Shown here piece after piece: positions 1 through 64,000 of a stretch of DNA of 64,000 bases (the stretch's first letter is position 1; each line of letters starts with the position of its first letter). Both the position numbers and the translations under genes were made by a program. The notes under the pieces were generated by a model, which saw nothing but the letters and a program-made list of their open reading frames with translations, was not told where the DNA came from and ran no database searches. Source of the stretch: Saprospiraceae bacterium (GTDB lineage Bacteria > Bacteroidota > Bacteroidia > Chitinophagales > Saprospiraceae); NCBI GenBank assembly GCA_021739645.1, contig JAIPBL010000008.1:1-64000 (forward strand), given 5' to 3'.

Positions 1-2024
1 CCGAGGCCGCCGAGGCCGGGCGACTGCTCCCCGGTGGCCCACTGGTAGGCGTAGGCCAGCCCGGCGGGGGGCAGGGCGGGCGTCATGCTGGTCACAATGC
101 TGCCGTTCGGGGCGTTGCAGGAGGTGTTCGGCGTGGTGGCCCCGTCCACTTGGAGGGGGATGTCCTCGGCGGGCACGATGGCCCCGTAGGCGGCGGTGCA
201 GCCGTTGGCGCCCGTCACGGTGACGGCGTACTGCCCGGCTGTGAGGCCGTAGAGGTCCTCCGTGGTGGCGGCATTGCTCCATGCAAAAGTATATGGCGGT
301 GCGCTCCCACTTACCTGCAGGTCAACGCTGCCGGTGCCGCTGCCGCAGAAATCGGGGCCGGTGGTGGCGAAGAGAGTGGGCACGGAGGGCTGGTCGGCGA
401 CGGTGAAGCTGGCGCTGGCGGTGCAGGTGCCTAGGCTGACGGTGACGGCGTAGCTGCCGGGCGCAAGGCCGAAGAGGTCCTCCGAGGTGGCCCCGCTGCC
501 CCAGGCAAAGGTGAAGCTCCCGACGGGCGGCGGCGTGGGCGTCACCGAGAGGTTGACGGTGCCGTTGTTCCCGTTGCAGGTGGTGTTCGGGGTGACTGTT
601 CCGGTGATGGCGATGCTGACGGCGTTGTCGGCCACGGTGGCGCTGGCGGTGGCGGTGCAGCCGTTGGCCCCGGTCACCGTCACGGTGTAGGTGGCGGCGG
701 GCACGCCGGAGAGGTCCTCCGAACCTGCGCCGTTGCTCCAGTTGTAAGTGTAGGGTGCCGTGCCGCCCGATGCGGTCAGGTTCACGCCGCCGCTGCCGAG
801 GCCGCAGGTGGTGGCGGTGGCGGCGGTGGCGAGCGAGGGCGGCTCCGCCGTGTCGTCCACGGTGAAGGTGGCGCTGCCCGTGCAGCCGTTGGCATCGGTG
901 GCGGTGACGGTGTAGCCGCCAGCCGTGAGGCCCGTGAGGTCCTCGGTGCCGGCGCCGTTCGACCAGGAAAAGGTGTAGCTGCCAGCGGGCGAGGGGGTCA
1001 GGTCGATGGCCCCGTTGGCGGCGGTGCAGGAACTCGCCGGGGCGGTGGTGCCCCCGAGGCTGAACGGCACGGTGTCGGCCAGGGTGTAGCTCTCCACCTC
1101 CGAGCAACCGTTCGCCCCGGTGACGGTGACGGTGTAGGTGCCGGGGGCTAGGTTGGCGATGTCCTCGGTCGTGGCCCCGTTCGACCATGCTATGGTATAG
1201 GGCGGCTCGCCGTCGGTGACGGTGAGGTCTATGCTGCCGTTGGGAAGGGCGCAGGTGGGGTCGGTGGGGGTGGCGGTGAGGACGGGGGCGTCGGGCTGGT
1301 TTTGGACTATTTGCGGGTTATATACCACGGTACAAGTTCCGTAAGTCACTGTGGCTTGGTAAATACCAGCAGAAAGCCCAAGGTTGTCCTCAGTGGTAAC
1401 TCCATTTGACCATAACCAAATGAAGGGAATAGAGGTCAAGGGAGTCAAAATAAATCCACCATTGGGCGGACCTAAACAGGCAGTATTGTGCAAGCGTTCC
1501 TGATCATAAAAATTACCAAAAAAGGGGCCTCCAAGAATTAGTGTGTAATTGGGAACGAAATAGGAAAGAAACTGGAACTCCCCCAATGCGTCCTCTACTA
1601 ACACCGTGTAATTGAATCCTCCAATCAGGCCAGTCACGTCTTCCGTATCGGCACCGTTGCTCCAGGTAAAAGTATAGGGTGGAGTACCGCCGCTTACGGT
1701 TAGGTCAATAGAGCCGAGGCCTACCGTGCATGTGTCTTGGTAAACCACAGCTGTTACTACCAAAGGCAGCAGGAAGCCCCTGCTTCCAGCTAGAACTCCA
1801 TTTGGGATATAATGCTTTCCCTTAAAATTTTTCAATGAAGGTGTTATTAAACATTTGGTACCTTCAGTATCTATTCCGTATGGATAATCGTTATTCAACC
1901 AATAATCCATCTTATTACCAACAATAGCACTGAAAATTGGATGTGCTTCAATCAAATAGGTATTCCATAGCATGAAAATTCCTAAATAAAAATAATTATA
2001 ATTTGATTGAATAGTTATTTTCAT
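1..2024 (-). CDS. SprB-repeat cell-surface protein, 5' part (runs off left edge)
   Basis: The frame is open from an ATG at 2024 to the window edge, about 674 residues with no stop, so the C-terminus is missing. It starts MKITIQSNYNYFYLGIF, with a weak hydrophobic stretch that may be a signal. From about residue 95 I count eight SprB-like units built around W-S-N-G followed by T-E-D-L/I (for example PYTFTWSNG, PYTIAWSNG, PYTYNWSNG) and ending in TYTVTVTGANGC-like strands. SprB repeats are typical of Bacteroidota adhesins exported by the T9SS; a sorting domain would lie outside the window. Residues after about 241 (bases below about 1300) are coded by very GC-rich DNA, whereas the first 240 are AT-rich. 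Adhesin or gliding role is inferred from the family. Confidence 0.85.
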   Translation of the reverse strand, partial: MKITIQSNYNYFYLGIFMLWNTYLIEAHPIFSAIVGNKMDYWLNNDYPYGIDTEGTKCLITPSLKNFKGKHYIPNGVLAGSRGFLLPLVVTAVVYQDTCTVGLGSIDLTVSGGTPPYTFTWSNGADTEDVTGLIGGFNYTVLVEDALGEFQFLSYFVPNYTLILGGPFFGNFYDQERLHNTACLGPPNGGFILTPLTSIPFIWLWSNGVTTEDNLGLSAGIYQATVTYGTCTVVYNPQIVQNQPDAPVLTATPTDPTCALPNGSIDLTVTDGEPPYTIAWSNGATTEDIANLAPGTYTVTVTGANGCSEVESYTLADTVPFSLGGTTAPASSCTAANGAIDLTPSPAGSYTFSWSNGAGTEDLTGLTAGGYTVTATDANGCTGSATFTVDDTAEPPSLATAATATTCGLGSGGVNLTASGGTAPYTYNWSNGAGSEDLSGVPAATYTVTVTGANGCTATASATVADNAVSIAITGTVTPNTTCNGNNGTVNLSVTPTPPPVGSFTFAWGSGATSEDLFGLAPGSYAVTVSLGTCTASASFTVADQPSVPTLFATTGPDFCGSGTGSVDLQVSGSAPPYTFAWSNAATTEDLYGLTAGQYAVTVTGANGCTAAYGAIVPAEDIPLQVDGATTPNTSCNAPNGSIVTSMTPALPPAGLAYAYQWATGEQSPGLGGL

Positions 2025-2082
2025 GATTATATCAAATTGGACTAGGCACCTACATGTAATATTCCAAATAATTAAAGTTAAA

Positions 2083-2110
2083 AGGTCGTGCTAAAAATAT
2101 AGCACGACCT
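2083..2110 (-). terminator. hairpin terminator
   Basis: A perfect 10-bp stem (2083-2092 with 2101-2110) with an 8-base loop lies 17 bases past the stop of the minus-strand lipoprotein gene. It is followed on that strand by a T-rich tract. It separates that gene from the SprB-repeat gene downstream. Confidence 0.7.
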
Positions 2111-2126
2111 ATTTGGCTAATCCATG

Positions 2127-2699
2127 TTAAAAAACACATGGTGTAGTAGGCAAAATATTGCAGTTTAATCCTTTTCTAATAATTGCAGTTTGCCCCATTG
2201 AAAGGCTAAGCGTGTCACTTGCTGTACCTCCGCACTCTATTGCATAGGTCACAGTTCCAGCATAATTGTTTTGTATTTCAAAAATATCACCGATCCCACC
2301 CGAGCAAAAAGTTTTGATACCACCTGTGCCACTGGTTGTGTTTAAAGTGGTAACACCTCCATAACCATTAGAGGTAGGAATATTGCAGCCACCTCCATAA
2401 GTGCATTGACCACCTAAATCAAAGGCACAACCAATGGCAGCCCCACAAATTTCAACATCCACATTAGTTCCTGTTGGAGTAATCAATTTCAATCCACAAC
2501 AACAATCACAATCACAAGTGTGGTCAGAGCAATCAGCCCTAGAAGTCACCTGTGCATTCCCACCTCCTTCCGTAGCATTGGAATGGTTCGAAACTTCAGT
2601 GGTTGGAGTAGCAGGTGCTGGCTCGCTCTTATCAGCCTTGCTGCAACCAAAATAAACGAAAAGAACCGCCAATAGGGCGGCGAAAATTGTATTTTTCAT
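2127..2699 (-). CDS. cysteine-rich lipoprotein
   Basis: 190 residues from the ATG at 2699. An upstream in-frame ATG at 2855 would add 52 residues before a clear lipoprotein signal, so I prefer the internal start. The N-terminus MKNTIFAALLAVLFVYFGCSK has a hydrophobic core and a lipobox-like YFG-C with Cys19 as the lipidation site. A low-complexity Ser/Thr/Pro/Asn linker follows, then a mature domain with a CxxxxCDCDCCCG cluster and further cysteines to the C-terminus. Outside the cytoplasm these would form disulfides or bind metal. I do not recognise the family and assign no function. A terminator hairpin follows immediately. Confidence 0.75.
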   Translation of the reverse strand: MKNTIFAALLAVLFVYFGCSKADKSEPAPATPTTEVSNHSNATEGGGNAQVTSRADCSDHTCDCDCCCGLKLITPTGTNVDVEICGAAIGCAFDLGGQCTYGGGCNIPTSNGYGGVTTLNTTSGTGGIKTFCSGGIGDIFEIQNNYAGTVTYAIECGGTASDTLSLSMGQTAIIRKGLNCNILPTTPCVF

Positions 2700-3722
2700 A
2701 ATCACAAAGATTGAAGAATTGGGAAGCGCAGGCGGGGCGCCTTCATGGCCTGTCCCCTGCCTTGGCTTCCAAAATGGTTTAGTAGCGCCGAGGCCGTAGG
2801 GTTCCCCCTGGGCCTTGGGCCTGTTACGTTGGCCGCTGCTTTTGCCATGAAGCACATCGGGCAGCAGCCGTGTGAACGACAGGATGGGAGCTTGTTTTTT
2901 TGGGACGAATCCCAGCCTATCGGCGGGGCCGTGTTGTTCGGCGGTTGTGGGATGTCAATAAGTTTAGAATTTAATCATAGATTTGAGGGTTTTAATCAAT
3001 GATGGGCCTCTGTCGTTTAGTTGAAGCGAGACGGCATTGGTCCTTTTTTATTTTGTGCCCTTCTGCGCACAAACTTGGCCATAGTGGGGGCTAAGGGCAT
3101 GGAAATTAACGAGCCTTGCCTCAGCAACAGGTCGCTTCGGCTGTTCTTCATGTTGGTAAGCCCTACTTAGTTTTAAGTGCATTTTATCAAGCCCAGTGCA
3201 ATGTTGGGCTGTCCCACAGGCGCAAGATATACCGATTATTGAAGGTTCTTCCATTCTGAAAAAAAAAAAAAAACAATTTTTGTCGGGAATTGGCAAAATG
3301 GCATTTCTTTCCCACCGGAGCTTGACGGCCTTGACCAATGTTGTTTGGCCGCTAGGGTATTCGGCGGAATGAGAACTTCGTTGCCCCGATTCTGTCAAAA
3401 ATCAGCAAGCGTTTTCAAAGTTGGTGCAAACGTGACGTGAAGCGAGGGGGTGACGGATTGCTTCGCAATGACAATGGTGGCGCGTACATCTTACAAACGA
3501 AATTGCTGACTATATTTCAGCAAAAAGAACCGGCTCGTCAAGCGCACCGGGGTATCGCTTTGGCAAAAAGCGGTTTCAGATACAGGAGAATACGTATCGT
3601 TTTGTTTAAAACTTGTATCTTTTTTCTGAAATACGGTGGCTTTTTGGTCATTAAGATGAAGCCTTCGGTGCAGATGGGGGGGGCGTGAGAGCGTGAGCGG
3701 GCGAGAAATGAGCGAAGGCTGA
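2700..3722. other. 1-kb region without a convincing gene
   Basis: Open frames here lack signal sequences or known motifs and overlap on both strands, so I treat the stretch as non-coding. It contains a run of 15 A (3259-3273). It also holds a 22-base segment (3426-3447) that recurs inverted at 25243-25264, which suggests the remnant of a dispersed repeat. Confidence 0.6.
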
Positions 3723-4382
3723 TTATTTTGCATTCGTCACAAAAGCCAGTTTCTTGCTTGTGTACTTTTCATTTTCCAGCATTTCTTTGAACTTAATCAT
3801 GGACTGCAAAGGGCCTTGGTCGGCAGCGAGATTGATCATCCAGGCAGGTATATTGCCAGCGGGGTCAGAACTAAGGATGTAGTCCACATTAACTTTTCCA
3901 TTTTCGATGGGCGTGAATTTCCAGTCAATGGTCGTTTTCTTGATACGAACGATACCATCTTTTTCTTTTTCCATCTCCGGGCAAGAAGTGGTTTTAGAGT
4001 AAAAAGCCAGTGTTTTTTTGTCTTGCCAGACTGTGGAGTGCAGTACCAGGTCTCGATTGTCGAACGGCCACGGGAAGTCAACCAATGCGTAATAGTAAAC
4101 CTCCGTATCCGATACCCGCTTAATGGTTCGTGATTCGAGGGAGGCATAAACCCAGTCATCAAAACCTTCCACATGGGTCATCAAGGCAGCTATCGTCTGC
4201 ATGGAAGCCTCAATGGTGGTCGTGAACTTCAAGGCTTTGATGTCCGTGCCGGGTTGGTCACTCACATAAACCTTGATGCCTCCTTTGTCACGTTTGAGTT
4301 TCCACTCCTGTGCGTTGGAAGATGAAGCCACCAATAAAAAGGTGAGCACAAGTAGAAAAGAATGGAGAAGGTTGTTTTTCAT
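3723..4382 (-). CDS. secreted START-like lipid-binding domain protein
   Basis: 219 residues from the ATG at 4382, which begins the signal peptide MKNNLLHSFLLVLTFLLVA and ends at ...SSNAQ. An ATG three codons upstream (4391) is the alternative. The mature part resembles the START/SRPBCC fold: WKLKRDKGGIKVYVSDQPGTD near the N-terminus, a W-V-Y pocket strand, then DFPWPFDNRDLV. This last motif is the most characteristic of bacterial START-domain proteins. A hydrophobic ligand in the periplasm is inferred from the family; the ligand is unknown. The gene is divergent from thyA. Confidence 0.75.
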   Translation of the reverse strand: MKNNLLHSFLLVLTFLLVASSSNAQEWKLKRDKGGIKVYVSDQPGTDIKALKFTTTIEASMQTIAALMTHVEGFDDWVYASLESRTIKRVSDTEVYYYALVDFPWPFDNRDLVLHSTVWQDKKTLAFYSKTTSCPEMEKEKDGIVRIKKTTIDWKFTPIENGKVNVDYILSSDPAGNIPAWMINLAADQGPLQSMIKFKEMLENEKYTSKKLAFVTNAK

Positions 4383-4452
4383 AATAAACATGGTTGCAGG
4401 GTCTAAAACGATTTGAGAACAGGAATGTTGAGTATCAGTTTGGAAGGTTTTT

Positions 4453-4460
4453 TACTTTTG
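4453..4460 (+). promoter_or_regulatory. candidate Bacteroidota -7 box upstream of thyA
   Basis: TACTTTTG matches the Bacteroidota -7 consensus TAnnTTTG exactly and lies 20 bases before the thyA ATG. The only -33 candidate is a poor GTTG at 4427-4430, 22 bases away, so this is a weak call. Confidence 0.35.
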
Positions 4461-4480
4461 AGCAAAATATTTGACAAAAG

Positions 4481-5275
4481 ATGCGCCAGTACCTCGATTT
4501 GCTAGAACGTATTGTCCAGAACGGCACCGAAAAAAGTGACCGAACCGGAACAGGAACCCTCAGCGTTTTTGGTTACCAAATGCGGTTCGACCTTAGAGCA
4601 GGTTTTCCGTTGTTGACCACAAAAAAACTGCACACAAAGTCAATTATCTACGAACTGCTTTGGTTTTTGATGGGGGACACAAATGTAAAATATCTCCAAG
4701 ACAACGGGGTTAGAATCTGGAATGAATGGGCCAATGAAAATGGCGACCTCGGCCCTATTTACGGAAAGCAATGGGTGTCGTGGTCAGGTAGGGATGGCAA
4801 CACCATCAACCAGATAGCACAGGCAGTTCATCAAATCAAGACCAATCCGGACAGCCGTCGTATCATCGTGAATGCATGGAACGTAGCCGATTTGCCTGAC
4901 ATGCGCCTCAGCCCCTGCCATGCCCTTTTTCAATTTTATGTAGCCGATGGGCGGCTTTCCTGCCAGCTTTACCAGCGTTCTGCCGATGTGTTCCTCGGTG
5001 TCCCGTTCAACATTGCCTCGTATGCGATGCTCACCCAAATGATGGCGCAAGTCTGTGGCCTAGAACCCGGTGAATTCGTTCACACTTTTGGGGATGTCCA
5101 TTTGTATCTAAACCATGTCGAACAGGCCAAACTCCAACTGACCAGAACGCCTAGGCCGTTGCCCCGGCTCGAAATAAACCCAGATGTCAAGGATATTTTC
5201 TCCTTTAAATTTGAAGATTTCAGCTTGCATGATTACGAACCCCACCCGCATATAAAGGCGGAAGTAGCGATATAA
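4481..5275 (+). CDS. thyA: thymidylate synthase
   Basis: 264 residues, the same length as the Escherichia coli enzyme. It makes dTMP from dUMP with methylene-tetrahydrofolate in the cytoplasm. The opening [25 protein letters not shown] is diagnostic, with the dUMP-phosphate arginine in DRTGTG. The active-site Cys146 lies in [12 protein letters not shown], followed by [19 protein letters not shown] and the folate-site C-terminus [10 protein letters not shown]. No residue appears missing. An SDR gene follows after 74 bases that hold an inverted repeat. Folate-dependent dTMP synthesis fits the B12-dependent ribonucleotide reductase elsewhere in the window. Confidence 0.98.
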
Positions 5276-5283
5276 CTGGGAAT

Positions 5284-5326
5284 GGAAAATGGAGAATTGA
5301 TAATCACAGGCAATTTTCCATTTTCC
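5284..5326. repeat. 16-bp inverted repeat between thyA and the SDR gene
   Basis: Arms 5284-5299 and 5311-5326 pair with one mismatch (ggaaaatggagaattg against its near-complement). A further partial copy of the same AT-rich word follows to about 5345. It could act as a weak terminator for thyA, but there is no clean T-run. Similar short intergenic repeats occur in the transhydrogenase operon. Confidence 0.55.
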
Positions 5327-5349
5327 TTTTTCCATTTTCAATTCTTCAC

Positions 5350-6132
5350 GTGGATTTATACTTAAAAAACAAAGTGGTTATCGTCACAGGCGGCTCCAGT
5401 GGCATCGGCGAGGCCATCACCCGGCAGTTGGCGGAGGAAGGGGCGATTCCGGTCATTGCTTCCCGAAACTCGAAACGGAATGCCGAATTGGTGGCAGAAC
5501 TTAGCGAAAAAGGGCAACCCGCATTTTGTATTACGGGTGAGTTGAGCGAGGTTGTTTTTTGTGAAAAAGTCATTGATGAAACGGTGGAAAAATTCGGGCG
5601 CATAGATGCCTTGGTCAACAATGCGGGCCGGAACGATGGGGTAGGGTTGGCCACGGGCAATCCTGCCGCATTTGCACAATCCCTCCATGAAAACTTGAGC
5701 CATTATTACAATCTGGCGCATTTTGCGCTACCTTGGCTGAAAGCAACCAAGGGCAGCATCGTAAACATCAGCTCAAAAGTGGCAAAGACGGGGCAGGGCG
5801 GCACGAGTGGCTACGCCGCCAGCAAGGGTGCTCAATTGGCACTTACGAGGGAATGGGCAGCCGAATTGTTGCCGTTCGGCATCCGAGTGAACGCCATTTT
5901 GCCAGCCGAAGTAATGACGCCGTTGTATGAAAACTGGATACAGACCTTTGAAAACCCAAAGGAGAAACTTCAAACCATCGTTTCAAAAATACCGTTGGAA
6001 CACCGCATGACGACAGCTGCAGAAATTGCATCAGCTACCTTATATTTGCTCTCCGTTCAGGCTTCCCATATCACTGGGCAATGGTGGGTGATAGATGGTG
6101 GGTATGTGCACTTGGATAGAGCATTGACATGA
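5350..6132 (+). CDS. SDR-family oxidoreductase
   Basis: 260 residues with a GTG start at 5350. The start is supported because the protein then opens MDLYLKNKVVIVTGG, the usual SDR N-terminus, with no ATG near it. Nucleotide-binding TGGSSGIG is at residues 13-20, NNAG at the end of strand 4, and the catalytic Ser in NISSK near 141 with Tyr154 and Lys158 in GYAASKGA. A basic RNSKR stretch after strand 2 hints at NADPH use. The closest resemblance I recall is to L-fucose dehydrogenase-like SDRs, but the substrate cannot be read from the sequence. The stop overlaps the ATG of the ClC gene by 4 bases, implying translational coupling. Confidence 0.9.
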   Translation: MDLYLKNKVVIVTGGSSGIGEAITRQLAEEGAIPVIASRNSKRNAELVAELSEKGQPAFCITGELSEVVFCEKVIDETVEKFGRIDALVNNAGRNDGVGLATGNPAAFAQSLHENLSHYYNLAHFALPWLKATKGSIVNISSKVAKTGQGGTSGYAASKGAQLALTREWAAELLPFGIRVNAILPAEVMTPLYENWIQTFENPKEKLQTIVSKIPLEHRMTTAAEIASATLYLLSVQASHITGQWWVIDGGYVHLDRALT

Positions 6133-7922
6133 ATTCAAAAAAGTTACAGGCATATTTTAGGGTCATCAACGCTTATTTACTTAAAAAGCTAACCAGGCGG
6201 AATTACATCATTCTTGCTTGTATCCTCATAGGCATTGTGGCTGGACTTGCGGCTGTGGTGATGAAAGTAATGGTACATTGGGTGGAGGAGCAAGTTCAAA
6301 ACGGCCTCGGTTCGCATCAATCCAATTATATCTGGCTTTTCCTCACACCCATCATCGGCATTGTGCTGAGTGTAATGTACGAGCAGCGGTTTTTGGGAGG
6401 AAGACTGATAAAAGGCATCACAAAAATACTTTACGCCATTACCCGCCGCAAGGGCGAATTAGATAGCCGAGACATGTACGGCCACCTTGTCACCAGTGCC
6501 CTCACCGTAGGCATGGGCGGCAGTGCAGGCTTGGAGGCACCCATCGTATTGACGGGCAGTGCCATTGGTTCCAATATTTCCACACAACTCCAACTTGGTT
6601 ACAAGGAAAGGACGCTGTTGCTTGCCTGTGGCGCATCAGCTGGTATTTCCGCCATCTTCAATGCACCGATAGCCGGGGTCATTTTTGCTGCCGAGGTGTT
6701 GCTGGCCGAAATTTCAATACCTGTTTTTGTGCCGCTGCTCATTTCCGCCGCTACGGCTTCTGTGCTGTCGCAATTCTTTTTCCATGACCGTTTGTTCGCT
6801 TTGATGGTGACTGGCTGGCGGGTAATGAGCATACCACTTTACTTTTTGCTGGGCATTTCCTGCGGGTTTGTGTCTGTTTACATGACCCGCATGACGCATT
6901 TCATGGAACGAAAACTGAGCACTTTCAAGCTTCGGATGCGCAAGGCAATCGTTGGTGGTGCCATGTTGGGACTGCTCATTGTCATCTTTCCGCCGTTGTA
7001 TGGTGAGGGTTACACGGTCATTGAAAAACTGATGAATGGCAATGAAAACTTGCTGCTCCAGCGGTCTCTTTTTGGTTCGATTCAATCCGAATGGATGCTC
7101 CTGCTTTTCCTCACAGCTTTGGCCGTAATGAAAGTGATAGCAACCTCGCTGACGATTGGTTCAGGAGGGAACGGAGGCATTTTCGCCGGGTCACTTTTTA
7201 CCGGGGCACTTACCGGCTTTGTGTTTTCGAGATTGGTCTCAATGTCCGGCATGATGAAATTGGCGGAGTCAAATTTTGTGGCAGTCGGTATGGCCGGGGT
7301 TATTGCCGGGGTGGTTCATGCTCCTTTGACTGGCATCTTTCTCATTGCCGAAATCACCGGCGGCTATTCACTTTTTGTGCCACTGATGATTGTGGTCGCT
7401 ATGTCTTATTTTATTTCTAGACGGTTCGATTCTACCTCTGTCTACACACGTCCCCTTCAAGACGAAGGCACTTACTTCCAGGCGGACCGTGACACATTTT
7501 TACTCAACAGCATTGACTTGAAGGATATTTTGGAGGCCAACATTGAAACGGTGCCATCCACCATGCCAGTTCAGGATGTGATTAAACACTTTATTCGCAG
7601 CAAGCAAAATATTTTCCCTGTCATAGATGAGCAGAAAAAGTTCGCTGGCATTGTTTTGTTGGAAGACCTGAAAGACCTGCTGTTCGACCAAGAGCGGTCA
7701 AGTACGCTGATTGCTAGGGACGTGGCGATTCGCCCACCGCAGACCTTGGTTTTGGGTGAAAAAATGGCAGACGTGATGCACAAGTTTGATGAAACCTGGG
7801 TTTGGAAATTGCCAGTGCTGAGCGAGAAGGGCGCTTTTATTGGCTTTGTTTCAAAGAAAAAAATCTTTACCAAATACCGGGAATTGCTCAAGTTGTACAG
7901 CCACAGCGATGTGGTTTCGTAA
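6129..7922 (+). CDS. ClC-family chloride channel or H+/Cl- antiporter with CBS domains
   Basis: 597 residues. An N-terminal ClC membrane domain (about residues 25-435) carries the family motifs GMGGSAGLEAP, where the gating-glutamate position is retained, and GSGGNGGIFAGSLFTGA. The second-half motif AGVVHAPLTGIFLIAEIT is also present. Two CBS domains occupy the cytoplasmic C-terminus (about 460-590). Whether it is a channel or a proton-coupled exchanger cannot be told by eye. It is coupled to the SDR gene by an ATGA overlap and ends just before an imperfect inverted repeat shared with the convergent cyclase gene. Confidence 0.93.
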   Translation: MNSKKLQAYFRVINAYLLKKLTRRNYIILACILIGIVAGLAAVVMKVMVHWVEEQVQNGLGSHQSNYIWLFLTPIIGIVLSVMYEQRFLGGRLIKGITKILYAITRRKGELDSRDMYGHLVTSALTVGMGGSAGLEAPIVLTGSAIGSNISTQLQLGYKERTLLLACGASAGISAIFNAPIAGVIFAAEVLLAEISIPVFVPLLISAATASVLSQFFFHDRLFALMVTGWRVMSIPLYFLLGISCGFVSVYMTRMTHFMERKLSTFKLRMRKAIVGGAMLGLLIVIFPPLYGEGYTVIEKLMNGNENLLLQRSLFGSIQSEWMLLLFLTALAVMKVIATSLTIGSGGNGGIFAGSLFTGALTGFVFSRLVSMSGMMKLAESNFVAVGMAGVIAGVVHAPLTGIFLIAEITGGYSLFVPLMIVVAMSYFISRRFDSTSVYTRPLQDEGTYFQADRDTFLLNSIDLKDILEANIETVPSTMPVQDVIKHFIRSKQNIFPVIDEQKKFAGIVLLEDLKDLLFDQERSSTLIARDVAIRPPQTLVLGEKMADVMHKFDETWVWKLPVLSEKGAFIGFVSKKKIFTKYRELLKLYSHSDVVS

Positions 7923-8005
7923 GAGCGAGTGAGCGGAGTGATCGGGTGAGAGAAGTGAGCAGAGCATTTCTCGCTCGCTCACTCCGCTCACCCGATCACT
8001 CTCTA
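7923..8005. repeat. imperfect inverted repeat between convergent genes
   Basis: Words built from gtgagcggagtga and gtgatcgggtgag occur on the left. Their complements occur on the right (about 7971-8005), in swapped order. The repeat overlaps the last codons of the adenylate cyclase gene, so it supplies coding sequence as well as a likely bidirectional terminator. A related GC-rich word is seen near 3687-3715. Confidence 0.5.
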
Positions 8006-9597
8006 ATAAAATACATTTCCACCTCGCCAACATTTTTGGCGGGCACTTTCCCTCGATACTCACATTTAAAATCACTCTCAACAAACTTATGAGTGCTAGC
8101 TGAGATATTGACCAGGCCCACTTCCCCAGCAGTTTCCATGCGGGAGGCCACATTCACCGTATCGCCCCAGATGTCGTAGGCAAATTTGCGAGAACCTACC
8201 ACGCCTGCTACCAGTGGGCCAGTATGGATACCGATTCTTGCTTCGAAAGGACTTTCCCCAGCTTTGATTTTCTCTTTGTTCCAACTTTTCAAAAACTGTT
8301 GAATTTCAAGTGCTGCTTTTACAACATCCCTGGGATGCCCGGCTTTCTTGGGTAGCCCTCCGGCGCACATGTAGGCATCTCCGATGGTCTTGATTTTTTC
8401 AAGACCATGTTTTTCAATGATGCGGTCAAAATTTTTGAAGGCATGGTGCAGGTCTTTGACCAATTTTTCAGCAGTGAGTTGTTTTGAAATGGCACTAAAT
8501 CCTTTAAAATCCGTGAAGAGCACCGTCGCCGATTCATAATGGCGAGCCTCCGCTGAGCCATTTTTCTTGAGCTCCTCGGCGATGCTGGCTGGGAGAATAT
8601 TTAGCAGCAATTCTTCCGAGCGCTTCCGCTCGTCTTCGATAATACGGTTCTTTTCAGACAGCACTGCGTTGTGCTTGCTGATGGTCAGGTACCTCATGAA
8701 AAATGCACCAGCTATCAATAATCCCAGCGCCATCACTGCCAACAGCAGATTGCGCTGGCTGTTCCTGAGTTCCAGCTCTGCTTGGTTTATTGACAGTTGT
8801 GCTTTTTGCTGATCTACCACCAAAGCCTGTTGGGCGAGTTTCATCGAATCCATTACCCCTACAAACTTCATTGAATCCAAAATTCTTGATTGCTCCGACA
8901 CGAGCAGTTGCTGCTTTATTTGTGCTGCGGTCATATTTTGGATGGCAGCTTCTTTGGCAGCCACCAGTTTTTGAAGGCCCTGCTGTTGGTTGGCTAAATT
9001 TGTCGTTTTTTGAGCAAGGTCAATGACGGTGGCTGCGAGTTGTTCATTTTGAGCTTGCGCTTTTTCATAAGCCGCTTCCGCTTTTTTTCTTCGTGAAAAT
9101 AGGCCGCCGAAACTCGGTTCTGAAGGTTTGGCCCCGTTACCGTTCAGCACTGCCATCTCGTGTTCTATGCGTTCCAGGTCCTTTTTTTTGCCGAACTGTG
9201 TTGCCAGTTCTTTCATATTTTTGAGATTGTCCAGTTTCACCTCAGTATCATCCGTCAAATCGTTGCTGTCTTTTAAAGAATTGTAAGCCTTATGGCGCAT
9301 AACGTCCCCTTTGGTTGGGATTCTCATTTGAGACCTGCCCAATTGGTTAAGGCTAATGGAAAGCAGGTCTTTTTTGTTGAGTTTCTTTGCAGTGTCAACC
9401 GCCTTTTCGGCCCAGTCGGCAGATTTCTGAAAATAGCCCTCCTTGTACAGCCAGTCTGCAAGTGTCAGGGAATTGTTCAGGTAGTCTTCACCATTCAGTT
9501 TTTGGGTAGTACCCTCCAATTTCTTTATGGCTACGGATTGGGCCATCATTTGGAAGGTGACAGCCAGAACGGATAAAATGCAGATTACAACTTTCAT
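7996..9597 (-). CDS. membrane class III adenylate cyclase
   Basis: 533 residues from the ATG at 9597, which begins a signal peptide (MKVVICILSVLAVTFQMMAQ); a start at 9633 would place 12 extra residues before it. Order: helical TPR-like sensor (about 30-170), coiled coil (about 175-275), one membrane segment (LLLAVMALGLLIAGAFF, about 280-300), a second short helix, then the cyclase catalytic domain (about 350-530). Metal-binding Asp residues are in LFTDFKGFS and IGDAY. The Lys of KIKTIGD and the Asp of YDIWGD are the pair that selects ATP over GTP, and the catalytic Asn and Arg are in NVASRME. It is therefore predicted to make cAMP. The last residues fall in a repeat. Confidence 0.93.
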   Translation of the reverse strand: MKVVICILSVLAVTFQMMAQSVAIKKLEGTTQKLNGEDYLNNSLTLADWLYKEGYFQKSADWAEKAVDTAKKLNKKDLLSISLNQLGRSQMRIPTKGDVMRHKAYNSLKDSNDLTDDTEVKLDNLKNMKELATQFGKKKDLERIEHEMAVLNGNGAKPSEPSFGGLFSRRKKAEAAYEKAQAQNEQLAATVIDLAQKTTNLANQQQGLQKLVAAKEAAIQNMTAAQIKQQLLVSEQSRILDSMKFVGVMDSMKLAQQALVVDQQKAQLSINQAELELRNSQRNLLLAVMALGLLIAGAFFMRYLTISKHNAVLSEKNRIIEDERKRSEELLLNILPASIAEELKKNGSAEARHYESATVLFTDFKGFSAISKQLTAEKLVKDLHHAFKNFDRIIEKHGLEKIKTIGDAYMCAGGLPKKAGHPRDVVKAALEIQQFLKSWNKEKIKAGESPFEARIGIHTGPLVAGVVGSRKFAYDIWGDTVNVASRMETAGEVGLVNISASTHKFVESDFKCEYRGKVPAKNVGEVEMYFIRE

Positions 9598-9702
9598 AGG
9601 AACGGGTTTATTTAGTAGGGCGGAAATTAGCATTGATTTGTTGAATTGTTAAATTCCATGTCAAACATTTGGACTTATTTTTACCCCACTAAAACCATTT
9701 GC

Positions 9703-10599
9703 ATGAAGTATTTTTACCTTATTTTGTTCCAAATTTTCTTTTTGATGAACCCGACACCTCCAAGCTTGCACGCCCAACACTTCGACTGGCAAGGCCATCG
9801 GGGCTGTCGGGGCCTGTTGCCCGAAAACACCATACCAGCTTTCCTGAAGGCGCTCGATTTCCCGCAAATCCGCACACTGGAGCTTGACTTGGCGGTGTCG
9901 AAAAACGGTGAACTCATCGTAAGCCACGAACCCTGGATGTCTGAAACTATCTGCATCAAACCGGATGGAACTCCTGTAACAAAAGCCGAAGCGATGAGCT
10001 TGAAAATCATGGACTTGACCTATGAGGAAATCAAGTTGTACGACTGCGGAATCAGAGGCAATGCCCGATTTCCGCAACAAGAAAAGATGACTGCACATAA
10101 GCCCTCGCTGGAAGATGTTGTGATGGCGGTGCGTTCGTATTGCGAAGCCAATAAAACTGACATGCCTCGTTTCAACATAGAAATTAAATGCCACCCCGAT
10201 GGCGATGGCATTTTTACCCCGATGGTGGATGACTTTGCAAAACTGGTAGTTGCAGAACTTGCACGACTTAAAATTAGCGACCGCTCCTGCGTCCAATCCT
10301 TCGACATGCGTGCCGTGCAAGCAGTCAAAAAGCTAGCCCCGCAGATTACCCTCGCCTTTTTGGTGGAGAACGAAGATGGCATTGAAAAAAACTTGCAGCT
10401 ACTTGATTTCCAACCTGATATCTACAGTGTGGATTATAAGTTGCTTTGCAAACGGGACGTGAAAGCCCTCCACGAAAAGGGAATCAAGGTCATTCCTTGG
10501 ACCGTGAACGACCTCAAATCGATGAAAAAACTACGTCGCTGGAAGGTGGATGGCATCATCACCGATTACCCGAATCTGATTGCTGAAATTGAAAACTGA
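9703..10599 (+). CDS. glycerophosphodiester phosphodiesterase, secreted
   Basis: 298 residues from the ATG at 9703. Upstream in-frame ATGs exist, but this one starts the signal peptide MKYFYLILFQIFFLMNP...LHAQ. The GDPD TIM-barrel motifs are present: GHRGCRGLLPENT with the catalytic His, LELDLAVSKNGELIVSHEPW with metal-binding Glu/Asp and the second His, and a C-terminal VIPWTVND with ITDYPN. It hydrolyses glycerophosphodiesters to glycerol-3-phosphate plus alcohol, probably in the periplasm. It is divergent from the cyclase gene. Confidence 0.92.
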   Translation: MKYFYLILFQIFFLMNPTPPSLHAQHFDWQGHRGCRGLLPENTIPAFLKALDFPQIRTLELDLAVSKNGELIVSHEPWMSETICIKPDGTPVTKAEAMSLKIMDLTYEEIKLYDCGIRGNARFPQQEKMTAHKPSLEDVVMAVRSYCEANKTDMPRFNIEIKCHPDGDGIFTPMVDDFAKLVVAELARLKISDRSCVQSFDMRAVQAVKKLAPQITLAFLVENEDGIEKNLQLLDFQPDIYSVDYKLLCKRDVKALHEKGIKVIPWTVNDLKSMKKLRRWKVDGIITDYPNLIAEIEN

Positions 10600-10688
10600 T
10601 AGGTTCTGACAGGTTATCGACAGTGAATAAATGCTTGATGGGAGCCTCATTCCACGAATTTCAATACTTTGCGGAAAATTAGTGAAAA

Positions 10689-12644
10689 ATGAATTTTGAA
10701 AACATCGCCCTGTCCTTTTTACTATCAATTGTAGGAGTAGTCACGCTCAGTGCCCAATCTGCACGTGCCTTCGAAAAAGCGGGCGACAAGGCTTTTGCCG
10801 AGAAAGACTATTACACCGCTTTTGTTCATTTTCAAGATGCGATGGAGCGTTCGCCAAAAGATGTTGGACTTTGGTACAAATACGCCGAAGTGACCCGTCA
10901 GTTCAATGCCTACGAAGAAGCCGAAAAATACTATTCGAAGGTGGTGACCAGCGTGGAGTCCTCAGCCTTTCCGCTGGCTATTTTTTGGCTGGGTCAGGTG
11001 AAAAAAAACCTTGGCAAGTACCAAGAGGCGATTGAGAATTTTGAAACATTTTTGAAAAACACCACCGACCCCGACTACTATTCGCAATGGGCCAATGAAG
11101 AGCTAAATTCCTGTCGTTGGGCCATGGCCGACCCAGAAGGGCCTTCCGATAAAATTGTTAGGGTGGAACGTTTGGACAAAAAAATCAACACCCCATTTTC
11201 AGAATTTGGGGCGGTGCAAATGGGCCCAACCTTGTACTATTCGTCCTTTCGGTTCGAGTTTCCTGAGGATGACAATATCCCCGAAAGGAAACTGTCCAAG
11301 GTGCTTACGTCGGAAAATTTATCAAAAGGGAGGGTGTTGGGGCGTGATTTTAACCAAGCCGAAAAACTCACAGCCCATGCGACTTTTGATGCGGCTGGCA
11401 GCCGAATTTATTTCACGATTTGCGAGTATGTGAACGCCTCCGAAATCCGTTGTGAAATTGTTTACCGTGACCAGGATAAGCGTGGCCGTTGGGAAAAAAC
11501 GCCCGTGAAGCTCCCTGAAATCATCAACATGAAAGGTTTCACCAGCACCCAACCAAGCATCGGTTTTGATTCGGTGACACAAAAAGAAGTGCTGTACTTC
11601 GTCTCTGACCGTCCGGGCGGCAAAGGCAAACTCGACCTTTGGTACTGCGAATTGGAAGAAAACAAATTCCTGGAGCCGAAGAACCTGGAGGCCTTCAATA
11701 CCCCGGAGAACGATATTTCACCGTTTTTTCACGTCCCTTCGCAAACCCTGTATTTCAGCTCCGATGGGCGTGGCGGCCTTGGCGGCTATGATGTTTTTAG
11801 TGCTAAAAACGGTGAAACTTGGAGTGATGTGAGCAACGTTGGCAAGCCCGTGAATACCAGCTACAACGATATTTACTACTCGCTGGATGACAGCGCAAAA
11901 GGTGGTTTCGTTTCTTCCAATCGCCCTGGCTCATTCTACCTCGACCCTAATAATAAGACCTGTTGCAACGACATCTACCGCATCTTTTACAAAGACCTAC
12001 CCGAAACACCGGAAGGCACGCCACCGCCGCCAATCACGATTGTACCTACGCCAACGCCTCCGACTTTCGAGAAACTGGAGGACTTCCTCCCACTTGCGCT
12101 TTACTTCGACAACGACGAACCGGACAAGCGCACCAACCGCACGACCACAAAAAAGACCTACGAAGAGACCTTCGAAAAATATTACCCTCGCAAGGGCGAT
12201 TTTATCCAGCAGTACACCAAGCCCATCAATAACGAGGAGGAAGTGGATGAAGCCACGCTCAGAATCACCGATTTTTTTGAGGAAGAAGTAAAAACGGGCT
12301 TTGACCACCTCCGCCTTTTCAGCGAAATATTGTTGAAACGCCTCGAAAAAGGAGAGCGGGTGGAAATCATCATCAAGGGCTATACCAGCCCCAGAGCAAA
12401 GTCGGACTACAACGACTATCTCGCCCAGCGCCGCATCAGCAGCCTTCGAAACCAGTTCGAGGATTGGCAGGATGGCATATTTCAACCTTATTTGAAATCG
12501 GGAAAACTGGTTATTTCGGAGGCGCCTTTTGGTGAGACACAAGCCGCCAGCGGCATCAGCGACGATTTGTTCGACGAACGAAACTCCATTTATAGCGTTG
12601 GCGCCTCGCTGGAACGCCGGGTGGAGATTATCGAGGTGAAGTGA
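10689..12644 (+). CDS. TPR/PD40 beta-propeller/OmpA-like envelope protein (PorE-like)
   Basis: 651 residues with the N-terminal signal MNFENIALSFLLSIVGVVTLSAQ. TPR helices cover about 23-130 (AGDKAFAEKDYYTAFVHFQDA). PD40/WD40-like strands cover about 170-430 (LYYSSFRFEF, IYFTICEY, VLYFVSDRPGGKGKLDLW, LYFSSDGRGGLGGYDVF). A Pro-rich linker follows (about 445-460). The C-terminal OmpA-like peptidoglycan-binding region has EIIIKGYTSPRAKSDYNDYLAQRR. The order TPR, propeller, OmpA resembles the T9SS component PorE, but I see neither the carboxypeptidase-regulatory-like domain nor a lipobox. It may instead be another member of this Bacteroidota OmpA family. It stands alone. Confidence 0.75.
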   Translation: MNFENIALSFLLSIVGVVTLSAQSARAFEKAGDKAFAEKDYYTAFVHFQDAMERSPKDVGLWYKYAEVTRQFNAYEEAEKYYSKVVTSVESSAFPLAIFWLGQVKKNLGKYQEAIENFETFLKNTTDPDYYSQWANEELNSCRWAMADPEGPSDKIVRVERLDKKINTPFSEFGAVQMGPTLYYSSFRFEFPEDDNIPERKLSKVLTSENLSKGRVLGRDFNQAEKLTAHATFDAAGSRIYFTICEYVNASEIRCEIVYRDQDKRGRWEKTPVKLPEIINMKGFTSTQPSIGFDSVTQKEVLYFVSDRPGGKGKLDLWYCELEENKFLEPKNLEAFNTPENDISPFFHVPSQTLYFSSDGRGGLGGYDVFSAKNGETWSDVSNVGKPVNTSYNDIYYSLDDSAKGGFVSSNRPGSFYLDPNNKTCCNDIYRIFYKDLPETPEGTPPPPITIVPTPTPPTFEKLEDFLPLALYFDNDEPDKRTNRTTTKKTYEETFEKYYPRKGDFIQQYTKPINNEEEVDEATLRITDFFEEEVKTGFDHLRLFSEILLKRLEKGERVEIIIKGYTSPRAKSDYNDYLAQRRISSLRNQFEDWQDGIFQPYLKSGKLVISEAPFGETQAASGISDDLFDERNSIYSVGASLERRVEIIEVK

Positions 12645-12871
12645 GTGGGAGCTTCGGTTTTTCGGGTTCAAGTTTCAGCTTGGCAGCTAACCCACCGAAA
12701 CTCCAAATCAATTTTGCCGTAAATGAAAATTGCCAAGCAGTTCGGCGGTTTCATTGTTCAACAATTCAAAAATAATTAGTGGCAAGAGTGATAATTGGAA
12801 AGATAACCAACTGATTATCAACCTTTATGAGCCAAACCAGCACTAATTATCCACTGCAAAATCGAGATTAC

Positions 12872-13450
12872 ATGATGAAGAAATTGATTTTCCCATTGGC
12901 GTTCGCCGCCTTGTTTTTTGCCTGTAAAAACGACTCAAAAGATTCAAGCTTCCAGCAAGTGGAGGCAAATTCCCCTGCGATTCCAGCCGATGGTTCGCCA
13001 GCAGACCAATTAAGGGCAGTTGCTATGGAAGAAACTAACTACTTGCAACGGGTGCGCCAATCCTTCGTACCGCTACAGGAGGAATACCGCAATGCAAATG
13101 GCAAAGTGCCGGGTATCGGCGAAGTGAACATCTTCGTGGACGACAACTACACGCTGCTCATCGAGAACAAATTCAAGGGCAGCACCTACCAGACCAAGGT
13201 AAATCTGAAAAACCTGAACAATGCCCAAGGTGGCATGGCCTTGGTGCCGGACAATGCACCGGGCGAGTTTCCGGGTCTAAAAGTTTATGTGAAAGATGGT
13301 AAACCGGGCGTCGAATTGAGCAAGGATGGGAAGGTGGTAAGAGAAGAGCGCCAGCTTGAGATATTTTTGGCAGATAGACCTGGCATCGAGCGAGTGACGC
13401 CGGCCATTTTGCAGGCATTGAATATTGCGAACGGGAATTTGCCGAAATGA
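12872..13450 (+). CDS. lipoprotein of unknown function
   Basis: 192 residues from the ATG at 12872; the next codon is also ATG, and an upstream ATG at 12827 would precede the signal. The N-terminus MMKKLIFPLAFAALFFACKND is a lipoprotein signal with LFFAC as lipobox and Asn/Asp/Lys after the cysteine. A Ser/Ala/Pro linker leads to a compact domain with IFVDDNYTLLIENKFKGS and a C-terminal ERQLEIFLADRPGIERVTP. I do not recognise the family. It converges on the cold-shock gene across a 12-bp inverted repeat. Confidence 0.8.
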   Translation: MMKKLIFPLAFAALFFACKNDSKDSSFQQVEANSPAIPADGSPADQLRAVAMEETNYLQRVRQSFVPLQEEYRNANGKVPGIGEVNIFVDDNYTLLIENKFKGSTYQTKVNLKNLNNAQGGMALVPDNAPGEFPGLKVYVKDGKPGVELSKDGKVVREERQLEIFLADRPGIERVTPAILQALNIANGNLPK

Positions 13451-13464
13451 ATTAGCACCATGAG

Positions 13465-13511
13465 TCATTGGAGGCAAACGTTCAAAATTAAATGGAAGAT
13501 GCCTCCAATGA
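13465..13511. terminator. inverted repeat between convergent genes
   Basis: Perfect 12-bp arms 13465-13476 and 13500-13511 (tcattggaggca and its complement) enclose 23 bases. They sit between the convergent stops of the lipoprotein and the cold-shock gene. It probably stops transcription both ways, although no long T-run flanks it. Confidence 0.5.
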
Positions 13512-13524
13512 TTTCTCCGCTTAT

Positions 13525-13974
13525 TTACAACTTCACCAACTGCACGTTTACCGCCACTGGTCCTTTCTGACCCTTTTCTATTTCAAAAGTCACTTTGTCA
13601 TTTACTTTGATTGGCTCTTCCAAAGCATTGATGTGAACGAAGATGCGCTCATCGGATTCCCGGTCAATAATAAACCCAAAACCTTTGTCGTCATCAAAGT
13701 AGCTGACCTTGCCCTTGCGGATAGGGTCTTCTCTTTCCCGCTTTGGTACGCCGAGTTCAATATCTTCCTTTTTGACTTTTTTACGTTTGCTGAGGTCGGG
13801 CTTTTCGGAAGTGAGGTGGCCGTCTTCATCTACATACATAATCATGTCCTCAAAAGATTTGCCCTCTTCTTTTTCCGATTTGCGTTGTTCTCGCTTGTAT
13901 TCTTTGTCTTGCTTTTTTTTGTGCTTTTTCTTTTCGTTCTCTTTTTTACTGTACGTCTCTCGTGATTTTGCCAT
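13525..13974 (-). CDS. cold-shock-domain protein with lysine-rich N-terminus
   Basis: 149 residues. The first 75 are highly charged (long Lys/Glu runs) and probably disordered. Residues about 85-149 form a cold-shock OB fold with GKVSYFDDDKGFGFI (RNP1) and IFVHINAL (RNP2), ending VTFEIEKGQKGPVAVNVQ. It binds single-stranded RNA or DNA in the cytoplasm. This two-part architecture is common in Bacteroidota and differs from the classic 70-residue Csp. Confidence 0.92.
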   Translation of the reverse strand: MAKSRETYSKKENEKKKHKKKQDKEYKREQRKSEKEEGKSFEDMIMYVDEDGHLTSEKPDLSKRKKVKKEDIELGVPKREREDPIRKGKVSYFDDDKGFGFIIDRESDERIFVHINALEEPIKVNDKVTFEIEKGQKGPVAVNVQLVKL

Positions 13975-14273
13975 TTTAAAATTTTAATGAAAAACCGAGC
14001 AGATTGAAAGGTCATCTTTCAGCTATCCCCCGATTTCCGCAAAAATACGAAATCTGCTTTGGATTTTTAGTCCCATCCTCCCCGCAACCCACAACTATAT
14101 TTTTAGATTGCCAAAATAATTTGAAATTAGTGCAACAATAATTGGCTAGCCTAATGACCAAGCTGCCACTTCCGCGAAATGAGATTGTCATTAGACCGGT
14201 CAGTAATGAAATTTGAGACCTCAATTTACTAAGCTAACTGATATTCTTCAACCATGTAAAATCGAAAATTGTC

Positions 14274-15395
14274 ATGAAAAAATTGAACCTACTCTCTGCG
14301 TTGGCCTTGTTTTTTTTATTGAACACAAGCCTTTTCTCACAGCCTTTCCAACTGCCAAATACCACCAATCCGCATCAAAGAAATGGTATCACCATCGGCG
14401 TCACCGACATTGACGTGAACTGGCATTCTCCTGGCGTCAAAGGCAGGGAGGGCAAAATCTGGGGCACCAATGTGGCCAACTACGGATTCATCAACCTCGG
14501 TTTTGGCACCGCAAAAGAATCGCCCTGGCGGGCTGGGGCGGACGAGAATACCACCATGACTTTTTCAACGGATGTAACCGTTGAGGGCAAGAAATTGGCG
14601 GCTGGCAAATACGGGTTTGCAATATCGCTTTACCCGGATTCATGCGTGCTTGTTTTCTCAAGAAATTCGTCTGGCTGGGGCACGTATTTTTACAATCCTT
14701 CGGAAGATGCCCTTCGTGTGATGGTCCGTCAACAAAAAGACCTTCCACAAAGCCGAGAGTGGTTGGCTTACACTTTTTCGGAACCGACCAATAATTCGGT
14801 GACTGTGGCACTCGAATGGGAGCATTGGCGGATTCCCTTCAAAGTGGAGGTGGATTTTGTGGCCACAACACTGGCGTCCATAAAACGCCAAATGAGCGGT
14901 GGATTGGGCTTCGACCCGCCAAGTCTTCAAGCAGCAGCAAAATGGTGTGTGGACAATGACGTGAACTATGAGGATGCCTTGTTTTGGATAAACAGCGCCA
15001 CTGACCCTAACCTCGGAGGGGTACAGACTTTCACTGCGCTGTCCACCAAGTCGGCCATATTGCGCAAGCAAGGAAAAACGAAGGAAGCCGACGAAGCAAT
15101 GAACACCGCACTTGACAAAGCAACCGTTCTCGAATTGCACCAGTACGGGAGGCAATTAATCGCACAAACGAAATTCAAAGACGCAGTTGCCATTTTTGAA
15201 AAAAACCATGAAAAATTTGGGGAAACATGGCCGGTCAATGTGGGGTTGATGAGGGGTTATTCTGCCAATGGCGATTTGAAAAAAGCGCTGGTTCATGCGA
15301 AGAAAGCCGTCGCACAAGCACCTGATGAATTGAATCGCAATTACATCCAGGATATGGTTAAAACCTTGGAAGAAGGCAAGGCGATACGCCAGTAA
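14274..15395 (+). CDS. secreted DUF2911 protein with C-terminal TPR-like helices
   Basis: 373 residues with the signal MKKLNLLSALALFFLLNTSLFSQ. Residues about 35-170 match DUF2911: WHSPGVKGREGKIWGT, PWRAGADENTTMTFS, GKKLAAGKYGFAIS. Residues about 215-370 are TPR-like helices in which A-x-x-L-x-K-A patterns recur. Function is unknown for the family; export to the periplasm is expected. It is a single gene, divergent from the cold-shock gene. Confidence 0.88.
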   Translation: MKKLNLLSALALFFLLNTSLFSQPFQLPNTTNPHQRNGITIGVTDIDVNWHSPGVKGREGKIWGTNVANYGFINLGFGTAKESPWRAGADENTTMTFSTDVTVEGKKLAAGKYGFAISLYPDSCVLVFSRNSSGWGTYFYNPSEDALRVMVRQQKDLPQSREWLAYTFSEPTNNSVTVALEWEHWRIPFKVEVDFVATTLASIKRQMSGGLGFDPPSLQAAAKWCVDNDVNYEDALFWINSATDPNLGGVQTFTALSTKSAILRKQGKTKEADEAMNTALDKATVLELHQYGRQLIAQTKFKDAVAIFEKNHEKFGETWPVNVGLMRGYSANGDLKKALVHAKKAVAQAPDELNRNYIQDMVKTLEEGKAIRQ

Positions 15396-15457
15396 ACCTT
15401 GAGCATCAACTTCGAAAAATCCTGACTTGACGAAATTGCAGTAATGAATTGCCTCAT

Positions 15458-15599
15458 TGCCCCGTAGGGGCATCATGTCGGTAGTATTCGCCCAAAATTC
15501 TGCTTCCGTGCCGTAGGTACGGGATGTGTGTTCCGTACCTACGGCACGGAGGCCAATGGCTGGATTGTATTTCTACCGACATCTTGCCCCTACGGGGCA
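15458..15599. repeat. nested palindromic intergenic repeat
   Basis: The outer arms 15458-15484 and 15573-15599 pair with two mismatches around the core tgccccgtaggggca, itself a palindrome. The inner arms 15506-15522 and 15533-15549 are a perfect 17-bp inverted repeat (core ccgtaggtacgg) with a 10-base loop. The element ends 81 bases before the mutase ATG. An open frame continuing upstream of that ATG runs through the element and is not genuine. I infer a member of a multi-copy miniature element family. Confidence 0.8.
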
Positions 15600-15680
15600 G
15601 CCACCACTACTAGCTGTTACAGTCAGGAAAAACCAAGTTTTTACCCCAAACTTTCCCAACTTTGCCCCAAACAAAGCTGC

Positions 15681-17759
<2,079 letters not shown>

Positions 17760-18314
17760 GGGTTGCATACCTCATTTGGGCAGTTTGCTACGCTGGTGGT
17801 GTTTCAACATGAAAACAGAATCTGGTTTTGATTCATAACTTATGCGAATAAACAGTTTGTATATTTTTTAGCCTTCCTTCAGCCCCCTCCCCACCATTTT
17901 TATCCTTGAAAGGTACTGTGTTCTGCTCGCTGTGTGCCGCCCCGCCCAAGTTCAGATAGATTTTTTTTACTATGATTAAACGGCAGGAGAAAAATAGGAA
18001 GCTTTGCTTTGGAAAGATTCAACAATTTGGCATGCTCCAAATAAGTGCTATTTTAGGACTTTGAGGTCTTAAATAAAACTGGTTATATTCTCTGTTCTGA
18101 CAAACAATATTCTTCCTCAGCTTAAATGGGCGAAAATTGCTTCTGCGAACAATCAAACAATACAAAAACGTTGTTTCGTTTTTTGTTGGCACGGAACATG
18201 TCATGCTTTGGATGAATAATTGAACTTTCAAATCAATTGTCGTTTCTAAGTCCAATTGAAACTTGAAATAATTTGCTTTGGAAAATAAATGTTTTAGAAG
18301 CCTAAATATAGGTA
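17760..18314. other. 555-bp intergenic region
   Basis: No convincing gene. A short GC-rich block near 17915-17950 (ctgtgttctgctcgctgtgtgccgc) resembles, at 20 of 25 positions, a block at about 25190-25215, suggesting another degraded copy of a dispersed element. The rest is AT-rich and probably holds the promoter of the kinase gene. Confidence 0.4.
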
Positions 18315-21300
18315 ATGGCAGAACTTGTACAATATATACCTTTAAGAAGCTGTGTGACTTGTGATCCAGAGGTACGTGCAAGGATTGGGTTAACAGAAGC
18401 GAGCCTTTACGCTATCCTGGACAACATACCAGATGCTATTTTCTCTGTTGATACGGAGTTCCATCTCATCACAGCCAACAAGCGCTTTAAGGAAAGAGCC
18501 TTGCTTGTCACTGGCATTGCGTTTGAGCCAGGTGATTCCATCCTTGTACAAGGCAAAAACCAAGACATCATTGATCAATGGAAAATTGACATCGAGAAAG
18601 CTTTGAAAGGAGATTCCTTCAAGGTTGACACGGAGTATGTAGATGAGACTGAGGCGATTTACCGGGAGACTAGTTACACACCGATTTGGCAAGAAAAGAA
18701 AATTGTCGGAGTATCCTGTCACTGCAAAGATGTCACTGAAAGCCGGGTCATCAAGAATCAACTGATCGAAAAAGAGGTACTTTTTCGGACACTGCTTGAG
18801 AATAGCCACGATGGTATCGCCATGCTTAGTGCGGGCGGCAGGTTGAAATACATCTCGCCTTCCGTTGGGCGAATTCTCGGCTATACTTTTGAAGAAATGC
18901 TGGAAATAGGGATGCCAAGTTTGGTCCACCCCGATGACTTGGGAATCGTCATCAGTTTTTCCGAAAAACTGGCATCGCAGTACGGCAAAAGCAGCCAGAT
19001 AAATTATCGTATGAAATCGAAGCCTGGCAGTTGGAGGTGGATACATTGCCACTACACCAATATGCTGCACGAGCCATCCATCAAGGCATTTGTGGCCAAC
19101 TACGAAGACATCACCGAAACGAGAGCATTAGAGTTTAAATTGGAGAATACCGTGCATCAATTGATTGAAGCCGATGAGCGGCAAAGCTCCATTCTCAACT
19201 CACTGGGTGTCAACATCGCCATGCTGAACAGCGACGGTATTATCGTTGAAGTCAATGCAGAATGGAGGAAATTTGCCGATGAATACGGGTTTGTGGGTAA
19301 CAATACTGGCATTGGGGATAATTATGTTTTAGAAGCAAAAAGCGCCAACTGCCATGCTGACGATACAGCCTACAAAGTTGGGGAGGGAGTACGAGCCGTA
19401 CTCAAAGGTGATAAAAAGACGTTTTCGATGGAGTACACTTGCCACTCTCCGCTCCAAAAAAGGTGGTTCAAGGTAATAGTCAATCCGCTGTATAAAAAAG
19501 ACATGGGCGGGGCGGTAGTGTTACACATGGACATTACCGACAGAAAACTTACTGAACTCCAAATTGAATTTGAGCGACGCAATCAGGCGGCACTGATCAA
19601 TGGAACGAACGACCTGATATGGAGCATTGATGCCGATATGCGTCTTATCACCGCCAATAACACTTTCTTGTCAGTCATCAAGGATAGAGCTGGCATTGAT
19701 TTGAATCCCGGTGATAATATGCTTTTTTCTGCTAAGTCTATTGATGGCTATAAAGATTATTGGACCAAGCAGTACAAGCGGGTGCTGTCAGGAGAGAAAT
19801 TTACCGAGATTTTACACCGGTTGGAGCCATCCGAGTATTGGGCAAAAATTTTCTTTAACCCCATCTGGGAAAACGAAAAGGTTATCGGAGCAGCGTGCTA
19901 TTATAGGGATATCACCGAAAGAAAGAAGTCGGAGCGGCTTATCCTGCAAACCCAACAGATGATGGCGGAGGCCGAAAGCCGTGGGCATTTTGGCTGTTGG
20001 GAGTTTGATTTGTTCGATTTAGAAAACATGCCAGCAAACGACCTTCGATGGTCAGATGAAGTTTATCGGATTTATGGCTACGAACCGCAAGGTTGCCAAC
20101 CATCTCATTCGCTTTTTTATAACGCAGTACACCCTGATGACCGTGACGCTGTTCGGGAAGGAATTCAAAAATCGCTTAAAGATTTCTCAGTAGCAGCAAT
20201 TGATCATCGGATTTTCATGCCAAATGGTGAAATGCGTTGGGTTCATGAGGAGGCTCGCATCATTGTGAACCAAGACACTGGTAAGCCTATCAAAATGGTC
20301 AGCACCATCCATGACATTTCTGAAAGGAAAGCTTCGGAGGAAAAGTTACTTGAGGCAGAGCGGAATTACCGGGATATATTTAACAAAGCCAGCGACGCCA
20401 TCTATGTCTTTGATGCGGAATTGGCCACTATCGTGGACGCGAACTTAATGGCATGTGAAAGAACGGGCTATTCACTTGAGGAATTGGTAAACTGCGATTT
20501 GGAGATGCTAATGGCTGGGACGCCGGGTTATACCTTGACGGATGCTTTCTCCCATCTTGCGAAAGCAGCCAATGGCGACACTGAAGTGTTTGAATGGTTG
20601 TCCAAAAGCAAGGCTGGCAAGCTAAATTTAGATGAGGTAACTACATCCAGTATAACCATTGCAGGACGAAGATGTGTGCTTGCGTCATTCCGAAATATTG
20701 AGGAACGAAAACAAGCAGAAACAAACCTCCTCAAAAGTGAGGAACAATACCGCCAGATAGTGGATACCTCGCAAGAAGGTATCGTGATGATAGACTCAAA
20801 AAACCGGATATCCTTTGTAAATGACAAGATGTGTGAGATGCTGGAATACACCAAGGATGAAGTATCTGGCAAAGAATTGTTTGATTTCCTGGATGGAGAG
20901 ACAAAGCAGATTTCATTATCAGCCAACGAAAGACGGCGACAGGGCAAAACTGAAAACTATGACATACAGCTAATCACCAAAACGGGGAGGCAAGTCTGGA
21001 CAAATATTTCGGCCAACCCAATTTTTGGAAAAGATGGGGAATTCAATGGCGCTCTGGCCATGCTCACTGACATCACCGAACGAAAACAGATAGAAGAGTC
21101 CCTGCGGCAAAGCAATGAGCGCTACGAGTTGGTCACAAAAGCTACCAATGATGCAATCTGGGATTGGAACCTTTTGACTGATGAAGTTTATTGGAGCGAG
21201 GGCTATGAAAGCATTTTTGGTTACCCCAAAGGAAAAGATGACAATAGTGCCAAGATTTGGAATAGCCGAATTCACCCGGAGGATGCAGAAAGGGTTAAGA

Positions 21301-23750
21301 AGGACGTTCAGCAAGCTATTGATGACTCAGCTTCTAATTTCTGGCAAGGTGAGTATCGGTATATTAAAGTAGATGGTTCTGTGGCAAATGTTTATGACCA
21401 AGGCTATATCACCTATAATGAAGCAGGCATACCTACTCGAATGGTGGGTGCTATGCGGGATATTACAGCACAAAAACAGGCTGAAGAATCCCTCAGGCGC
21501 AGCAATGAGCGTTTTGAACTGGTGTCCATGGCTACGAATGATGCCATTTGGGATTGGAACCTGGTTACCGACGAACGCTACTGGTCGGAAGGCTACGAGA
21601 GCATCTTCGGCTACTCCCGGGAGGGGGGCGGGGTCAACCTCCAGATCACCATCGGCCGCATACACCCCGATGACAGGGAACGCATCCGCACTTCCTGGTC
21701 GAAAACGTTGAGCGACCCGACCGCCCATTCCTGGGAAGAGGAATACCGTTACCTGAGGGCCGACGGCACGGTGGCCTACGTGTACAACCGGGGCTACATC
21801 GTGTACGACGAAACTGGCAAACCGGTGCGGATGGTGGGCGCTTTGCAGGACATTAGCGCCCGCAAAAATGCAGCGGAACAACTGCGCCTCAGCAACGAAA
21901 GGTACGAACTTGCTACCATGGCCACCAAGGATGCTATTTGGGACTGGAACATCAATACTGGTGCGCTATCTTGGACCGAAGGTTATGAAACCCTGTTTGG
22001 TTACCCTAATTCGAGAGAGGGCCTTAATTTTGATACTTGCTCCAGTAGGATACATCCTGATGATTCGGAACGGGTGAAGGCAAGCTTACGGAAAGCAATG
22101 TTTGATACCTCAACAGACTACTGGCAGGGTAACTATCGATACAGGAAAGCGGATGGTTCTTATGCCTTCGTATTTAATCAAGGCTATATTATGCACGATG
22201 AAGGTGGAATGCCAATTCGGGTAGTAGGTGCTATGCAAGACATAACAGCTCAGAAGCAGGCGGCAGAGTCATTGCGGATAAGCAATGAGCGCTATGAACT
22301 TGCCACAAAAGCCACCAATGATGCCATCTGGGACTGGAACTTGGTGAACAATGAGCATTACTGGACAGATGGTTATGAATTAACTTTTGGCTACTCATTA
22401 GAAAAAGACGACCTCAGCGTTGAGGCTAGTTTAGCCCGAACGCATCCTGATGATAGGGAAAGGCTTTGGTCTATCGTTCAAAATGCGATAAATAACCCAT
22501 CTTACAATTCATGGCAAGCAGAATACCGATATCAAAGGAAAGATGGTGCTTATGCCACTGTGTTCAACCAAGGCTACGCCATTCGCAAGGAGGAAGGCGG
22601 ACCTATCCGAATGGTCGTGGCTATGCAGGATATCAGCTCTCGGAAAAAGGCAGAAGAATCCCTTCTCAAGTCGGAAGCCAACCTTCGCACCATCTTTGAC
22701 CACGCCGACCGGGCTTATGTATTACTTGACAAAGACTTCCACATTCTTTCCTTCAATACCGTTGCCACTGAATGGGCCAAAGTTGTTTACAATGCTGAGT
22801 TTACAGAAGGAGAATCCATTATTGCCTATTTGGAGGAAGAAAAGAAAGAAGAGGCAAAACGCAGCTTAGAAAGTGTGCTGGAAGGAAATCACCTTGCCCA
22901 TGAATCGCACCACCGCACCCCTGATGGAACTGAAAAGTGGTTTAGTGTCAGACGATATCCAGTGCGCAACGAGGATGGATCAATAATTGGAATCTGTATT
23001 GCCACAAAAGAAGTTACCCAACGACGTCAATTTCAAATGGAAAGGGACAGGATGGTCGCAGAAATTGTGCAACGCAACAAAGACCTTGAGCAATACGCCT
23101 ACATTGTATCTCACAACCTGCGTGCTCCAGTCGCCAACATCGTGGGCTTTTCGGATGTGCTGCTTAACACGGAATTAGAAGATTGTGAAAAACAGGATGT
23201 GCTGGAAGGGCTTGATGTTTCGATAAAAAGATTGGACAATGTTATCTCCGACTTGAACATTATCCTACAGGTAAAAAAACAAATGAACGACTTGAAGGAA
23301 CCTGTCCAATTGTCTTCTCTTACCCACGATATTGTAATAAGTATTGGCGATTTAGTTGAAAAACAAAATGCCATCATCCAGATAGATTTCAATGAGGTTG
23401 AAGAATTACACACCTTCAAGAGCTATCTGCACAGCATTTTTTATAACCTAATATCGAACAGTATCAAGTACAGAAGGCCAGATGTCCCACCATTGATCCA
23501 AATCCGAAGCAGTAAATCCGAAGGCAAAATCTTGCTGAAATTTAAGGACAATGGACTGGGTATTGACCTAAAAAAGAGAAACGGTCAAGTATTCGGAATG
23601 TACAAACGATTCCACACGGAGGTGGCTGAGGGGAAAGGAATGGGGCTTTATATGGTAAAAACACAAGTGGAAGCCCTTGGCGGCAATATTTCGGTGAAAA
23701 GTGGAGTAAATATTGGAACAGAATTTAGTATCGTATTTAATAGCAAATAA
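18315..23750 (+). CDS. cytoplasmic multi-PAS sensor histidine kinase (about 12 PAS domains)
   Basis: 1811 residues with no signal peptide or membrane segment. I count about 12 PAS/PAC units between residues 25 and 1575, most ending in a D-I-T-E/A-R/Q-K linker. Units 8-11 are close paralogues repeating at exactly 130 residues, each with D-A-I-W-D-W-N, Y-E-x-x-F-G-Y and H-P-D-D. The kinase core follows: phosphoacceptor His near 1600 in YIVSHNLRAPVANIVGF, N-box NLISNSIKYRRP, G1 DNGLGID, F-box FGMYKRF and G2 GKGMGLYMVK. It is predicted to sense several intracellular signals and to phosphorylate the receiver encoded 18 bases downstream. Signals are unknown. Unit 9 is coded by markedly GC-rich DNA. 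Confidence 0.95.
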   Translation: MAELVQYIPLRSCVTCDPEVRARIGLTEASLYAILDNIPDAIFSVDTEFHLITANKRFKERALLVTGIAFEPGDSILVQGKNQDIIDQWKIDIEKALKGDSFKVDTEYVDETEAIYRETSYTPIWQEKKIVGVSCHCKDVTESRVIKNQLIEKEVLFRTLLENSHDGIAMLSAGGRLKYISPSVGRILGYTFEEMLEIGMPSLVHPDDLGIVISFSEKLASQYGKSSQINYRMKSKPGSWRWIHCHYTNMLHEPSIKAFVANYEDITETRALEFKLENTVHQLIEADERQSSILNSLGVNIAMLNSDGIIVEVNAEWRKFADEYGFVGNNTGIGDNYVLEAKSANCHADDTAYKVGEGVRAVLKGDKKTFSMEYTCHSPLQKRWFKVIVNPLYKKDMGGAVVLHMDITDRKLTELQIEFERRNQAALINGTNDLIWSIDADMRLITANNTFLSVIKDRAGIDLNPGDNMLFSAKSIDGYKDYWTKQYKRVLSGEKFTEILHRLEPSEYWAKIFFNPIWENEKVIGAACYYRDITERKKSERLILQTQQMMAEAESRGHFGCWEFDLFDLENMPANDLRWSDEVYRIYGYEPQGCQPSHSLFYNAVHPDDRDAVREGIQKSLKDFSVAAIDHRIFMPNGEMRWVHEEARIIVNQDTGKPIKMVSTIHDISERKASEEKLLEAERNYRDIFNKASDAIYVFDAELATIVDANLMACERTGYSLEELVNCDLEMLMAGTPGYTLTDAFSHLAKAANGDTEVFEWLSKSKAGKLNLDEVTTSSITIAGRRCVLASFRNIEERKQAETNLLKSEEQYRQIVDTSQEGIVMIDSKNRISFVNDKMCEMLEYTKDEVSGKELFDFLDGETKQISLSANERRRQGKTENYDIQLITKTGRQVWTNISANPIFGKDGEFNGALAMLTDITERKQIEESLRQSNERYELVTKATNDAIWDWNLLTDEVYWSEGYESIFGYPKGKDDNSAKIWNSRIHPEDAERVKKDVQQAIDDSASNFWQGEYRYIKVDGSVANVYDQGYITYNEAGIPTRMVGAMRDITAQKQAEESLRRSNERFELVSMATNDAIWDWNLVTDERYWSEGYESIFGYSREGGGVNLQITIGRIHPDDRERIRTSWSKTLSDPTAHSWEEEYRYLRADGTVAYVYNRGYIVYDETGKPVRMVGALQDISARKNAAEQLRLSNERYELATMATKDAIWDWNINTGALSWTEGYETLFGYPNSREGLNFDTCSSRIHPDDSERVKASLRKAMFDTSTDYWQGNYRYRKADGSYAFVFNQGYIMHDEGGMPIRVVGAMQDITAQKQAAESLRISNERYELATKATNDAIWDWNLVNNEHYWTDGYELTFGYSLEKDDLSVEASLARTHPDDRERLWSIVQNAINNPSYNSWQAEYRYQRKDGAYATVFNQGYAIRKEEGGPIRMVVAMQDISSRKKAEESLLKSEANLRTIFDHADRAYVLLDKDFHILSFNTVATEWAKVVYNAEFTEGESIIAYLEEEKKEEAKRSLESVLEGNHLAHESHHRTPDGTEKWFSVRRYPVRNEDGSIIGICIATKEVTQRRQFQMERDRMVAEIVQRNKDLEQYAYIVSHNLRAPVANIVGFSDVLLNTELEDCEKQDVLEGLDVSIKRLDNVISDLNIILQVKKQMNDLKEPVQLSSLTHDIVISIGDLVEKQNAIIQIDFNEVEELHTFKSYLHSIFYNLISNSIKYRRPDVPPLIQIRSSKSEGKILLKFKDNGLGIDLKKRNGQVFGMYKRFHTEVAEGKGMGLYMVKTQVEALGGNISVKSGVNIGTEFSIVFNSK
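21111..22670 (+). repeat. four 390-bp tandem PAS-coding repeats
   Basis: The word agcaatgagc, or its variant agcaacgaaa, recurs at 21111, 21501, 21891 and 22281, each exactly 390 bases apart. A fifth equivalent junction is at 22671. Each unit codes for one PAS domain plus linker. Units 1, 3 and 4 have the local AT-rich composition; unit 2 is GC-rich from about 21535 to 21890. Confidence 0.9.
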
Positions 23751-23768
23751 ACCAAACAACAACAATCA

Positions 23769-24173
23769 ATGTCATCTAAAACAAATTTCATCATCGTTGA
23801 TGATGATAAACTGGTCATCATGTTTTGTAGTATGATGATAAGAAAAGCCTCTAGCCAGTCAAAAGTCAATACTTTTGAAGTGCCAGAATCAGGACTTGAG
23901 TTTATCGGAAAAGCTGAATTTATTGACAAGGAAGATGAAACCGCTAAAACGGTCCTCCTACTTGACATAAATATGCCTTCCATGACTGGCTGGGAATTCT
24001 TGGAATACTATGATAAATTGGATGAAAAGATAAAAGACAACCTAAAAATCTACATTCTTTCTTCTTCGGTGGATGCCCGTGACATGGAACGTGCGGCAGC
24101 CAACAAATATGTAAAAGCATTTTTGGTCAAGCCGCTCACGAAGGAAATGCTGGTCACCATCACTGAAGTCTAG
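23769..24173 (+). CDS. single-domain response regulator
   Basis: 134 residues, a stand-alone CheY-like receiver. An acidic triad DDD follows strand 1 (IIVDDDK), the phospho-acceptor Asp is in LLLDINMPSMTGWEF, Ser/Thr in LSSS, and the Lys in VKPLTKE. There is no output domain, so it probably passes phosphate onward or acts by protein contact. The start is 18 bases after the kinase stop, so the two form an operon and most likely a cognate pair. Confidence 0.95.
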   Translation: MSSKTNFIIVDDDKLVIMFCSMMIRKASSQSKVNTFEVPESGLEFIGKAEFIDKEDETAKTVLLLDINMPSMTGWEFLEYYDKLDEKIKDNLKIYILSSSVDARDMERAAANKYVKAFLVKPLTKEMLVTITEV

Positions 24174-24198
24174 GCTGTAGGGTCGGCTTCATTCAATT

Positions 24199-24987
24199 CT
24201 AAAACCCATCACCGTCCAGCATATTGCCGAGGCCGCCCAACACGGAGCCCTCTTCTTTTCGCTTTCCACCACCGTACCGAAGTATCCGGTCAGCCAAACG
24301 ACTGATTGGCAAAGACTGCAACCAAACCTTGCCTGGCCCACGCAGGGTCGCAAAGAAAAGGCCCTCTCCTCCGAAAATGGTGTTTTTCACGCCACCGACG
24401 AATTCGATGTCGAAGTCAACGCTGCTGGTATAAGCGACCACGCAGCCAGTATCCACCTTCAAAATATCACCAGGGGCAAGCACCCGCTCAATGACCATAC
24501 CGCCGGCATGGACGAACGCCATGCCATCGCCTTCCAGTTTCTGCATGATAAAGCCCTCTCCGCCGAAGAGGCCAGTGCCCATTTTTCGCTGGAACTCGAT
24601 GCCCACTGACACGCCTTTTGCAGCGCAGAGAAACGCATCTTTTTGGCAGATAACCTTGCCATCGAGGCGTTGCAGGTCCAATGGAATGATTTTGCCCGAG
24701 TAGGGAGCAGCGAAACTAACCCGCTTTTTGCCTTGCCCAACGTTGGTGAAGGCCGTCATAAAAAGGCTTTCCCCAGTGAGGATGCGCTTGCCAGCACTCA
24801 GCAATTTGCCGAACATGCCAGTTTGTTGGGCAGAGCCGTCTCCGAAGATGGTTTGCATGGACACGTCGGAATCCATCATCATAAAGCTGCCACTTTCTGC
24901 TACGATGGTTTCTTGCGGGTCGAGTTCGATTTCGACGAACTGCATTTCTTCGCCAAAAAGTTTGAAGTCTATTTCGTGATTTTGCAT
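24199..24987 (-). CDS. TIGR00266/AIM24-family protein
   Basis: 262 residues from the ATG at 24987. An upstream extension to 25110 is basic and unlike the family, so I reject it. The family is recognised from [22 protein letters not shown] split over the N-terminus, [32 protein letters not shown] and [14 protein letters not shown]. These are a beta-rich repeated fold with glycine turns. Function is not established; mitochondrial homologues are linked to inner-membrane organisation. It converges on the response regulator. Confidence 0.9.
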
Positions 24988-25209
24988 GATGTTAGATTGA
25001 ATGATTAGGTTGTTTGAACGTAAAATTGGAAGAATGGCAAAGATTGGCAAACGAATGGAGTAGCGGTATTTTTTTCTACAAAAATAAAAGTGGTATCGAA
25101 ATAGCCACAATGTTTATCTAGCAAACTGAGTACACTGCAAATAAAATTTCTTTGCTTTTGCTCCTTCTCGCCGCCCTCCCAAAGCTGCTGTGTTCTTTCT
25201 GCTGTGCGC

Positions 25210-25304
25210 CGCTTTTGGCATCGCCGTAGGCGACCCGGTACGCCTCGCTTCACGTCACGTTTGCTCACAATACGTGGCGGTCGCCTACGGCGATGCCAAA
25301 AGCG
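25210..25304. repeat. 26-bp perfect inverted repeat element
   Basis: Arms 25210-25235 and 25279-25304 are perfect inverse complements (begin cgcttttggcatcgccgtag). They flank 43 bases that include a 22-base segment (25243-25264) found again, inverted, at 3426-3447. The GC-rich element stands out in an AT-rich spacer and ends about 130 bases before the esterase gene. It looks like a miniature mobile or REP-like element. Confidence 0.75.
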
Positions 25305-25435
25305 ACTTACGAAAGCGACAAAGCCGGAGTGTTACAAAGCCATATTTTCAAAATACTAAAAGTGTATGGTTTTGAAGAAATTATCTACACATGGGTGAAT
25401 TCATGTAGAAACACAGTTTATTTGCCATCAAAACT

Positions 25436-26314
25436 ATGCTAATGAGATTTGTCTTGTCTTCCCTATTTTCAATTTCTTTTCTTTTTGCTTTTGGTCAAAA
25501 CGGCGTTTTGAAAGAAAGCCTTAAAGTCAAAAGCGCCATTCTTGGTAAGGATGTAGCGTACTGCGTTTACTTGCCCGCAGGGTATGAAACCACCAATCGT
25601 CGCTATCCAGTGCTTTTCTTGCTGCACGGCTACACGGATGATGAAACTGGCTGGGTGCAGTTCGGCGAGGTCAACCACATTGCCGACAAGGCGATGGAAA
25701 GCGGTGATGCAACACCGATGATTATTATTATGCCCGATGCTGGTGTTTCTTGGTACATCAACAGCTATGACGGAAAAGTAAAGTTTGAGGATTTTTTCGT
25801 GAAAGAGCTGATACCGCATATTGATGCTGGGTTCCGCACCCGCCCCACCCGTGAGTTCCGTGCGGTGGCTGGCCTTTCGATGGGCGGCCACGGCAGTTTT
25901 CTAATGGCAGCTCGGCACCCCGATTTATTCGCTGCCTGCGCTCCGTTGAGTGGCGCATTTTGGACAGAAGAAGCGGTGATAAACACTCCAGAGGAAACTT
26001 GGATCAATATTTTTGCACACCTGTATGGAAACGACTTGAAGGGAGCTGACCGACTCACCCCGCATTTGAAGTCTTATTCCGGCATCGAAATAGTGAAAAA
26101 CGGCGATGCCGACGAGCTGAAAAAGGTAAAATATTACATCGACTGCGGCGACGATGATTTTCTGATAGAAGGTAACATGGCGCTCCACATGGAGATGAAG
26201 AAAAAGGGCATCCCACACGAGTTTCGGGTGAGGGATGGCGTGCATGACTGGACTTACTGGCGAACCGGCTTGCCAGAAGTCTTCAAGTTTGTTTCCCAAA
26301 GTTTTCACCGTTAA
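25436..26314 (+). CDS. secreted esterase of the alpha/beta-hydrolase (esterase D) family
   Basis: 292 residues; the first ATG is at 25436 and a second at 25442, both before the signal peptide FVLSSLFSISFLFAFGQ. LLHGYTDDETGW forms the oxyanion-hole loop, GLSMGGHGS carries the nucleophile Ser, DCGDDDFLIEGN the Asp and GVHDWTYW the His. Relatives include feruloyl or acetyl-xylan esterases and S-formylglutathione hydrolase-like enzymes. The signal peptide argues for an extracytoplasmic carbohydrate-ester role, but the substrate is not determined. Confidence 0.9.
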   Translation: MLMRFVLSSLFSISFLFAFGQNGVLKESLKVKSAILGKDVAYCVYLPAGYETTNRRYPVLFLLHGYTDDETGWVQFGEVNHIADKAMESGDATPMIIIMPDAGVSWYINSYDGKVKFEDFFVKELIPHIDAGFRTRPTREFRAVAGLSMGGHGSFLMAARHPDLFAACAPLSGAFWTEEAVINTPEETWINIFAHLYGNDLKGADRLTPHLKSYSGIEIVKNGDADELKKVKYYIDCGDDDFLIEGNMALHMEMKKKGIPHEFRVRDGVHDWTYWRTGLPEVFKFVSQSFHR

Positions 26315-26409
26315 AAAAATAAGAAGGAGGGCAGTTCAAATTAGCCTCGCTAATTTTTTGGTTCTTCTTTTTTTTTCGCTTTATTTTTTCACCAACCTGT
26401 TTAATTATT

Positions 26410-26703
26410 ATGAAAAGGAACATTTTACTTATCGTAACCCTGATAACTGCACTCTATGCATGTGGCGTAAAATCTGCTCAGAAAACAGTTGTTACTGAAC
26501 CATCAGCCGATGCCGCTGGAATGACAATCTATAAGCAGCAATGCAGCAAATGCCACCCAGCGTTTGATGTGAAGTCCAAATCGGTTGACCGTTGGAACGA
26601 GGTATTAACGGCCATGATTAATGAAAAAGCAAAACTAAATGAGGCTGACGGAAAGTTAGTGGAGGCCTATGTTTGGAATGAACTGGGCGTGAAGGGCAAA
26701 TAA
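26410..26703 (+). CDS. small c-type cytochrome-like lipoprotein
   Basis: 97 residues. A lipoprotein signal (MKRNILLIVTLITALYACG, lipobox LYAC) is followed by a single CSKCH heme-c attachment motif near residue 50. The later segment AMINEKAKLNEADGKLVEAYV could supply the axial Met as in small mono-heme cytochromes. Predicted role: membrane-anchored electron carrier. It is followed by a hairpin terminator. Confidence 0.85.
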   Translation: MKRNILLIVTLITALYACGVKSAQKTVVTEPSADAAGMTIYKQQCSKCHPAFDVKSKSVDRWNEVLTAMINEKAKLNEADGKLVEAYVWNELGVKGK

Positions 26704-26724
26704 ACCTTCTTCCAATTCTTGCGT

Positions 26725-26783
26725 AAAAAGGCTCAGTATGTCAAAAGTCAGCTTCGCTGGTGATTGATTTCTGAGCCTTTTTT
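26725..26783 (+). terminator. hairpin terminator after the cytochrome lipoprotein
   Basis: The word aaaaaggctcag (26725-26736) pairs with ctgagcctttttt (26771-26783), giving a 12-bp stem with a run of six T. The loop of 34 bases is long for a terminator, but the position just past the stop fits. Confidence 0.6.
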
Positions 26784-26974
26784 AAGGCTCTTGACAAGGT
26801 GACAATTCTCATTAAATCGGCGAAATGCTATTGGTTTAACATTTAACTGCTATTTTCGGCCCCGGAAATTAATTGATATTTTTTAATCTGGGAATTCAGG
26901 AGAATGAGGGAATCCTTAAATGATTCTTGGTTAAAACCTACTTCCCATTACTCGCAAATTTTACCCTAATCATT

Positions 26975-28105
26975 ATGGTTCTTGGCATTTTAAAGGAGGA
27001 CAGTTTTGACAACAGAGTCTCCATCATTCCCGACACAGTCGCTGCACTCCTAAAAATGGGATTCAAAGAAATCTTGTTGGAAGCAGGTGCCGGAGAATTA
27101 GCTGGCTATCGAGACGGCAGTTACACAGCCCAAGGTGCGCAGGTCGTTTCCGAAAAAGACGTTTTTTCCAAATCGGATATTGTAGCAAAAATCAACCCCT
27201 TGACGGAAGCCCAAGTCGGCCAACTCAAAGCTGGCCAAATGCTGATTGGGCAATACAATCCGCTTACCAACCAGGAAGTTGTACAACCGCTGCTCGCCGG
27301 CAATGTTACTGCATTCAGCCTCGACATGCTGCCTCGGAGCACACGGGCGCAAGCGATGGACGTGCTATCTTCCATGGCCACCGTTTCAGGCTACAAAGCT
27401 GTCCTTTTGGCAGCTTCTGAATTCAACGGGTTTTTCCCCATGTTCATGACGGCTGCCGGAACAATAAAACCAGCCAAAGTCCTGATTCTTGGAGCAGGTG
27501 TAGCTGGCCTTCAGGCCATTGCCACCGCCAAGCGATTGGGGGCCGTGGTAGAGGCATTTGATGTTCGGGCCGCTGCCAAAGAGGAGGTAATGAGTCTTGG
27601 CGCAAAGTTCGTGGACGTAGAGGGCGCTGCGGAAAGTGCTGCTGCGGGTGGCTACGCCATCGAGCAGTCCGATGAGTTCAAACAACTGCAGGCAGCGGCG
27701 GTACACAAACATGCAAGCATGGCGGATGTGATAATTTGCACGGCACAAATTCCGGGTAGAAGAGCACCTATTTTGCTCCGCAAAGCTACCGTGGACACCA
27801 TGAAGCCAGGCTCGGTGATTGTTGACCTTGCTGCTTCCAGTGGAGGAAATTGCGAGTACTGCGAAAACGGCAAAACCAGCGTGGTGAACGGCGTGAAAAT
27901 CATTGCAGGTTCTTATTTGCCAGCATCAGTACCTCGAGACGCCAGTGCCATGTTCAGCAAGAACATCCTCAATTTCATGAAAATACTCGCCCCAAAAGGC
28001 GAAATGGTGCTCAATTTCGAAGACGACATCCTCGAAGGAAGTTGCATTGCACATCAAGGCCAGGTCATTAGCCCAAGGCTCAAAACATTGTTGGCCACCT
28101 CCTAA
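26975..28105 (+). CDS. pntA: NAD(P) transhydrogenase subunit alpha, soluble NAD-binding part
   Basis: 376 residues from the ATG at 26975; a TTG-started extension to 26927 is unlikely. The start MVLGILKEDSFDNRVSIIPDT is typical. The NAD(H)-binding Rossmann motif GAGVAGLQAIATAKRLGA lies near residues 171-188, and the mobile-loop region is QIPGRRAPILL. Together with the next two genes it forms the split proton-translocating transhydrogenase (dI + dIIa + dIIb/dIII), which uses the proton-motive force to reduce NADP+ with NADH. Confidence 0.96.
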   Translation: MVLGILKEDSFDNRVSIIPDTVAALLKMGFKEILLEAGAGELAGYRDGSYTAQGAQVVSEKDVFSKSDIVAKINPLTEAQVGQLKAGQMLIGQYNPLTNQEVVQPLLAGNVTAFSLDMLPRSTRAQAMDVLSSMATVSGYKAVLLAASEFNGFFPMFMTAAGTIKPAKVLILGAGVAGLQAIATAKRLGAVVEAFDVRAAAKEEVMSLGAKFVDVEGAAESAAAGGYAIEQSDEFKQLQAAAVHKHASMADVIICTAQIPGRRAPILLRKATVDTMKPGSVIVDLAASSGGNCEYCENGKTSVVNGVKIIAGSYLPASVPRDASAMFSKNILNFMKILAPKGEMVLNFEDDILEGSCIAHQGQVISPRLKTLLATS

Positions 28106-28125
28106 TTCATCATTCATCATTCATC
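28105..28125 (+). repeat. 7-bp tandem repeat in transhydrogenase spacer
   Basis: Three exact copies of attcatc begin one base before the end of the pntA stop and fill the gap to the next start. Such short arrays are common in Bacteroidota spacers; no function is evident. Confidence 0.7.
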
Positions 28126-28131
28126 ATTTTT

Positions 28132-28440
28132 ATGGACGCTTTATTCAATTTTTTTCTCGAAAACCAGGACATGATTTACATCGTGATTCTGTCCATTTTC
28201 CTCGGCATTGAAGTCATTTCACATGTACCTGCTATCCTGCATACGCCACTCATGTCTGGCGCAAATGCCATCCACGGCGTAGTTATCATTGGTGCCATCA
28301 TCGTCATGGGACATGCAAAAGCTGATGACTACCTAGCACTTACGCTGGGGTTCTTGGCAGTGGTGCTTGGCACACTGAACGTGGTCGGTGGCTTCGTGGT
28401 CACCAACCGGATGCTTGAAATGTTTAACAAGAAAAAGTGA
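28132..28440 (+). CDS. pntAB: NAD(P) transhydrogenase subunit alpha, membrane part
   Basis: 102 residues with three or four hydrophobic helices: MIYIVILSIFLGIEVIS, then HTPLMSGANAIHGVVIIGAI and LTLGFLAVVLGTLNVVGGFV. The motif TPLMSGANAIHGV is diagnostic of the PntA C-terminal membrane domain, here a separate polypeptide. It sits between the two larger subunits, 26 bases after pntA. Confidence 0.95.
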   Translation: MDALFNFFLENQDMIYIVILSIFLGIEVISHVPAILHTPLMSGANAIHGVVIIGAIIVMGHAKADDYLALTLGFLAVVLGTLNVVGGFVVTNRMLEMFNKKK

Positions 28441-28516
28441 AATTGTGATTGGTGATTGATGAATAGTGGTTGGGAACCCAATTCACTTTCCATTCTCCAA
28501 TCACCAATCACAATTT
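28440..28516. repeat. 19-bp perfect inverted repeat inside the transhydrogenase operon
   Basis: Arms 28440-28458 and 28498-28516 (aaattgtgattggtgattg and its exact complement) are separated by 39 bases and lie between pntAB and pntB. The stem ends 17 bases before the pntB ATG. It could attenuate or process the operon transcript, or be an inserted repeat. Confidence 0.75.
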
Positions 28517-28533
28517 ACCAGTCACCATATTAT

Positions 28534-29922
28534 ATGTCTTCTTTTCTCCTCGAACTTTCGTACCTCTTCGGCTCTATCACCTTTGTGATTGGCCTAAAAA
28601 AACTAAGCCACCCGGAATCTGCAAGAAAGGGCAACTTACTTGCAGCGGCGGGCATGGGCTTGGCAATATTGGCCACCATCCTTTTTCACGAGCATGGTGG
28701 CGAGCGCATTGGCAATATCGGCTGGATAGTGGCAGCAATGGGCATCGGCACCCTCATCGGCTGGGTGATGGCCATGAAAGTGAAAATGACCGGAATGCCG
28801 CAAATGGTCTCTTTTTTCAACGGAATGGGCGGCGCTTGTGCAGCTATTATTTCCATGGTGGAGTACCATTCGCACCCCGAAGGTGCGGCAGGTTATTTCT
28901 TGGTGGTTTTCCTGGGGCTGGTCATTGGTAGCGTATCATTCAGTGGAAGTATGATTGCCTACGGCAAATTGGATGAAAAAATAAATGACTTTTCGGCTAA
29001 ATGGTTGACCGTTTTCAACCTCCTTTTGCTGGCGGTCATCATTGGTATTTTGGTGGTCGCCGTAATATCCCCTGAAACATTTGGCCCATCTGTGCTTTGG
29101 GTTTTACTGGTCTTGAGCTTGTTGTATGGTGTCCTCTTCGTGATGCCAATCGGTGGTGCGGATATGCCAGTTGTCATCTCCTTGCTAAACTCGCTGACAG
29201 GCATGGCTGCTGCATTTGGCGGCTTTTTATACGATAATCAAATCATGCTCACGGGTGGTATCCTCGTTGGCTCTGCGGGCACAATACTCACCGTGCTGAT
29301 GTGCAAGGCGATGAACAGGTCATTGCTGAATGTGATTATCGGTTCATTTGGCGGCGGCGGCGGCAGTTCTTCTGCTGCGGCTGGTGACCAGACAGTTAAA
29401 GAAGTAAACCTGACGGACGCCGCAATCCTTTGTTCCTATGCTGGCAAAGTTTGCATCGTGCCGGGCTATGGCTTGGCCGTTGCGCAAGCACAGCATATTT
29501 GCCATGATTTGGAAAAACAATTGGAAGCAAAAGGCGTGGAAGTTTACTATGCAATCCACCCAGTGGCAGGTCGGATGCCGGGCCACATGAACGTTCTTCT
29601 GGCGGAGGCGGACGTACCTTACCCAAAACTTATCGAAATGGAGGACGCCAACGGCATGATGAACAGCACGGACGTTGCAATCATCGTTGGTGCCAACGAC
29701 GTGGTGAACCCGAGTGCGGAAAATGACCCCGGGAGCCCAATTTATGGAATGCCCGTCATTCAGGTTTGGGAAGCGAAAAACGTCATTGTGATGAAACGGA
29801 GCATGAGGGCAGGTTATGCTGGCATCGAGAACCCGCTGTTTTTCCATGCTAAGACCAAAATGCTTTTTGGCGATGCAAAAGATACGTTGCAAAAGCTGGT
29901 GGGCGAGGTGAAAATGACCTAA
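28534..29922 (+). CDS. pntB: NAD(P) transhydrogenase subunit beta
   Basis: 462 residues from the ATG at 28534. An upstream frame through the inverted repeat would add 26 residues and lacks support. The membrane part (about 1-265) includes GGADMPVVISLLNSLTG. The NADP(H)-binding domain III has VPGYGLAVAQAQH near 325, IHPVAGRMPGHMNVLLAEA and GANDVVNPSA. It completes the proton-pumping transhydrogenase. A strong terminator follows. Confidence 0.96.
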   Translation: MSSFLLELSYLFGSITFVIGLKKLSHPESARKGNLLAAAGMGLAILATILFHEHGGERIGNIGWIVAAMGIGTLIGWVMAMKVKMTGMPQMVSFFNGMGGACAAIISMVEYHSHPEGAAGYFLVVFLGLVIGSVSFSGSMIAYGKLDEKINDFSAKWLTVFNLLLLAVIIGILVVAVISPETFGPSVLWVLLVLSLLYGVLFVMPIGGADMPVVISLLNSLTGMAAAFGGFLYDNQIMLTGGILVGSAGTILTVLMCKAMNRSLLNVIIGSFGGGGGSSSAAAGDQTVKEVNLTDAAILCSYAGKVCIVPGYGLAVAQAQHICHDLEKQLEAKGVEVYYAIHPVAGRMPGHMNVLLAEADVPYPKLIEMEDANGMMNSTDVAIIVGANDVVNPSAENDPGSPIYGMPVIQVWEAKNVIVMKRSMRAGYAGIENPLFFHAKTKMLFGDAKDTLQKLVGEVKMT

Positions 29923-29987
29923 AATCATCGCCGAATCCCAGTTTGGGAATACGCTTTCGCTGACACAATAATTCGTCAGCACAAACA

Positions 29988-30022
29988 AGAAAGGCTGCCC
30001 GAAGGCAGCCTTTCTGTTTTTT
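29988..30022 (+). terminator. strong hairpin terminator after pntB
   Basis: A perfect 12-bp stem (29988-29999 with 30004-30015) with the stable loop cgaa is followed by a T-rich tract. It separates the operon from the convergent Crp/Fnr gene. Confidence 0.88.
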
Positions 30023-30040
30023 AGATATGTTGAAGCGCAA

Positions 30041-30739
30041 TTATGCTAGCTTGGTCATGTCCCGCACGAGAATCTTTCCCCGATTGAAATAAATCATGTC
30101 GGATTTGCGCAACTCGTTCAAGACCAGTGTCACAGTTTGCCGGGAAGTACAAGTAATATTGGCGATGTCTTGGTGGGTAAGTGAGTGCTTTAGCAACATC
30201 TCCAAGCCCACTTGACGACCTGTTTTGTGGACAGAATCTTTGATGAATTCCACGATACGTGTGCGGGCATCTTTGAAAATAAGTGACTCCAATTTGTTTT
30301 CTGCACGCATCAGGCGATTGCCAAAAAGGCCCATAATGCGGTCGCAAAGCTCAAAATTCAAGCGCATGAGCTTTTTAAAATCCTCTACTTTCAAAGCGTA
30401 AATATGTACTTCTTCACGAAGTGCTTGAGCAAGGTCTTGGCGCCGGGTTTCTCCGATGATGCCCAGTTCGCCAAACATGGCCAGTGGCTGAAACAAGGAT
30501 TTGATAATCTCTTTGCCATCATCGGAATGCGTGGCAATTTTGATGATTCCTTTGGCCAGGAAAAACATTTGATCAGATGATTCGTCGGGTAGGTAGATAT
30601 AGCTGAATTTGGGTTTTACCCGATACTCAGCCATTGCCTCCAATTTGGCCTTTTCTTCAAATGTGAGACATTCGAAAAGTGGAAAATCAGAGATGGAAGC
30701 TATGTCGTTGTGTGTAGAAACTGATGCCATGTCCTTCAA
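30041..30739 (-). CDS. Crp/Fnr-family transcriptional regulator
   Basis: 232 residues; a second Met at codon 4 is an alternative start. An N-terminal cyclic-nucleotide-binding-like beta barrel (about 20-135) carries FGELGIIGETRRQDLAQAL. A long dimerisation helix leads to a Crp-type winged helix (about 165-230) with TCTSRQTVTLVLNELR as the recognition region. Where cAMP-binding Crp has Arg-Ser/Thr contacting the phosphate, this protein reads R-R-Q-D, so cAMP binding is doubtful. There is no Fnr iron-sulfur cysteine cluster. Ligand and targets are unknown. Confidence 0.93.
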   Translation of the reverse strand: MKDMASVSTHNDIASISDFPLFECLTFEEKAKLEAMAEYRVKPKFSYIYLPDESSDQMFFLAKGIIKIATHSDDGKEIIKSLFQPLAMFGELGIIGETRRQDLAQALREEVHIYALKVEDFKKLMRLNFELCDRIMGLFGNRLMRAENKLESLIFKDARTRIVEFIKDSVHKTGRQVGLEMLLKHSLTHQDIANITCTSRQTVTLVLNELRKSDMIYFNRGKILVRDMTKLA

Positions 30740-31007
30740 TTTTTTCTTTGTTGTGATAACTAATTTGAGTTTACATATTGAAAGACACGCTTTGGAATCA
30801 CTGCCCCTATGCTTTGTTCCTATTTTTCAAAATTATCGGTTGTGGGAGACGAGGGAGGGGAGGTGAAATTGGTTAGTATTGAAGCCATTGCAGAATTAAA
30901 GAGTGTTTACGTTAAAATAATTATAGCTTCGCAAATTTTTATTCTGAAAATTTATGAAATCATGAATCGAACGTCCTGGGAGGGTGAATCAAAAAAATGG
31001 CAAAAAA

Positions 31008-31045
31008 AAAATCGTGCATTGCCAACAAGGGCAATGCACGATTTT
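31008..31045 (-). terminator. hairpin terminator of ffh
   Basis: A 16-bp perfect stem (31008-31023 with 31030-31045) with a 6-base loop is followed on the minus strand by a T-run. It lies 20 bases past the ffh stop and is the longest terminator stem in the window. Confidence 0.88.
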
Positions 31046-31064
31046 CTTCTGCAAGGAAAACAAG

Positions 31065-32411
31065 TTACCGCCTAAACCCAGCCTTCGGCGCAGCAGGCAT
31101 TTTCCCTGAGCCAAATCCCGGCATCTTGGTCATCTGATGCATCATTTTCCGCATTTGGTCAAACTGCTTGATGAACATGTTGATTTGGTTTAAATCTTGG
31201 CCGCTACCAATGGCAATTCGCTTTTTGCGGCTCATATTAAGCAGTTCAGGGTTTTTGCGTTCCTTGGGCGTCATGGAGAAAATGATGGCCTCCACACGGT
31301 TCAAGGATTTGTCATCAATGTCCACGTCTTTGATGGCTTTGCTAACCCCAGGAATCATGTTGAGCAACGACTTCATGTCGCCCATCTTCCGAATTTGTTT
31401 GATTTGACTGAGGAAATCCTCAAAATCAAACTTGTTCTTCATTATTTTCTTCTCCAACCGCTTGGCCTCCACTTCGTCAAACTGCTCCTGTGCCTTTTCT
31501 ACCAAAGACACGATGTCGCCCATGCCAAGTATCCGCTGTGCCATCCGTTCAGGGTGAAACACGTCGAGGGTGTCTATTTTCTCACCCATGCTGATGAACT
31601 TGATGGGTTTGCCCACCGTGTATTTGACGGACAATGCGGCACCGCCTCGGGTATCACCATCCATTTTCGTGAGCACCACACCGTCAAAGTTCAAGCGGTC
31701 ATTGAAGGTCTTGGCGGTATTCACGGCATCTTGGCCCGTCATGGAATCCACCACAAAAAGCGTCTCGTTGGGGGAGATGGCCTCTTTGACGTTGGTGATT
31801 TCCTTCATCATCTCCTCGTCGATGGCCAATCGGCCAGCCGTATCCACAATGACCACATCGAAGCCGTGAGCTTGTGCGTGGGCAATGGACTTCAAGGCAA
31901 TTTCAACAGGATTTTTGTTTTCAATCTCTGTGTAAACCGGCACTTTAATCTGCTCGCCAATTACGGTCAACTGGTCAATGGCTGCAGGACGGTACACGTC
32001 GCAAGCCACGAGGAGCGGCTTTTTTTCTCGTTTGGTTTTAAGGTGGTGCGCAAGTTTTCCACTGAAAGTTGTTTTGCCAGAACCTTGCAAGCCAGCTATC
32101 AGAATCACCGCTGGCGAACCTTTGAGGTTGATGCCTGCCGCTTGACCGCCCATCAGCGAGGTCAACTCGTCGCTGACGATTTTCACCATCAACTGGCCGG
32201 GGTTCACGGCCTTCAACACGTTTTCCGTGCCCAACGCTTTCTCGCGGACTTTCTCCGTAAATTCTTTGGCAATGGAATAATTCACGTCGGCTGCTACAAG
32301 CGCCCTGCGGACTTCTTTGATGCTCTCCGCAACATTGAGTTCGGTGAGTTTGCGCTCCCCTGTTAGGGATTTGAATGCGAGGTCAAGTTTTTCGGATAAA
32401 TTATCGAACAT
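31065..32411 (-). CDS. ffh: signal recognition particle protein Ffh
   Basis: 448 residues. The N-domain (MFDNLSEKLDLAFKSLTG) precedes the GTPase domain with P-loop GLQGSGKTTFSGKL near 107, DTAGRLAIDEE near 187 and TKMDGDTRGG near 248. The methionine-rich M-domain (about 300-435), with IAIGSGQDLNQINMFIKQF and MRKMMHQM, binds 4.5S RNA and signal sequences. It directs co-translational export of membrane proteins with FtsY. It is monocistronic, with its own terminator. Confidence 0.98.
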   Translation of the reverse strand: MFDNLSEKLDLAFKSLTGERKLTELNVAESIKEVRRALVAADVNYSIAKEFTEKVREKALGTENVLKAVNPGQLMVKIVSDELTSLMGGQAAGINLKGSPAVILIAGLQGSGKTTFSGKLAHHLKTKREKKPLLVACDVYRPAAIDQLTVIGEQIKVPVYTEIENKNPVEIALKSIAHAQAHGFDVVIVDTAGRLAIDEEMMKEITNVKEAISPNETLFVVDSMTGQDAVNTAKTFNDRLNFDGVVLTKMDGDTRGGAALSVKYTVGKPIKFISMGEKIDTLDVFHPERMAQRILGMGDIVSLVEKAQEQFDEVEAKRLEKKIMKNKFDFEDFLSQIKQIRKMGDMKSLLNMIPGVSKAIKDVDIDDKSLNRVEAIIFSMTPKERKNPELLNMSRKKRIAIGSGQDLNQINMFIKQFDQMRKMMHQMTKMPGFGSGKMPAAPKAGFRR

Positions 32412-32523
32412 GGTGCAGTTGAAAATTTAGAATTGAAAATGCATGTAAAAACAGGCGCAAAGATAATTTAATCGGGCAAATGAAATAAGCGCCTTGTTTT
32501 CGGAGCCAGTAGTTGCTCAAATT

Positions 32524-32564
32524 TTAATAAAAAAAAGGCGGTTCAGCCTCTCGTCTGAACCGCC
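32524..32564 (-). terminator. hairpin terminator of the SprB-repeat gene
   Basis: A perfect 10-bp stem (32537-32546 with 32555-32564) is followed on the minus strand by a run of Ts, 42 bases past the stop of the 1568-residue gene. Confidence 0.82.
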
Positions 32565-32605
32565 GCCAAGAAATTTTCTCTATAAAAAATCTTTAAAACG
32601 AGCGC

Positions 32606-35600
32606 TTACCGCTTTAACACGGACTCGGCCCGTTGTACTTTTCCATCGAATTTTATCACCAAAAAATAAGGCCCTTGGACAAGCCCCTCGGTAGGGATGC
32701 TCACCGCCAGTTCATTGTCAGGCATCATCATTTGCATGACCCGACGCCCATCGGTGCTGAATAGCTCACAGCTAATTTGATTTGCCGTGTATCGGTCGAG
32801 GATTTCAACATTCAATGCTTCCGTGAATGGGTTCGGCCAAACCAGGGCAAAATGATAGTTGCCGGTTACTTGGACATCCACCGTATTTGACCAAGCCAAT
32901 GACCCGTCAGCCCCATCGAAACGAACCCGATATTGGTTCATTCCCTGCTTTGCTTCACGGTGCATGGTTTTGTAGTGCATGAATCCGCTCAATTCTGTCT
33001 GTTCTTCTGGGCTTCCAATCTCTTCGAAAGGGCTGCCGTTCCAAGACCATTCCACCTCAAAACTGGCTTCATGGGACAGTGCCATTGGGTATAGCCAATC
33101 TACCATTACGCTGGTCGGCCCCATGCTTCCAGCGTCAATTACGATGGCATTTCCACAGTAAGTCGGACTGTTGGTGATGCTGATTTGGTGAATGGCAGTG
33201 GAGGTGCAGCCATTTGCTGTCACGGTCAATGTCACAGTTTTTAAGCCCCAGGTGTTCCAGATGACGCCCGTTACGTTTTGGGTATTGGCCGTTGCTGGTA
33301 AGCCGTCGCCAAAGTTCCATGAATAAGTGGCGCCAGGCCCATTGTTCAACGAAGTGAAATTGACCGGGTCGGCTACGCAGGCTACATTCGGCGCAGCAAT
33401 TGAGGCCACGGCGTCGTCGTCCACAACAATCGTTACAATGTTTGATTCTAAAAAGTCAATGCAGTTTTCACGGCGGACACAGCGGACGAAGTAGGTCGTT
33501 TCATATAGCGGCCCTGGCGCATAGTTTGGCCCGGTGGCACTCGGAATGGCAGTCCAGTTGCTGTTGAATGGGCCAGGTTGATTGTGAAACATCCAAATAT
33601 ACTCCAATGCACCAGTGCCACCTGTCGGCGGGTTCACGCCAGTCAGCGGAGCTGGGATGTTGCCCGGGCCACACAGGGTCTGGTCACAACAAATTGTGCC
33701 GGGATAAGTCACGTTATCGCAGGGTGGGCCAAGGTGGAACCCTGCATCAATCGTTGGGTTAATTTCGCCGGAAGCAAGCGTGTAGAAAACGGTCATATTT
33801 GTCAAGGGGTTGACATCGCTGTCAAGGGCATCGTTGCCGCCTTGGTTCTGAGGGCTTAGCAAATAACCGTTTGGAATACTAAAAGTCAGCTTGTACGAGC
33901 CGGGTTGTACCAAAAACATGTACATGCCTGTTGGGTCGGTGGCCGTGCTTGCTGTGTAGTTGTTTCCATAAATGGTCGTGCCAGTCACGGTCACGGGTAC
34001 ACCGCCAATGCCAATTTCCCCACCATCCTGAATGCCGTCCTCGTCTGTGTCAATCCAGGTGAAATCGCCCAATTTTGCGGGAGCAAAAAGTGTAAAATTG
34101 CACGACGTGGTGCAGTTGCTGGCATCCGTCACTGTCACCGAGTAAAGACCAGGCCCAAGGTTGACGGCTGTTTGCGTCGTTTGTCCATTTGACCAAAGAT
34201 AGGTGTAGGGCGGGGTGCCAGCCGTAGCGTTCACCGTTAGTTTGCCATCGCTTCCATTCAGGGTAGTGATGGGTTGTGTCAAAACGATGGTGCATGTTGG
34301 TGGTGGTGTAACCGTCACTTGAAATGACTTGACAGCCGTGCAATTGTGCGCATCCGTCACTGTCAGCGAATAGTTGCCGCCAGGCAAGTTGGTGATAGTC
34401 TGTGTAGTTTGCCCGTTGCTCCAGAGGTAGGTGTACGGCGACGTGCCACCTATTACACTAGCGGATGCAGCGCCTTGGCTGCCACAAGTTCCGTTTGTCA
34501 CGGTCACGTTGGCCACCAACTGGTTGGGTTGATTGATGGTAAACGTCTGTGTTTTGGAACAACCCGTTGCATCGCTCACCGTCACAGTGTAGTTGCCTGT
34601 CACCAGGCTGCCAATGTTAGCGTTGGTCGAGCCGTTGCTCCAAACATAACTATATGGTGTCGTTCCACCAGTTACGTTCAGTGTTACGCTGCCGTTGTTT
34701 CCATTGAAGCAAGACACGTGCTGTACGGTACCATTTATTGTGAAAAACCCGCCTTGTTGCAAGGTCACGTTAGCGGAACCAAAGCAGCCTTGGCTATCGG
34801 TCACCGTCACCGAGTAAGTGCCAGCCGTCAGGCCAGTCGCCGTTTGGGTAGTTTGGCCATTTGACCATAGGTAGGAAAAATTGCCATTTCCACCCGTGGC
34901 ATTAGCAGTGGCCGAAGCGGTGGAACCGGTGCAGACGAACCCCGGAGCCATAATGCTAACCGATAAGCCAGCACCGAGTTGTACGGTTGCTGAACCGGAA
35001 GCCGTGCAACCGTTGCCATCTGTTACGGTGACAGTGTAAGTGCCAGGCGGCAAATTCGAAACTGTTGCCGTTGTACCTCCATTTGACCATAAATAACTGA
35101 GTGGTGCAGAGCCGTTGGTTACGTTGGCTGTCGCTGTGCCATTCATGGTGCCGTTGCAAGTGGTGTTGGTTGAGGTCACAGTCAAGCTCATTAGCGGATA
35201 GGCGATGATGACCGTATTCCCTGTGAGGGTGCAATTGTTGGCATCCGTCACGGTGACGGCGTAGGAGCCGGGGGCAAGGTTGGAGATGTTGGGCGTGGTA
35301 GCCCCTGTGCTCCAAAGATAAGTGTAAGGTGCGGTGCCGCCCGTTACGTTTGCCATGCTGGTTCCATTTGCTCCGCAACTACCGGGTGAATTGCTGAAGG
35401 TCAATGCCAGTGGGGTTGGCTGGTTCACCGTCACATCCTGAGATTTTGTACAACCAAGGTTGTCGGTTACTGTCAGAGAATAGTTGCCAGCAGTCAGGTT
35501 GTTGATAGACGGGGTTGTTGCACCATTGCTCCACAAATAGCTAAAAGGTGCCGTTCCTCCTGTGACTCCTGAGGTTATGCCTCCAGTGTTTCCTCCGTTA

Positions 35601-37312
35601 CAAACTACGTGTTGCACTGCCAAGTTCAGGTTCATGGTGGGACTACCCGTTATGGTTTTTGTTGCAGTGCCCGTGCAGCCTTCGGAGCTGGTCACGGTGA
35701 CCGTGTAGGTGCCTGCTGGAAGGCCAGTCAGTGTTTGTGTTGTGCCGCCATTTGACCAAATAAAAGTAAATGGTGCTGTACCGTAGGTGACGTTTGCCGT
35801 CAATGTGCCATTGTTGTCAGTGCCACAAATAAGGTTACTGCCAGTGATACTAATATCAAGCGTCATCGGTTGGGTTACAGCAGATGCAGCTGTGGCCGTG
35901 CAGCCTGCAGCATTAGTCACGGTGACCGTGTAACTGCCTGCGGTGAGGTTGTTGATAGTTTGAGTAGTTCCGCCATTGCTCCATGCATAGGTAAATGGTC
36001 CGGCACCGGTAGGTGTTGCAGTCACTGCACCATTGTTTGCTCCGCAATGGGTGGCGTTGGTAATTGAAGTCGTCACATTGAAAGCTGGTGGAGCAGTGAG
36101 TGTGATGGAAGCCATTTTGGTGCAACCCAGGCCATCAGTGACCGTAAGTGAATACGAACCTGCAGGTATGTTTTGAATATTGGGTGTGTTCGCACCATTG
36201 CTCCAAGCATAGCTTATTGGCGCAACGCCACCAGTTACGGATGATGTAATTGAGCCGTTGTTGCTGTTGTTGCACGTCGGGTTGGTAGGTGTGAGGTTTA
36301 TTGCGAGATTGCTTTGGTAAACCAGGGTGGTGTTTTTTGTTGCGGAGCAACCAAAAGCATCTGTCACTGTGACGGTGTAAGTGCCAGCGGCAAGGTTTTG
36401 AATGGTCTGTGTAGTGCCACCATTGCTCCAAGCATAAGTAAATGGTGCCATGCCACCAACGGGTTGTGCTGTCGCAAAGCCGGTGTTGCTGCCGAAACAG
36501 GTTGGCTGGGAAACCGATATGTTCACATCGAAATTTCCATTGGCAATGCTAACCGTACCGGAGGCAGTAGCGGTGCAGCCGTTGGTGGCTGTAACTGTTA
36601 CCGTGTAGGTACCCGGTGGCAAAGTGTCAATAGTGGCGGTGGTTTCGCCGCTACTCCAGAGGTAGTTAAACGGTGCTGCACCACCCGATACGACAGCCGT
36701 TGCCGTTCCACCCGCCGTTCCACCGCAAACATGGGGCGTGGTGGTGACTTGCACGGTGATAGGTGTGCCTATCCATTCGCAAGTGACGTAGCCGCAGTTG
36801 TTGGCGTCCATGATTGTGATACAGTACTCGCCAGGAGCAAGATTGTTGATGGTTGGGGTGGAGCCGCCATTGCTCCACATGTACATGTAGGGCGGAATAC
36901 CTCCACTTACATTGGCAGTCATCGAGCCGGGAACCGCACAAGTGTTGACGGTCAGGACAACCACGAGGATTGGTGGCGAAGTCAAGGTTGCAGTCGCCGT
37001 GCCAGTGGTTCCGTTAGCGGCTGTCACTGTCACCGTGTATGTGCCGACAGGTAGGAAATTGACAGGATTTGTGTTCATGCCATTGCTCCACAGATAGCTG
37101 TAAGGTGCTGGGCCACCGCTAACATTTGCAGTGATGCTCCCCGTAGAGAAGCCTCCACAAAGGGGATTGGTGGGTTGAAGTGTAACGTTAAGTTGAGCAG
37201 AAACAGTGGCTGAAAATAGGATTGAGATAAAAATTGGAAGCAAGATTCTGTGCTGTACTGCTTTTGATAGGATATTGAAAAAGCGGCCAGTTTTCGGTAA
37301 TTTTTTTTTCAT
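32606..37312 (-). CDS. SprB-repeat T9SS surface protein with SdrD-like, PKD and sorting domains
   Basis: 1568 residues. The signal peptide includes ILLPIFISILFSATVSAQ after a basic N-terminus. Fourteen SprB-like repeats of about 75-80 residues fill about 40-1075, each with P-Y/F-x-Y-x-W-S-N-G and GTYTVTVTD-like strands and regular cysteines. An SdrD-B-like Ca-binding domain (about 1080-1195, KLGDFTWIDTDEDGIQDGGE) follows, then a cysteine-containing linker, a PKD fold (about 1304-1380, YSWNFGDG) and a type A T9SS sorting domain (about 1487-1568, VWPNPFTEALNV to QRAESVLKR). It is predicted to be exported by the T9SS and anchored at the surface as an adhesin. It is related to the partial gene at 1-2024 but lacks that gene's TED motif. 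Confidence 0.95.
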   Translation of the reverse strand: MKKKLPKTGRFFNILSKAVQHRILLPIFISILFSATVSAQLNVTLQPTNPLCGGFSTGSITANVSGGPAPYSYLWSNGMNTNPVNFLPVGTYTVTVTAANGTTGTATATLTSPPILVVVLTVNTCAVPGSMTANVSGGIPPYMYMWSNGGSTPTINNLAPGEYCITIMDANNCGYVTCEWIGTPITVQVTTTPHVCGGTAGGTATAVVSGGAAPFNYLWSSGETTATIDTLPPGTYTVTVTATNGCTATASGTVSIANGNFDVNISVSQPTCFGSNTGFATAQPVGGMAPFTYAWSNGGTTQTIQNLAAGTYTVTVTDAFGCSATKNTTLVYQSNLAINLTPTNPTCNNSNNGSITSSVTGGVAPISYAWSNGANTPNIQNIPAGSYSLTVTDGLGCTKMASITLTAPPAFNVTTSITNATHCGANNGAVTATPTGAGPFTYAWSNGGTTQTINNLTAGSYTVTVTNAAGCTATAASAVTQPMTLDISITGSNLICGTDNNGTLTANVTYGTAPFTFIWSNGGTTQTLTGLPAGTYTVTVTSSEGCTGTATKTITGSPTMNLNLAVQHVVCNGGNTGGITSGVTGGTAPFSYLWSNGATTPSINNLTAGNYSLTVTDNLGCTKSQDVTVNQPTPLALTFSNSPGSCGANGTSMANVTGGTAPYTYLWSTGATTPNISNLAPGSYAVTVTDANNCTLTGNTVIIAYPLMSLTVTSTNTTCNGTMNGTATANVTNGSAPLSYLWSNGGTTATVSNLPPGTYTVTVTDGNGCTASGSATVQLGAGLSVSIMAPGFVCTGSTASATANATGGNGNFSYLWSNGQTTQTATGLTAGTYSVTVTDSQGCFGSANVTLQQGGFFTINGTVQHVSCFNGNNGSVTLNVTGGTTPYSYVWSNGSTNANIGSLVTGNYTVTVSDATGCSKTQTFTINQPNQLVANVTVTNGTCGSQGAASASVIGGTSPYTYLWSNGQTTQTITNLPGGNYSLTVTDAHNCTAVKSFQVTVTPPPTCTIVLTQPITTLNGSDGKLTVNATAGTPPYTYLWSNGQTTQTAVNLGPGLYSVTVTDASNCTTSCNFTLFAPAKLGDFTWIDTDEDGIQDGGEIGIGGVPVTVTGTTIYGNNYTASTATDPTGMYMFLVQPGSYKLTFSIPNGYLLSPQNQGGNDALDSDVNPLTNMTVFYTLASGEINPTIDAGFHLGPPCDNVTYPGTICCDQTLCGPGNIPAPLTGVNPPTGGTGALEYIWMFHNQPGPFNSNWTAIPSATGPNYAPGPLYETTYFVRCVRRENCIDFLESNIVTIVVDDDAVASIAAPNVACVADPVNFTSLNNGPGATYSWNFGDGLPATANTQNVTGVIWNTWGLKTVTLTVTANGCTSTAIHQISITNSPTYCGNAIVIDAGSMGPTSVMVDWLYPMALSHEASFEVEWSWNGSPFEEIGSPEEQTELSGFMHYKTMHREAKQGMNQYRVRFDGADGSLAWSNTVDVQVTGNYHFALVWPNPFTEALNVEILDRYTANQISCELFSTDGRRVMQMMMPDNELAVSIPTEGLVQGPYFLVIKFDGKVQRAESVLKR

Positions 37313-37694
37313 GGATTGGACTTTAATTTGTGAAAAAATGTGTTGAGCGTAAGTTTATCGGTTTGATGATTTGTTGTAAAAGCTTGATTTACAAAGGATT
37401 AGTTTGAATTTTTGATAGAAAAATAGGATATTGAATTAACAGTTACCCATCTGGTTAGCAGGGGGAATTGTCAATTCTGCCGAAAAGAAATTGGTCTCAA
37501 ACTGACAGTTAGGTCAGTTTACAGCATAGATGTCCATTAGAAGCGAAGGGTAGGATAGATGATGTTGCGAGATGTCCTTAACGTAAGGTTGGTAGATGTG
37601 ATGTAGTCCTTTTTTCAGGCGTAAAATTAGTGGAATTTTTTACAGTTTGGAGAAACTGAATGTTTTTCTTAGTAAAAAAAAATAAATACATTGG
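37313..37694. other. 382-bp intergenic region
   Basis: AT-rich. It holds the upstream region of the SprB-repeat gene and the trailer of the beta-barrel gene, which is on the same strand. I see no gene, strong hairpin or repeat in it. Confidence 0.5.
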
Positions 37695-38357
37695 TCAGCC
37701 CCTCCAACCATTTTGGAACTTCCAGTTTTCTTTGACACGCTGGTATTCCTTGACTCTTTTACCAAAAACAAAATTGAGGCTCAAACCTGCCGAAATCAAA
37801 TGATAGGTGGCATGATGTGCGGGGATTATGAAAACACCATCTGGACGTTTCAGGTAATTATAGGCGTAACCTAGCTCTAACATGGTATGATTAAGTAGCG
37901 GAATAGAAAATCCGAAGCCACCGTTTAAGCCGAAAATTGGGTCGTAATTTTGATTAAAACTTGTGCCGTTTTTTTCAAGAATGGCCGATGTTTCATAAAC
38001 CCCAGCGCCTAGCCGTAGGACAAGCCCGAACCGCATTGCCGGATAGCGTGAAATTTTGGTTCTGACAAAACCGCCGTAGTAAGTTTCATCAAATGAGTAG
38101 CTATCCGTGTTGTTTTTGAAGGATGGACTGGTTAGGTTGGAGCGGTACTCGCCGCCAATTTGAAAATGATCGGCTCCAAATCCTATCCTGCCGCCATACC
38201 CTAAATAGTCGGTTTTGGTGGCAAGACTGATGTCAGGAGAAATGGTTGAAGCGGAGTATTTGGTTCGGTTGAGACTTCCGAAGCCTTCAAAAAAGAGTTG
38301 TTGAGCTTGAAGAACAAACCCAAAAAGCAAAATATTTAAGGTAAGGAAGGACTTCAT
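37695..38357 (-). CDS. outer-membrane beta-barrel protein
   Basis: 220 residues with the signal MKSFLTLNILLFGFVLQAQ. Alternating amphipathic strands follow: GYGGRIGFGADHFQIGGEY, GGFVRTKISRYPAMRFGLVLRLGAG, MLELGYAYNYL and LISAGLSLNFVFG. These are typical of an eight- to ten-stranded OmpW/OmpX-like porin fold. The basic tail GKRVKEYQRVKENWKF after the last strand is unusual, since barrels normally end in an aromatic residue. Function is unknown. Confidence 0.8.
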   Translation of the reverse strand: MKSFLTLNILLFGFVLQAQQLFFEGFGSLNRTKYSASTISPDISLATKTDYLGYGGRIGFGADHFQIGGEYRSNLTSPSFKNNTDSYSFDETYYGGFVRTKISRYPAMRFGLVLRLGAGVYETSAILEKNGTSFNQNYDPIFGLNGGFGFSIPLLNHTMLELGYAYNYLKRPDGVFIIPAHHATYHLISAGLSLNFVFGKRVKEYQRVKENWKFQNGWRG

Positions 38358-38388
38358 TCGAGCATTTGGATAAAAAACGAATCAACGA

Positions 38389-38423
38389 ATAAAGGCCAGT
38401 CACTTGGAAAGCCTGGCCTTTAT
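38389..38423 (-). terminator. hairpin terminator downstream of small membrane gene
   Basis: An 11-bp perfect stem (38389-38399 with 38413-38423) lies between the small gene at 38465 and the beta-barrel gene, both on the minus strand. T-richness after it is modest. Confidence 0.55.
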
Positions 38424-38464
38424 TCATCATTACTTGCATCAAATTGGCGTAAGCCAAGCTGAAA

Positions 38465-38620
38465 TCACATCAGTCGCATTGCCTGTACGAAGAAAGTGAG
38501 TGGGAAAGGGATGGCAAGCCAGAACCATTGTGGCACCCAAATCAACATGGCTAAAAGCACTACGGTTGACACGATAAAAAGTAGCCAGGAAGTTGCGGAC
38601 GATGTTTTTTCAGTATTCAT
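38465..38620 (-). CDS. small membrane protein, 51 residues
   Basis: Read directly from the minus strand: ATG at 38620, stop TGA at 38467-38465. It begins MNTEKTSSATSWLLFIVSTV and continues with a second hydrophobic half (LAMLIWVPQWFWLAIPF, then LTFFVQAMRLM). This predicts one or two membrane helices with a short polar N-terminus. A terminator hairpin follows at 38389-38423. It is too short to place in a family. Coding is supported by the hydrophobic composition and the flanking terminator only. Confidence 0.6.
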   Translation of the reverse strand: MNTEKTSSATSWLLFIVSTVVLLAMLIWVPQWFWLAIPFPLTFFVQAMRLM

Positions 38621-38690
38621 TGTTGTACTATTGAGTTTTTTTGTGCGGCAAAAGTAGAAAGGCCGGGCTAATTTGGCAAGCTATTTTAAA

Positions 38691-39407
38691 ATGATATTGA
38701 CTAATTTAAAAAGGTTATGCATAAAAATGAACACAGTAGGTGCCAGGTTCTACCGAATAGCAGTTTGGCTACCCAAACGCTGCTATCGGATTTCAAGGCA
38801 TATTTCAGTTGGGGGAGTAATTTTATTTTCACAAAAGGAACCTAAAATCTTGCATTGGTGGCAGGATTTTGCTTTTTTATTGCTTGACATTGTTGGTATT
38901 CCAGAATTGGCAGAGACCACGTTAGATTTTGCAAAATGGAATACCAGGCCACTTTCACCACTAGAAAAAGAGATGGCTACTTCCGTCTTTGGGAATTCGC
39001 TAAATCTCAATGCTATTCGAATTGACGAACGAGCCAAAATCGGCTGCCAAAAAAGGAATATTGCCTACGTGAGCTATTTCACCATCAATTCGTGGGGTCG
39101 ATTGCGTCCGGAGACACTGGTACATGAACTTGTGCACATCTGGCAATACCAGCATTTAGGTGGAGCTTATATCTCCAGGGCACTCAGGGCACAGCGAAGC
39201 CAAGCGGGCTACGATTACGGTGGACTGGAGGCATTGAGGACTAGTATGGAAGGAAATGGAAAAATTACAGACTTCAACCTTGAACAACAAGCGGAGATTA
39301 TCAGTGATTATTTCTGTTTACGTGAGGGGCTGAAACCAACGTGGGGCAATGCAGCGAAGGTTGATTTGCCAGTTTACGAGTATTTTATGTGCCAAATCTC
39401 CACTTAA
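38691..39407 (+). CDS. HExxH-motif protein, putative zinc metallopeptidase-like
   Basis: 238 residues from the ATG at 38691; a TTG six codons earlier and an ATG at 38727 are alternatives. The key feature is VHELVHIWQYQHLG near residue 150, an HExxH zinc-binding motif followed by W-Q as in DUF4157-like or eCIS-associated peptidase domains. The later NLEQQAEIISDYFCLREG could give the third ligand (Glu/Asp). A hydrophobic stretch FAFLLLDIVGIPELA is near residue 65. There is no signal peptide. Function is unknown and the catalytic call is inference from the motif. Confidence 0.7.
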   Translation: MILTNLKRLCIKMNTVGARFYRIAVWLPKRCYRISRHISVGGVILFSQKEPKILHWWQDFAFLLLDIVGIPELAETTLDFAKWNTRPLSPLEKEMATSVFGNSLNLNAIRIDERAKIGCQKRNIAYVSYFTINSWGRLRPETLVHELVHIWQYQHLGGAYISRALRAQRSQAGYDYGGLEALRTSMEGNGKITDFNLEQQAEIISDYFCLREGLKPTWGNAAKVDLPVYEYFMCQIST

Positions 39408-39561
39408 CTAGCTAGTAACTCAAAATCATTTTTCTCAATTGGCTGGGTAAATACTGGGATGCCTTATGTTTGTGGCCTTAAACGTTTTGAACTGTTGCAA
39501 AATGAATAATTGCTTGATTGTCAGGTATTTGAGCAAATCATTTTTAAGATACTTTTAGTTT

Positions 39562-40512
39562 ATGGTAAAATATTACAGCAAGGAGGGAGGACAACTCCGT
39601 GTGCTTGACGCACCAGAGCATGCTTGTTGGGTAAATATTTCACCACCGTTCACCCCCGAAGAACTAGAAGAAATCGCCCAACAGTTCGACATCCCGTTTG
39701 ACTTTCTCACCGACCCCTTGGACATTGATGAGCGGCCACGCTATGAAAGGGATGAAGATAAGCGGCTGATAATTCTGAGCAGCCCGATAGTGAATCCATT
39801 TGAAGAGGACATTGATGCCATTTTCATTACGGTGCCCTTGGGGATTATCATTACTCCAGACCATGTCATCACTATTACCTCCCAGCAAAGCCCGGTACTT
39901 GGTCTCTTTTTAGACACTAAGGTGAAAAACTTCGACCCTGAAGATGAGCAGTTATTTGTACTCCAAATACTTGAGCAAACCGTGTACAGGTTTCTGAACT
40001 GTTTGAAGCAGCTAAACCAAAAGCGGAACCTGATAGAGAAAGAGCTCTACCACAGCAGCCGGAATCAAGAGCTAAAGAATTTGCTGAGTATTGAAAAGAG
40101 CTTGGTTTATTTCGTTTCTTCCCTAAGTGACAATGAGCTGCTTAAGATGAAAATGAAACGTATTGACTTTCTCGGAGTCGGTAAGGATGAAGAAAAATTG
40201 GAATTATTCGAAGACATAATTATTGACAACAGCCAGGCACAGCAAATGGCAAACATGTACACCAACATCCTGAACGGCACAATGGATGCCTACGGCTCCA
40301 TCATCTCCAATAATTTGAACCTTACCATTAAGCGCCTCACTGTCATCACAATTGTATTGATGGTGCCCACACTTGTTGCATCTTTCATGGGAATGAACGT
40401 AGCATTGCCTTTTGCCGAGCAATCAAACTATGCATTTTTTATCATCCTGTTCATTTCACTTGCCTTCAGCCTTATCCTTTCCTGGTATTTTCAGCGCAAG
40501 AAACTGTTTTAG
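39562..40512 (+). CDS. corA: CorA-family magnesium/cobalt transporter
   Basis: 316 residues. A long acidic cytoplasmic domain with a coiled-coil stalk (about 130-255) leads to two C-terminal helices. The first ends in the selectivity motif G-M-N at about residues 277-279 (SFMGMNVALPF); the second (NYAFFIILFISLAFSLILSWY) is followed by the basic tail FQRKKLF. It should form the pentameric inner-membrane channel that imports Mg2+. It is monocistronic. Confidence 0.96.
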   Translation: MVKYYSKEGGQLRVLDAPEHACWVNISPPFTPEELEEIAQQFDIPFDFLTDPLDIDERPRYERDEDKRLIILSSPIVNPFEEDIDAIFITVPLGIIITPDHVITITSQQSPVLGLFLDTKVKNFDPEDEQLFVLQILEQTVYRFLNCLKQLNQKRNLIEKELYHSSRNQELKNLLSIEKSLVYFVSSLSDNELLKMKMKRIDFLGVGKDEEKLELFEDIIIDNSQAQQMANMYTNILNGTMDAYGSIISNNLNLTIKRLTVITIVLMVPTLVASFMGMNVALPFAEQSNYAFFIILFISLAFSLILSWYFQRKKLF

Positions 40513-41031
40513 GGAGGCGTTGCAACTTTTTGTGATAAAACTGACCCAATCTTCCACCTTTCCCATTGATTGTCAAGAGCTTAAATGTGCGATGATAATT
40601 ATTTTGTCATCAATTTGATTAAATTGCGTTTTCCACCTTTTGTAATGTTATCAACATTAGTGGGTGATGTTGAAAAAAATCATTTCGTTGATAATCAATA
40701 ACTTGCGTAGTTTGTCCACATTGTGTGGAAAACTCAAGCACGAAATTAGCAGTGGGGAAACTACTTTCGTGCTGTTAAAACGCATACATGAGATAACCAC
40801 TATCGTCCAATCATTAGCGGTTAAGATGGGGGGCAATTTGCCGACGTAAGAAGGCATTCCATCCTTGTTTGTTTATACTATCTCTTACTGATACTAGACC
40901 CGGATTATAGGTAATTGGCTTTGCACCTGTTTCGTATCGAACAGGTGCAAACCATTGTCTTTCAAAAAGGACTTCTAGTTGAGGTAAGGCTGTAATAATC
41001 CAGCGTGTAACACTATAATTTTCATTGAATT
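40513..41031. other. 519-bp leader region of nrdJ
   Basis: No convincing gene. A 60-residue open frame at 40664-40849 has no recognisable features. Several hairpins are visible: agcacgaaa pairing with tttcgtgct around 40737-40775, and the 12-bp stem at 40920-40951 listed separately. I found neither an adenosylcobalamin riboswitch box nor an NrdR box. Confidence 0.45.
40920..40951. promoter_or_regulatory. perfect 12-bp palindromic hairpin upstream of nrdJ
   Basis: tttgcacctgtt (40920-40931) pairs perfectly with 40940-40951 around an 8-base spacer, 80 bases before the nrdJ ATG. The symmetry suits a dimeric repressor operator or an RNA hairpin in the leader. No T-run follows, so it is unlikely to be a simple terminator. 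Confidence 0.5.
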
Positions 41032-43638
41032 ATGCAGACCTTAGAACTAAAAAGAAAGGCCCCTGTAAAAAATGGGGTAAAGGCCGAGCCGAAAACTTAC
41101 ACATTCAAGGAGGCTTTGAAAGCATCTACGGAATACTTCAACGGAGATGAACTCGCAGCCAATGTATGGGTAAACAAATATGCACTGAAAGACTCTTCGG
41201 GGAATATTTACGAGCAAACGCCAGACGACATGCACCGTCGAATTGCCTCCGAACTTCACAGGGTAGAGGCAAAATATCCTAACCCGGTTTCTGAAGAAAG
41301 ACTTTTTGAGCTGCTGCGCAATTTCAAATACATCATTCCGCAGGGTAGCCCAATGTCTGGAATTGGCAACAATTATCAAGTGTCATCTTTATCAAACTGC
41401 TTCGTTATCGGCAGTGGAGCCGACTCCTACGGCGGCATCATTCGGGCTGACGAAGAACAGGTGCAATTGATGAAACGGAGGGGTGGAGTAGGGCATGACC
41501 TATCGCATATCCGGCCCAAGGGCAGTCCTGTTCTCAACAGCGCTTTGTCCTCAACTGGACTTGTGCCATTCATGGAACGGTACTCAAACAGTACTCGTGA
41601 GGTCGCACAAGATGGTCGCCGTGGGGCTTTGATGCTTTCCGTTTCTATCAAACACCCAGATGCTGAGGATTTCATAGACGCAAAAATGGAATCTGGCAAA
41701 GTGACTGGCGCTAATGTATCCGTGCGATTGGATGACGACTTCATGAAAGCTGCAATTGCCGGCAGCGAATACATCCAGAAATTCCCAATTAATTCGAACG
41801 AGCCAACCTATCAAAAGTCAATAGACGCATCAAAACTTTGGGATAAAATCATTCACAACGCTTGGAAATCAGCAGAGCCAGGCGTATTGTTCTGGGACAC
41901 CATCATTCGTGAATCAGTTCCAGACTGTTACGCCGACCTTGGCTATCGGACGGTATCCACAAACCCTTGCGGAGAAATCCCACTTTGCCCATACGATAGC
42001 TGTCGTCTGTTGGCCATCAACTTATTTGGTTATGTAGACAATCCATTTACAACGAAAGCCAAATTCAACTTTGAAAAATTTGCCGACCATGTGCAAATGG
42101 CCCAAAGAATGATGGATGACATCATTGATTTGGAAATTGAAAAAATTGAAAAAATCATTGAGAAAATAGAAAACGACCCAGAAGCTGAAGACATCAAAGC
42201 CACTGAGCTTCGCCTTTGGCAAAAAATTCGCCGTACCTGCGTTGAGGGACGCAGAACTGGTGTGGGTATTACTGCCGAAGGAGATATGCTCGCAGCCTTG
42301 GGGTTAAAATACGGGACCGATGAGGCGCTTGATTGCTCCGTTGAAGTACACAAAACTCTGGCCGTTAATGCCTATGGCTCTTCTGTCACTATGGCAAAGG
42401 AACGTGGTGCTTTTGCAATCTATCACGCAGCTCGGGAAGCAAAAAATCCATTCATCAACCGCTTGAAGGAAGCTGACCCCAAAATGTATGAGGACATGGT
42501 GAAATATGGTCGTCGCAACATTGCTTTGCTGACCATTGCTCCTACCGGAACCACCAGTCTAATGTCCCAAACTACATCGGGGATTGAACCAGCGTTTTTG
42601 ATTACCTACAAAAGACGGCGGAAGGTGAACCCAAATGACAAGGAGGTGACCGTATCTTTTGTGGATGAAGTAGGAGACCACTGGGAGGAATACAATGTTT
42701 TTCACCACAAATTCCTTGATTGGCTCACTGCAAATGGCCATGACATCACGGACATCAAGCACATGTCATCAGAGGATTTGAATAAGTTGGTGGCAAAATC
42801 ACCTTACTACAAAGCCACGGCCAATGATGTCGATTGGGTTCAGAAAGTAAAGATGCAGGGCGCCATTCAAAAATGGGTGGACCACAGCATCAGTGTGACG
42901 GTCAATGTTCCTTTTGAAACTTCAGCGGATATGGTAAAACAAATTTACCAAACTGCTTGGGAGACTGGGTGTAAAGGTTGTACCATCTATCGTGATGGGT
43001 CTCGTTCTGGTGTATTGGTCTCAAATGACGACACTGGTAAGAAGCAGGAAGATAAACAAACAGAAGATGATGGCACTCAAATACCAACGACTTCAGCGCC
43101 TAAGCGGCCGAAGCGATTGGAAACTGAAATAGTTCGCTTTCAGAATAATCACGAAAAATGGATGGCCTTTGTTGGTTTGCTTGATGGCCAACCTTACGAG
43201 ATTTTCACGGGCCGGGCAGAAGATATTTTCATGCTGCCACCTTGGGTCACAAGCGGCTGGGTTATCAAGGAAAAAGATGATGAAGGAAACAACCGTTACG
43301 ATTTCCAGTTTGCCGATAAGGATGGGTATAAGGTAACGATGGAAGGTCTTTCCCGCTCCTTTGACAAAGAATACTGGAATTACGCTAAGTTGATATCTGG
43401 CGCATTGCGACATGGAATGCCATTGCCTTATGTCATCAACATGGTGGCTGGCTTGAATGTGGAACAGGAGCATATCAATACTTGGAAAACCGGTGTTGTT
43501 AGGGCGTTAAAGAAATTCGTGCCAGATGGAACCTACGCCATCAAAGAAAGCTGCCCGCAATGCGGTGACAAGGATGGCTTGATTTACAAGGAAGGTTGCC
43601 TGATTTGCAAGAGCTGCGGCCACTCCAAGTGCGGATAG
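41032..43638 (+). CDS. nrdJ: adenosylcobalamin-dependent (class II) ribonucleoside-diphosphate reductase
   Basis: 868 residues. It reduces ribonucleotides to deoxyribonucleotides using a B12-derived radical and needs no oxygen. Seen: SNCFVIGSGADSYGGI with the first redox cysteine, RRGGVGHDLSHIRPKG, STNPCGEIPLCPYDSC with the thiyl-radical cysteine and the partner, and APTGTTSLMSQTTSGIEPAF. A C-terminal CPQCGDKDGLIYKEGCLICKSCGHSKCG segment holds paired cysteines for re-reduction or zinc. A charged linker near 665-685 separates the core from the C-terminal region. With the mutase it implies a cobalamin requirement. Confidence 0.97.
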   Translation: MQTLELKRKAPVKNGVKAEPKTYTFKEALKASTEYFNGDELAANVWVNKYALKDSSGNIYEQTPDDMHRRIASELHRVEAKYPNPVSEERLFELLRNFKYIIPQGSPMSGIGNNYQVSSLSNCFVIGSGADSYGGIIRADEEQVQLMKRRGGVGHDLSHIRPKGSPVLNSALSSTGLVPFMERYSNSTREVAQDGRRGALMLSVSIKHPDAEDFIDAKMESGKVTGANVSVRLDDDFMKAAIAGSEYIQKFPINSNEPTYQKSIDASKLWDKIIHNAWKSAEPGVLFWDTIIRESVPDCYADLGYRTVSTNPCGEIPLCPYDSCRLLAINLFGYVDNPFTTKAKFNFEKFADHVQMAQRMMDDIIDLEIEKIEKIIEKIENDPEAEDIKATELRLWQKIRRTCVEGRRTGVGITAEGDMLAALGLKYGTDEALDCSVEVHKTLAVNAYGSSVTMAKERGAFAIYHAAREAKNPFINRLKEADPKMYEDMVKYGRRNIALLTIAPTGTTSLMSQTTSGIEPAFLITYKRRRKVNPNDKEVTVSFVDEVGDHWEEYNVFHHKFLDWLTANGHDITDIKHMSSEDLNKLVAKSPYYKATANDVDWVQKVKMQGAIQKWVDHSISVTVNVPFETSADMVKQIYQTAWETGCKGCTIYRDGSRSGVLVSNDDTGKKQEDKQTEDDGTQIPTTSAPKRPKRLETEIVRFQNNHEKWMAFVGLLDGQPYEIFTGRAEDIFMLPPWVTSGWVIKEKDDEGNNRYDFQFADKDGYKVTMEGLSRSFDKEYWNYAKLISGALRHGMPLPYVINMVAGLNVEQEHINTWKTGVVRALKKFVPDGTYAIKESCPQCGDKDGLIYKEGCLICKSCGHSKCG

Positions 43639-43649
43639 TAAACCAAATG

Positions 43650-43693
43650 CGCTGGAATCAATCGGAATTGGCTCCATCTGATTGACTCCAGCG
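43650..43693 (+). terminator. inverted repeat after nrdJ
   Basis: 14-bp arms 43650-43663 and 43680-43693 with one mismatch lie 12 bases past the nrdJ stop and 14 bases before the next gene. Position and strength fit a terminator, although the following T-tract is short, so some read-through into the DUF4258 pair is possible. Confidence 0.6.
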
Positions 43694-43706
43694 TTTCACT
43701 TAAAAT

Positions 43707-43961
43707 ATGGATTATATTTTTTCAAAGCATTCACTAGAAAGGCTTGATGAGCGACAAATACCAATTGAGGTTGCAAATGAAATCATATCAAAGCCAGATG
43801 AAGTTATCGAAAGCCATGATGGACTTACAATTTTTCAAGGAATAAAAACATTCCATGGTGGTAAAAACTATTTGGTAAGAATTTATGTAAATACGAAAGT
43901 TGACCCAAGTATAGTGGTCACAGCATTTAGGACTACAAAAATTGAGAAATACAAAAAATGA
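43707..43961 (+). CDS. DUF4258 protein (possible toxin component)
   Basis: 84 residues: FSKHSLERLDERQIPIEVANEI, then KPDEVIESHDGLTIFQG and YLVRIYVNTKVDPSIVVTAFRTTKIEKY. The H-x-x-x-R-x-x-x-R N-terminus and the terminal VVTAFRTTKI strand are the DUF4258 pattern, a small fold related to the RelE/BrnT-like class. Its stop overlaps the start of a DUF2283 gene by 4 bases. This arrangement is often regarded as toxin-antitoxin-like, which I infer here; toxicity is not shown. Confidence 0.85.
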   Translation: MDYIFSKHSLERLDERQIPIEVANEIISKPDEVIESHDGLTIFQGIKTFHGGKNYLVRIYVNTKVDPSIVVTAFRTTKIEKYKK

Positions 43962-44152
43962 AAGTAAAGTACGACAGTCATTTAGATATTATTCGAATAG
44001 TCTTCAGTGAAAAGCCTATTGTCGAAAGTGATGAAGATAAAGAAGGTGTAATTCTTGACTACGACAAGGATGGCAATGTAGTTGGGATTGAAATACTTTC
44101 TGCCTCAAAAAAGATGACCAATCCAAAGATTGTAGAATATGAAATAGCTTGA
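43958..44152 (+). CDS. DUF2283 protein (possible antitoxin component)
   Basis: 64 residues: MKVKYDSHLDIIRIVFSEKP, then ESDEDKEGVILDYDKDGNVVGIEILSAS. This is the standard DUF2283 pattern of a small beta sheet with an acidic turn and GIEILSAS. It overlaps the upstream DUF4258 gene by ATGA, so the two are translationally coupled. The low predicted charge fits binding to the basic partner. It is followed by a hairpin terminator. Confidence 0.88.
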   Translation: MKVKYDSHLDIIRIVFSEKPIVESDEDKEGVILDYDKDGNVVGIEILSASKKMTNPKIVEYEIA

Positions 44153-44210
44153 AAAATGAGGAGCCACTTTTTCAAACTTAAGATTTACGTTTTCTCATAG
44201 ACTGTTTTCG

Positions 44211-44244
44211 GGTAAGCTGTTGAGGATAGCAGCTTGCCTTTTTT
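44211..44244 (+). terminator. hairpin terminator of the DUF4258/DUF2283 pair
   Basis: A 9-bp stem (44211-44219 with 44230-44238, one G-T pair) is followed by a run of six T, 59 bases past the stop. It ends the two-gene unit before the convergent deiminase gene. Confidence 0.75.
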
Positions 44245-44282
44245 CATGGGGAATGCCCATGCTTGTCTCACACACTTTTTTA

Positions 44283-46049
44283 TCAGTGCACAATCACCTT
44301 CCGGGAGCTTATTTCCGTCGCAGTTTTTAAGCTGACAAGGTAAGTTCCCGGAGGCAGGTTGCTTGCGTTGAAATAATGTCTTGACATGCCTGCCTGAAGC
44401 CTTCCGTCAAATATCGTTTTGATGTTCCTCCCAAAAACGTCATGCAACTCCAATGTCGCATCCATAGTATTACCTGCGAATATTGGGACCACCGTGGTAG
44501 CAATTGCTGGGTTAGGATAAATTGCTTCCATCTTCAATTCATTTGTTTCAGCAACAGCCGAAATCACGTCGTTTACTGTGAATTCATAATACCCCATTGG
44601 AGCGGCCAGCGGTCTAACTTGCGTCTTGGAGGAGTTAGCAGTGGCTGAAATGTAGTAAAAAACTTGGCTCCCATTGACTTGGTGAGGAATCGAGGCCACC
44701 CAATCATCACCGACCCCTGCGCTCTGCATAGCAATTGATTCATAGGCTTGGGTTGTGTCGATGGTGTAGTAAACTTGCGCACTAGCAATGCCACTCCTGT
44801 GCTTTATTTGCGCAGCAACTTGATAATCGCCCAAGTCGTTGTTGTTTTCTACATCTGGAAGCCTTTTGTGGACAATCCAAAGTGGATCGGTTGAGCCTAT
44901 TTCCTTCGTAATGCAGTGGAGTGCTCCTTTGGCACTTATCATGCTGTTACAATTGATACCAACAACTTTGTAACCTGGGTAGTATTCCCGATAAATTCCC
45001 AAAGCAATGGAGTCATATTGCGGTTCATAGATTGGCACCAAGATGGTTTTGTTCACAAATACCGCATTTGTGTAGGTTCGATAGTCACCTAATGGAGGAT
45101 AGGCGCCGTTGGCTGCGGGTGGTTGCAACACTCTAACGACTTTGTAAGGCGTGCCAAAACCAGAATTGAAATTATCTAGTACGTATTGGAGGTTGGCTTC
45201 AATTTGTGGCCCATCGGCAATGCCACTCGGGTACTCTCCAACGAGCATTGTTTCCTCATCCAACAGGCGCATGTGCATGTCAATGTGATGGATGTCGTCG
45301 TAAGGCAAGGTCTCCATTTTGATAAACTGGTTAATTCCCATGTAATCCTCCATGATATTATCAATGTCCTGTTCGGTATGGGGCCCAGCATTAAAAGGAT
45401 TGCCGGGACCGTTTTCATTCAAAATCAGCTTCGATGCAAAGGCCTTACCCATGCCGTCAGACATAAAGTTCCCACCTGTGTTGGCCATTCTTTCTGGGTT
45501 AAGTGTTGTCGAATAAACTGGGATATTGAGGTAAGCGCCTGCCTCGGTTGGCAGGGCATCATCTTTTGGTCGGGATGGGCGGTTATAAACCCAGTCAATG
45601 AAATTAAGGTCTTCCACATCATTGGCATAAACGCAATTAGGGCCATAATCTCTAATCCAGACTGAATTGTTTGGTACAACAATAAGCTCAACATTGGTCA
45701 AGTTTGCGCCAGCAACCTGCAATAATGTATCTGCCGAATTTTTGATGGTTTCTGTATCGCAAAAAATCAAAACTTTGACTTCCTGTGATGCAGCAACCAC
45801 AATTTGCGTCAAAATAGTTGGGTACGCCCGCCAAGCTATGGCCAGCGCTTGTAGCTCCTCCCACTCCGCCATGTGCCGAACAGGGTAGGGTGGTGGTGTC
45901 TCAATTCCTACTGCGGAGGGGATTTGCGTGAAATTGTTCCATTCCAAAAGTGCCCGCTCTTCTGGCGTGAACCCACGAGGGAGAATTTCCTCCTGTGAAA
46001 ATATTGGGGAGCAGATTATTGAGAATGCAATTACAACTAGGTATTTCAT
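44283..46049 (-). CDS. T9SS-exported peptidylarginine/agmatine deiminase-like enzyme
   Basis: 588 residues: signal peptide MKYLVVIAFSIICSPIFSQ, deiminase alpha/beta propeller (about 50-400), an Ig-like beta domain (about 410-495) and a type A sorting domain (about 505-588, AIYPNPAIATT to SSRKVIVH). Catalytic positions by motif: Trp131 and Asp134 in WIRDYGP, His255 and Asp257 in HHIDMHM, Cys379 in AKGALHCIT. Arg157 and Arg160 in YNRPSRPKDD lie where Porphyromonas gingivalis PPAD has its two substrate-carboxylate arginines, with different spacing. It should hydrolyse guanidino groups (arginine to citrulline, or agmatine) outside the cell. Free agmatine, peptide or protein substrate is undecided. 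Confidence 0.9.
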   Translation of the reverse strand: MKYLVVIAFSIICSPIFSQEEILPRGFTPEERALLEWNNFTQIPSAVGIETPPPYPVRHMAEWEELQALAIAWRAYPTILTQIVVAASQEVKVLIFCDTETIKNSADTLLQVAGANLTNVELIVVPNNSVWIRDYGPNCVYANDVEDLNFIDWVYNRPSRPKDDALPTEAGAYLNIPVYSTTLNPERMANTGGNFMSDGMGKAFASKLILNENGPGNPFNAGPHTEQDIDNIMEDYMGINQFIKMETLPYDDIHHIDMHMRLLDEETMLVGEYPSGIADGPQIEANLQYVLDNFNSGFGTPYKVVRVLQPPAANGAYPPLGDYRTYTNAVFVNKTILVPIYEPQYDSIALGIYREYYPGYKVVGINCNSMISAKGALHCITKEIGSTDPLWIVHKRLPDVENNNDLGDYQVAAQIKHRSGIASAQVYYTIDTTQAYESIAMQSAGVGDDWVASIPHQVNGSQVFYYISATANSSKTQVRPLAAPMGYYEFTVNDVISAVAETNELKMEAIYPNPAIATTVVPIFAGNTMDATLELHDVFGRNIKTIFDGRLQAGMSRHYFNASNLPPGTYLVSLKTATEISSRKVIVH

Positions 46050-46210
46050 GACGAATGAGTTTGAGGAAAACCAAATGAAAGTTCGTGCAAATTCATGTTT
46101 TATCTCGAAAGCTAATAAAAATATTGCTGTTGTTTGTCAGACAGTTGCTATAATTTTGCCCAAGATTTCAGCATTCTAAAATTGAAGCTGTTTAAAATAG
46201 AATAATTGCC

Positions 46211-47017
46211 GTGAGATATTTCCTTTTTTTGATAATCCCAGTCCTGGTTTCCGTTGGGTGCAACGGCTCAAAAAAGCGCAAATTGGAGAGCGAAAAGGGG
46301 CTTAAAGTCCGTTTTGAAATCAAGAATTTTCAAATGAAATTGGGAGATTGTGACAAAGCCGACGGTGAATGTGCACAGGTGGACATGGTTTATCCTATCG
46401 TAGAGGCAGGTGTACCCCTGGTAAAACAAGCCATTAATGACTCCATCTACAATTTCCTGATTCAGTGTTTGTTGTTTGAGGGATTCCAAGGTCAATTGTC
46501 TGAAAATAACCTTGATGCTGCTGCACACTCGTTTTTGAACGAATGGCAAGAAGCCAACCTTGCCGAACCAGACAACGCCTCAAATTCTGGCTGGGAAGTC
46601 AGTGTCACCGGAGAAGTTGGCTTGCACACCCCAAAGGTGGTTTCCATAACCATGGGCGCATATTCCTATGCTGGTGGTGCTCATCCAAATTCATTTGTTT
46701 CAGTATTGAATTTCGACCTAAAAACAGGAAAATCACTTACTTGGTCAGGTTTCATAACTGACCAAGTAGCCTTTGAGAAGATGGTGGAAAAAGAATTCAG
46801 GAAGGCGAGGGATTTGCCTAAAAACGCCAGTTTGACGGAAGAAGGTTTTTTTTGGGGTGAAAAATTTGAGCTGCCTGCCAATTTTGAACTGCAACAAGAC
46901 GGTATCTATTTTTGGTACAATCCCTTCGAAGTAGCAGCTTACGCACTTGGCCCAACTGATTTCACCATTTCTTATGATGACTTGGGGAAATTGGTGAACA
47001 AGGACAGGATATTTTAA
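46211..47017 (+). CDS. DUF3298/RsiV-like lipoprotein
   Basis: 268 residues with a GTG start at 46211, placed directly before the lipoprotein signal MRYFLFLIIPVLVSVGCNGS (lipobox VSVGC). The C-terminal half has GAYSYAGGAHPNSFVSVLNFDLKTGKSL, the signature of the DUF4163/DUF3298 pair found in RsiV anti-sigma ectodomains and in many Bacteroidota lipoproteins. No sigma factor lies next to it, so an envelope-binding role is only inferred. Its stop overlaps the convergent miaA stop by 4 bases. Confidence 0.85.
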   Translation: MRYFLFLIIPVLVSVGCNGSKKRKLESEKGLKVRFEIKNFQMKLGDCDKADGECAQVDMVYPIVEAGVPLVKQAINDSIYNFLIQCLLFEGFQGQLSENNLDAAAHSFLNEWQEANLAEPDNASNSGWEVSVTGEVGLHTPKVVSITMGAYSYAGGAHPNSFVSVLNFDLKTGKSLTWSGFITDQVAFEKMVEKEFRKARDLPKNASLTEEGFFWGEKFELPANFELQQDGIYFWYNPFEVAAYALGPTDFTISYDDLGKLVNKDRIF

Positions 47018-47937
47018 TCGCCAGCTTCGATTTCTGCCTCAATGTAGCTAATCATTCCGCCAATATTGGTCGGGGAAAACGATTGCCAATGCGGGTCTTT
47101 TCGAAACCAAGTTGATTGCCGCTTTGCGTATCTACGGCTGTTCTGTTTTATTTTATCTATGGCCTCCTCCAGGGTGCATTTCTCCTCAAAAAAGTCGAAA
47201 AGTTCTTGATAACCAACGGTTTGAAGCGCATTCAAATTCTTTAACGGATGCAGGCTGCTAGCCTCTTCGAGCAATCCCTGTGCTATCATTTCGTCAACCC
47301 GGCTATTTATTTTTTCATACAAAACAGGGCGCTCCAACTCCATCAGTAGATAGATGGATTTGAAAAAACGCTGTTTTTTCTCCTTCGTCCGGAAACTTGA
47401 AAAAGGCACTCCACTTGCTCGGCAAACCGACAGGGCACGAATCAATCGGTGCGGGTTGTTTAGGTCAACTTGTTCAAAATAGATGGGGTCAACCAGTTCC
47501 AACTCGGCTTGCAAAGCAGCGATTCCTTCCGTCTTCAATTTCGATTCTAGTTCTGCAATAATGGTAGGAGGCACTTCCGGGAACTCATCCAGCCCTTCGC
47601 AACATGCCCGAATAAACAGTCCAGAGCCACCAACCAGTACCACAACATCGTGCTTTATGAACAATTTTTCGAGCAAAATGAGGGCATCTGCCTCAAAGTC
47701 TCCAACTGAATAATTTGTTTGAACTGAATGTGAGTTGATGAAGTGATGGGGCACCCGTGCAAGTTCATCCGCTGTCGGCTTGGCAGTTCCGATGCTCATT
47801 TCCCGGTAAAATTGGCGGCTATCTGCTGAAAGTATCTCCGTCTGAAAATGCTGGGCAACCTGAATGGCGGCAGTAGTTTTGCCCGTTGCAGTAGCCCCTC
47901 CGATAACGATTAGATGTTTTTGACGATTCATTTTCAT
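47014..47937 (-). CDS. miaA: tRNA dimethylallyltransferase
   Basis: 307 residues. It transfers the dimethylallyl group to A37 of tRNAs that read UNN codons. P-loop GGATATGKTTAAI is at about residues 13-25, then SADSRQFYREMSIGTAKP, GGSGLFIRACCEGLDEFPEVPP, and the C-terminal RYAKRQSTWFRKDPHW, which contacts the tRNA. Met1 and Met3 are both possible starts. The length is usual for the family. It converges on the DUF3298 gene. Confidence 0.97.
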   Translation of the reverse strand: MKMNRQKHLIVIGGATATGKTTAAIQVAQHFQTEILSADSRQFYREMSIGTAKPTADELARVPHHFINSHSVQTNYSVGDFEADALILLEKLFIKHDVVVLVGGSGLFIRACCEGLDEFPEVPPTIIAELESKLKTEGIAALQAELELVDPIYFEQVDLNNPHRLIRALSVCRASGVPFSSFRTKEKKQRFFKSIYLLMELERPVLYEKINSRVDEMIAQGLLEEASSLHPLKNLNALQTVGYQELFDFFEEKCTLEEAIDKIKQNSRRYAKRQSTWFRKDPHWQSFSPTNIGGMISYIEAEIEAGD

Positions 47938-48020
47938 GAAAATGGACGGGCTGGTTGTACTTTTGGCACTTGATTGAAGCGACGATTAGCTTTGTTTGCA
48001 AAAAAAATTACAATTCAAAA

Positions 48021-49295
48021 ATGGTTTACAGCATAGTCAGGCCCTGCGCAAAGATAGCCCTGTCAATTTATTTTCGTAAAATGAACATCTCGCACCAGGA
48101 GCGGATACCTCAGGGCAAGCCTGTCATATTAGCGGCAAACCATCCAACTGCCTTCATCGAACCTTGCATTTTGGGTTGTTGGCAGTCTGAACCTTTGCAT
48201 TTCCTCGCACGTGGCGACCTCTACGTGAAAAAACCATTTGTTCGCAAGCTTTACGATTGGTTTCATATCGTGCCTGTGTTCAGGCTGGACGATATGGGCT
48301 ACGGCGGCCTCAAAAGCAATTATGAGTCCTTCGGAAAATGCTTTGAGGTGCTGAACCAAAACAAGCAGGTGATGATATTGGCCGAAGGCCGCACAAAGCA
48401 TGAGAAACGCTTGCGCCCATTAATGAAGGGCACCGCTCGTATCGTATTTGGCACGCTAGAGAAATACCCAGATTTGGACATCCAGGTGGTGCCTGTCGGC
48501 GTCAATTTTACGAATCCTGACCAGTTCCGCTCCGATGTCAGCATTGATTATGGCGAGCCAATCAGGGTGCAGGACTACGCTGCAATATATTTTGAAAACC
48601 CTGCAAAAGGTGTTGCCGCACTCACACAGGCGCTCAAAAAACGACTGTCCGAACGGGTGATTCACCTCGCTCACCCAGAAGACGACGAGTGGACGGAGCC
48701 ATTGCTTGAGATGCATCGCAACGGCCCATCCGCAAGACTTTTCCCTTCCTATACAAAAGACCCTACGCCCCTTTTTGAAGAAAAAAAGTTGGCTGACAGG
48801 CTCAACCACTTATCCGAGGTTGAACGTCAAAGTTGGAAAGAAAAGATCGGCAATTATTTGAACTTGCTTCGGAAGGCAGGCACTTCAGACCGAGGATTGA
48901 TGGACCACACTTCTTACTCGCTTGGCAGTGCCTTGGTGCTTGGCCTTGGATGGATTCCATACATGATTGGTTATCTGCTGAATTTCCTGCCAATTTATTT
49001 AGGCAACCTGTTTGCGAAGAAAAAAACTAAAAACATAGAATTCAGGGCATCCGTGGCCATTTTCGTTTCGATGGTTTTTTACTTTATTTACTGGCTCATC
49101 TGTTTGACATTGGCGTTGGTAATCGGGAAATTGTGGCTGATTGGCCTCGTTGTAGCAATGCCAATCTTGGGATACTTCGCCGTGGCCTACCACGACCTGG
49201 ATGTCCGGTGGAAGGATTGCCAACGAGCAGCTGTTATCGATGATGCGACAGAGGAGAAATTGCTCAAGATGCGAGCTGAATTGATGGAGGTATAA
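48021..49295 (+). CDS. PlsC-like glycerophospholipid acyltransferase
   Basis: 424 residues from the ATG at 48021; an upstream frame from 47955 adds 22 residues without support. The acyltransferase core (about 1-210) has AANHPTAFIEP, where H-x5-E stands in place of the classic H-x4-D. LAEGRTKHEKRLRPLMKGTARI corresponds to the F/L-P-E-G-T block. The C-terminal part has two or three hydrophobic helices (about 315-405). It is predicted to acylate lysophosphatidate or a related lipid at the membrane. The Glu variant may be normal for this clade. It is divergent from miaA. Confidence 0.88.
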   Translation: MVYSIVRPCAKIALSIYFRKMNISHQERIPQGKPVILAANHPTAFIEPCILGCWQSEPLHFLARGDLYVKKPFVRKLYDWFHIVPVFRLDDMGYGGLKSNYESFGKCFEVLNQNKQVMILAEGRTKHEKRLRPLMKGTARIVFGTLEKYPDLDIQVVPVGVNFTNPDQFRSDVSIDYGEPIRVQDYAAIYFENPAKGVAALTQALKKRLSERVIHLAHPEDDEWTEPLLEMHRNGPSARLFPSYTKDPTPLFEEKKLADRLNHLSEVERQSWKEKIGNYLNLLRKAGTSDRGLMDHTSYSLGSALVLGLGWIPYMIGYLLNFLPIYLGNLFAKKKTKNIEFRASVAIFVSMVFYFIYWLICLTLALVIGKLWLIGLVVAMPILGYFAVAYHDLDVRWKDCQRAAVIDDATEEKLLKMRAELMEV

Positions 49296-49353
49296 GGTTG
49301 GAAAATCCAGCGATACGAATGCTTGCTGCAATCGTACCGCTGGTGAAATTCTA

Positions 49354-51186
49354 TCATTGCTTCAAAATTCGGCCGGTCATCCAACCAGCTTCTGTTTGTA
49401 TTTTTAGAAGATAAATACCCTCAGAAAACCCGTTTAGGTCGAGTTCTTGCCGAACGGTGGTAGTTGCTGCTTGGATGGTTTCTTTTCTTACCAATTTCCC
49501 AAATGCATCAAAAATTTGCAGGGAAACCTGCCCCGGTTTATTTATCAAAAAATCAGCCCAAAGGCTCCCACTAGTGGGGTTAGGAGAAAGCACAAGGGTT
49601 GAAGAAGTTGCCGCCATTTCATTTGCGGAAGAGGCGCAGGTGTACGCAAGATTAAATGAGACGCCAAGGCTGAACTCGTTGGTGCAGCCTGTCAGGTCAT
49701 CCGTAATTTCCAAGGTCATCAAAAAGACACCAGGCTCCATCAAGCAATAATTTGGACCCGTTTCATCGGCCAAAACATTGCCGTCCATGTACCATTGCAG
49801 CGAGTAGTTGGCTGGCAACGGCACGCTGGCGGAAAGTGAAAATTCGTTGCCGGTCACTTCAAAAACTGGCGGGTTGGGCAGTGGCACCAAATTGACCTCC
49901 ACAACTTCTGATTGCGCCTTGCAGCCCACCGGACTGGTGTATTCCAACCAATAAAGCCCCGCTGTGGAAACATGCAGTTGGTCATATATTTCACCGAAAA
50001 GCACGGTTGTGTCCTGATGCCACTGAATGTCCTGGTCGTAATCGGCGACCAGTTCCACTTCTTCTCCATCACATAAATTGATGACACCGGATGGTGTGAT
50101 GACTGGCGGCGTGGGTTGTTGGTACACCGTCACCATTCCGGTTGACTGAATGGTTTGGACAGGGTGGATGATGTCCACCTGAACTTCCAGTTCACCGCTT
50201 GTGAGTATGCCAGTATTGGTTTTCGTAAAATAAACGTAACCGCAACTTTCAGAGCCGAAAGTGTCTTCGTCTCTTACTTCCAGCTCGTAGGTGCCGTTTT
50301 CAAGGGGCAAATTGATATTGAAAATGGCAGGGAAAGATGCATTGTCCTGCACCCCGGTTATTACCACGAAATTTCCTTGAGGGTCTTTGATTTTTACATA
50401 AAGGTCCGGTTGGGTATTGAGAAGAATATCATTGCAGCCAGCATCCAATACCCTGACCGTGCTCACTTGGTATCCGAAAGTGTCAATGTTGGCCGTATAG
50501 TTCACTTCATAATCTCCAGCAGCTGAATAGGTGACAGGCGGTGGGTTTTCAAGGGTTGATGTCGAACCATTCCCAAAGTCCCAGAAGTACGAATACCCAG
50601 TAGTGCCATTCGACGGCAGGTTGTTTTCAAAAGAAACCGTCACCTCGCCGCAGCCAGCATTGTTTTGCATACTAAAACCTGTACTGGTGCTACTGGCAGG
50701 GGCTATGTAAATTGGGAAAGCAAATGAGGTGGATTGGTTCAAGGTAAGTACGGTTGCAGTGACGAACACCTCCACGTTGTAAAGCCCAGGCTGAAGTGGC
50801 GTACCACAGAATTTCACACAACCATCAGTTTGGTTGGAGGGGTTAAAGCTGAACTGGCTAGGCTGCCAACTAAGGCCAGGTGGCACATTCACCACGGCTA
50901 CGATGTCGATTTGGCTAATGTTAAGGCCGGGTGGTGTGCTAGGGTCCGTCGCATTTACCGGAGTGGTGGTTTTCGGCATTCTAAAACTGATGTCGCTGTT
51001 GTATGGCTCGCCTGCTTCTCCGTCTGGAGCGGAACCGATATAAATAGTATCAGCTGGCAAAACTGGCAAGCTGACGTTGCAGCCTGGGCAACCGACTTGG
51101 GCGGCTGTTTTTGTGGAAAACAGGAATTGCGAAACGAAAAGGACAACTAAAGAAAACAGGGTAGCATGTAGTCGAATGGTGTGCAT
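49354..51186 (-). CDS. T9SS-exported protein with PKD domain
   Basis: 610 residues. The signal peptide LFSLVVLFVSQFLFSTKTAAQ is followed by VGCPGCNVSLPVLPADTIYIG, a putative Ig-like region (about 85-170), a PKD domain (about 185-265, YSYFWDFGNGSTST) and further Ig-like beta domains. The type A sorting domain occupies about 530-610 (LVLSPNPTSGSLWADF to TGRILKQ). It is a predicted surface or secreted protein; no enzymatic motif is visible. It is divergent from the queuosine-precursor transporter gene. Confidence 0.88.
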   Translation of the reverse strand: MHTIRLHATLFSLVVLFVSQFLFSTKTAAQVGCPGCNVSLPVLPADTIYIGSAPDGEAGEPYNSDISFRMPKTTTPVNATDPSTPPGLNISQIDIVAVVNVPPGLSWQPSQFSFNPSNQTDGCVKFCGTPLQPGLYNVEVFVTATVLTLNQSTSFAFPIYIAPASSTSTGFSMQNNAGCGEVTVSFENNLPSNGTTGYSYFWDFGNGSTSTLENPPPVTYSAAGDYEVNYTANIDTFGYQVSTVRVLDAGCNDILLNTQPDLYVKIKDPQGNFVVITGVQDNASFPAIFNINLPLENGTYELEVRDEDTFGSESCGYVYFTKTNTGILTSGELEVQVDIIHPVQTIQSTGMVTVYQQPTPPVITPSGVINLCDGEEVELVADYDQDIQWHQDTTVLFGEIYDQLHVSTAGLYWLEYTSPVGCKAQSEVVEVNLVPLPNPPVFEVTGNEFSLSASVPLPANYSLQWYMDGNVLADETGPNYCLMEPGVFLMTLEITDDLTGCTNEFSLGVSFNLAYTCASSANEMAATSSTLVLSPNPTSGSLWADFLINKPGQVSLQIFDAFGKLVRKETIQAATTTVRQELDLNGFSEGIYLLKIQTEAGWMTGRILKQ

Positions 51187-51379
51187 AATCAGTTTTTTTT
51201 GTGTGATGAAATAGCGGTTCGTCGTAGCGGTTTCACGAACTGCCAGCTTTTGCCTTGGGCGGCCTTAGGTGTGTGAAAGCGAAGATAAAGTGGAAGGATT
51301 GATTGCAAGTCGTTTTTCCATAAAAAACTACCGCAGTAGAAAGCCTAAGTTTTCTCAAAATGTTATTTCTTGCGCCTCT

Positions 51380-52153
51380 ATGAAAAATTTCCTCTCACAA
51401 AAGCCCGTCTTGCTCTTTGTAGTGCTAGCAGGATTCTTTGTCACCAATGCCATCGTGGCGGAATTTATTGGAGTAAAAATCTTTGCATTGGAAGATACCA
51501 TCGGTATAAAACAGTTGTCGTGGAAATTATTTGGTCAAACGGGGTCGCTCAACCTCACGGCTGGCGTTTTGCTCTGGCCAGTTGTTTTTATCATGACCGA
51601 CTTAATCAATGAATATTTTGGGAAAAAGTCTATTAAAATACTCTCCTGGCTAACTGCTGCGCTTATTGGATATGCCTTCCTGATGGTTTTCGGAGCCATC
51701 AAACTAGTACCAGCCGATTGGTGGATGGTGTCTGCCCAAAACCGGGGAGTGGCTGACCGACAAGTTGCTTTCAGCAATATTTTTGGTCAAGGGCTGTGGA
51801 TTATTGGTGGGTCGCTCGTGGCGTTTCTCATCGGGCAGGTGGTGGACGCTGGGGTGTTTCACAAGCTCCGCAAAATCACGGGCGAATCCAAGCTGTGGTT
51901 ACGTGCTACCGGTTCTACCTTAATTTCACAGTTCATCGATAGTTATGTGGTTATCTACATCGCTTTTGTGCTTAACCCCGGTGAAGATTGGTCAATCAAC
52001 CTTTTTTTGGCCGTCAGCACCGTGAATTACTGCTATAAATTCGTCGTCGCCATTTTATTGACGCCTGTGATTTACCTCGTGCACAATATCATTGACTGGT
52101 ATTTGGGGCATGAGGTATCTGAGCAATTGCGTCATGAAGCCCGAAATCACTGA
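51380..52153 (+). CDS. yhhQ: queuosine precursor transporter (YhhQ/VUT family)
   Basis: 257 residues from the ATG at 51380; a 37-residue upstream extension is basic and atypical. About six hydrophobic helices carry the family motifs FVTNAIVAEFIGVKIF, TDLINEYFGKK, FGQGLWIIGGSLVAFLIGQVVD and GSTLISQFIDSYVVIYIAF. It is predicted to import preQ0/preQ1 or a related 7-deazaguanine for tRNA queuosine. Another tRNA-modification gene (miaA) lies a few kilobases away, but they are not in one operon. Confidence 0.93.
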   Translation: MKNFLSQKPVLLFVVLAGFFVTNAIVAEFIGVKIFALEDTIGIKQLSWKLFGQTGSLNLTAGVLLWPVVFIMTDLINEYFGKKSIKILSWLTAALIGYAFLMVFGAIKLVPADWWMVSAQNRGVADRQVAFSNIFGQGLWIIGGSLVAFLIGQVVDAGVFHKLRKITGESKLWLRATGSTLISQFIDSYVVIYIAFVLNPGEDWSINLFLAVSTVNYCYKFVVAILLTPVIYLVHNIIDWYLGHEVSEQLRHEARNH

Positions 52154-52158
52154 CTCGA

Positions 52159-52692
52159 CTATGCCTCAGGTTTTAAGTGTCCAAAATTCATTTCAAAGCC
52201 AATTTTTTTGCTTGGCTCGTCATCGTCATAATCTTCCCAAGATGTGATTTCGTGAACAAACTCTTCAAAATGCCTAACGATGTACGGCTCTTTCAATTCT
52301 TCTGGTCGGTAAATGGCAATGGTTTTTGGAGGCCGTGGTTGTCCGTAGTTTTCGATAAAAGGGTATTGGATGAGCACAATGATTTTTCCGTTGAAAAGCT
52401 GTTGGTAAATCAATGAACCGCTCTGCTTTACCAAGGGGACTTCAATTCCATGTTCAATTTTTTGATACATGCCACTTTTTACGGTCCCTAACGATAGGAC
52501 GATGGCTTCAAGGTTTTCCATCGGTACCCGTTCTTCCACTTTTACAGCCAATTCTACTTCTTCTGCTATCTTCTGCAAAAGATTGACTATCATAGTTTTA
52601 AGTTCCGTCTGCCAGATTTTTCGATAGCTTTCTGTATTCGACAGCACATCTTTGTACAGCTCAACTTTCCTTTTTAAGTTTACTAGTTCCAT
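52159..52692 (-). CDS. conserved hypothetical protein
   Basis: 177 residues with no signal or membrane segment. The N-terminal half is helical (LKRKVELYKDVLSNTESYRK, then IVNLLQKIAEEVELAVKVEE). The C-terminal half is beta-rich with GSLIYQQLFNGKIIVLIQYPFIENYGQPRPPKTI and the acidic WEDYDDDEPSKKIGFEMNFG. I do not recognise the family and assign no function. It converges on the queuosine transporter with only 5 bases between the stops. Confidence 0.8.
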   Translation of the reverse strand: MELVNLKRKVELYKDVLSNTESYRKIWQTELKTMIVNLLQKIAEEVELAVKVEERVPMENLEAIVLSLGTVKSGMYQKIEHGIEVPLVKQSGSLIYQQLFNGKIIVLIQYPFIENYGQPRPPKTIAIYRPEELKEPYIVRHFEEFVHEITSWEDYDDDEPSKKIGFEMNFGHLKPEA

Positions 52693-52775
52693 GTTTCTGT
52701 TTAAATTTTTGTGAGAGCTAATGTAGTCAGTTTATGTCAAAAATGGTGTACGGGGGTCTGTTGGTGGTAAAAAAC

Positions 52776-52808
52776 AAAAGCCTCCGGTGTCATACCGGAG
52801 GCTTTTTA
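52776..52808 (-). terminator. hairpin terminator of the small membrane gene
   Basis: A perfect 13-bp stem (52776-52788 with 52794-52806) with a 5-base loop is followed on the minus strand by gttttttacc. It lies 22 bases past the stop of the 46-residue gene, which supports that gene being real. Confidence 0.85.
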
Positions 52809-52829
52809 GTGAAGCGTAAAAAAATTTTC

Positions 52830-52970
52830 TTAAATCATGTTGCTGAGCATAATGTAAATGCCGGCTAAACCAACGGCAATCATCATTGCTGGAAAGAAAT
52901 TTCCTTCCAGTTTGCTCTTCATTGAATAGTGTTCCTGCTGAAAAGTGTGAGGAGTAGTTTCACTTGTCAT
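52830..52970 (-). CDS. small single-helix membrane protein, 46 residues
   Basis: Read from the minus strand: ATG at 52970, TAA at 52832-52830. It begins MTSETTPHTFQQEHYSMKSK, followed by LEGNFFPAMMIAVGLAGIYI and MLSNMI. A polar N-terminus of about 22 residues leads to one hydrophobic helix. A strong intrinsic terminator follows within 25 bases, and the gene is separate from the hypothetical gene downstream. No family is recognised. Confidence 0.65.
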   Translation of the reverse strand: MTSETTPHTFQQEHYSMKSKLEGNFFPAMMIAVGLAGIYIMLSNMI

Positions 52971-53910
52971 CGCTCATGGGTTTTAATTCTGAAAAAAAGG
53001 GATTACTAATTTTGCCATCAATAACGCTCATCGTAAAGCGCAATAGGCTTCCGCTATGTCGGACAGACAAATTAATATTGCAACAGGGATGAGCAAAATG
53101 ACATCTTGTCATTAAAGCACAAGCCTTCATGTTGCGGTAGTTCCAAACTTGTTTTGTTGACCAATGGGTGGATTATAACCTGCCTGCCGTTTTAGAAAAC
53201 CCTGATGCTTTTCGTAAAATAATTGTGCTCAGGGTACGAAAGCCAAATGCTAAGGTTCGGTTAAGCTCTGTTGCCAGAGGCAAGCTGCCACACGGAGGTG
53301 TGGGTAATGGTGTCTAATAGTTCAGTAAAATTTTGTCTTACAAGTGTTTCACGTGTACGTCAAAGTCGATTTCAACAATCTCTGTAATAGTGTCTTAGGT
53401 GCGCCAATCACCACTTTCTAAAAGCAAGGTGGTGATAATAGTGTGCTGAACGAGAAATAGAGTCCTTCACTCAGCGAGCCATTTATCTTACGGAAGTTGA
53501 AAACTGTTGTTGCAAAGGTAATAGATGTATTTTAATAAAAAGCATATTTTGTTATTTTTTCAAACCTTAATTTTAAAGTCTATTTTTTCACGCCTGAAAA
53601 TCAACGGATTATGTTGCTTGTATGGAATTTTAGAGGAATTTTACCAAGAAAGTCAAAATGAAATTTTGTACCGATGCAAGGTTCGTACAGAATTAAAAAT
53701 AAATAAATTATCCGAAAATTAACCATAAAAAAAACGCTTAATCAAGGATATTGGCGCTATCTTTGGCCTTTGAAAAGACTTTCCAACCAGTACGTTGTTT
53801 TCCCAATTACCGCAGTTAAGATTGACATCCTTTTTCTTGAATGTTTATTTCAGGTAGAAACCAAACTTTAGCCAATTTGTAAGGGGTGCTGGTTGACAAA
53901 TTATAATCCA
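52971..53910. other. 940-bp region without a convincing gene
   Basis: Short frames on both strands (for example 53525-53722, and a 42-codon minus-strand frame ending near 52990) lack features of real proteins. The middle part, about 53200-53451, has a series of hairpins listed separately. The right part should contain the promoter of the 2045-residue protein gene. Confidence 0.5.
53200..53451. ncRNA. possible structured RNA or long leader
   Basis: Hairpins in series: 53200-53205 with 53229-53234 (ccctga/tcaggg), 53266-53270 with 53275-53279 (ctctg, loop ttgc), and 53288-53293 with 53298-53303 (ccacac, loop ggag). A closing pair 53320-53325 with 53446-53451 (gttcag/ctgaac) encloses 53407-53414 with 53429-53436 (atcaccac). 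No known motif (tmRNA, RNase P, SRP RNA, tRNA, cobalamin or c-di-GMP switch) matches convincingly by eye. Strand is uncertain. Confidence 0.25.
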
Positions 53911-56900
53911 ATGAAAGTAACGAATCTTACACAACGCCTCTTTTACTATTGGGGTAAACAACTTCTTTTTGGGGCATTGATGCTCTCAATTGCGTTTCCT
54001 GCCATTTCTCAAATCCCATGCGACCCCGCTGCGGAATTTTCCTACAACAGCCCGTCCTACTGTCAAAACGCTCCAGACCCTGTGCCTAACCATGTTACTG
54101 GTGTCAATGGCACCTACACTTTTAGTGCTGTTTCAGGTGGTCCCAATTTGAGTCTCAGTGCTACGACTGGAACGATTGACTTGAGCGCCAGTGACCCCGG
54201 TATTTACGATGTCACCAACAGCGTAAATACAATGAGCAACGGGCCAATGGTAATTGTTGGTGTTGTAGATGGGCCACTGACGGGAGGAACGCCCAAAGCG
54301 ATGGAATTGTACGTGTTGGAAAATATTCCTTCATTGAGCGCCTTTAGCTTGTCCTTGTTTGCCAATGGTAACACCAATCCTAACACAACCTACAATTTTC
54401 CAAATATTCCCGCAGCTGCTGGGACTCGTATTTGGATAGCCACCGAAGCCCCCAATTTCACAACCTATTTTGGGTTTGCGCCAACCTTCACCAGTTCCGT
54501 AACCAACCACAATGGCGACGATGCCTATCGTTTGTTTCAGGGCGCAACCGTAATCGACCAATTTGGTGAAGTGGGCATAGATGGCACAGGTACTTTCTGG
54601 GATTACCTAGATGGTTGGGCCTATCGTGTTAACAATACTGGGCCTGATGGTGCTACCTTCCCACAGGCTAATTGGATATTTAGTGGAATCAACGCACTGG
54701 ACAACACGATGACGAATGCGGATGCGATGAACCCGTGGCCAATAGGAACTCATCAAAACATGTTGGCGGCAACCGTGAGTTGTACAAGACAAGTTGAGAT
54801 AGTCGCACCCCCATTGGCGGATGCGGGGCCAAACCAAATGGTTTGTGAAAATGAAATAGTGACATTAGCGGCGGTAGGCAATGGAAGCTGGTCCGGTGGA
54901 GTTGGTTTTTTTAGCAATGCCAACAGCCCTGTTTCAACCTATACCCCAGCTGCAATCGAGATTGGAACTTCCGTAATATTGACCTGGACGGTGCCTGGAA
55001 TGGGTGGTGTTTGTGCTAATGCATTTGACGAGATGGCCATCACAATCCTGGATGAAGCAGATGCTGAGTTTACTTATCCGCTTTCGCTTGTTTGCCCGAA
55101 TGGGTTGACCAACCCATTGCCGACTCATATCACAGGTACAGATGGTCGCTATACCTACAGTGTTGTCAATGGCGGGCCATTGCTTGACCTGAACCCTGCC
55201 ACGGGTGAAATAAATATTGGTGCTTCTAACACAGGAACCTATCAGGTAACGAATGGGGTCAGTGGTTGCGGCAGTTTGGTAATCAGTGGCGTTGTCGATG
55301 GCCCACTTACCGGCGGGATTCCCAAAGCTGTTGAATTTTATGCATTGACCGATATTCCTGACTTGAGTGCCTATGGCTTTGGCTCTGCCAACAATGGCGG
55401 CGGCTCAGACGGACAAGAATTCACTTTCCCTGCTGATGCCGTTCCTGCCGGCACGCATATTTGGGTAGCCACAGAAGCCACAGCATTTACCGCATTTTTT
55501 GGGTTCTCCCCAACTTATACTAATGGCCTAGCTCCAAGCATAAATGGTGATGATGCAATTGAACTGTTCTGCAACGGAATGGTGATTGACGTTTTTGGCG
55601 ACATAAACATGAGTGGCTCCGGCCAACCTTGGGACTATTTGGATGGATGGGCGTATCGGGTTAGCAACACCGGGCCAGATGCATCTTTTTTCCAATTAAA
55701 CAATTGGGTTTTCAGTGGAATAAATGCGCTCGACAATGAAACAACCAACGGGACTGCAGCAAATCCATTCCCAATAAATACTTACGCTGGGAATCAAGGT
55801 GGCGTTTGCCCAAATGATTTCCACATGGTTTTGATTACCATAAATGACACCGAACCGCCTACGCTCGTGTGTCCTTCTGCTATTACTGTGACACTGCAGG
55901 GCGGGCTTTGCGAAGCTGCAGTTCAATTGAGTGGGGTTTCAGCAACAGACAATTGCGACCTTGATGTAGAAATCACCCAAATCGGCGGAATTCCTTTCGG
56001 CCAATATTTTCCGATAGGGAACAACCCGGTCACCATGCAAGCGAAGGATGACCTTGGCAATACTAGTACCTGTACTTTTGACGTGGTAATACTCGAATAC
56101 CCTTTCCCATATCAGTGGTTGGTTTGTAATGACCTGGTTCAATTTACGCTCTTGCAAGACGGTACTGCGTTTGTGGGCGCTGACGATATCTTGGAGGGAG
56201 GCCCTTACGGTTGCTATGACGATTTTGAAGTAACGATTGCCAATGACACGGGTTTTGTTTTTGTAAATTGGTTATCCTGCGATGAAATCGGTCAAGACCT
56301 GGTAGTTCAAGTGACTGACCCCGACAATGGAAACTCCTGTTGGGGGCATATCATTCTCGAAGACAAAAACCCTCCAGTAATTAGCTGTAAAGATTGGACG
56401 ATACCTTGCACACAGTCACTTAATTCAGTGGCTAAACCTTCCTTAACTGATAATTGCGACGCACATCCCACACTTATTTTGGGTGGTACTTCGCCCATAG
56501 AACTTGATGCTTGCGACGACAACGCAGTTCGATTTCTGCGTACTTGGTATGCCAAAGATAAATATGGCAACACCTCGGAACCGTGCTTTGAAACCATTAC
56601 GATTGAAAGGCCAACAGTGGTAGATTTTCCTTCTGACAAAATTTTTCAATGTGGGCAATATTCAAATAGCCAGCTATTCCCTCCATCGTCTGGCAGACCT
56701 GCGAATATCGTGGGAGAGTACTGCAAGTACAATTTCACCTACTCAGATGAAAAAATTTATACATGCAGCGGAGTGACGAGCGTATTTGAAATCGTTCGGA
56801 CTTGGACAGTAATCGACTGGTGTACAGGAGATATCATAATAACTGGCGTAGGAGGTGAGGACAATATTCAGTTACTAAAAGTGATGGATAACGTGCCACC

Positions 56901-59900
56901 AGTAATCAGTGCAACCAACTTGACAGTTAGCGCCAATATCCCCGGCGTTCATCCTCAGCCGTGCCGCTCAACAGGCACTTTCCCGTCACCAGGTGTTTTG
57001 GATATTTGCTCAGGAGTAGATCACATCGTGATTAATACGCAGGTTGGTCAAATTGTAAATGGTCAAATCCCTGCACCCGGCTTGCCAATTGGCAACCATA
57101 TTGTCACGATTCAAGCTTTTGATAAATGTGGCAACGTCTCCACAAAAGACATCGTACTCACGGTGATTGATGGTATTGCGCCGACTCCAATCTGCATCAG
57201 CTTTACGGAAGTTGACCTCGAAACAAGCGGGTATGCCGAAATCTTGGCGGATGCCTTTGACCAAGCCTCCCATGACAATTGCTGCCTTGACCATTTTGAG
57301 GTTCGGCGCATGGATGATGATGCTTGCGACGATGGAATCAATGATTTTGAATTTGGGCCATCTGTTCATTTTTGTTGTGAAGATGCGGGTAAAACGAAGA
57401 CTGTGGTATTCCGTGCATTCGACTGCTGGGGCAATTACAACGATTGCATGGTTCAGGTGAAAGTCAATGACAAACTCGTTCCAGTTTTGGTTTCTTGTCC
57501 TCAAAATCAGCGTATTTCCTGTGATTGGTATGCCGACAATCTTGAAACGCAAATATCAAGTTTGTCCTCTCCCGCTGAGAAAAGCCTATTGCTTGACCCA
57601 GTTTTTGGCACACCAACATTTTACGATAATTGCGAATTAACCATAAATCGCAACTATGTCAGCAATATCGATCAATGCTTGGAAGGCTCCATGATTCGCA
57701 GCTTTACAGCCACTGACCCTGCGGGCAACACAGGTGTACAAGCTTGTACGCAAACCATTTTCATTGACCATGTGTCTGATTGGGCAGTTGAATTTCCTGC
57801 CGACATCTCCATTTCTTGCGGTACTAACCCGCCAGATTTTGGGGAGCCACAAATATTTTATGAAACCTGCGAATTGGTAGCTATTTCCCACGATGATGAA
57901 CTGTTCAATGTGGTGGACAGTGCCTGCTACAAAATCGTTCGGACATGGACTGTCATCAACTGGTGCGTAGTGGGGACGAACCCTGGCATAGTTGACCAAG
58001 AGGTCATTGAACAACCCGAAAACCAACTCGGCCTACCTTTCCCACAGTGCGACGTTGATAGCGACGGCGACTGCGATGGCCGCACATTTCGCGATTCTTG
58101 GAGGAGCGGTCAGCCCGCCAACCTTAACCGCCCAACAGTCTTGGATGCTAACCGCAGCACTGGCCCGGATACGGATTTAGATTCTGACCCATGGGACGGT
58201 TATATTACCTACCAACAGGTCATCAAAGTGACTGACAGCGTTGACCCGGTGTTCACCAATGGTTGCGACATTCCGATGGTTTGTATCAATGACAACACTT
58301 GCGATGTCGATTTGCTATTGCCCATTCCTGATGTTATGGATTGCAGCAGCAACTTGACCATCACTACTAAAATCAAAATTGGCGGTGTATGGTTTTCTGG
58401 CCTTGCTCCATTGACGTTGGCAGATGTACCACCAGGTACTTACGAAGTGTCGTACAATGCAATGGACAATTGCAACAACCAATCAGTCTGCAGCACAACC
58501 GTAAAGGTGAAGGATTGTAAAAAGCCAACACCTTATTGCAAAAACGGGATCATTGTAGCATTAATGAACTCGATACCGCCCATGATTGAGGTTTGGGCGA
58601 GTGACTTGGACGATAACAGCTTCGACAATTGCTCAACGGACCTGAATTTCTCCTTTTCGCCAGATACTACCGATACTAGCATCATTTTTTTCTGCAACAA
58701 CCAGAATACGACAACCTTCGTGGATGTTTGGGTAACGGATGAGTGTGGAAACCAAGATTTCTGCTCAACTTTCATAACTGTCCAAGACAACGCAGATGTC
58801 TGCGGCGACCCGCTTATTAATCTAGGTGGCTTGGTGACGAATGAAGAAAACGAAAGCTTAGAAGACGTTGAAATGCACCTCGGAGGCACAACTTCCGGCA
58901 TGGCGATGACCAATTCAAGTGGCATGTTTAATTTTGATATTCAAGCGCCTGGCGGTGACTACACTTTAGTTCCACAAAAAGATGACAACCCGCTAAATGG
59001 CGTTACAACATTTGACTTGGTGCTCATTTCAAAGCACGTATTGGGTGTGACACTACTGGATTCACCTTTCAAAATCATAGCGGCAGATGCCAATAAATCA
59101 GGCAATGTGTCCACTTTTGACATGGTTGAAATTAGAAAACTCATTCTATTCATCAATGATTCCTTCCCGAACAACACCTCATGGAGATTCGTGGATAAAA
59201 ACTTCAGCTTCCCAAATCCATCCAACCCGTGGCAAACACCGTTTCCTGAGTTTTACAACGTCAATGACTTGAACGACGACCAATTGAACGTAGATTTTAT
59301 TGGTATCAAAATTGGCGATGTAAACGGTAGTGCCCAAACCAACAACCTAACCGGACAAACTGGCGAGCGCACCAACGGTACTGACCTTATCTTCCAAACC
59401 AAGGATGTATTGGTGGAAAAGGGACAAGAAGTCACTGTGCCGTTTACAGTTGAAAATATTGAAGCATTGGGTTTCCAGTTCACGCTAAATTTTGACCAAG
59501 AAAACTTGGCGTTTGAAAACTTAAAAGGCGGAGCTATTGCCAGCGAAAACTTCGGACTTTCCCTTCTTGGCGAAGGAGCAATAACAGTAAGCTGGAACCA
59601 GCCTGATGGCTCAAGCTTTCGATTTGAAGGTGAGGTTTTTGAACTAACTTTTAAAGTCAAGCAAAGCGGGAGCTTAAGTAGTATGCTCTCAATTGATTCC
59701 CGCTTTACCGCTGCTGAGGCATACACTAGCATAAAGGAAAGGTCTGGAGTTTCAATCCGATTTGAAAGTCAAATAGCTAAGGCAGGGTTTGAACTTTACC
59801 AAAATTCACCAAATCCATTTGCCAACCAAACTGAAATTGCTTTCAATTTAGCTAGTGATTCCTACTGTACCATCACCCTAATGGATATTTCCGGCAAGAT

Positions 59901-60048
59901 TTTGAAAACAATTGAGGGCAATTTTACAGAAGGCCATAACAAAGTCTCTTTGAAGCGGCGTGATTTGGATGCTTCGGGAGTAATTTACTATAGGTTGGAA
60001 ACCACAGAATATACAGCTACAAAAATGATGATACTGATGGATAAATAA
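53911..60048 (+). CDS. giant T9SS protein with duplicated lamin-tail-like, HYR-like, dockerin and cohesin domains
   Basis: 2045 residues from the ATG at 53911 (an in-frame TTG six codons upstream is less likely). The signal is LLFGALMLSIAFPAISQ. Two paralogous lamin-tail-like units (about 107-286 and 453-626) share VDGPLTGG-PKA, WDYLDGWAYRV and NW-FSGINALDN. HYR-like and Ig-like modules follow (about 640-1620; PPTLVCPSAITV, PPVISC and many D-N-C motifs). Next are a CarboxypepD-regulatory-like domain (about 1633), a dockerin-like pair (about 1690-1760; TTFDLVLISKHVLG and DANKSGNVSTFDMVEIRK), a cohesin-like domain (about 1825-1950) and a type A sorting domain (about 1955-2045, YQNSPNPFANQ). It is probably a surface scaffold or adhesin. 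Confidence 0.93.
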   Translation: MKVTNLTQRLFYYWGKQLLFGALMLSIAFPAISQIPCDPAAEFSYNSPSYCQNAPDPVPNHVTGVNGTYTFSAVSGGPNLSLSATTGTIDLSASDPGIYDVTNSVNTMSNGPMVIVGVVDGPLTGGTPKAMELYVLENIPSLSAFSLSLFANGNTNPNTTYNFPNIPAAAGTRIWIATEAPNFTTYFGFAPTFTSSVTNHNGDDAYRLFQGATVIDQFGEVGIDGTGTFWDYLDGWAYRVNNTGPDGATFPQANWIFSGINALDNTMTNADAMNPWPIGTHQNMLAATVSCTRQVEIVAPPLADAGPNQMVCENEIVTLAAVGNGSWSGGVGFFSNANSPVSTYTPAAIEIGTSVILTWTVPGMGGVCANAFDEMAITILDEADAEFTYPLSLVCPNGLTNPLPTHITGTDGRYTYSVVNGGPLLDLNPATGEINIGASNTGTYQVTNGVSGCGSLVISGVVDGPLTGGIPKAVEFYALTDIPDLSAYGFGSANNGGGSDGQEFTFPADAVPAGTHIWVATEATAFTAFFGFSPTYTNGLAPSINGDDAIELFCNGMVIDVFGDINMSGSGQPWDYLDGWAYRVSNTGPDASFFQLNNWVFSGINALDNETTNGTAANPFPINTYAGNQGGVCPNDFHMVLITINDTEPPTLVCPSAITVTLQGGLCEAAVQLSGVSATDNCDLDVEITQIGGIPFGQYFPIGNNPVTMQAKDDLGNTSTCTFDVVILEYPFPYQWLVCNDLVQFTLLQDGTAFVGADDILEGGPYGCYDDFEVTIANDTGFVFVNWLSCDEIGQDLVVQVTDPDNGNSCWGHIILEDKNPPVISCKDWTIPCTQSLNSVAKPSLTDNCDAHPTLILGGTSPIELDACDDNAVRFLRTWYAKDKYGNTSEPCFETITIERPTVVDFPSDKIFQCGQYSNSQLFPPSSGRPANIVGEYCKYNFTYSDEKIYTCSGVTSVFEIVRTWTVIDWCTGDIIITGVGGEDNIQLLKVMDNVPPVISATNLTVSANIPGVHPQPCRSTGTFPSPGVLDICSGVDHIVINTQVGQIVNGQIPAPGLPIGNHIVTIQAFDKCGNVSTKDIVLTVIDGIAPTPICISFTEVDLETSGYAEILADAFDQASHDNCCLDHFEVRRMDDDACDDGINDFEFGPSVHFCCEDAGKTKTVVFRAFDCWGNYNDCMVQVKVNDKLVPVLVSCPQNQRISCDWYADNLETQISSLSSPAEKSLLLDPVFGTPTFYDNCELTINRNYVSNIDQCLEGSMIRSFTATDPAGNTGVQACTQTIFIDHVSDWAVEFPADISISCGTNPPDFGEPQIFYETCELVAISHDDELFNVVDSACYKIVRTWTVINWCVVGTNPGIVDQEVIEQPENQLGLPFPQCDVDSDGDCDGRTFRDSWRSGQPANLNRPTVLDANRSTGPDTDLDSDPWDGYITYQQVIKVTDSVDPVFTNGCDIPMVCINDNTCDVDLLLPIPDVMDCSSNLTITTKIKIGGVWFSGLAPLTLADVPPGTYEVSYNAMDNCNNQSVCSTTVKVKDCKKPTPYCKNGIIVALMNSIPPMIEVWASDLDDNSFDNCSTDLNFSFSPDTTDTSIIFFCNNQNTTTFVDVWVTDECGNQDFCSTFITVQDNADVCGDPLINLGGLVTNEENESLEDVEMHLGGTTSGMAMTNSSGMFNFDIQAPGGDYTLVPQKDDNPLNGVTTFDLVLISKHVLGVTLLDSPFKIIAADANKSGNVSTFDMVEIRKLILFINDSFPNNTSWRFVDKNFSFPNPSNPWQTPFPEFYNVNDLNDDQLNVDFIGIKIGDVNGSAQTNNLTGQTGERTNGTDLIFQTKDVLVEKGQEVTVPFTVENIEALGFQFTLNFDQENLAFENLKGGAIASENFGLSLLGEGAITVSWNQPDGSSFRFEGEVFELTFKVKQSGSLSSMLSIDSRFTAAEAYTSIKERSGVSIRFESQIAKAGFELYQNSPNPFANQTEIAFNLASDSYCTITLMDISGKILKTIEGNFTEGHNKVSLKRRDLDASGVIYYRLETTEYTATKMMILMDK

Positions 60049-60086
60049 GAACTCCATCTAAAATTCCACGAGTAAACGCAAAGCAA

Positions 60087-60124
60087 GGGCGGGTGTCAAT
60101 TGACATTCCGCCCAATTTTTTTTT
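60087..60124 (+). terminator. hairpin terminator after the giant T9SS gene
   Basis: gggcgggtgtcaa pairs with ttgacattccgccc (60087-60113) through the palindrome tgtcaattgaca, and is followed by nine T. It lies 39 bases past the stop. Confidence 0.82.
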
Positions 60125-60232
60125 GTGAAGTGAAGAAAAACTTGCAATACTGCTGTATCCTTTGAATAACTAGGCATTATGGACAAGAAACAGTATGGGG
60201 AGCACAGCTTCCCTAAGCTGGAAAACGGTAGA

Positions 60233-60346
60233 AGAGGTTGCCCTTTGCTTTTATTTGTAAAAATTTTTTGTTGAAGAAATATTCGCACTCCTGGTTGAGC
60301 CAATTTTAGTTTTGAAAAAAAAGCAAAAAAAGCAGAGGCAACCTCT
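60233..60346. repeat. long inverted repeat in the sigma-factor leader
   Basis: agaggttgcc and an adjoining imperfect ctttgctttt (from 60233) pair with aaaagcag and ggcaacctct (to 60346), enclosing about 80 bases. It ends 30 bases before the first ATG of the sigma gene and could form a leader structure. A separate small hairpin (cagctt/aagctg) lies just upstream. Confidence 0.5.
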
Positions 60347-60375
60347 TTTATCATTAGCATCAAGCTGTGCAATAA

Positions 60376-61008
60376 ATGCTTCAGGATTTCCAAATAAATC
60401 GTACCCTTGTAAAAAATGAAGGGCTGATGAATTCCTTCCGAAGGACTGTTTCCAACGATGATATCCAGGAAGAGTGGCATTCCATTCAAGCTGCGCAGGC
60501 AAACCCTGCGGCCTTCAGGATATTGTACGACCGCTACTTTGAGGCAATCTTCCAATTTATTTACAATCGCACACAAAACGAAGAACTGAGCGCCGATATC
60601 TGCTCTCAAGTATTTCTGAAAGCCATGCAGCGCATAAAGGACTACACCTTTCGTGGCGTTCCGTTTTCAGCTTGGCTGTACCGCATTGCCAGCAACGAAG
60701 TGGCTCAGTGGTATCGGCAAACCAAGAAAGTAAGGGTAGTAAGCATAGAAGACTCCAACCTGTTCAGCATGTTCGAGGAAGTTTTGGAGGATGACTTGGA
60801 AAAATTCCGGCCATTGCTTATTCCGGCACTCGAAGAACTAAAGGAAGCTGATTTGGAAATCGTGGAAATGCGTTTTTTCGAGCAGCGGCCTTTTAAAGAA
60901 ATTGCAGAAGTCTTGAACATCACGGAAAGCAATGCTAAGGTGCGTACTTACCGAGTGTTGGAAAGACTCAAAAAAATCATTTTGAACCAAATAAACGATA
61001 GCCACTGA
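60376..61008 (+). CDS. ECF-type RNA polymerase sigma factor
   Basis: 210 residues from the ATG at 60376; the Met at 60427 (MNSFRRTVSNDD) is an equally plausible start. Region 2 (about 45-115) has LYDRYFEAIFQFIYNRTQN, CSQVFLKAMQRI and FSAWLYRIASNEVAQWYRQ. Region 4 (about 150-205) has DLEIVEMRFFEQRPFKEIAEVLNIT and SNAKVRTYRVLERLK. This is a group IV sigma factor. The next gene, 41 bases downstream, codes for a membrane protein likely to be its anti-sigma factor. The regulon is unknown; a leader inverted repeat may add control. Confidence 0.93.
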   Translation: MLQDFQINRTLVKNEGLMNSFRRTVSNDDIQEEWHSIQAAQANPAAFRILYDRYFEAIFQFIYNRTQNEELSADICSQVFLKAMQRIKDYTFRGVPFSAWLYRIASNEVAQWYRQTKKVRVVSIEDSNLFSMFEEVLEDDLEKFRPLLIPALEELKEADLEIVEMRFFEQRPFKEIAEVLNITESNAKVRTYRVLERLKKIILNQINDSH

Positions 61009-61049
61009 AAGCGATTTTGAATACGGCGTGCTGCCATAAATTGTAAAGC

Positions 61050-62813
61050 ATGAAAAAAAATTACGACATACGGCTAAACCCCAAAACCCTCTCAAAGGCA
61101 CAAATTGCCAGCCATAAGGACTTTGACCTTCTTTTAGAACAATACCAAACGGTTCCCAAACAGCGGCCGATCGTCCGCAGGTTGGTTTGGGCGGGCAGTG
61201 CGATTGCTGCTTCAATGGTGGGCATCTTCCTTTTCTACCAATTGATTGGGAAGGAAGATTTTCAACTAAAGCAGCAAGCATATTTCAATACAAAGCATTT
61301 CATTAATCAGCCATTGGAGCAGGTGAAGCCAACATTTGCAAGCTACAAGGTAAACCCCAACGAAGGTGGTATTTACAAATACCCGAGTGGCTCACAATTA
61401 ATCGTGCCAGCAGCTGCCTTCATTGATGAAAGTGGGCAAGAACTTAATGGGGAAGTGGTGCTCCATTATCGTGAAATGCACGATTTTGTTGATTTTTTTG
61501 TCTCAGGCATCCCAATGACCTATGATTCGGCTGGGGTGAGCTATAACCTGGAAAGTGCAGGAATGATTGAGATTTTTGCAGAGCAAAACGGTAAACGGGT
61601 TAAGATGGCGCCAGGCAAAACCATCGATGTAGAATTGGTTTCAAACGTCAATACTTCGCCATCCCTTGACATCCCACCTGGCTACAATATTTACAAACTC
61701 GACGTAACCAAACGCAATTGGGTATATCAAGACATTGACCGAATGGAGGTAATAGGCGATGCAATTTCAGGGGAAAGCTTGGATGAAAAAAGCCCATTTT
61801 ACCCTGCTCAAAAAGCACTTGCGGAGCGGATGCTCTCACTTCAAGTGAGCGAGGCGGCTGAGGCCGCAAAATTGGAGAAAACCATTGCGAAGCAAAATGA
61901 ACCCATCAAGCCGGAGCGTGCCAACAATTCCAACTATGTCTTCAACCTTGACCTGAACGATATTTTGCCACCAGTTTCAGCGGGAACTTCCGCATCAAGT
62001 GAAGATGAAATGGAACTGCGCCAGCTTTATAAAAAATATGCAAAAATGCTTTGGCAGCTTAGCCCAAATGCTACCATCACACATGACCGATTGCAGAAAG
62101 AGTTCAGTTCGGTTAGCGGCTTGAAAATCAAAAAACTAAACGAACGAGATTACGAGTTGGAATTGGAAAAGGAAGGGCAATCCATAAAAGTACCAGTCAA
62201 CCCAGTGCTTACTGGTTCGGATTACGATAAAGCATTGGTGGAGTTCAACCGTGATTTTGAGGCATGGAAGCAACTGGCATCTGAAAGAGAAGCCAAATTA
62301 GCCACAGAAAAAGCGGCCATTGCCAAACGTTTTGAAGAAGAAAAGCGCTTGGCCACACTGAAATTTGAGGAGCGAGTGAATCAACTTCGGAGCCAAGGGC
62401 TTGACTACGCAGCAAACAACGAAATCATAAAGAAAAAAGTGGTGAATCGCTTCACTGCTTCTGAGTTTGGGATATGGAATTGCGACCGTCCGGTACCACC
62501 TGAAATGCTTCGACTTGCAGCCAGTTTCAAGGATAAAAATGGGAAGCAGTTTACCAATCGGACCGCCTATTTAGTGGACAAAAGCCGCAACACGGTTTAT
62601 CAGTTCCTTGCAGACAACAATACCGAACTTCGGTTCAACAAGAGTTCAGAGAACCTGCTTTGGCTGATGACCGACGACAATAAGATTGCGGTTTTTAGGC
62701 CGGAACAATTCAAGTCCATTGACGCTGACAAATCTAAATTTGAATTTGTGCTGGAGTCCGTGGAAAAGGAAATCAAAACCGAACAGGACATCCGGGAAAT
62801 CCTGTACCTGTAA
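61050..62813 (+). CDS. probable membrane anti-sigma factor with large periplasmic domain
   Basis: 587 residues. A cytoplasmic N-terminus of about 45 residues (MKKNYDIRLNPKTLSKAQIA, then KDFDLLLEQYQTV) leads to one membrane segment (LVWAGSAIAASMVGIFLFYQL, about 46-66) and a periplasmic part of about 520 residues. The latter contains a beta-rich region (GGIYKYPSGSQLIVPAAAFID, then EVVLHYREMHDFVDFFVSG) and a long charged coiled coil (about 405-455). The topology and the place directly after an ECF sigma gene suggest an anti-sigma or sensor role. The N-terminal fold is too short for a zinc anti-sigma domain, so this is inference. A terminator follows. Confidence 0.75.
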   Translation: MKKNYDIRLNPKTLSKAQIASHKDFDLLLEQYQTVPKQRPIVRRLVWAGSAIAASMVGIFLFYQLIGKEDFQLKQQAYFNTKHFINQPLEQVKPTFASYKVNPNEGGIYKYPSGSQLIVPAAAFIDESGQELNGEVVLHYREMHDFVDFFVSGIPMTYDSAGVSYNLESAGMIEIFAEQNGKRVKMAPGKTIDVELVSNVNTSPSLDIPPGYNIYKLDVTKRNWVYQDIDRMEVIGDAISGESLDEKSPFYPAQKALAERMLSLQVSEAAEAAKLEKTIAKQNEPIKPERANNSNYVFNLDLNDILPPVSAGTSASSEDEMELRQLYKKYAKMLWQLSPNATITHDRLQKEFSSVSGLKIKKLNERDYELELEKEGQSIKVPVNPVLTGSDYDKALVEFNRDFEAWKQLASEREAKLATEKAAIAKRFEEEKRLATLKFEERVNQLRSQGLDYAANNEIIKKKVVNRFTASEFGIWNCDRPVPPEMLRLAASFKDKNGKQFTNRTAYLVDKSRNTVYQFLADNNTELRFNKSSENLLWLMTDDNKIAVFRPEQFKSIDADKSKFEFVLESVEKEIKTEQDIREILYL

Positions 62814-62857
62814 TTTCCCTAAATGCCGTGAACTAACCTTTATTCTCTTCATCATAG

Positions 62858-62890
62858 ATCCTGCATTCACTTGGATGCGGGATTTTTTTT
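62858..62890 (+). terminator. hairpin terminator after the sigma/anti-sigma operon
   Basis: A 9-bp stem (62858-62866 with 62875-62883, one G-T pair) with an 8-base loop is followed by a run of eight T. It lies 45 bases past the stop. Confidence 0.8.
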
Positions 62891-63058
62891 GACTTTTATC
62901 TAATAAACCTCGTCCCTAGTAGAGGTTTTTCAAAGTCATTGGCATCATGGTATAGGTTTGCGAAAGTTTTATTGTAAATAAGCTAATGCTTTCACCAGTC
63001 TAAAGCTTGTTCAATCCATTCTGACCAATTTTTACCTTTTTAATCAAATCATCCATTT

Positions 63059-64000
63059 ATGAAAAAGAAGATTCTACCACTTTTACTTTTGCTAATTAGC
63101 AGCATTGGGTCTTTTGCCCAGCTGAATATGAGCTACGTTGGCTCTTACCAATACGATGAAGACCTCAGCGATATCTGGGGCTATGCTGCACCAGATGGAA
63201 CTGAATATGCCCTTGTTGGTGTGTACAATGGCGTTTCAATAGTAAATCTTTCTGACCCAGCCAACCCTGTCGAAGCTGATTTCATTCCCGGCCCAAATTC
63301 CATCTGGCGAGATATTAAGACTTGGGATCATTATGCTTATGTGACCAATGAAACGGGTGGAGGCGTATTGGTCATCGACCTGTCCAATTTGCCAGGTACG
63401 GTTACTTCCCATTTTTGGGCACCTAATATCCCTGGGTTAGGGACTTTAAGCTCTATCCACAACCTATGGATTGACGAGTTTGGTTATATCTATTTATCAG
63501 GTTCTACCCTTAATGGCGGAGGTTTGGTGTTTGTAGATGTATTCACCGACCCTTGGAACCCGGCTTATGCCGGTAAATGCGCACCAGCTTATTCACACGA
63601 TGTTTATGTTCGGAACAATTTGGCGTACAGTGCTGAGATAAACACTGGGGTTTTCACGATATACGATGTCACCGACAAATCCAATCCAGTTGCGCTGGGA
63701 AGTCAACAAACCGGAGCATCTACTGCTCACAATACTTGGCTTTCAGATAATGGTCAAATTCTTTTTACCACTGATGAAACTGGCAACGGACCAGTAGGTT
63801 CATACGATGTTTCGGACCCTTCAAACATTTTGACGCTTGACCAATTTCGCCCAATTGAAACATTGGGGGAGGGCGTCATTCCACACAACGTGCATGTTTG
63901 GGATGATTACATCATCATTTCCTATTACACAGACGGATGCATCATCGTGGATGCCGCACGTCCAGACAACTTGATTGAAGTGGGCAACTTTGATACCTAC
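63059..64000 (+). CDS. LVIVD-repeat/choice-of-anchor-B family protein, 5' part (runs off right edge)
   Basis: 314 codons open from the ATG at 63059 to the window end. The signal peptide MKKKILPLLLLLISSIGSFA precedes beta-propeller-like repeats: SDIWGYAAPDGTEYALVGVYNGVSIV split over the first blade, VNLSDPANPVE, VIDLSNLPG, FTIYDVTDKSNPVALG and GSYDVSDPSNI. The pattern V-D-x-S-D-P-x-N-P and the SDIWGY start are those of the choice-of-anchor-B family, usually exported with a C-terminal T9SS sorting domain; here the end is missing. No enzymatic motif is visible. Confidence 0.88.
   Translation, partial: MKKKILPLLLLLISSIGSFAQLNMSYVGSYQYDEDLSDIWGYAAPDGTEYALVGVYNGVSIVNLSDPANPVEADFIPGPNSIWRDIKTWDHYAYVTNETGGGVLVIDLSNLPGTVTSHFWAPNIPGLGTLSSIHNLWIDEFGYIYLSGSTLNGGGLVFVDVFTDPWNPAYAGKCAPAYSHDVYVRNNLAYSAEINTGVFTIYDVTDKSNPVALGSQQTGASTAHNTWLSDNGQILFTTDETGNGPVGSYDVSDPSNILTLDQFRPIETLGEGVIPHNVHVWDDYIIISYYTDGCIIVDAARPDNLIEVGNFDTY

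What the first reader, a model, noticed from the sequence alone, without database searches (positions are those of the whole stretch)
21535..21890. A single GC-rich PAS unit within a tandem array of AT-rich paralogues
Of four tandem PAS units with an exact 390-bp period, only the second is GC-rich (41 of 60 at 21601-21660, against 24 of 60 at 21181-21240 and 26 of 60 at 22381-22440). The edges are sharp and the reading frame and spacing are intact. This is what exchange of one repeat unit with a foreign homologue would leave. It parallels the GC step in the SprB-repeat gene, so repeat-domain genes here may be recombination hot spots.
Basis: partly seen in the sequence, partly recalled or inferred. 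Interest (0 to 1): 0.62.

Follow-up and report, generated by a model that had tools for sequence, protein, structure and literature searches.

The report
GC-rich unit in sensor-kinase repeat array
One of four repeated sensor domains in a bacterial signalling protein is written with unusually GC-rich codons, but it most resembles its neighbours and the same gene in close relatives, so import from a distant bacterium is unlikely; similar composition patches occur in other genes of this genome.

Summary
In a 1,811-residue multi-PAS sensor histidine kinase (18315-23750, +), four tandem PAS units repeat every 390 bp. Only unit 2 (21501-21890) is GC-rich: GC3 0.83 over 21555-21863 against 0.47 in the rest of the gene; 0 of 2,000 shuffles reach it. 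The edges are less sharp than claimed (95% intervals 105 and 147 bp wide).

Foreign import is not supported. Unit 2 is an intact PAS_3 domain closest to the same gene in a congener (63%) and to its own neighbours (53-57%). Nothing closer turned up in 398 family genomes, 395 class genomes, plasmids, or an 85,000-species pattern scan (best outside the genus 50%). The best tree puts it inside the genus clade (100/95), though a position outside is not formally rejected (p 0.099). Its codon choice is host- or congener-like.

Such patches are not unique here: 28 of 542 sampled ORFs carry a GC-rich one (38 an AT-rich one), more often in repeat-bearing genes (13 of 94 versus 15 of 448), partly through length. 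Most likely unit 2 is an old native unit of an array that varies in copy number in the genus (4/2/1/1) and gained GC locally; exchange with an unsampled higher-GC close relative remains open.

The parts
18315..23750 (+). Multi-PAS sensor histidine kinase, 1,811 aa
   Evidence: ORF; Pfam PAS families, HisKA, HATPase_c
21111..21500 (+). PAS array unit 1, GC 0.438, GC3 0.41
21501..21890 (+). PAS array unit 2, the GC-rich one, GC 0.590, GC3 0.76; intact PAS_3 domain
21555..21863 (+). Maximum-likelihood GC3 island (GC3 0.83); left edge 21489-21594, right edge 21806-21953 (95%)
21891..22280 (+). PAS array unit 3, GC 0.459, GC3 0.45
22281..22670 (+). PAS array unit 4, GC 0.456, GC3 0.47
22695..23030 (+). 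Further PAS domain (PAS_4) next to the kinase core
   Evidence: residues 1461-1572
23091..23255 (+). HisKA phospho-acceptor domain
   Evidence: residues 1593-1647
23427..23738 (+). HATPase_c catalytic domain
   Evidence: residues 1705-1808
23769..24173 (+). Single-domain response regulator (receiver) next to the kinase, 134 aa
   Evidence: ORF; Pfam Response_reg 47.5 bits, cut-off 30.2; NCBIfam matches all below their cut-offs; a receiver ORF also follows the kinase in G154 (L116:9296-9709)

Best explanation
Unit 2 is an old, native member of a tandem PAS array in a sensor histidine kinase found in this organism and some congeners. The array varies in copy number (4 here; 2, 1 and 1 in three congeners). 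The four units diverged long ago and remain intact PAS_3 domains, presumably signal-input modules upstream of the kinase core. The GC-richness of unit 2 most likely arose locally in this lineage by long compositional divergence, in a genome where a fair number of genes have GC-rich or AT-rich patches. Shown: the GC island, the intact frame, the genus-level affinity in the best tree, the copy-number differences, the patchiness in a genome sample. Inferred: that the GC rise happened in place, and the signalling role. The driver (drift, GC-biased repair during recombination, or selection on codons) is not identified.
For: Amino-acid identity of unit 2: 0.62 and 0.59 to the two G154 units, 0.56/0.53/0.52 to own units 1/3/4, 0.51 to G199, 0.55 to G209 (MAFFT). 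Units 1, 3 and 4 are about as far from each other (0.52-0.58), so unit 2 is no protein outlier. Tree of 109 rows: the eight genus units form one clade, 100/95; unit 2's end branch is 0.39 against 0.37-0.55 for the other own units. The G154 gene lies in like surroundings (methylmalonyl-CoA mutase upstream, receiver ORF downstream). Array size is 4/2/1/1. No closer homologue: 398 family genomes, 395 class genomes, plasmids with 48% in the best listed record, 85k-species pattern scan (best is the G209 gene itself at 57%, then 50%; 80 of 187 confirmed loci kept). Among codons of the same ending class, unit 2 fits the host's high-GC3 windows as well as those of the congener G205 (difference 0.3 nats) and better than Methylobacterium (+4.9; 0 of 88 Methylobacterium windows reach that) or two GC-rich Cytophagales/Hymenobacter loci (+4.3; 6% of 36 windows reach that). 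Patches are not rare: 28 of 542 own ORFs of at least 300 aa have z>=5, and the kinase gene ranks 13th.
Against: The island is strong (z 7.0, rank 13 of 542) and covers about one unit, which drift gives no reason for. A tree with unit 2 outside the genus clade is not rejected (p-AU 0.099; 0.151 on a 22-row set). The four own units do not form a clade in the best tree (one-clade p-AU 0.073), which leaves room for exchange of units between lineages. GC1 and GC2 inside the island are also raised (0.55/0.47 against 0.51/0.36), and Arg:Lys is 13:3 against 26:20 in the other three units (not significant, Fisher p 0.13), as expected of a sequence long exposed to GC pressure, here or elsewhere.
Confidence: 0.52

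Rival explanations
1. Homologous exchange with the same array of an unsampled, higher-GC close relative (same genus or near it) replaced about one unit.
For: Step-like island of about one unit with frame and length kept. Congeners vary in GC: 0.43-0.57 over 13 mutase loci including our own, and GC3 0.50-0.79 in the 9 that read in frame. Own units do not form one clade in the best tree. In G154 units 1 and 2 differ at 2, 20 and 24 positions in their first, middle and last third, and identical synonymous codons are unevenly spread (0 of 500 permutations as extreme), so units of this array may be partly homogenised in the genus.
Against: No donor in any search. In the congener samples 103-codon windows at GC3 0.83 or more are no commoner than here (G205 8 of 721, G209 1 of 1,621, G203 0 of 814; own 112 of 6,183); but the congeners with the GC-richest mutase loci other than G205 (G061, G154, G204) were not sampled this way. 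Unit 2 is as far from G154 unit 1 as the other own units are (nucleotide identity 0.65 against 0.64-0.69), so exchange with a G154-like lineage was not recent.
Confidence: 0.28
2. Import of one PAS unit from a remote high-GC bacterium.
For: GC of the island (0.61) lies near the top of the host range; p-AU 0.099 for unit 2 lying outside the genus units; codon choice does not separate it clearly from a mixed Verrucomicrobiota/Acidobacteriota set (12% of 68 windows reach its score).
Against: Best foreign protein identity is 50%, below the congener G154 and the own neighbours; best tree places it inside the genus clade; codon choice is unlike Methylobacterium.
Confidence: 0.1
3. Assembly chimera: a GC-rich unit from another organism was joined into this contig.
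For: The genome is in 147 contigs with 3.33% estimated contamination; no reads were available.
Against: The longest exact word that unit 2 shares with the rest of the window is 14 bases, and the longest in-register run with a sister unit is also 14, which by my reckoning is too short for joining repeat units within this gene at usual k-mer sizes; both junctions keep frame and the 390-bp length; no source sequence was found.
Confidence: 0.07

Closest known systems
PAS_3 (Pfam PF08447) repeats in multi-PAS sensor histidine kinases
   Same: All four array units match PAS_3 above its cut-off; the kinase core is HisKA plus HATPase_c; nearest solved chain by sequence is 3mr0_A, named sensory box histidine kinase/response regulator, E 1e-15.
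   Different: Four neighbouring units of exactly 390 bp, one of them with a separate base composition.
GC-rich recombining genes in bacteria (Lassalle et al. 2015, PMC4450053; passages seen)
   Same: Those passages report higher GC, most of all at synonymous positions, in recombining core genes; here GC3-rich patches are commoner in repeat-bearing genes.
   Different: The paper compares whole genes between recombining and non-recombining sets; here the patch is one domain, recombination was not shown in this genome, and AT-rich patches are at least as frequent (38 against 28 ORFs), which a GC-directed bias would not predict.

Membership tests
PAS_3 domain (PF08447) | Profile match above the curated cut-off over nearly the whole model | tested here: met
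   Unit 2: 73.1 bits against 25.6, model positions 3-88 of 89
Sensor histidine kinase | HisKA followed by HATPase_c | tested here: met
   HisKA 28.5 bits (cut-off 26.9), HATPase_c 55.1 bits (cut-off 26.4)
Sensor histidine kinase | Phosphotransfer to a cognate receiver | not testable with these tools
   A receiver ORF lies next to it (23769-24173); no assay possible
Imported (horizontally transferred) repeat unit | Closer to a foreign homologue than to its neighbours and orthologues | tested here: not met
   Best foreign 50% against 63% congener and 57% neighbour in the search outputs; best tree inside the genus clade 100/95; but p-AU 0.099 for outside
Imported (horizontally transferred) repeat unit | Composition and codon choice atypical of the host | tested here: inconclusive
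   103-codon windows with GC3 of at least 0.83: 112 of 6,183 in the host sample, so rare but present; codon choice within the ending class is host-like
Gene conversion between units of the array | Long identical stretches between units | tested here: not met
   Longest in-register exact run between unit 2 and a sister unit is 14 bases; in congener G154 such a pattern is present

The most novel reading that the evidence does not exclude
Tandem-domain arrays in this genus (PAS, SprB, PKD) are places where single units or blocks are repeatedly exchanged or converted between lineages of different GC, leaving unit-sized GC3 patches; unit 2 would then be a one-domain exchange from an unsampled high-GC congener, and patches could be used to map such exchanges.
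Probability: 0.22. Interest if true: 0.5.

Novelty: new member of a known kind. Interest (0 to 1): 0.2.

Why it matters
A base-composition step alone is often read as horizontal transfer. Here the protein-level check points the other way, and a genome sample shows that such steps occur in a fair number of this organism's genes, so composition is a poor guide to foreign origin here. If the enrichment in repeat-bearing genes holds in complete genomes of several strains, it would give a way to ask whether domain arrays recombine more than other genes in these bacteria.

Tried and rejected
Antisense gene: a 184-aa reverse ORF covers 21327-21881, but it spans parts of both unit 1 and unit 2 and so does not match the island; a reverse ORF also lies over the two units of G154 (L116:7222-7968). 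Taken as a by-product of the sense codons; not tested further.

A second copy elsewhere in the genome as donor: none found. Besides the four units, the only matches at E<=0.001 are another stretch of the same gene (32%) and a stretch of a 653-residue frame on contig C94 (23%).

Selection on amino acids (Arg for Lys): 13:3 against 26:20, Fisher p 0.13, not significant.

Self-BLAST of whole proteins to label repeat genes failed (it marked only 1 of 542 ORFs as repetitive, and gave the kinase itself a repeat fraction of 0); replaced by 60-residue chunks. One search's repeat columns should be ignored.

Mutase GC3 for 4 of 13 loci (G203, G208, G200, G201) was dropped because the stretch read contained stops. 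A fourteenth genus genome, G207, had no match in that search.

Structure prediction was not run: the PAS_3 match was judged enough.

Literature: six searches gave one paper used (PMC4450053, passages only). No listed title or abstract start described an intragenic GC patch in a PAS array; the other papers were seen only as listings.

Full report
What is there. The stretch lies in one gene, 18315-23750 on the + strand, 1,811 residues. Pfam finds several PAS families, then HisKA and HATPase_c, so it is a multi-PAS sensor histidine kinase. A single-domain receiver ORF follows at 23769-24173. Four of the PAS domains form a tandem array with a period of exactly 390 bp, starting at 21111, 21501, 21891 and 22281.

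The GC island. Unit GC is 0.438, 0.590, 0.459, 0.456, and GC3 0.41, 0.76, 0.45, 0.47. The best GC3 segment is 21555-21863 with GC3 0.83 against 0.47 in the rest of the gene; 0 of 2,000 codon shuffles and 0 of 2,000 ten-codon block shuffles reach it. The left edge lies in 21489-21594 and the right edge in 21806-21953 with 95% probability under a step model on third positions. The edges therefore agree with the unit borders but do not prove them.

Is unit 2 foreign? At protein level it is not an outlier. Pairwise identities among the four units are 0.52-0.58. In a search of 199 family genomes, our own included, the best match outside our own is the same gene in a congener, G154, with two units at 63% and 60%. 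That gene has like neighbours, a methylmalonyl-CoA mutase upstream and a receiver ORF downstream. Two more congeners, G199 and G209, carry the gene. The array has 4 units here, 2 in G154, 1 in G199 and 1 in G209, and none of their units shows a comparable GC rise (GC3 0.52-0.63). In a search of the 14 genus genomes with the kinase end, 4 including our own had a match of at least 52% identity; the listed matches of the others are at 35% or less. Some of those genomes are only about 80% complete.

A wider search found nothing closer. At E<=1e-22, 8 of 398 family genomes match: our own and three congeners, and four genomes of other genera at 46% or less. At E<=1e-28, 40 of 395 class genomes match, our own included; the others listed are at 49% or less. 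In plasmids the best listed record has 48% (436 records match, 20 listed). That scan starts from exact short peptides of unit 2, so it would miss a distant relative but hardly a recent donor.

Tree. Of 109 rows (8 genus units; one other PAS stretch of the same protein; 100 units found with a profile of the four own units, in 80 loci brought in by searches with unit 2), the eight genus units form one clade with support 100/95; unit 2 pairs weakly with unit 4 (83/27). With only 129 columns the tree has limits: a tree that puts unit 2 outside the other genus units is 5.7 log units worse and not rejected (p-AU 0.099); on 22 rows p is 0.151, and there the deep forks are unresolved; the four own units as one clade have p 0.073. 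So the genus affinity is the best reading, not a proof.

Codon choice. Among codons of the same ending class, unit 2's core scores -46.0 with the table of its own genome's high-GC3 windows, -46.3 with the congener G205, -47.2 with a mixed set of Verrucomicrobiota and Acidobacteriota, -50.3 with two GC-rich loci of an uncultured Cytophagales and a Hymenobacter, and -50.9 with Methylobacterium. Unit 2 is more host-like than all 88 Methylobacterium windows and than 94% of the 36 windows of those two loci; against the mixed set the test does not decide (12% of 68 windows reach it).

How unusual is the patch in this genome? I sampled 1,506,280 of 6,157,607 bases. The contigs were chosen because searches for kinases, SprB and PKD domains had named them, so repeat genes are over-represented. 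Of 542 ORFs of at least 300 residues, 28 contain a GC3-rich patch with z>=5 after correction for amino acids, and 38 an AT-rich one with z<=-5; the kinase gene ranks 13th (z 7.0). GC3-rich patches occur in 13 of 94 repeat-bearing and 15 of 448 other ORFs (Fisher p 0.0002). For ORFs of at least 1,000 residues it is 12 of 49 against 1 of 27 (p 0.026), but the repeat genes are still longer (mean 1,669 against 1,257). By size class the excess lies in the longest genes only: 0 of 27 against 4 of 316 at 300-600 residues and 1 of 18 against 10 of 105 at 600-1,000. Congener samples: G209 1 of 171, G203 5 of 70, G205 5 of 71; their long genes show no significant difference (5 of 18 against 1 of 12, p 0.36). 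Among eight of the strongest cases of a first 405-kb sample (226 ORFs) are SprB and PKD proteins, but also a cyclophilin and an LptD protein.

Is there recombination in the array? In this genome there is no sign of recent unit-to-unit conversion that involves unit 2: its longest exact in-register run with a sister unit is 14 bases. In G154 the two units are 88% identical; their 46 differences fall 2, 20 and 24 in the first, middle and last third, and identical synonymous codons are unevenly spread (0 of 500 permutations as extreme). That looks like partial homogenisation, so such exchange may happen in this array, although uneven constraint could add to it.

Reading. Unit 2 is most simply an old native unit of an array that varies in copy number, with a GC rise acquired in this lineage. 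What drove the rise is not known. A general GC-biased conversion in bacteria has been argued from whole genes (PMC4450053, passages seen), but the equal or higher number of AT-rich patches here speaks against a simple GC-directed process. Exchange with an unsampled, GC-richer close relative is the main rival; remote import and assembly error are less likely.

Noticed in passing
window 3-2024 (-): A SprB-repeat gene that runs off the contig's start jumps to GC3 0.92 (0.54 in the rest of the gene); window bases 1-1000 have 71% GC. It has the highest patch score in the sample (z 11.1).
   Followed up: partly
L285:4874-8239, L272:1-4980, L271:8213-11302, L236:9240-10697: Other ORFs of the same genome with strong GC3 patches (z 9.2-10.8); not annotated.
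   Followed up: no
L143:14704-15354: A cyclophilin-type isomerase gene has GC3 0.86 in codons 73-170 and 0.43 elsewhere.
   Followed up: no
G154:C186:14413-15180 (in L116): Two PAS units differ at 2, 20 and 24 positions in successive thirds, which suggests partial conversion between them.
   Followed up: partly
window 21327-21881 (-): Long reverse ORF (184 aa) over parts of units 1 and 2; a reverse ORF also lies over the G154 units.
   Followed up: no
G209:C23:5857-8952: A 3,284-residue open frame holds at least two PAS units 42% identical to unit 2.
   Followed up: no
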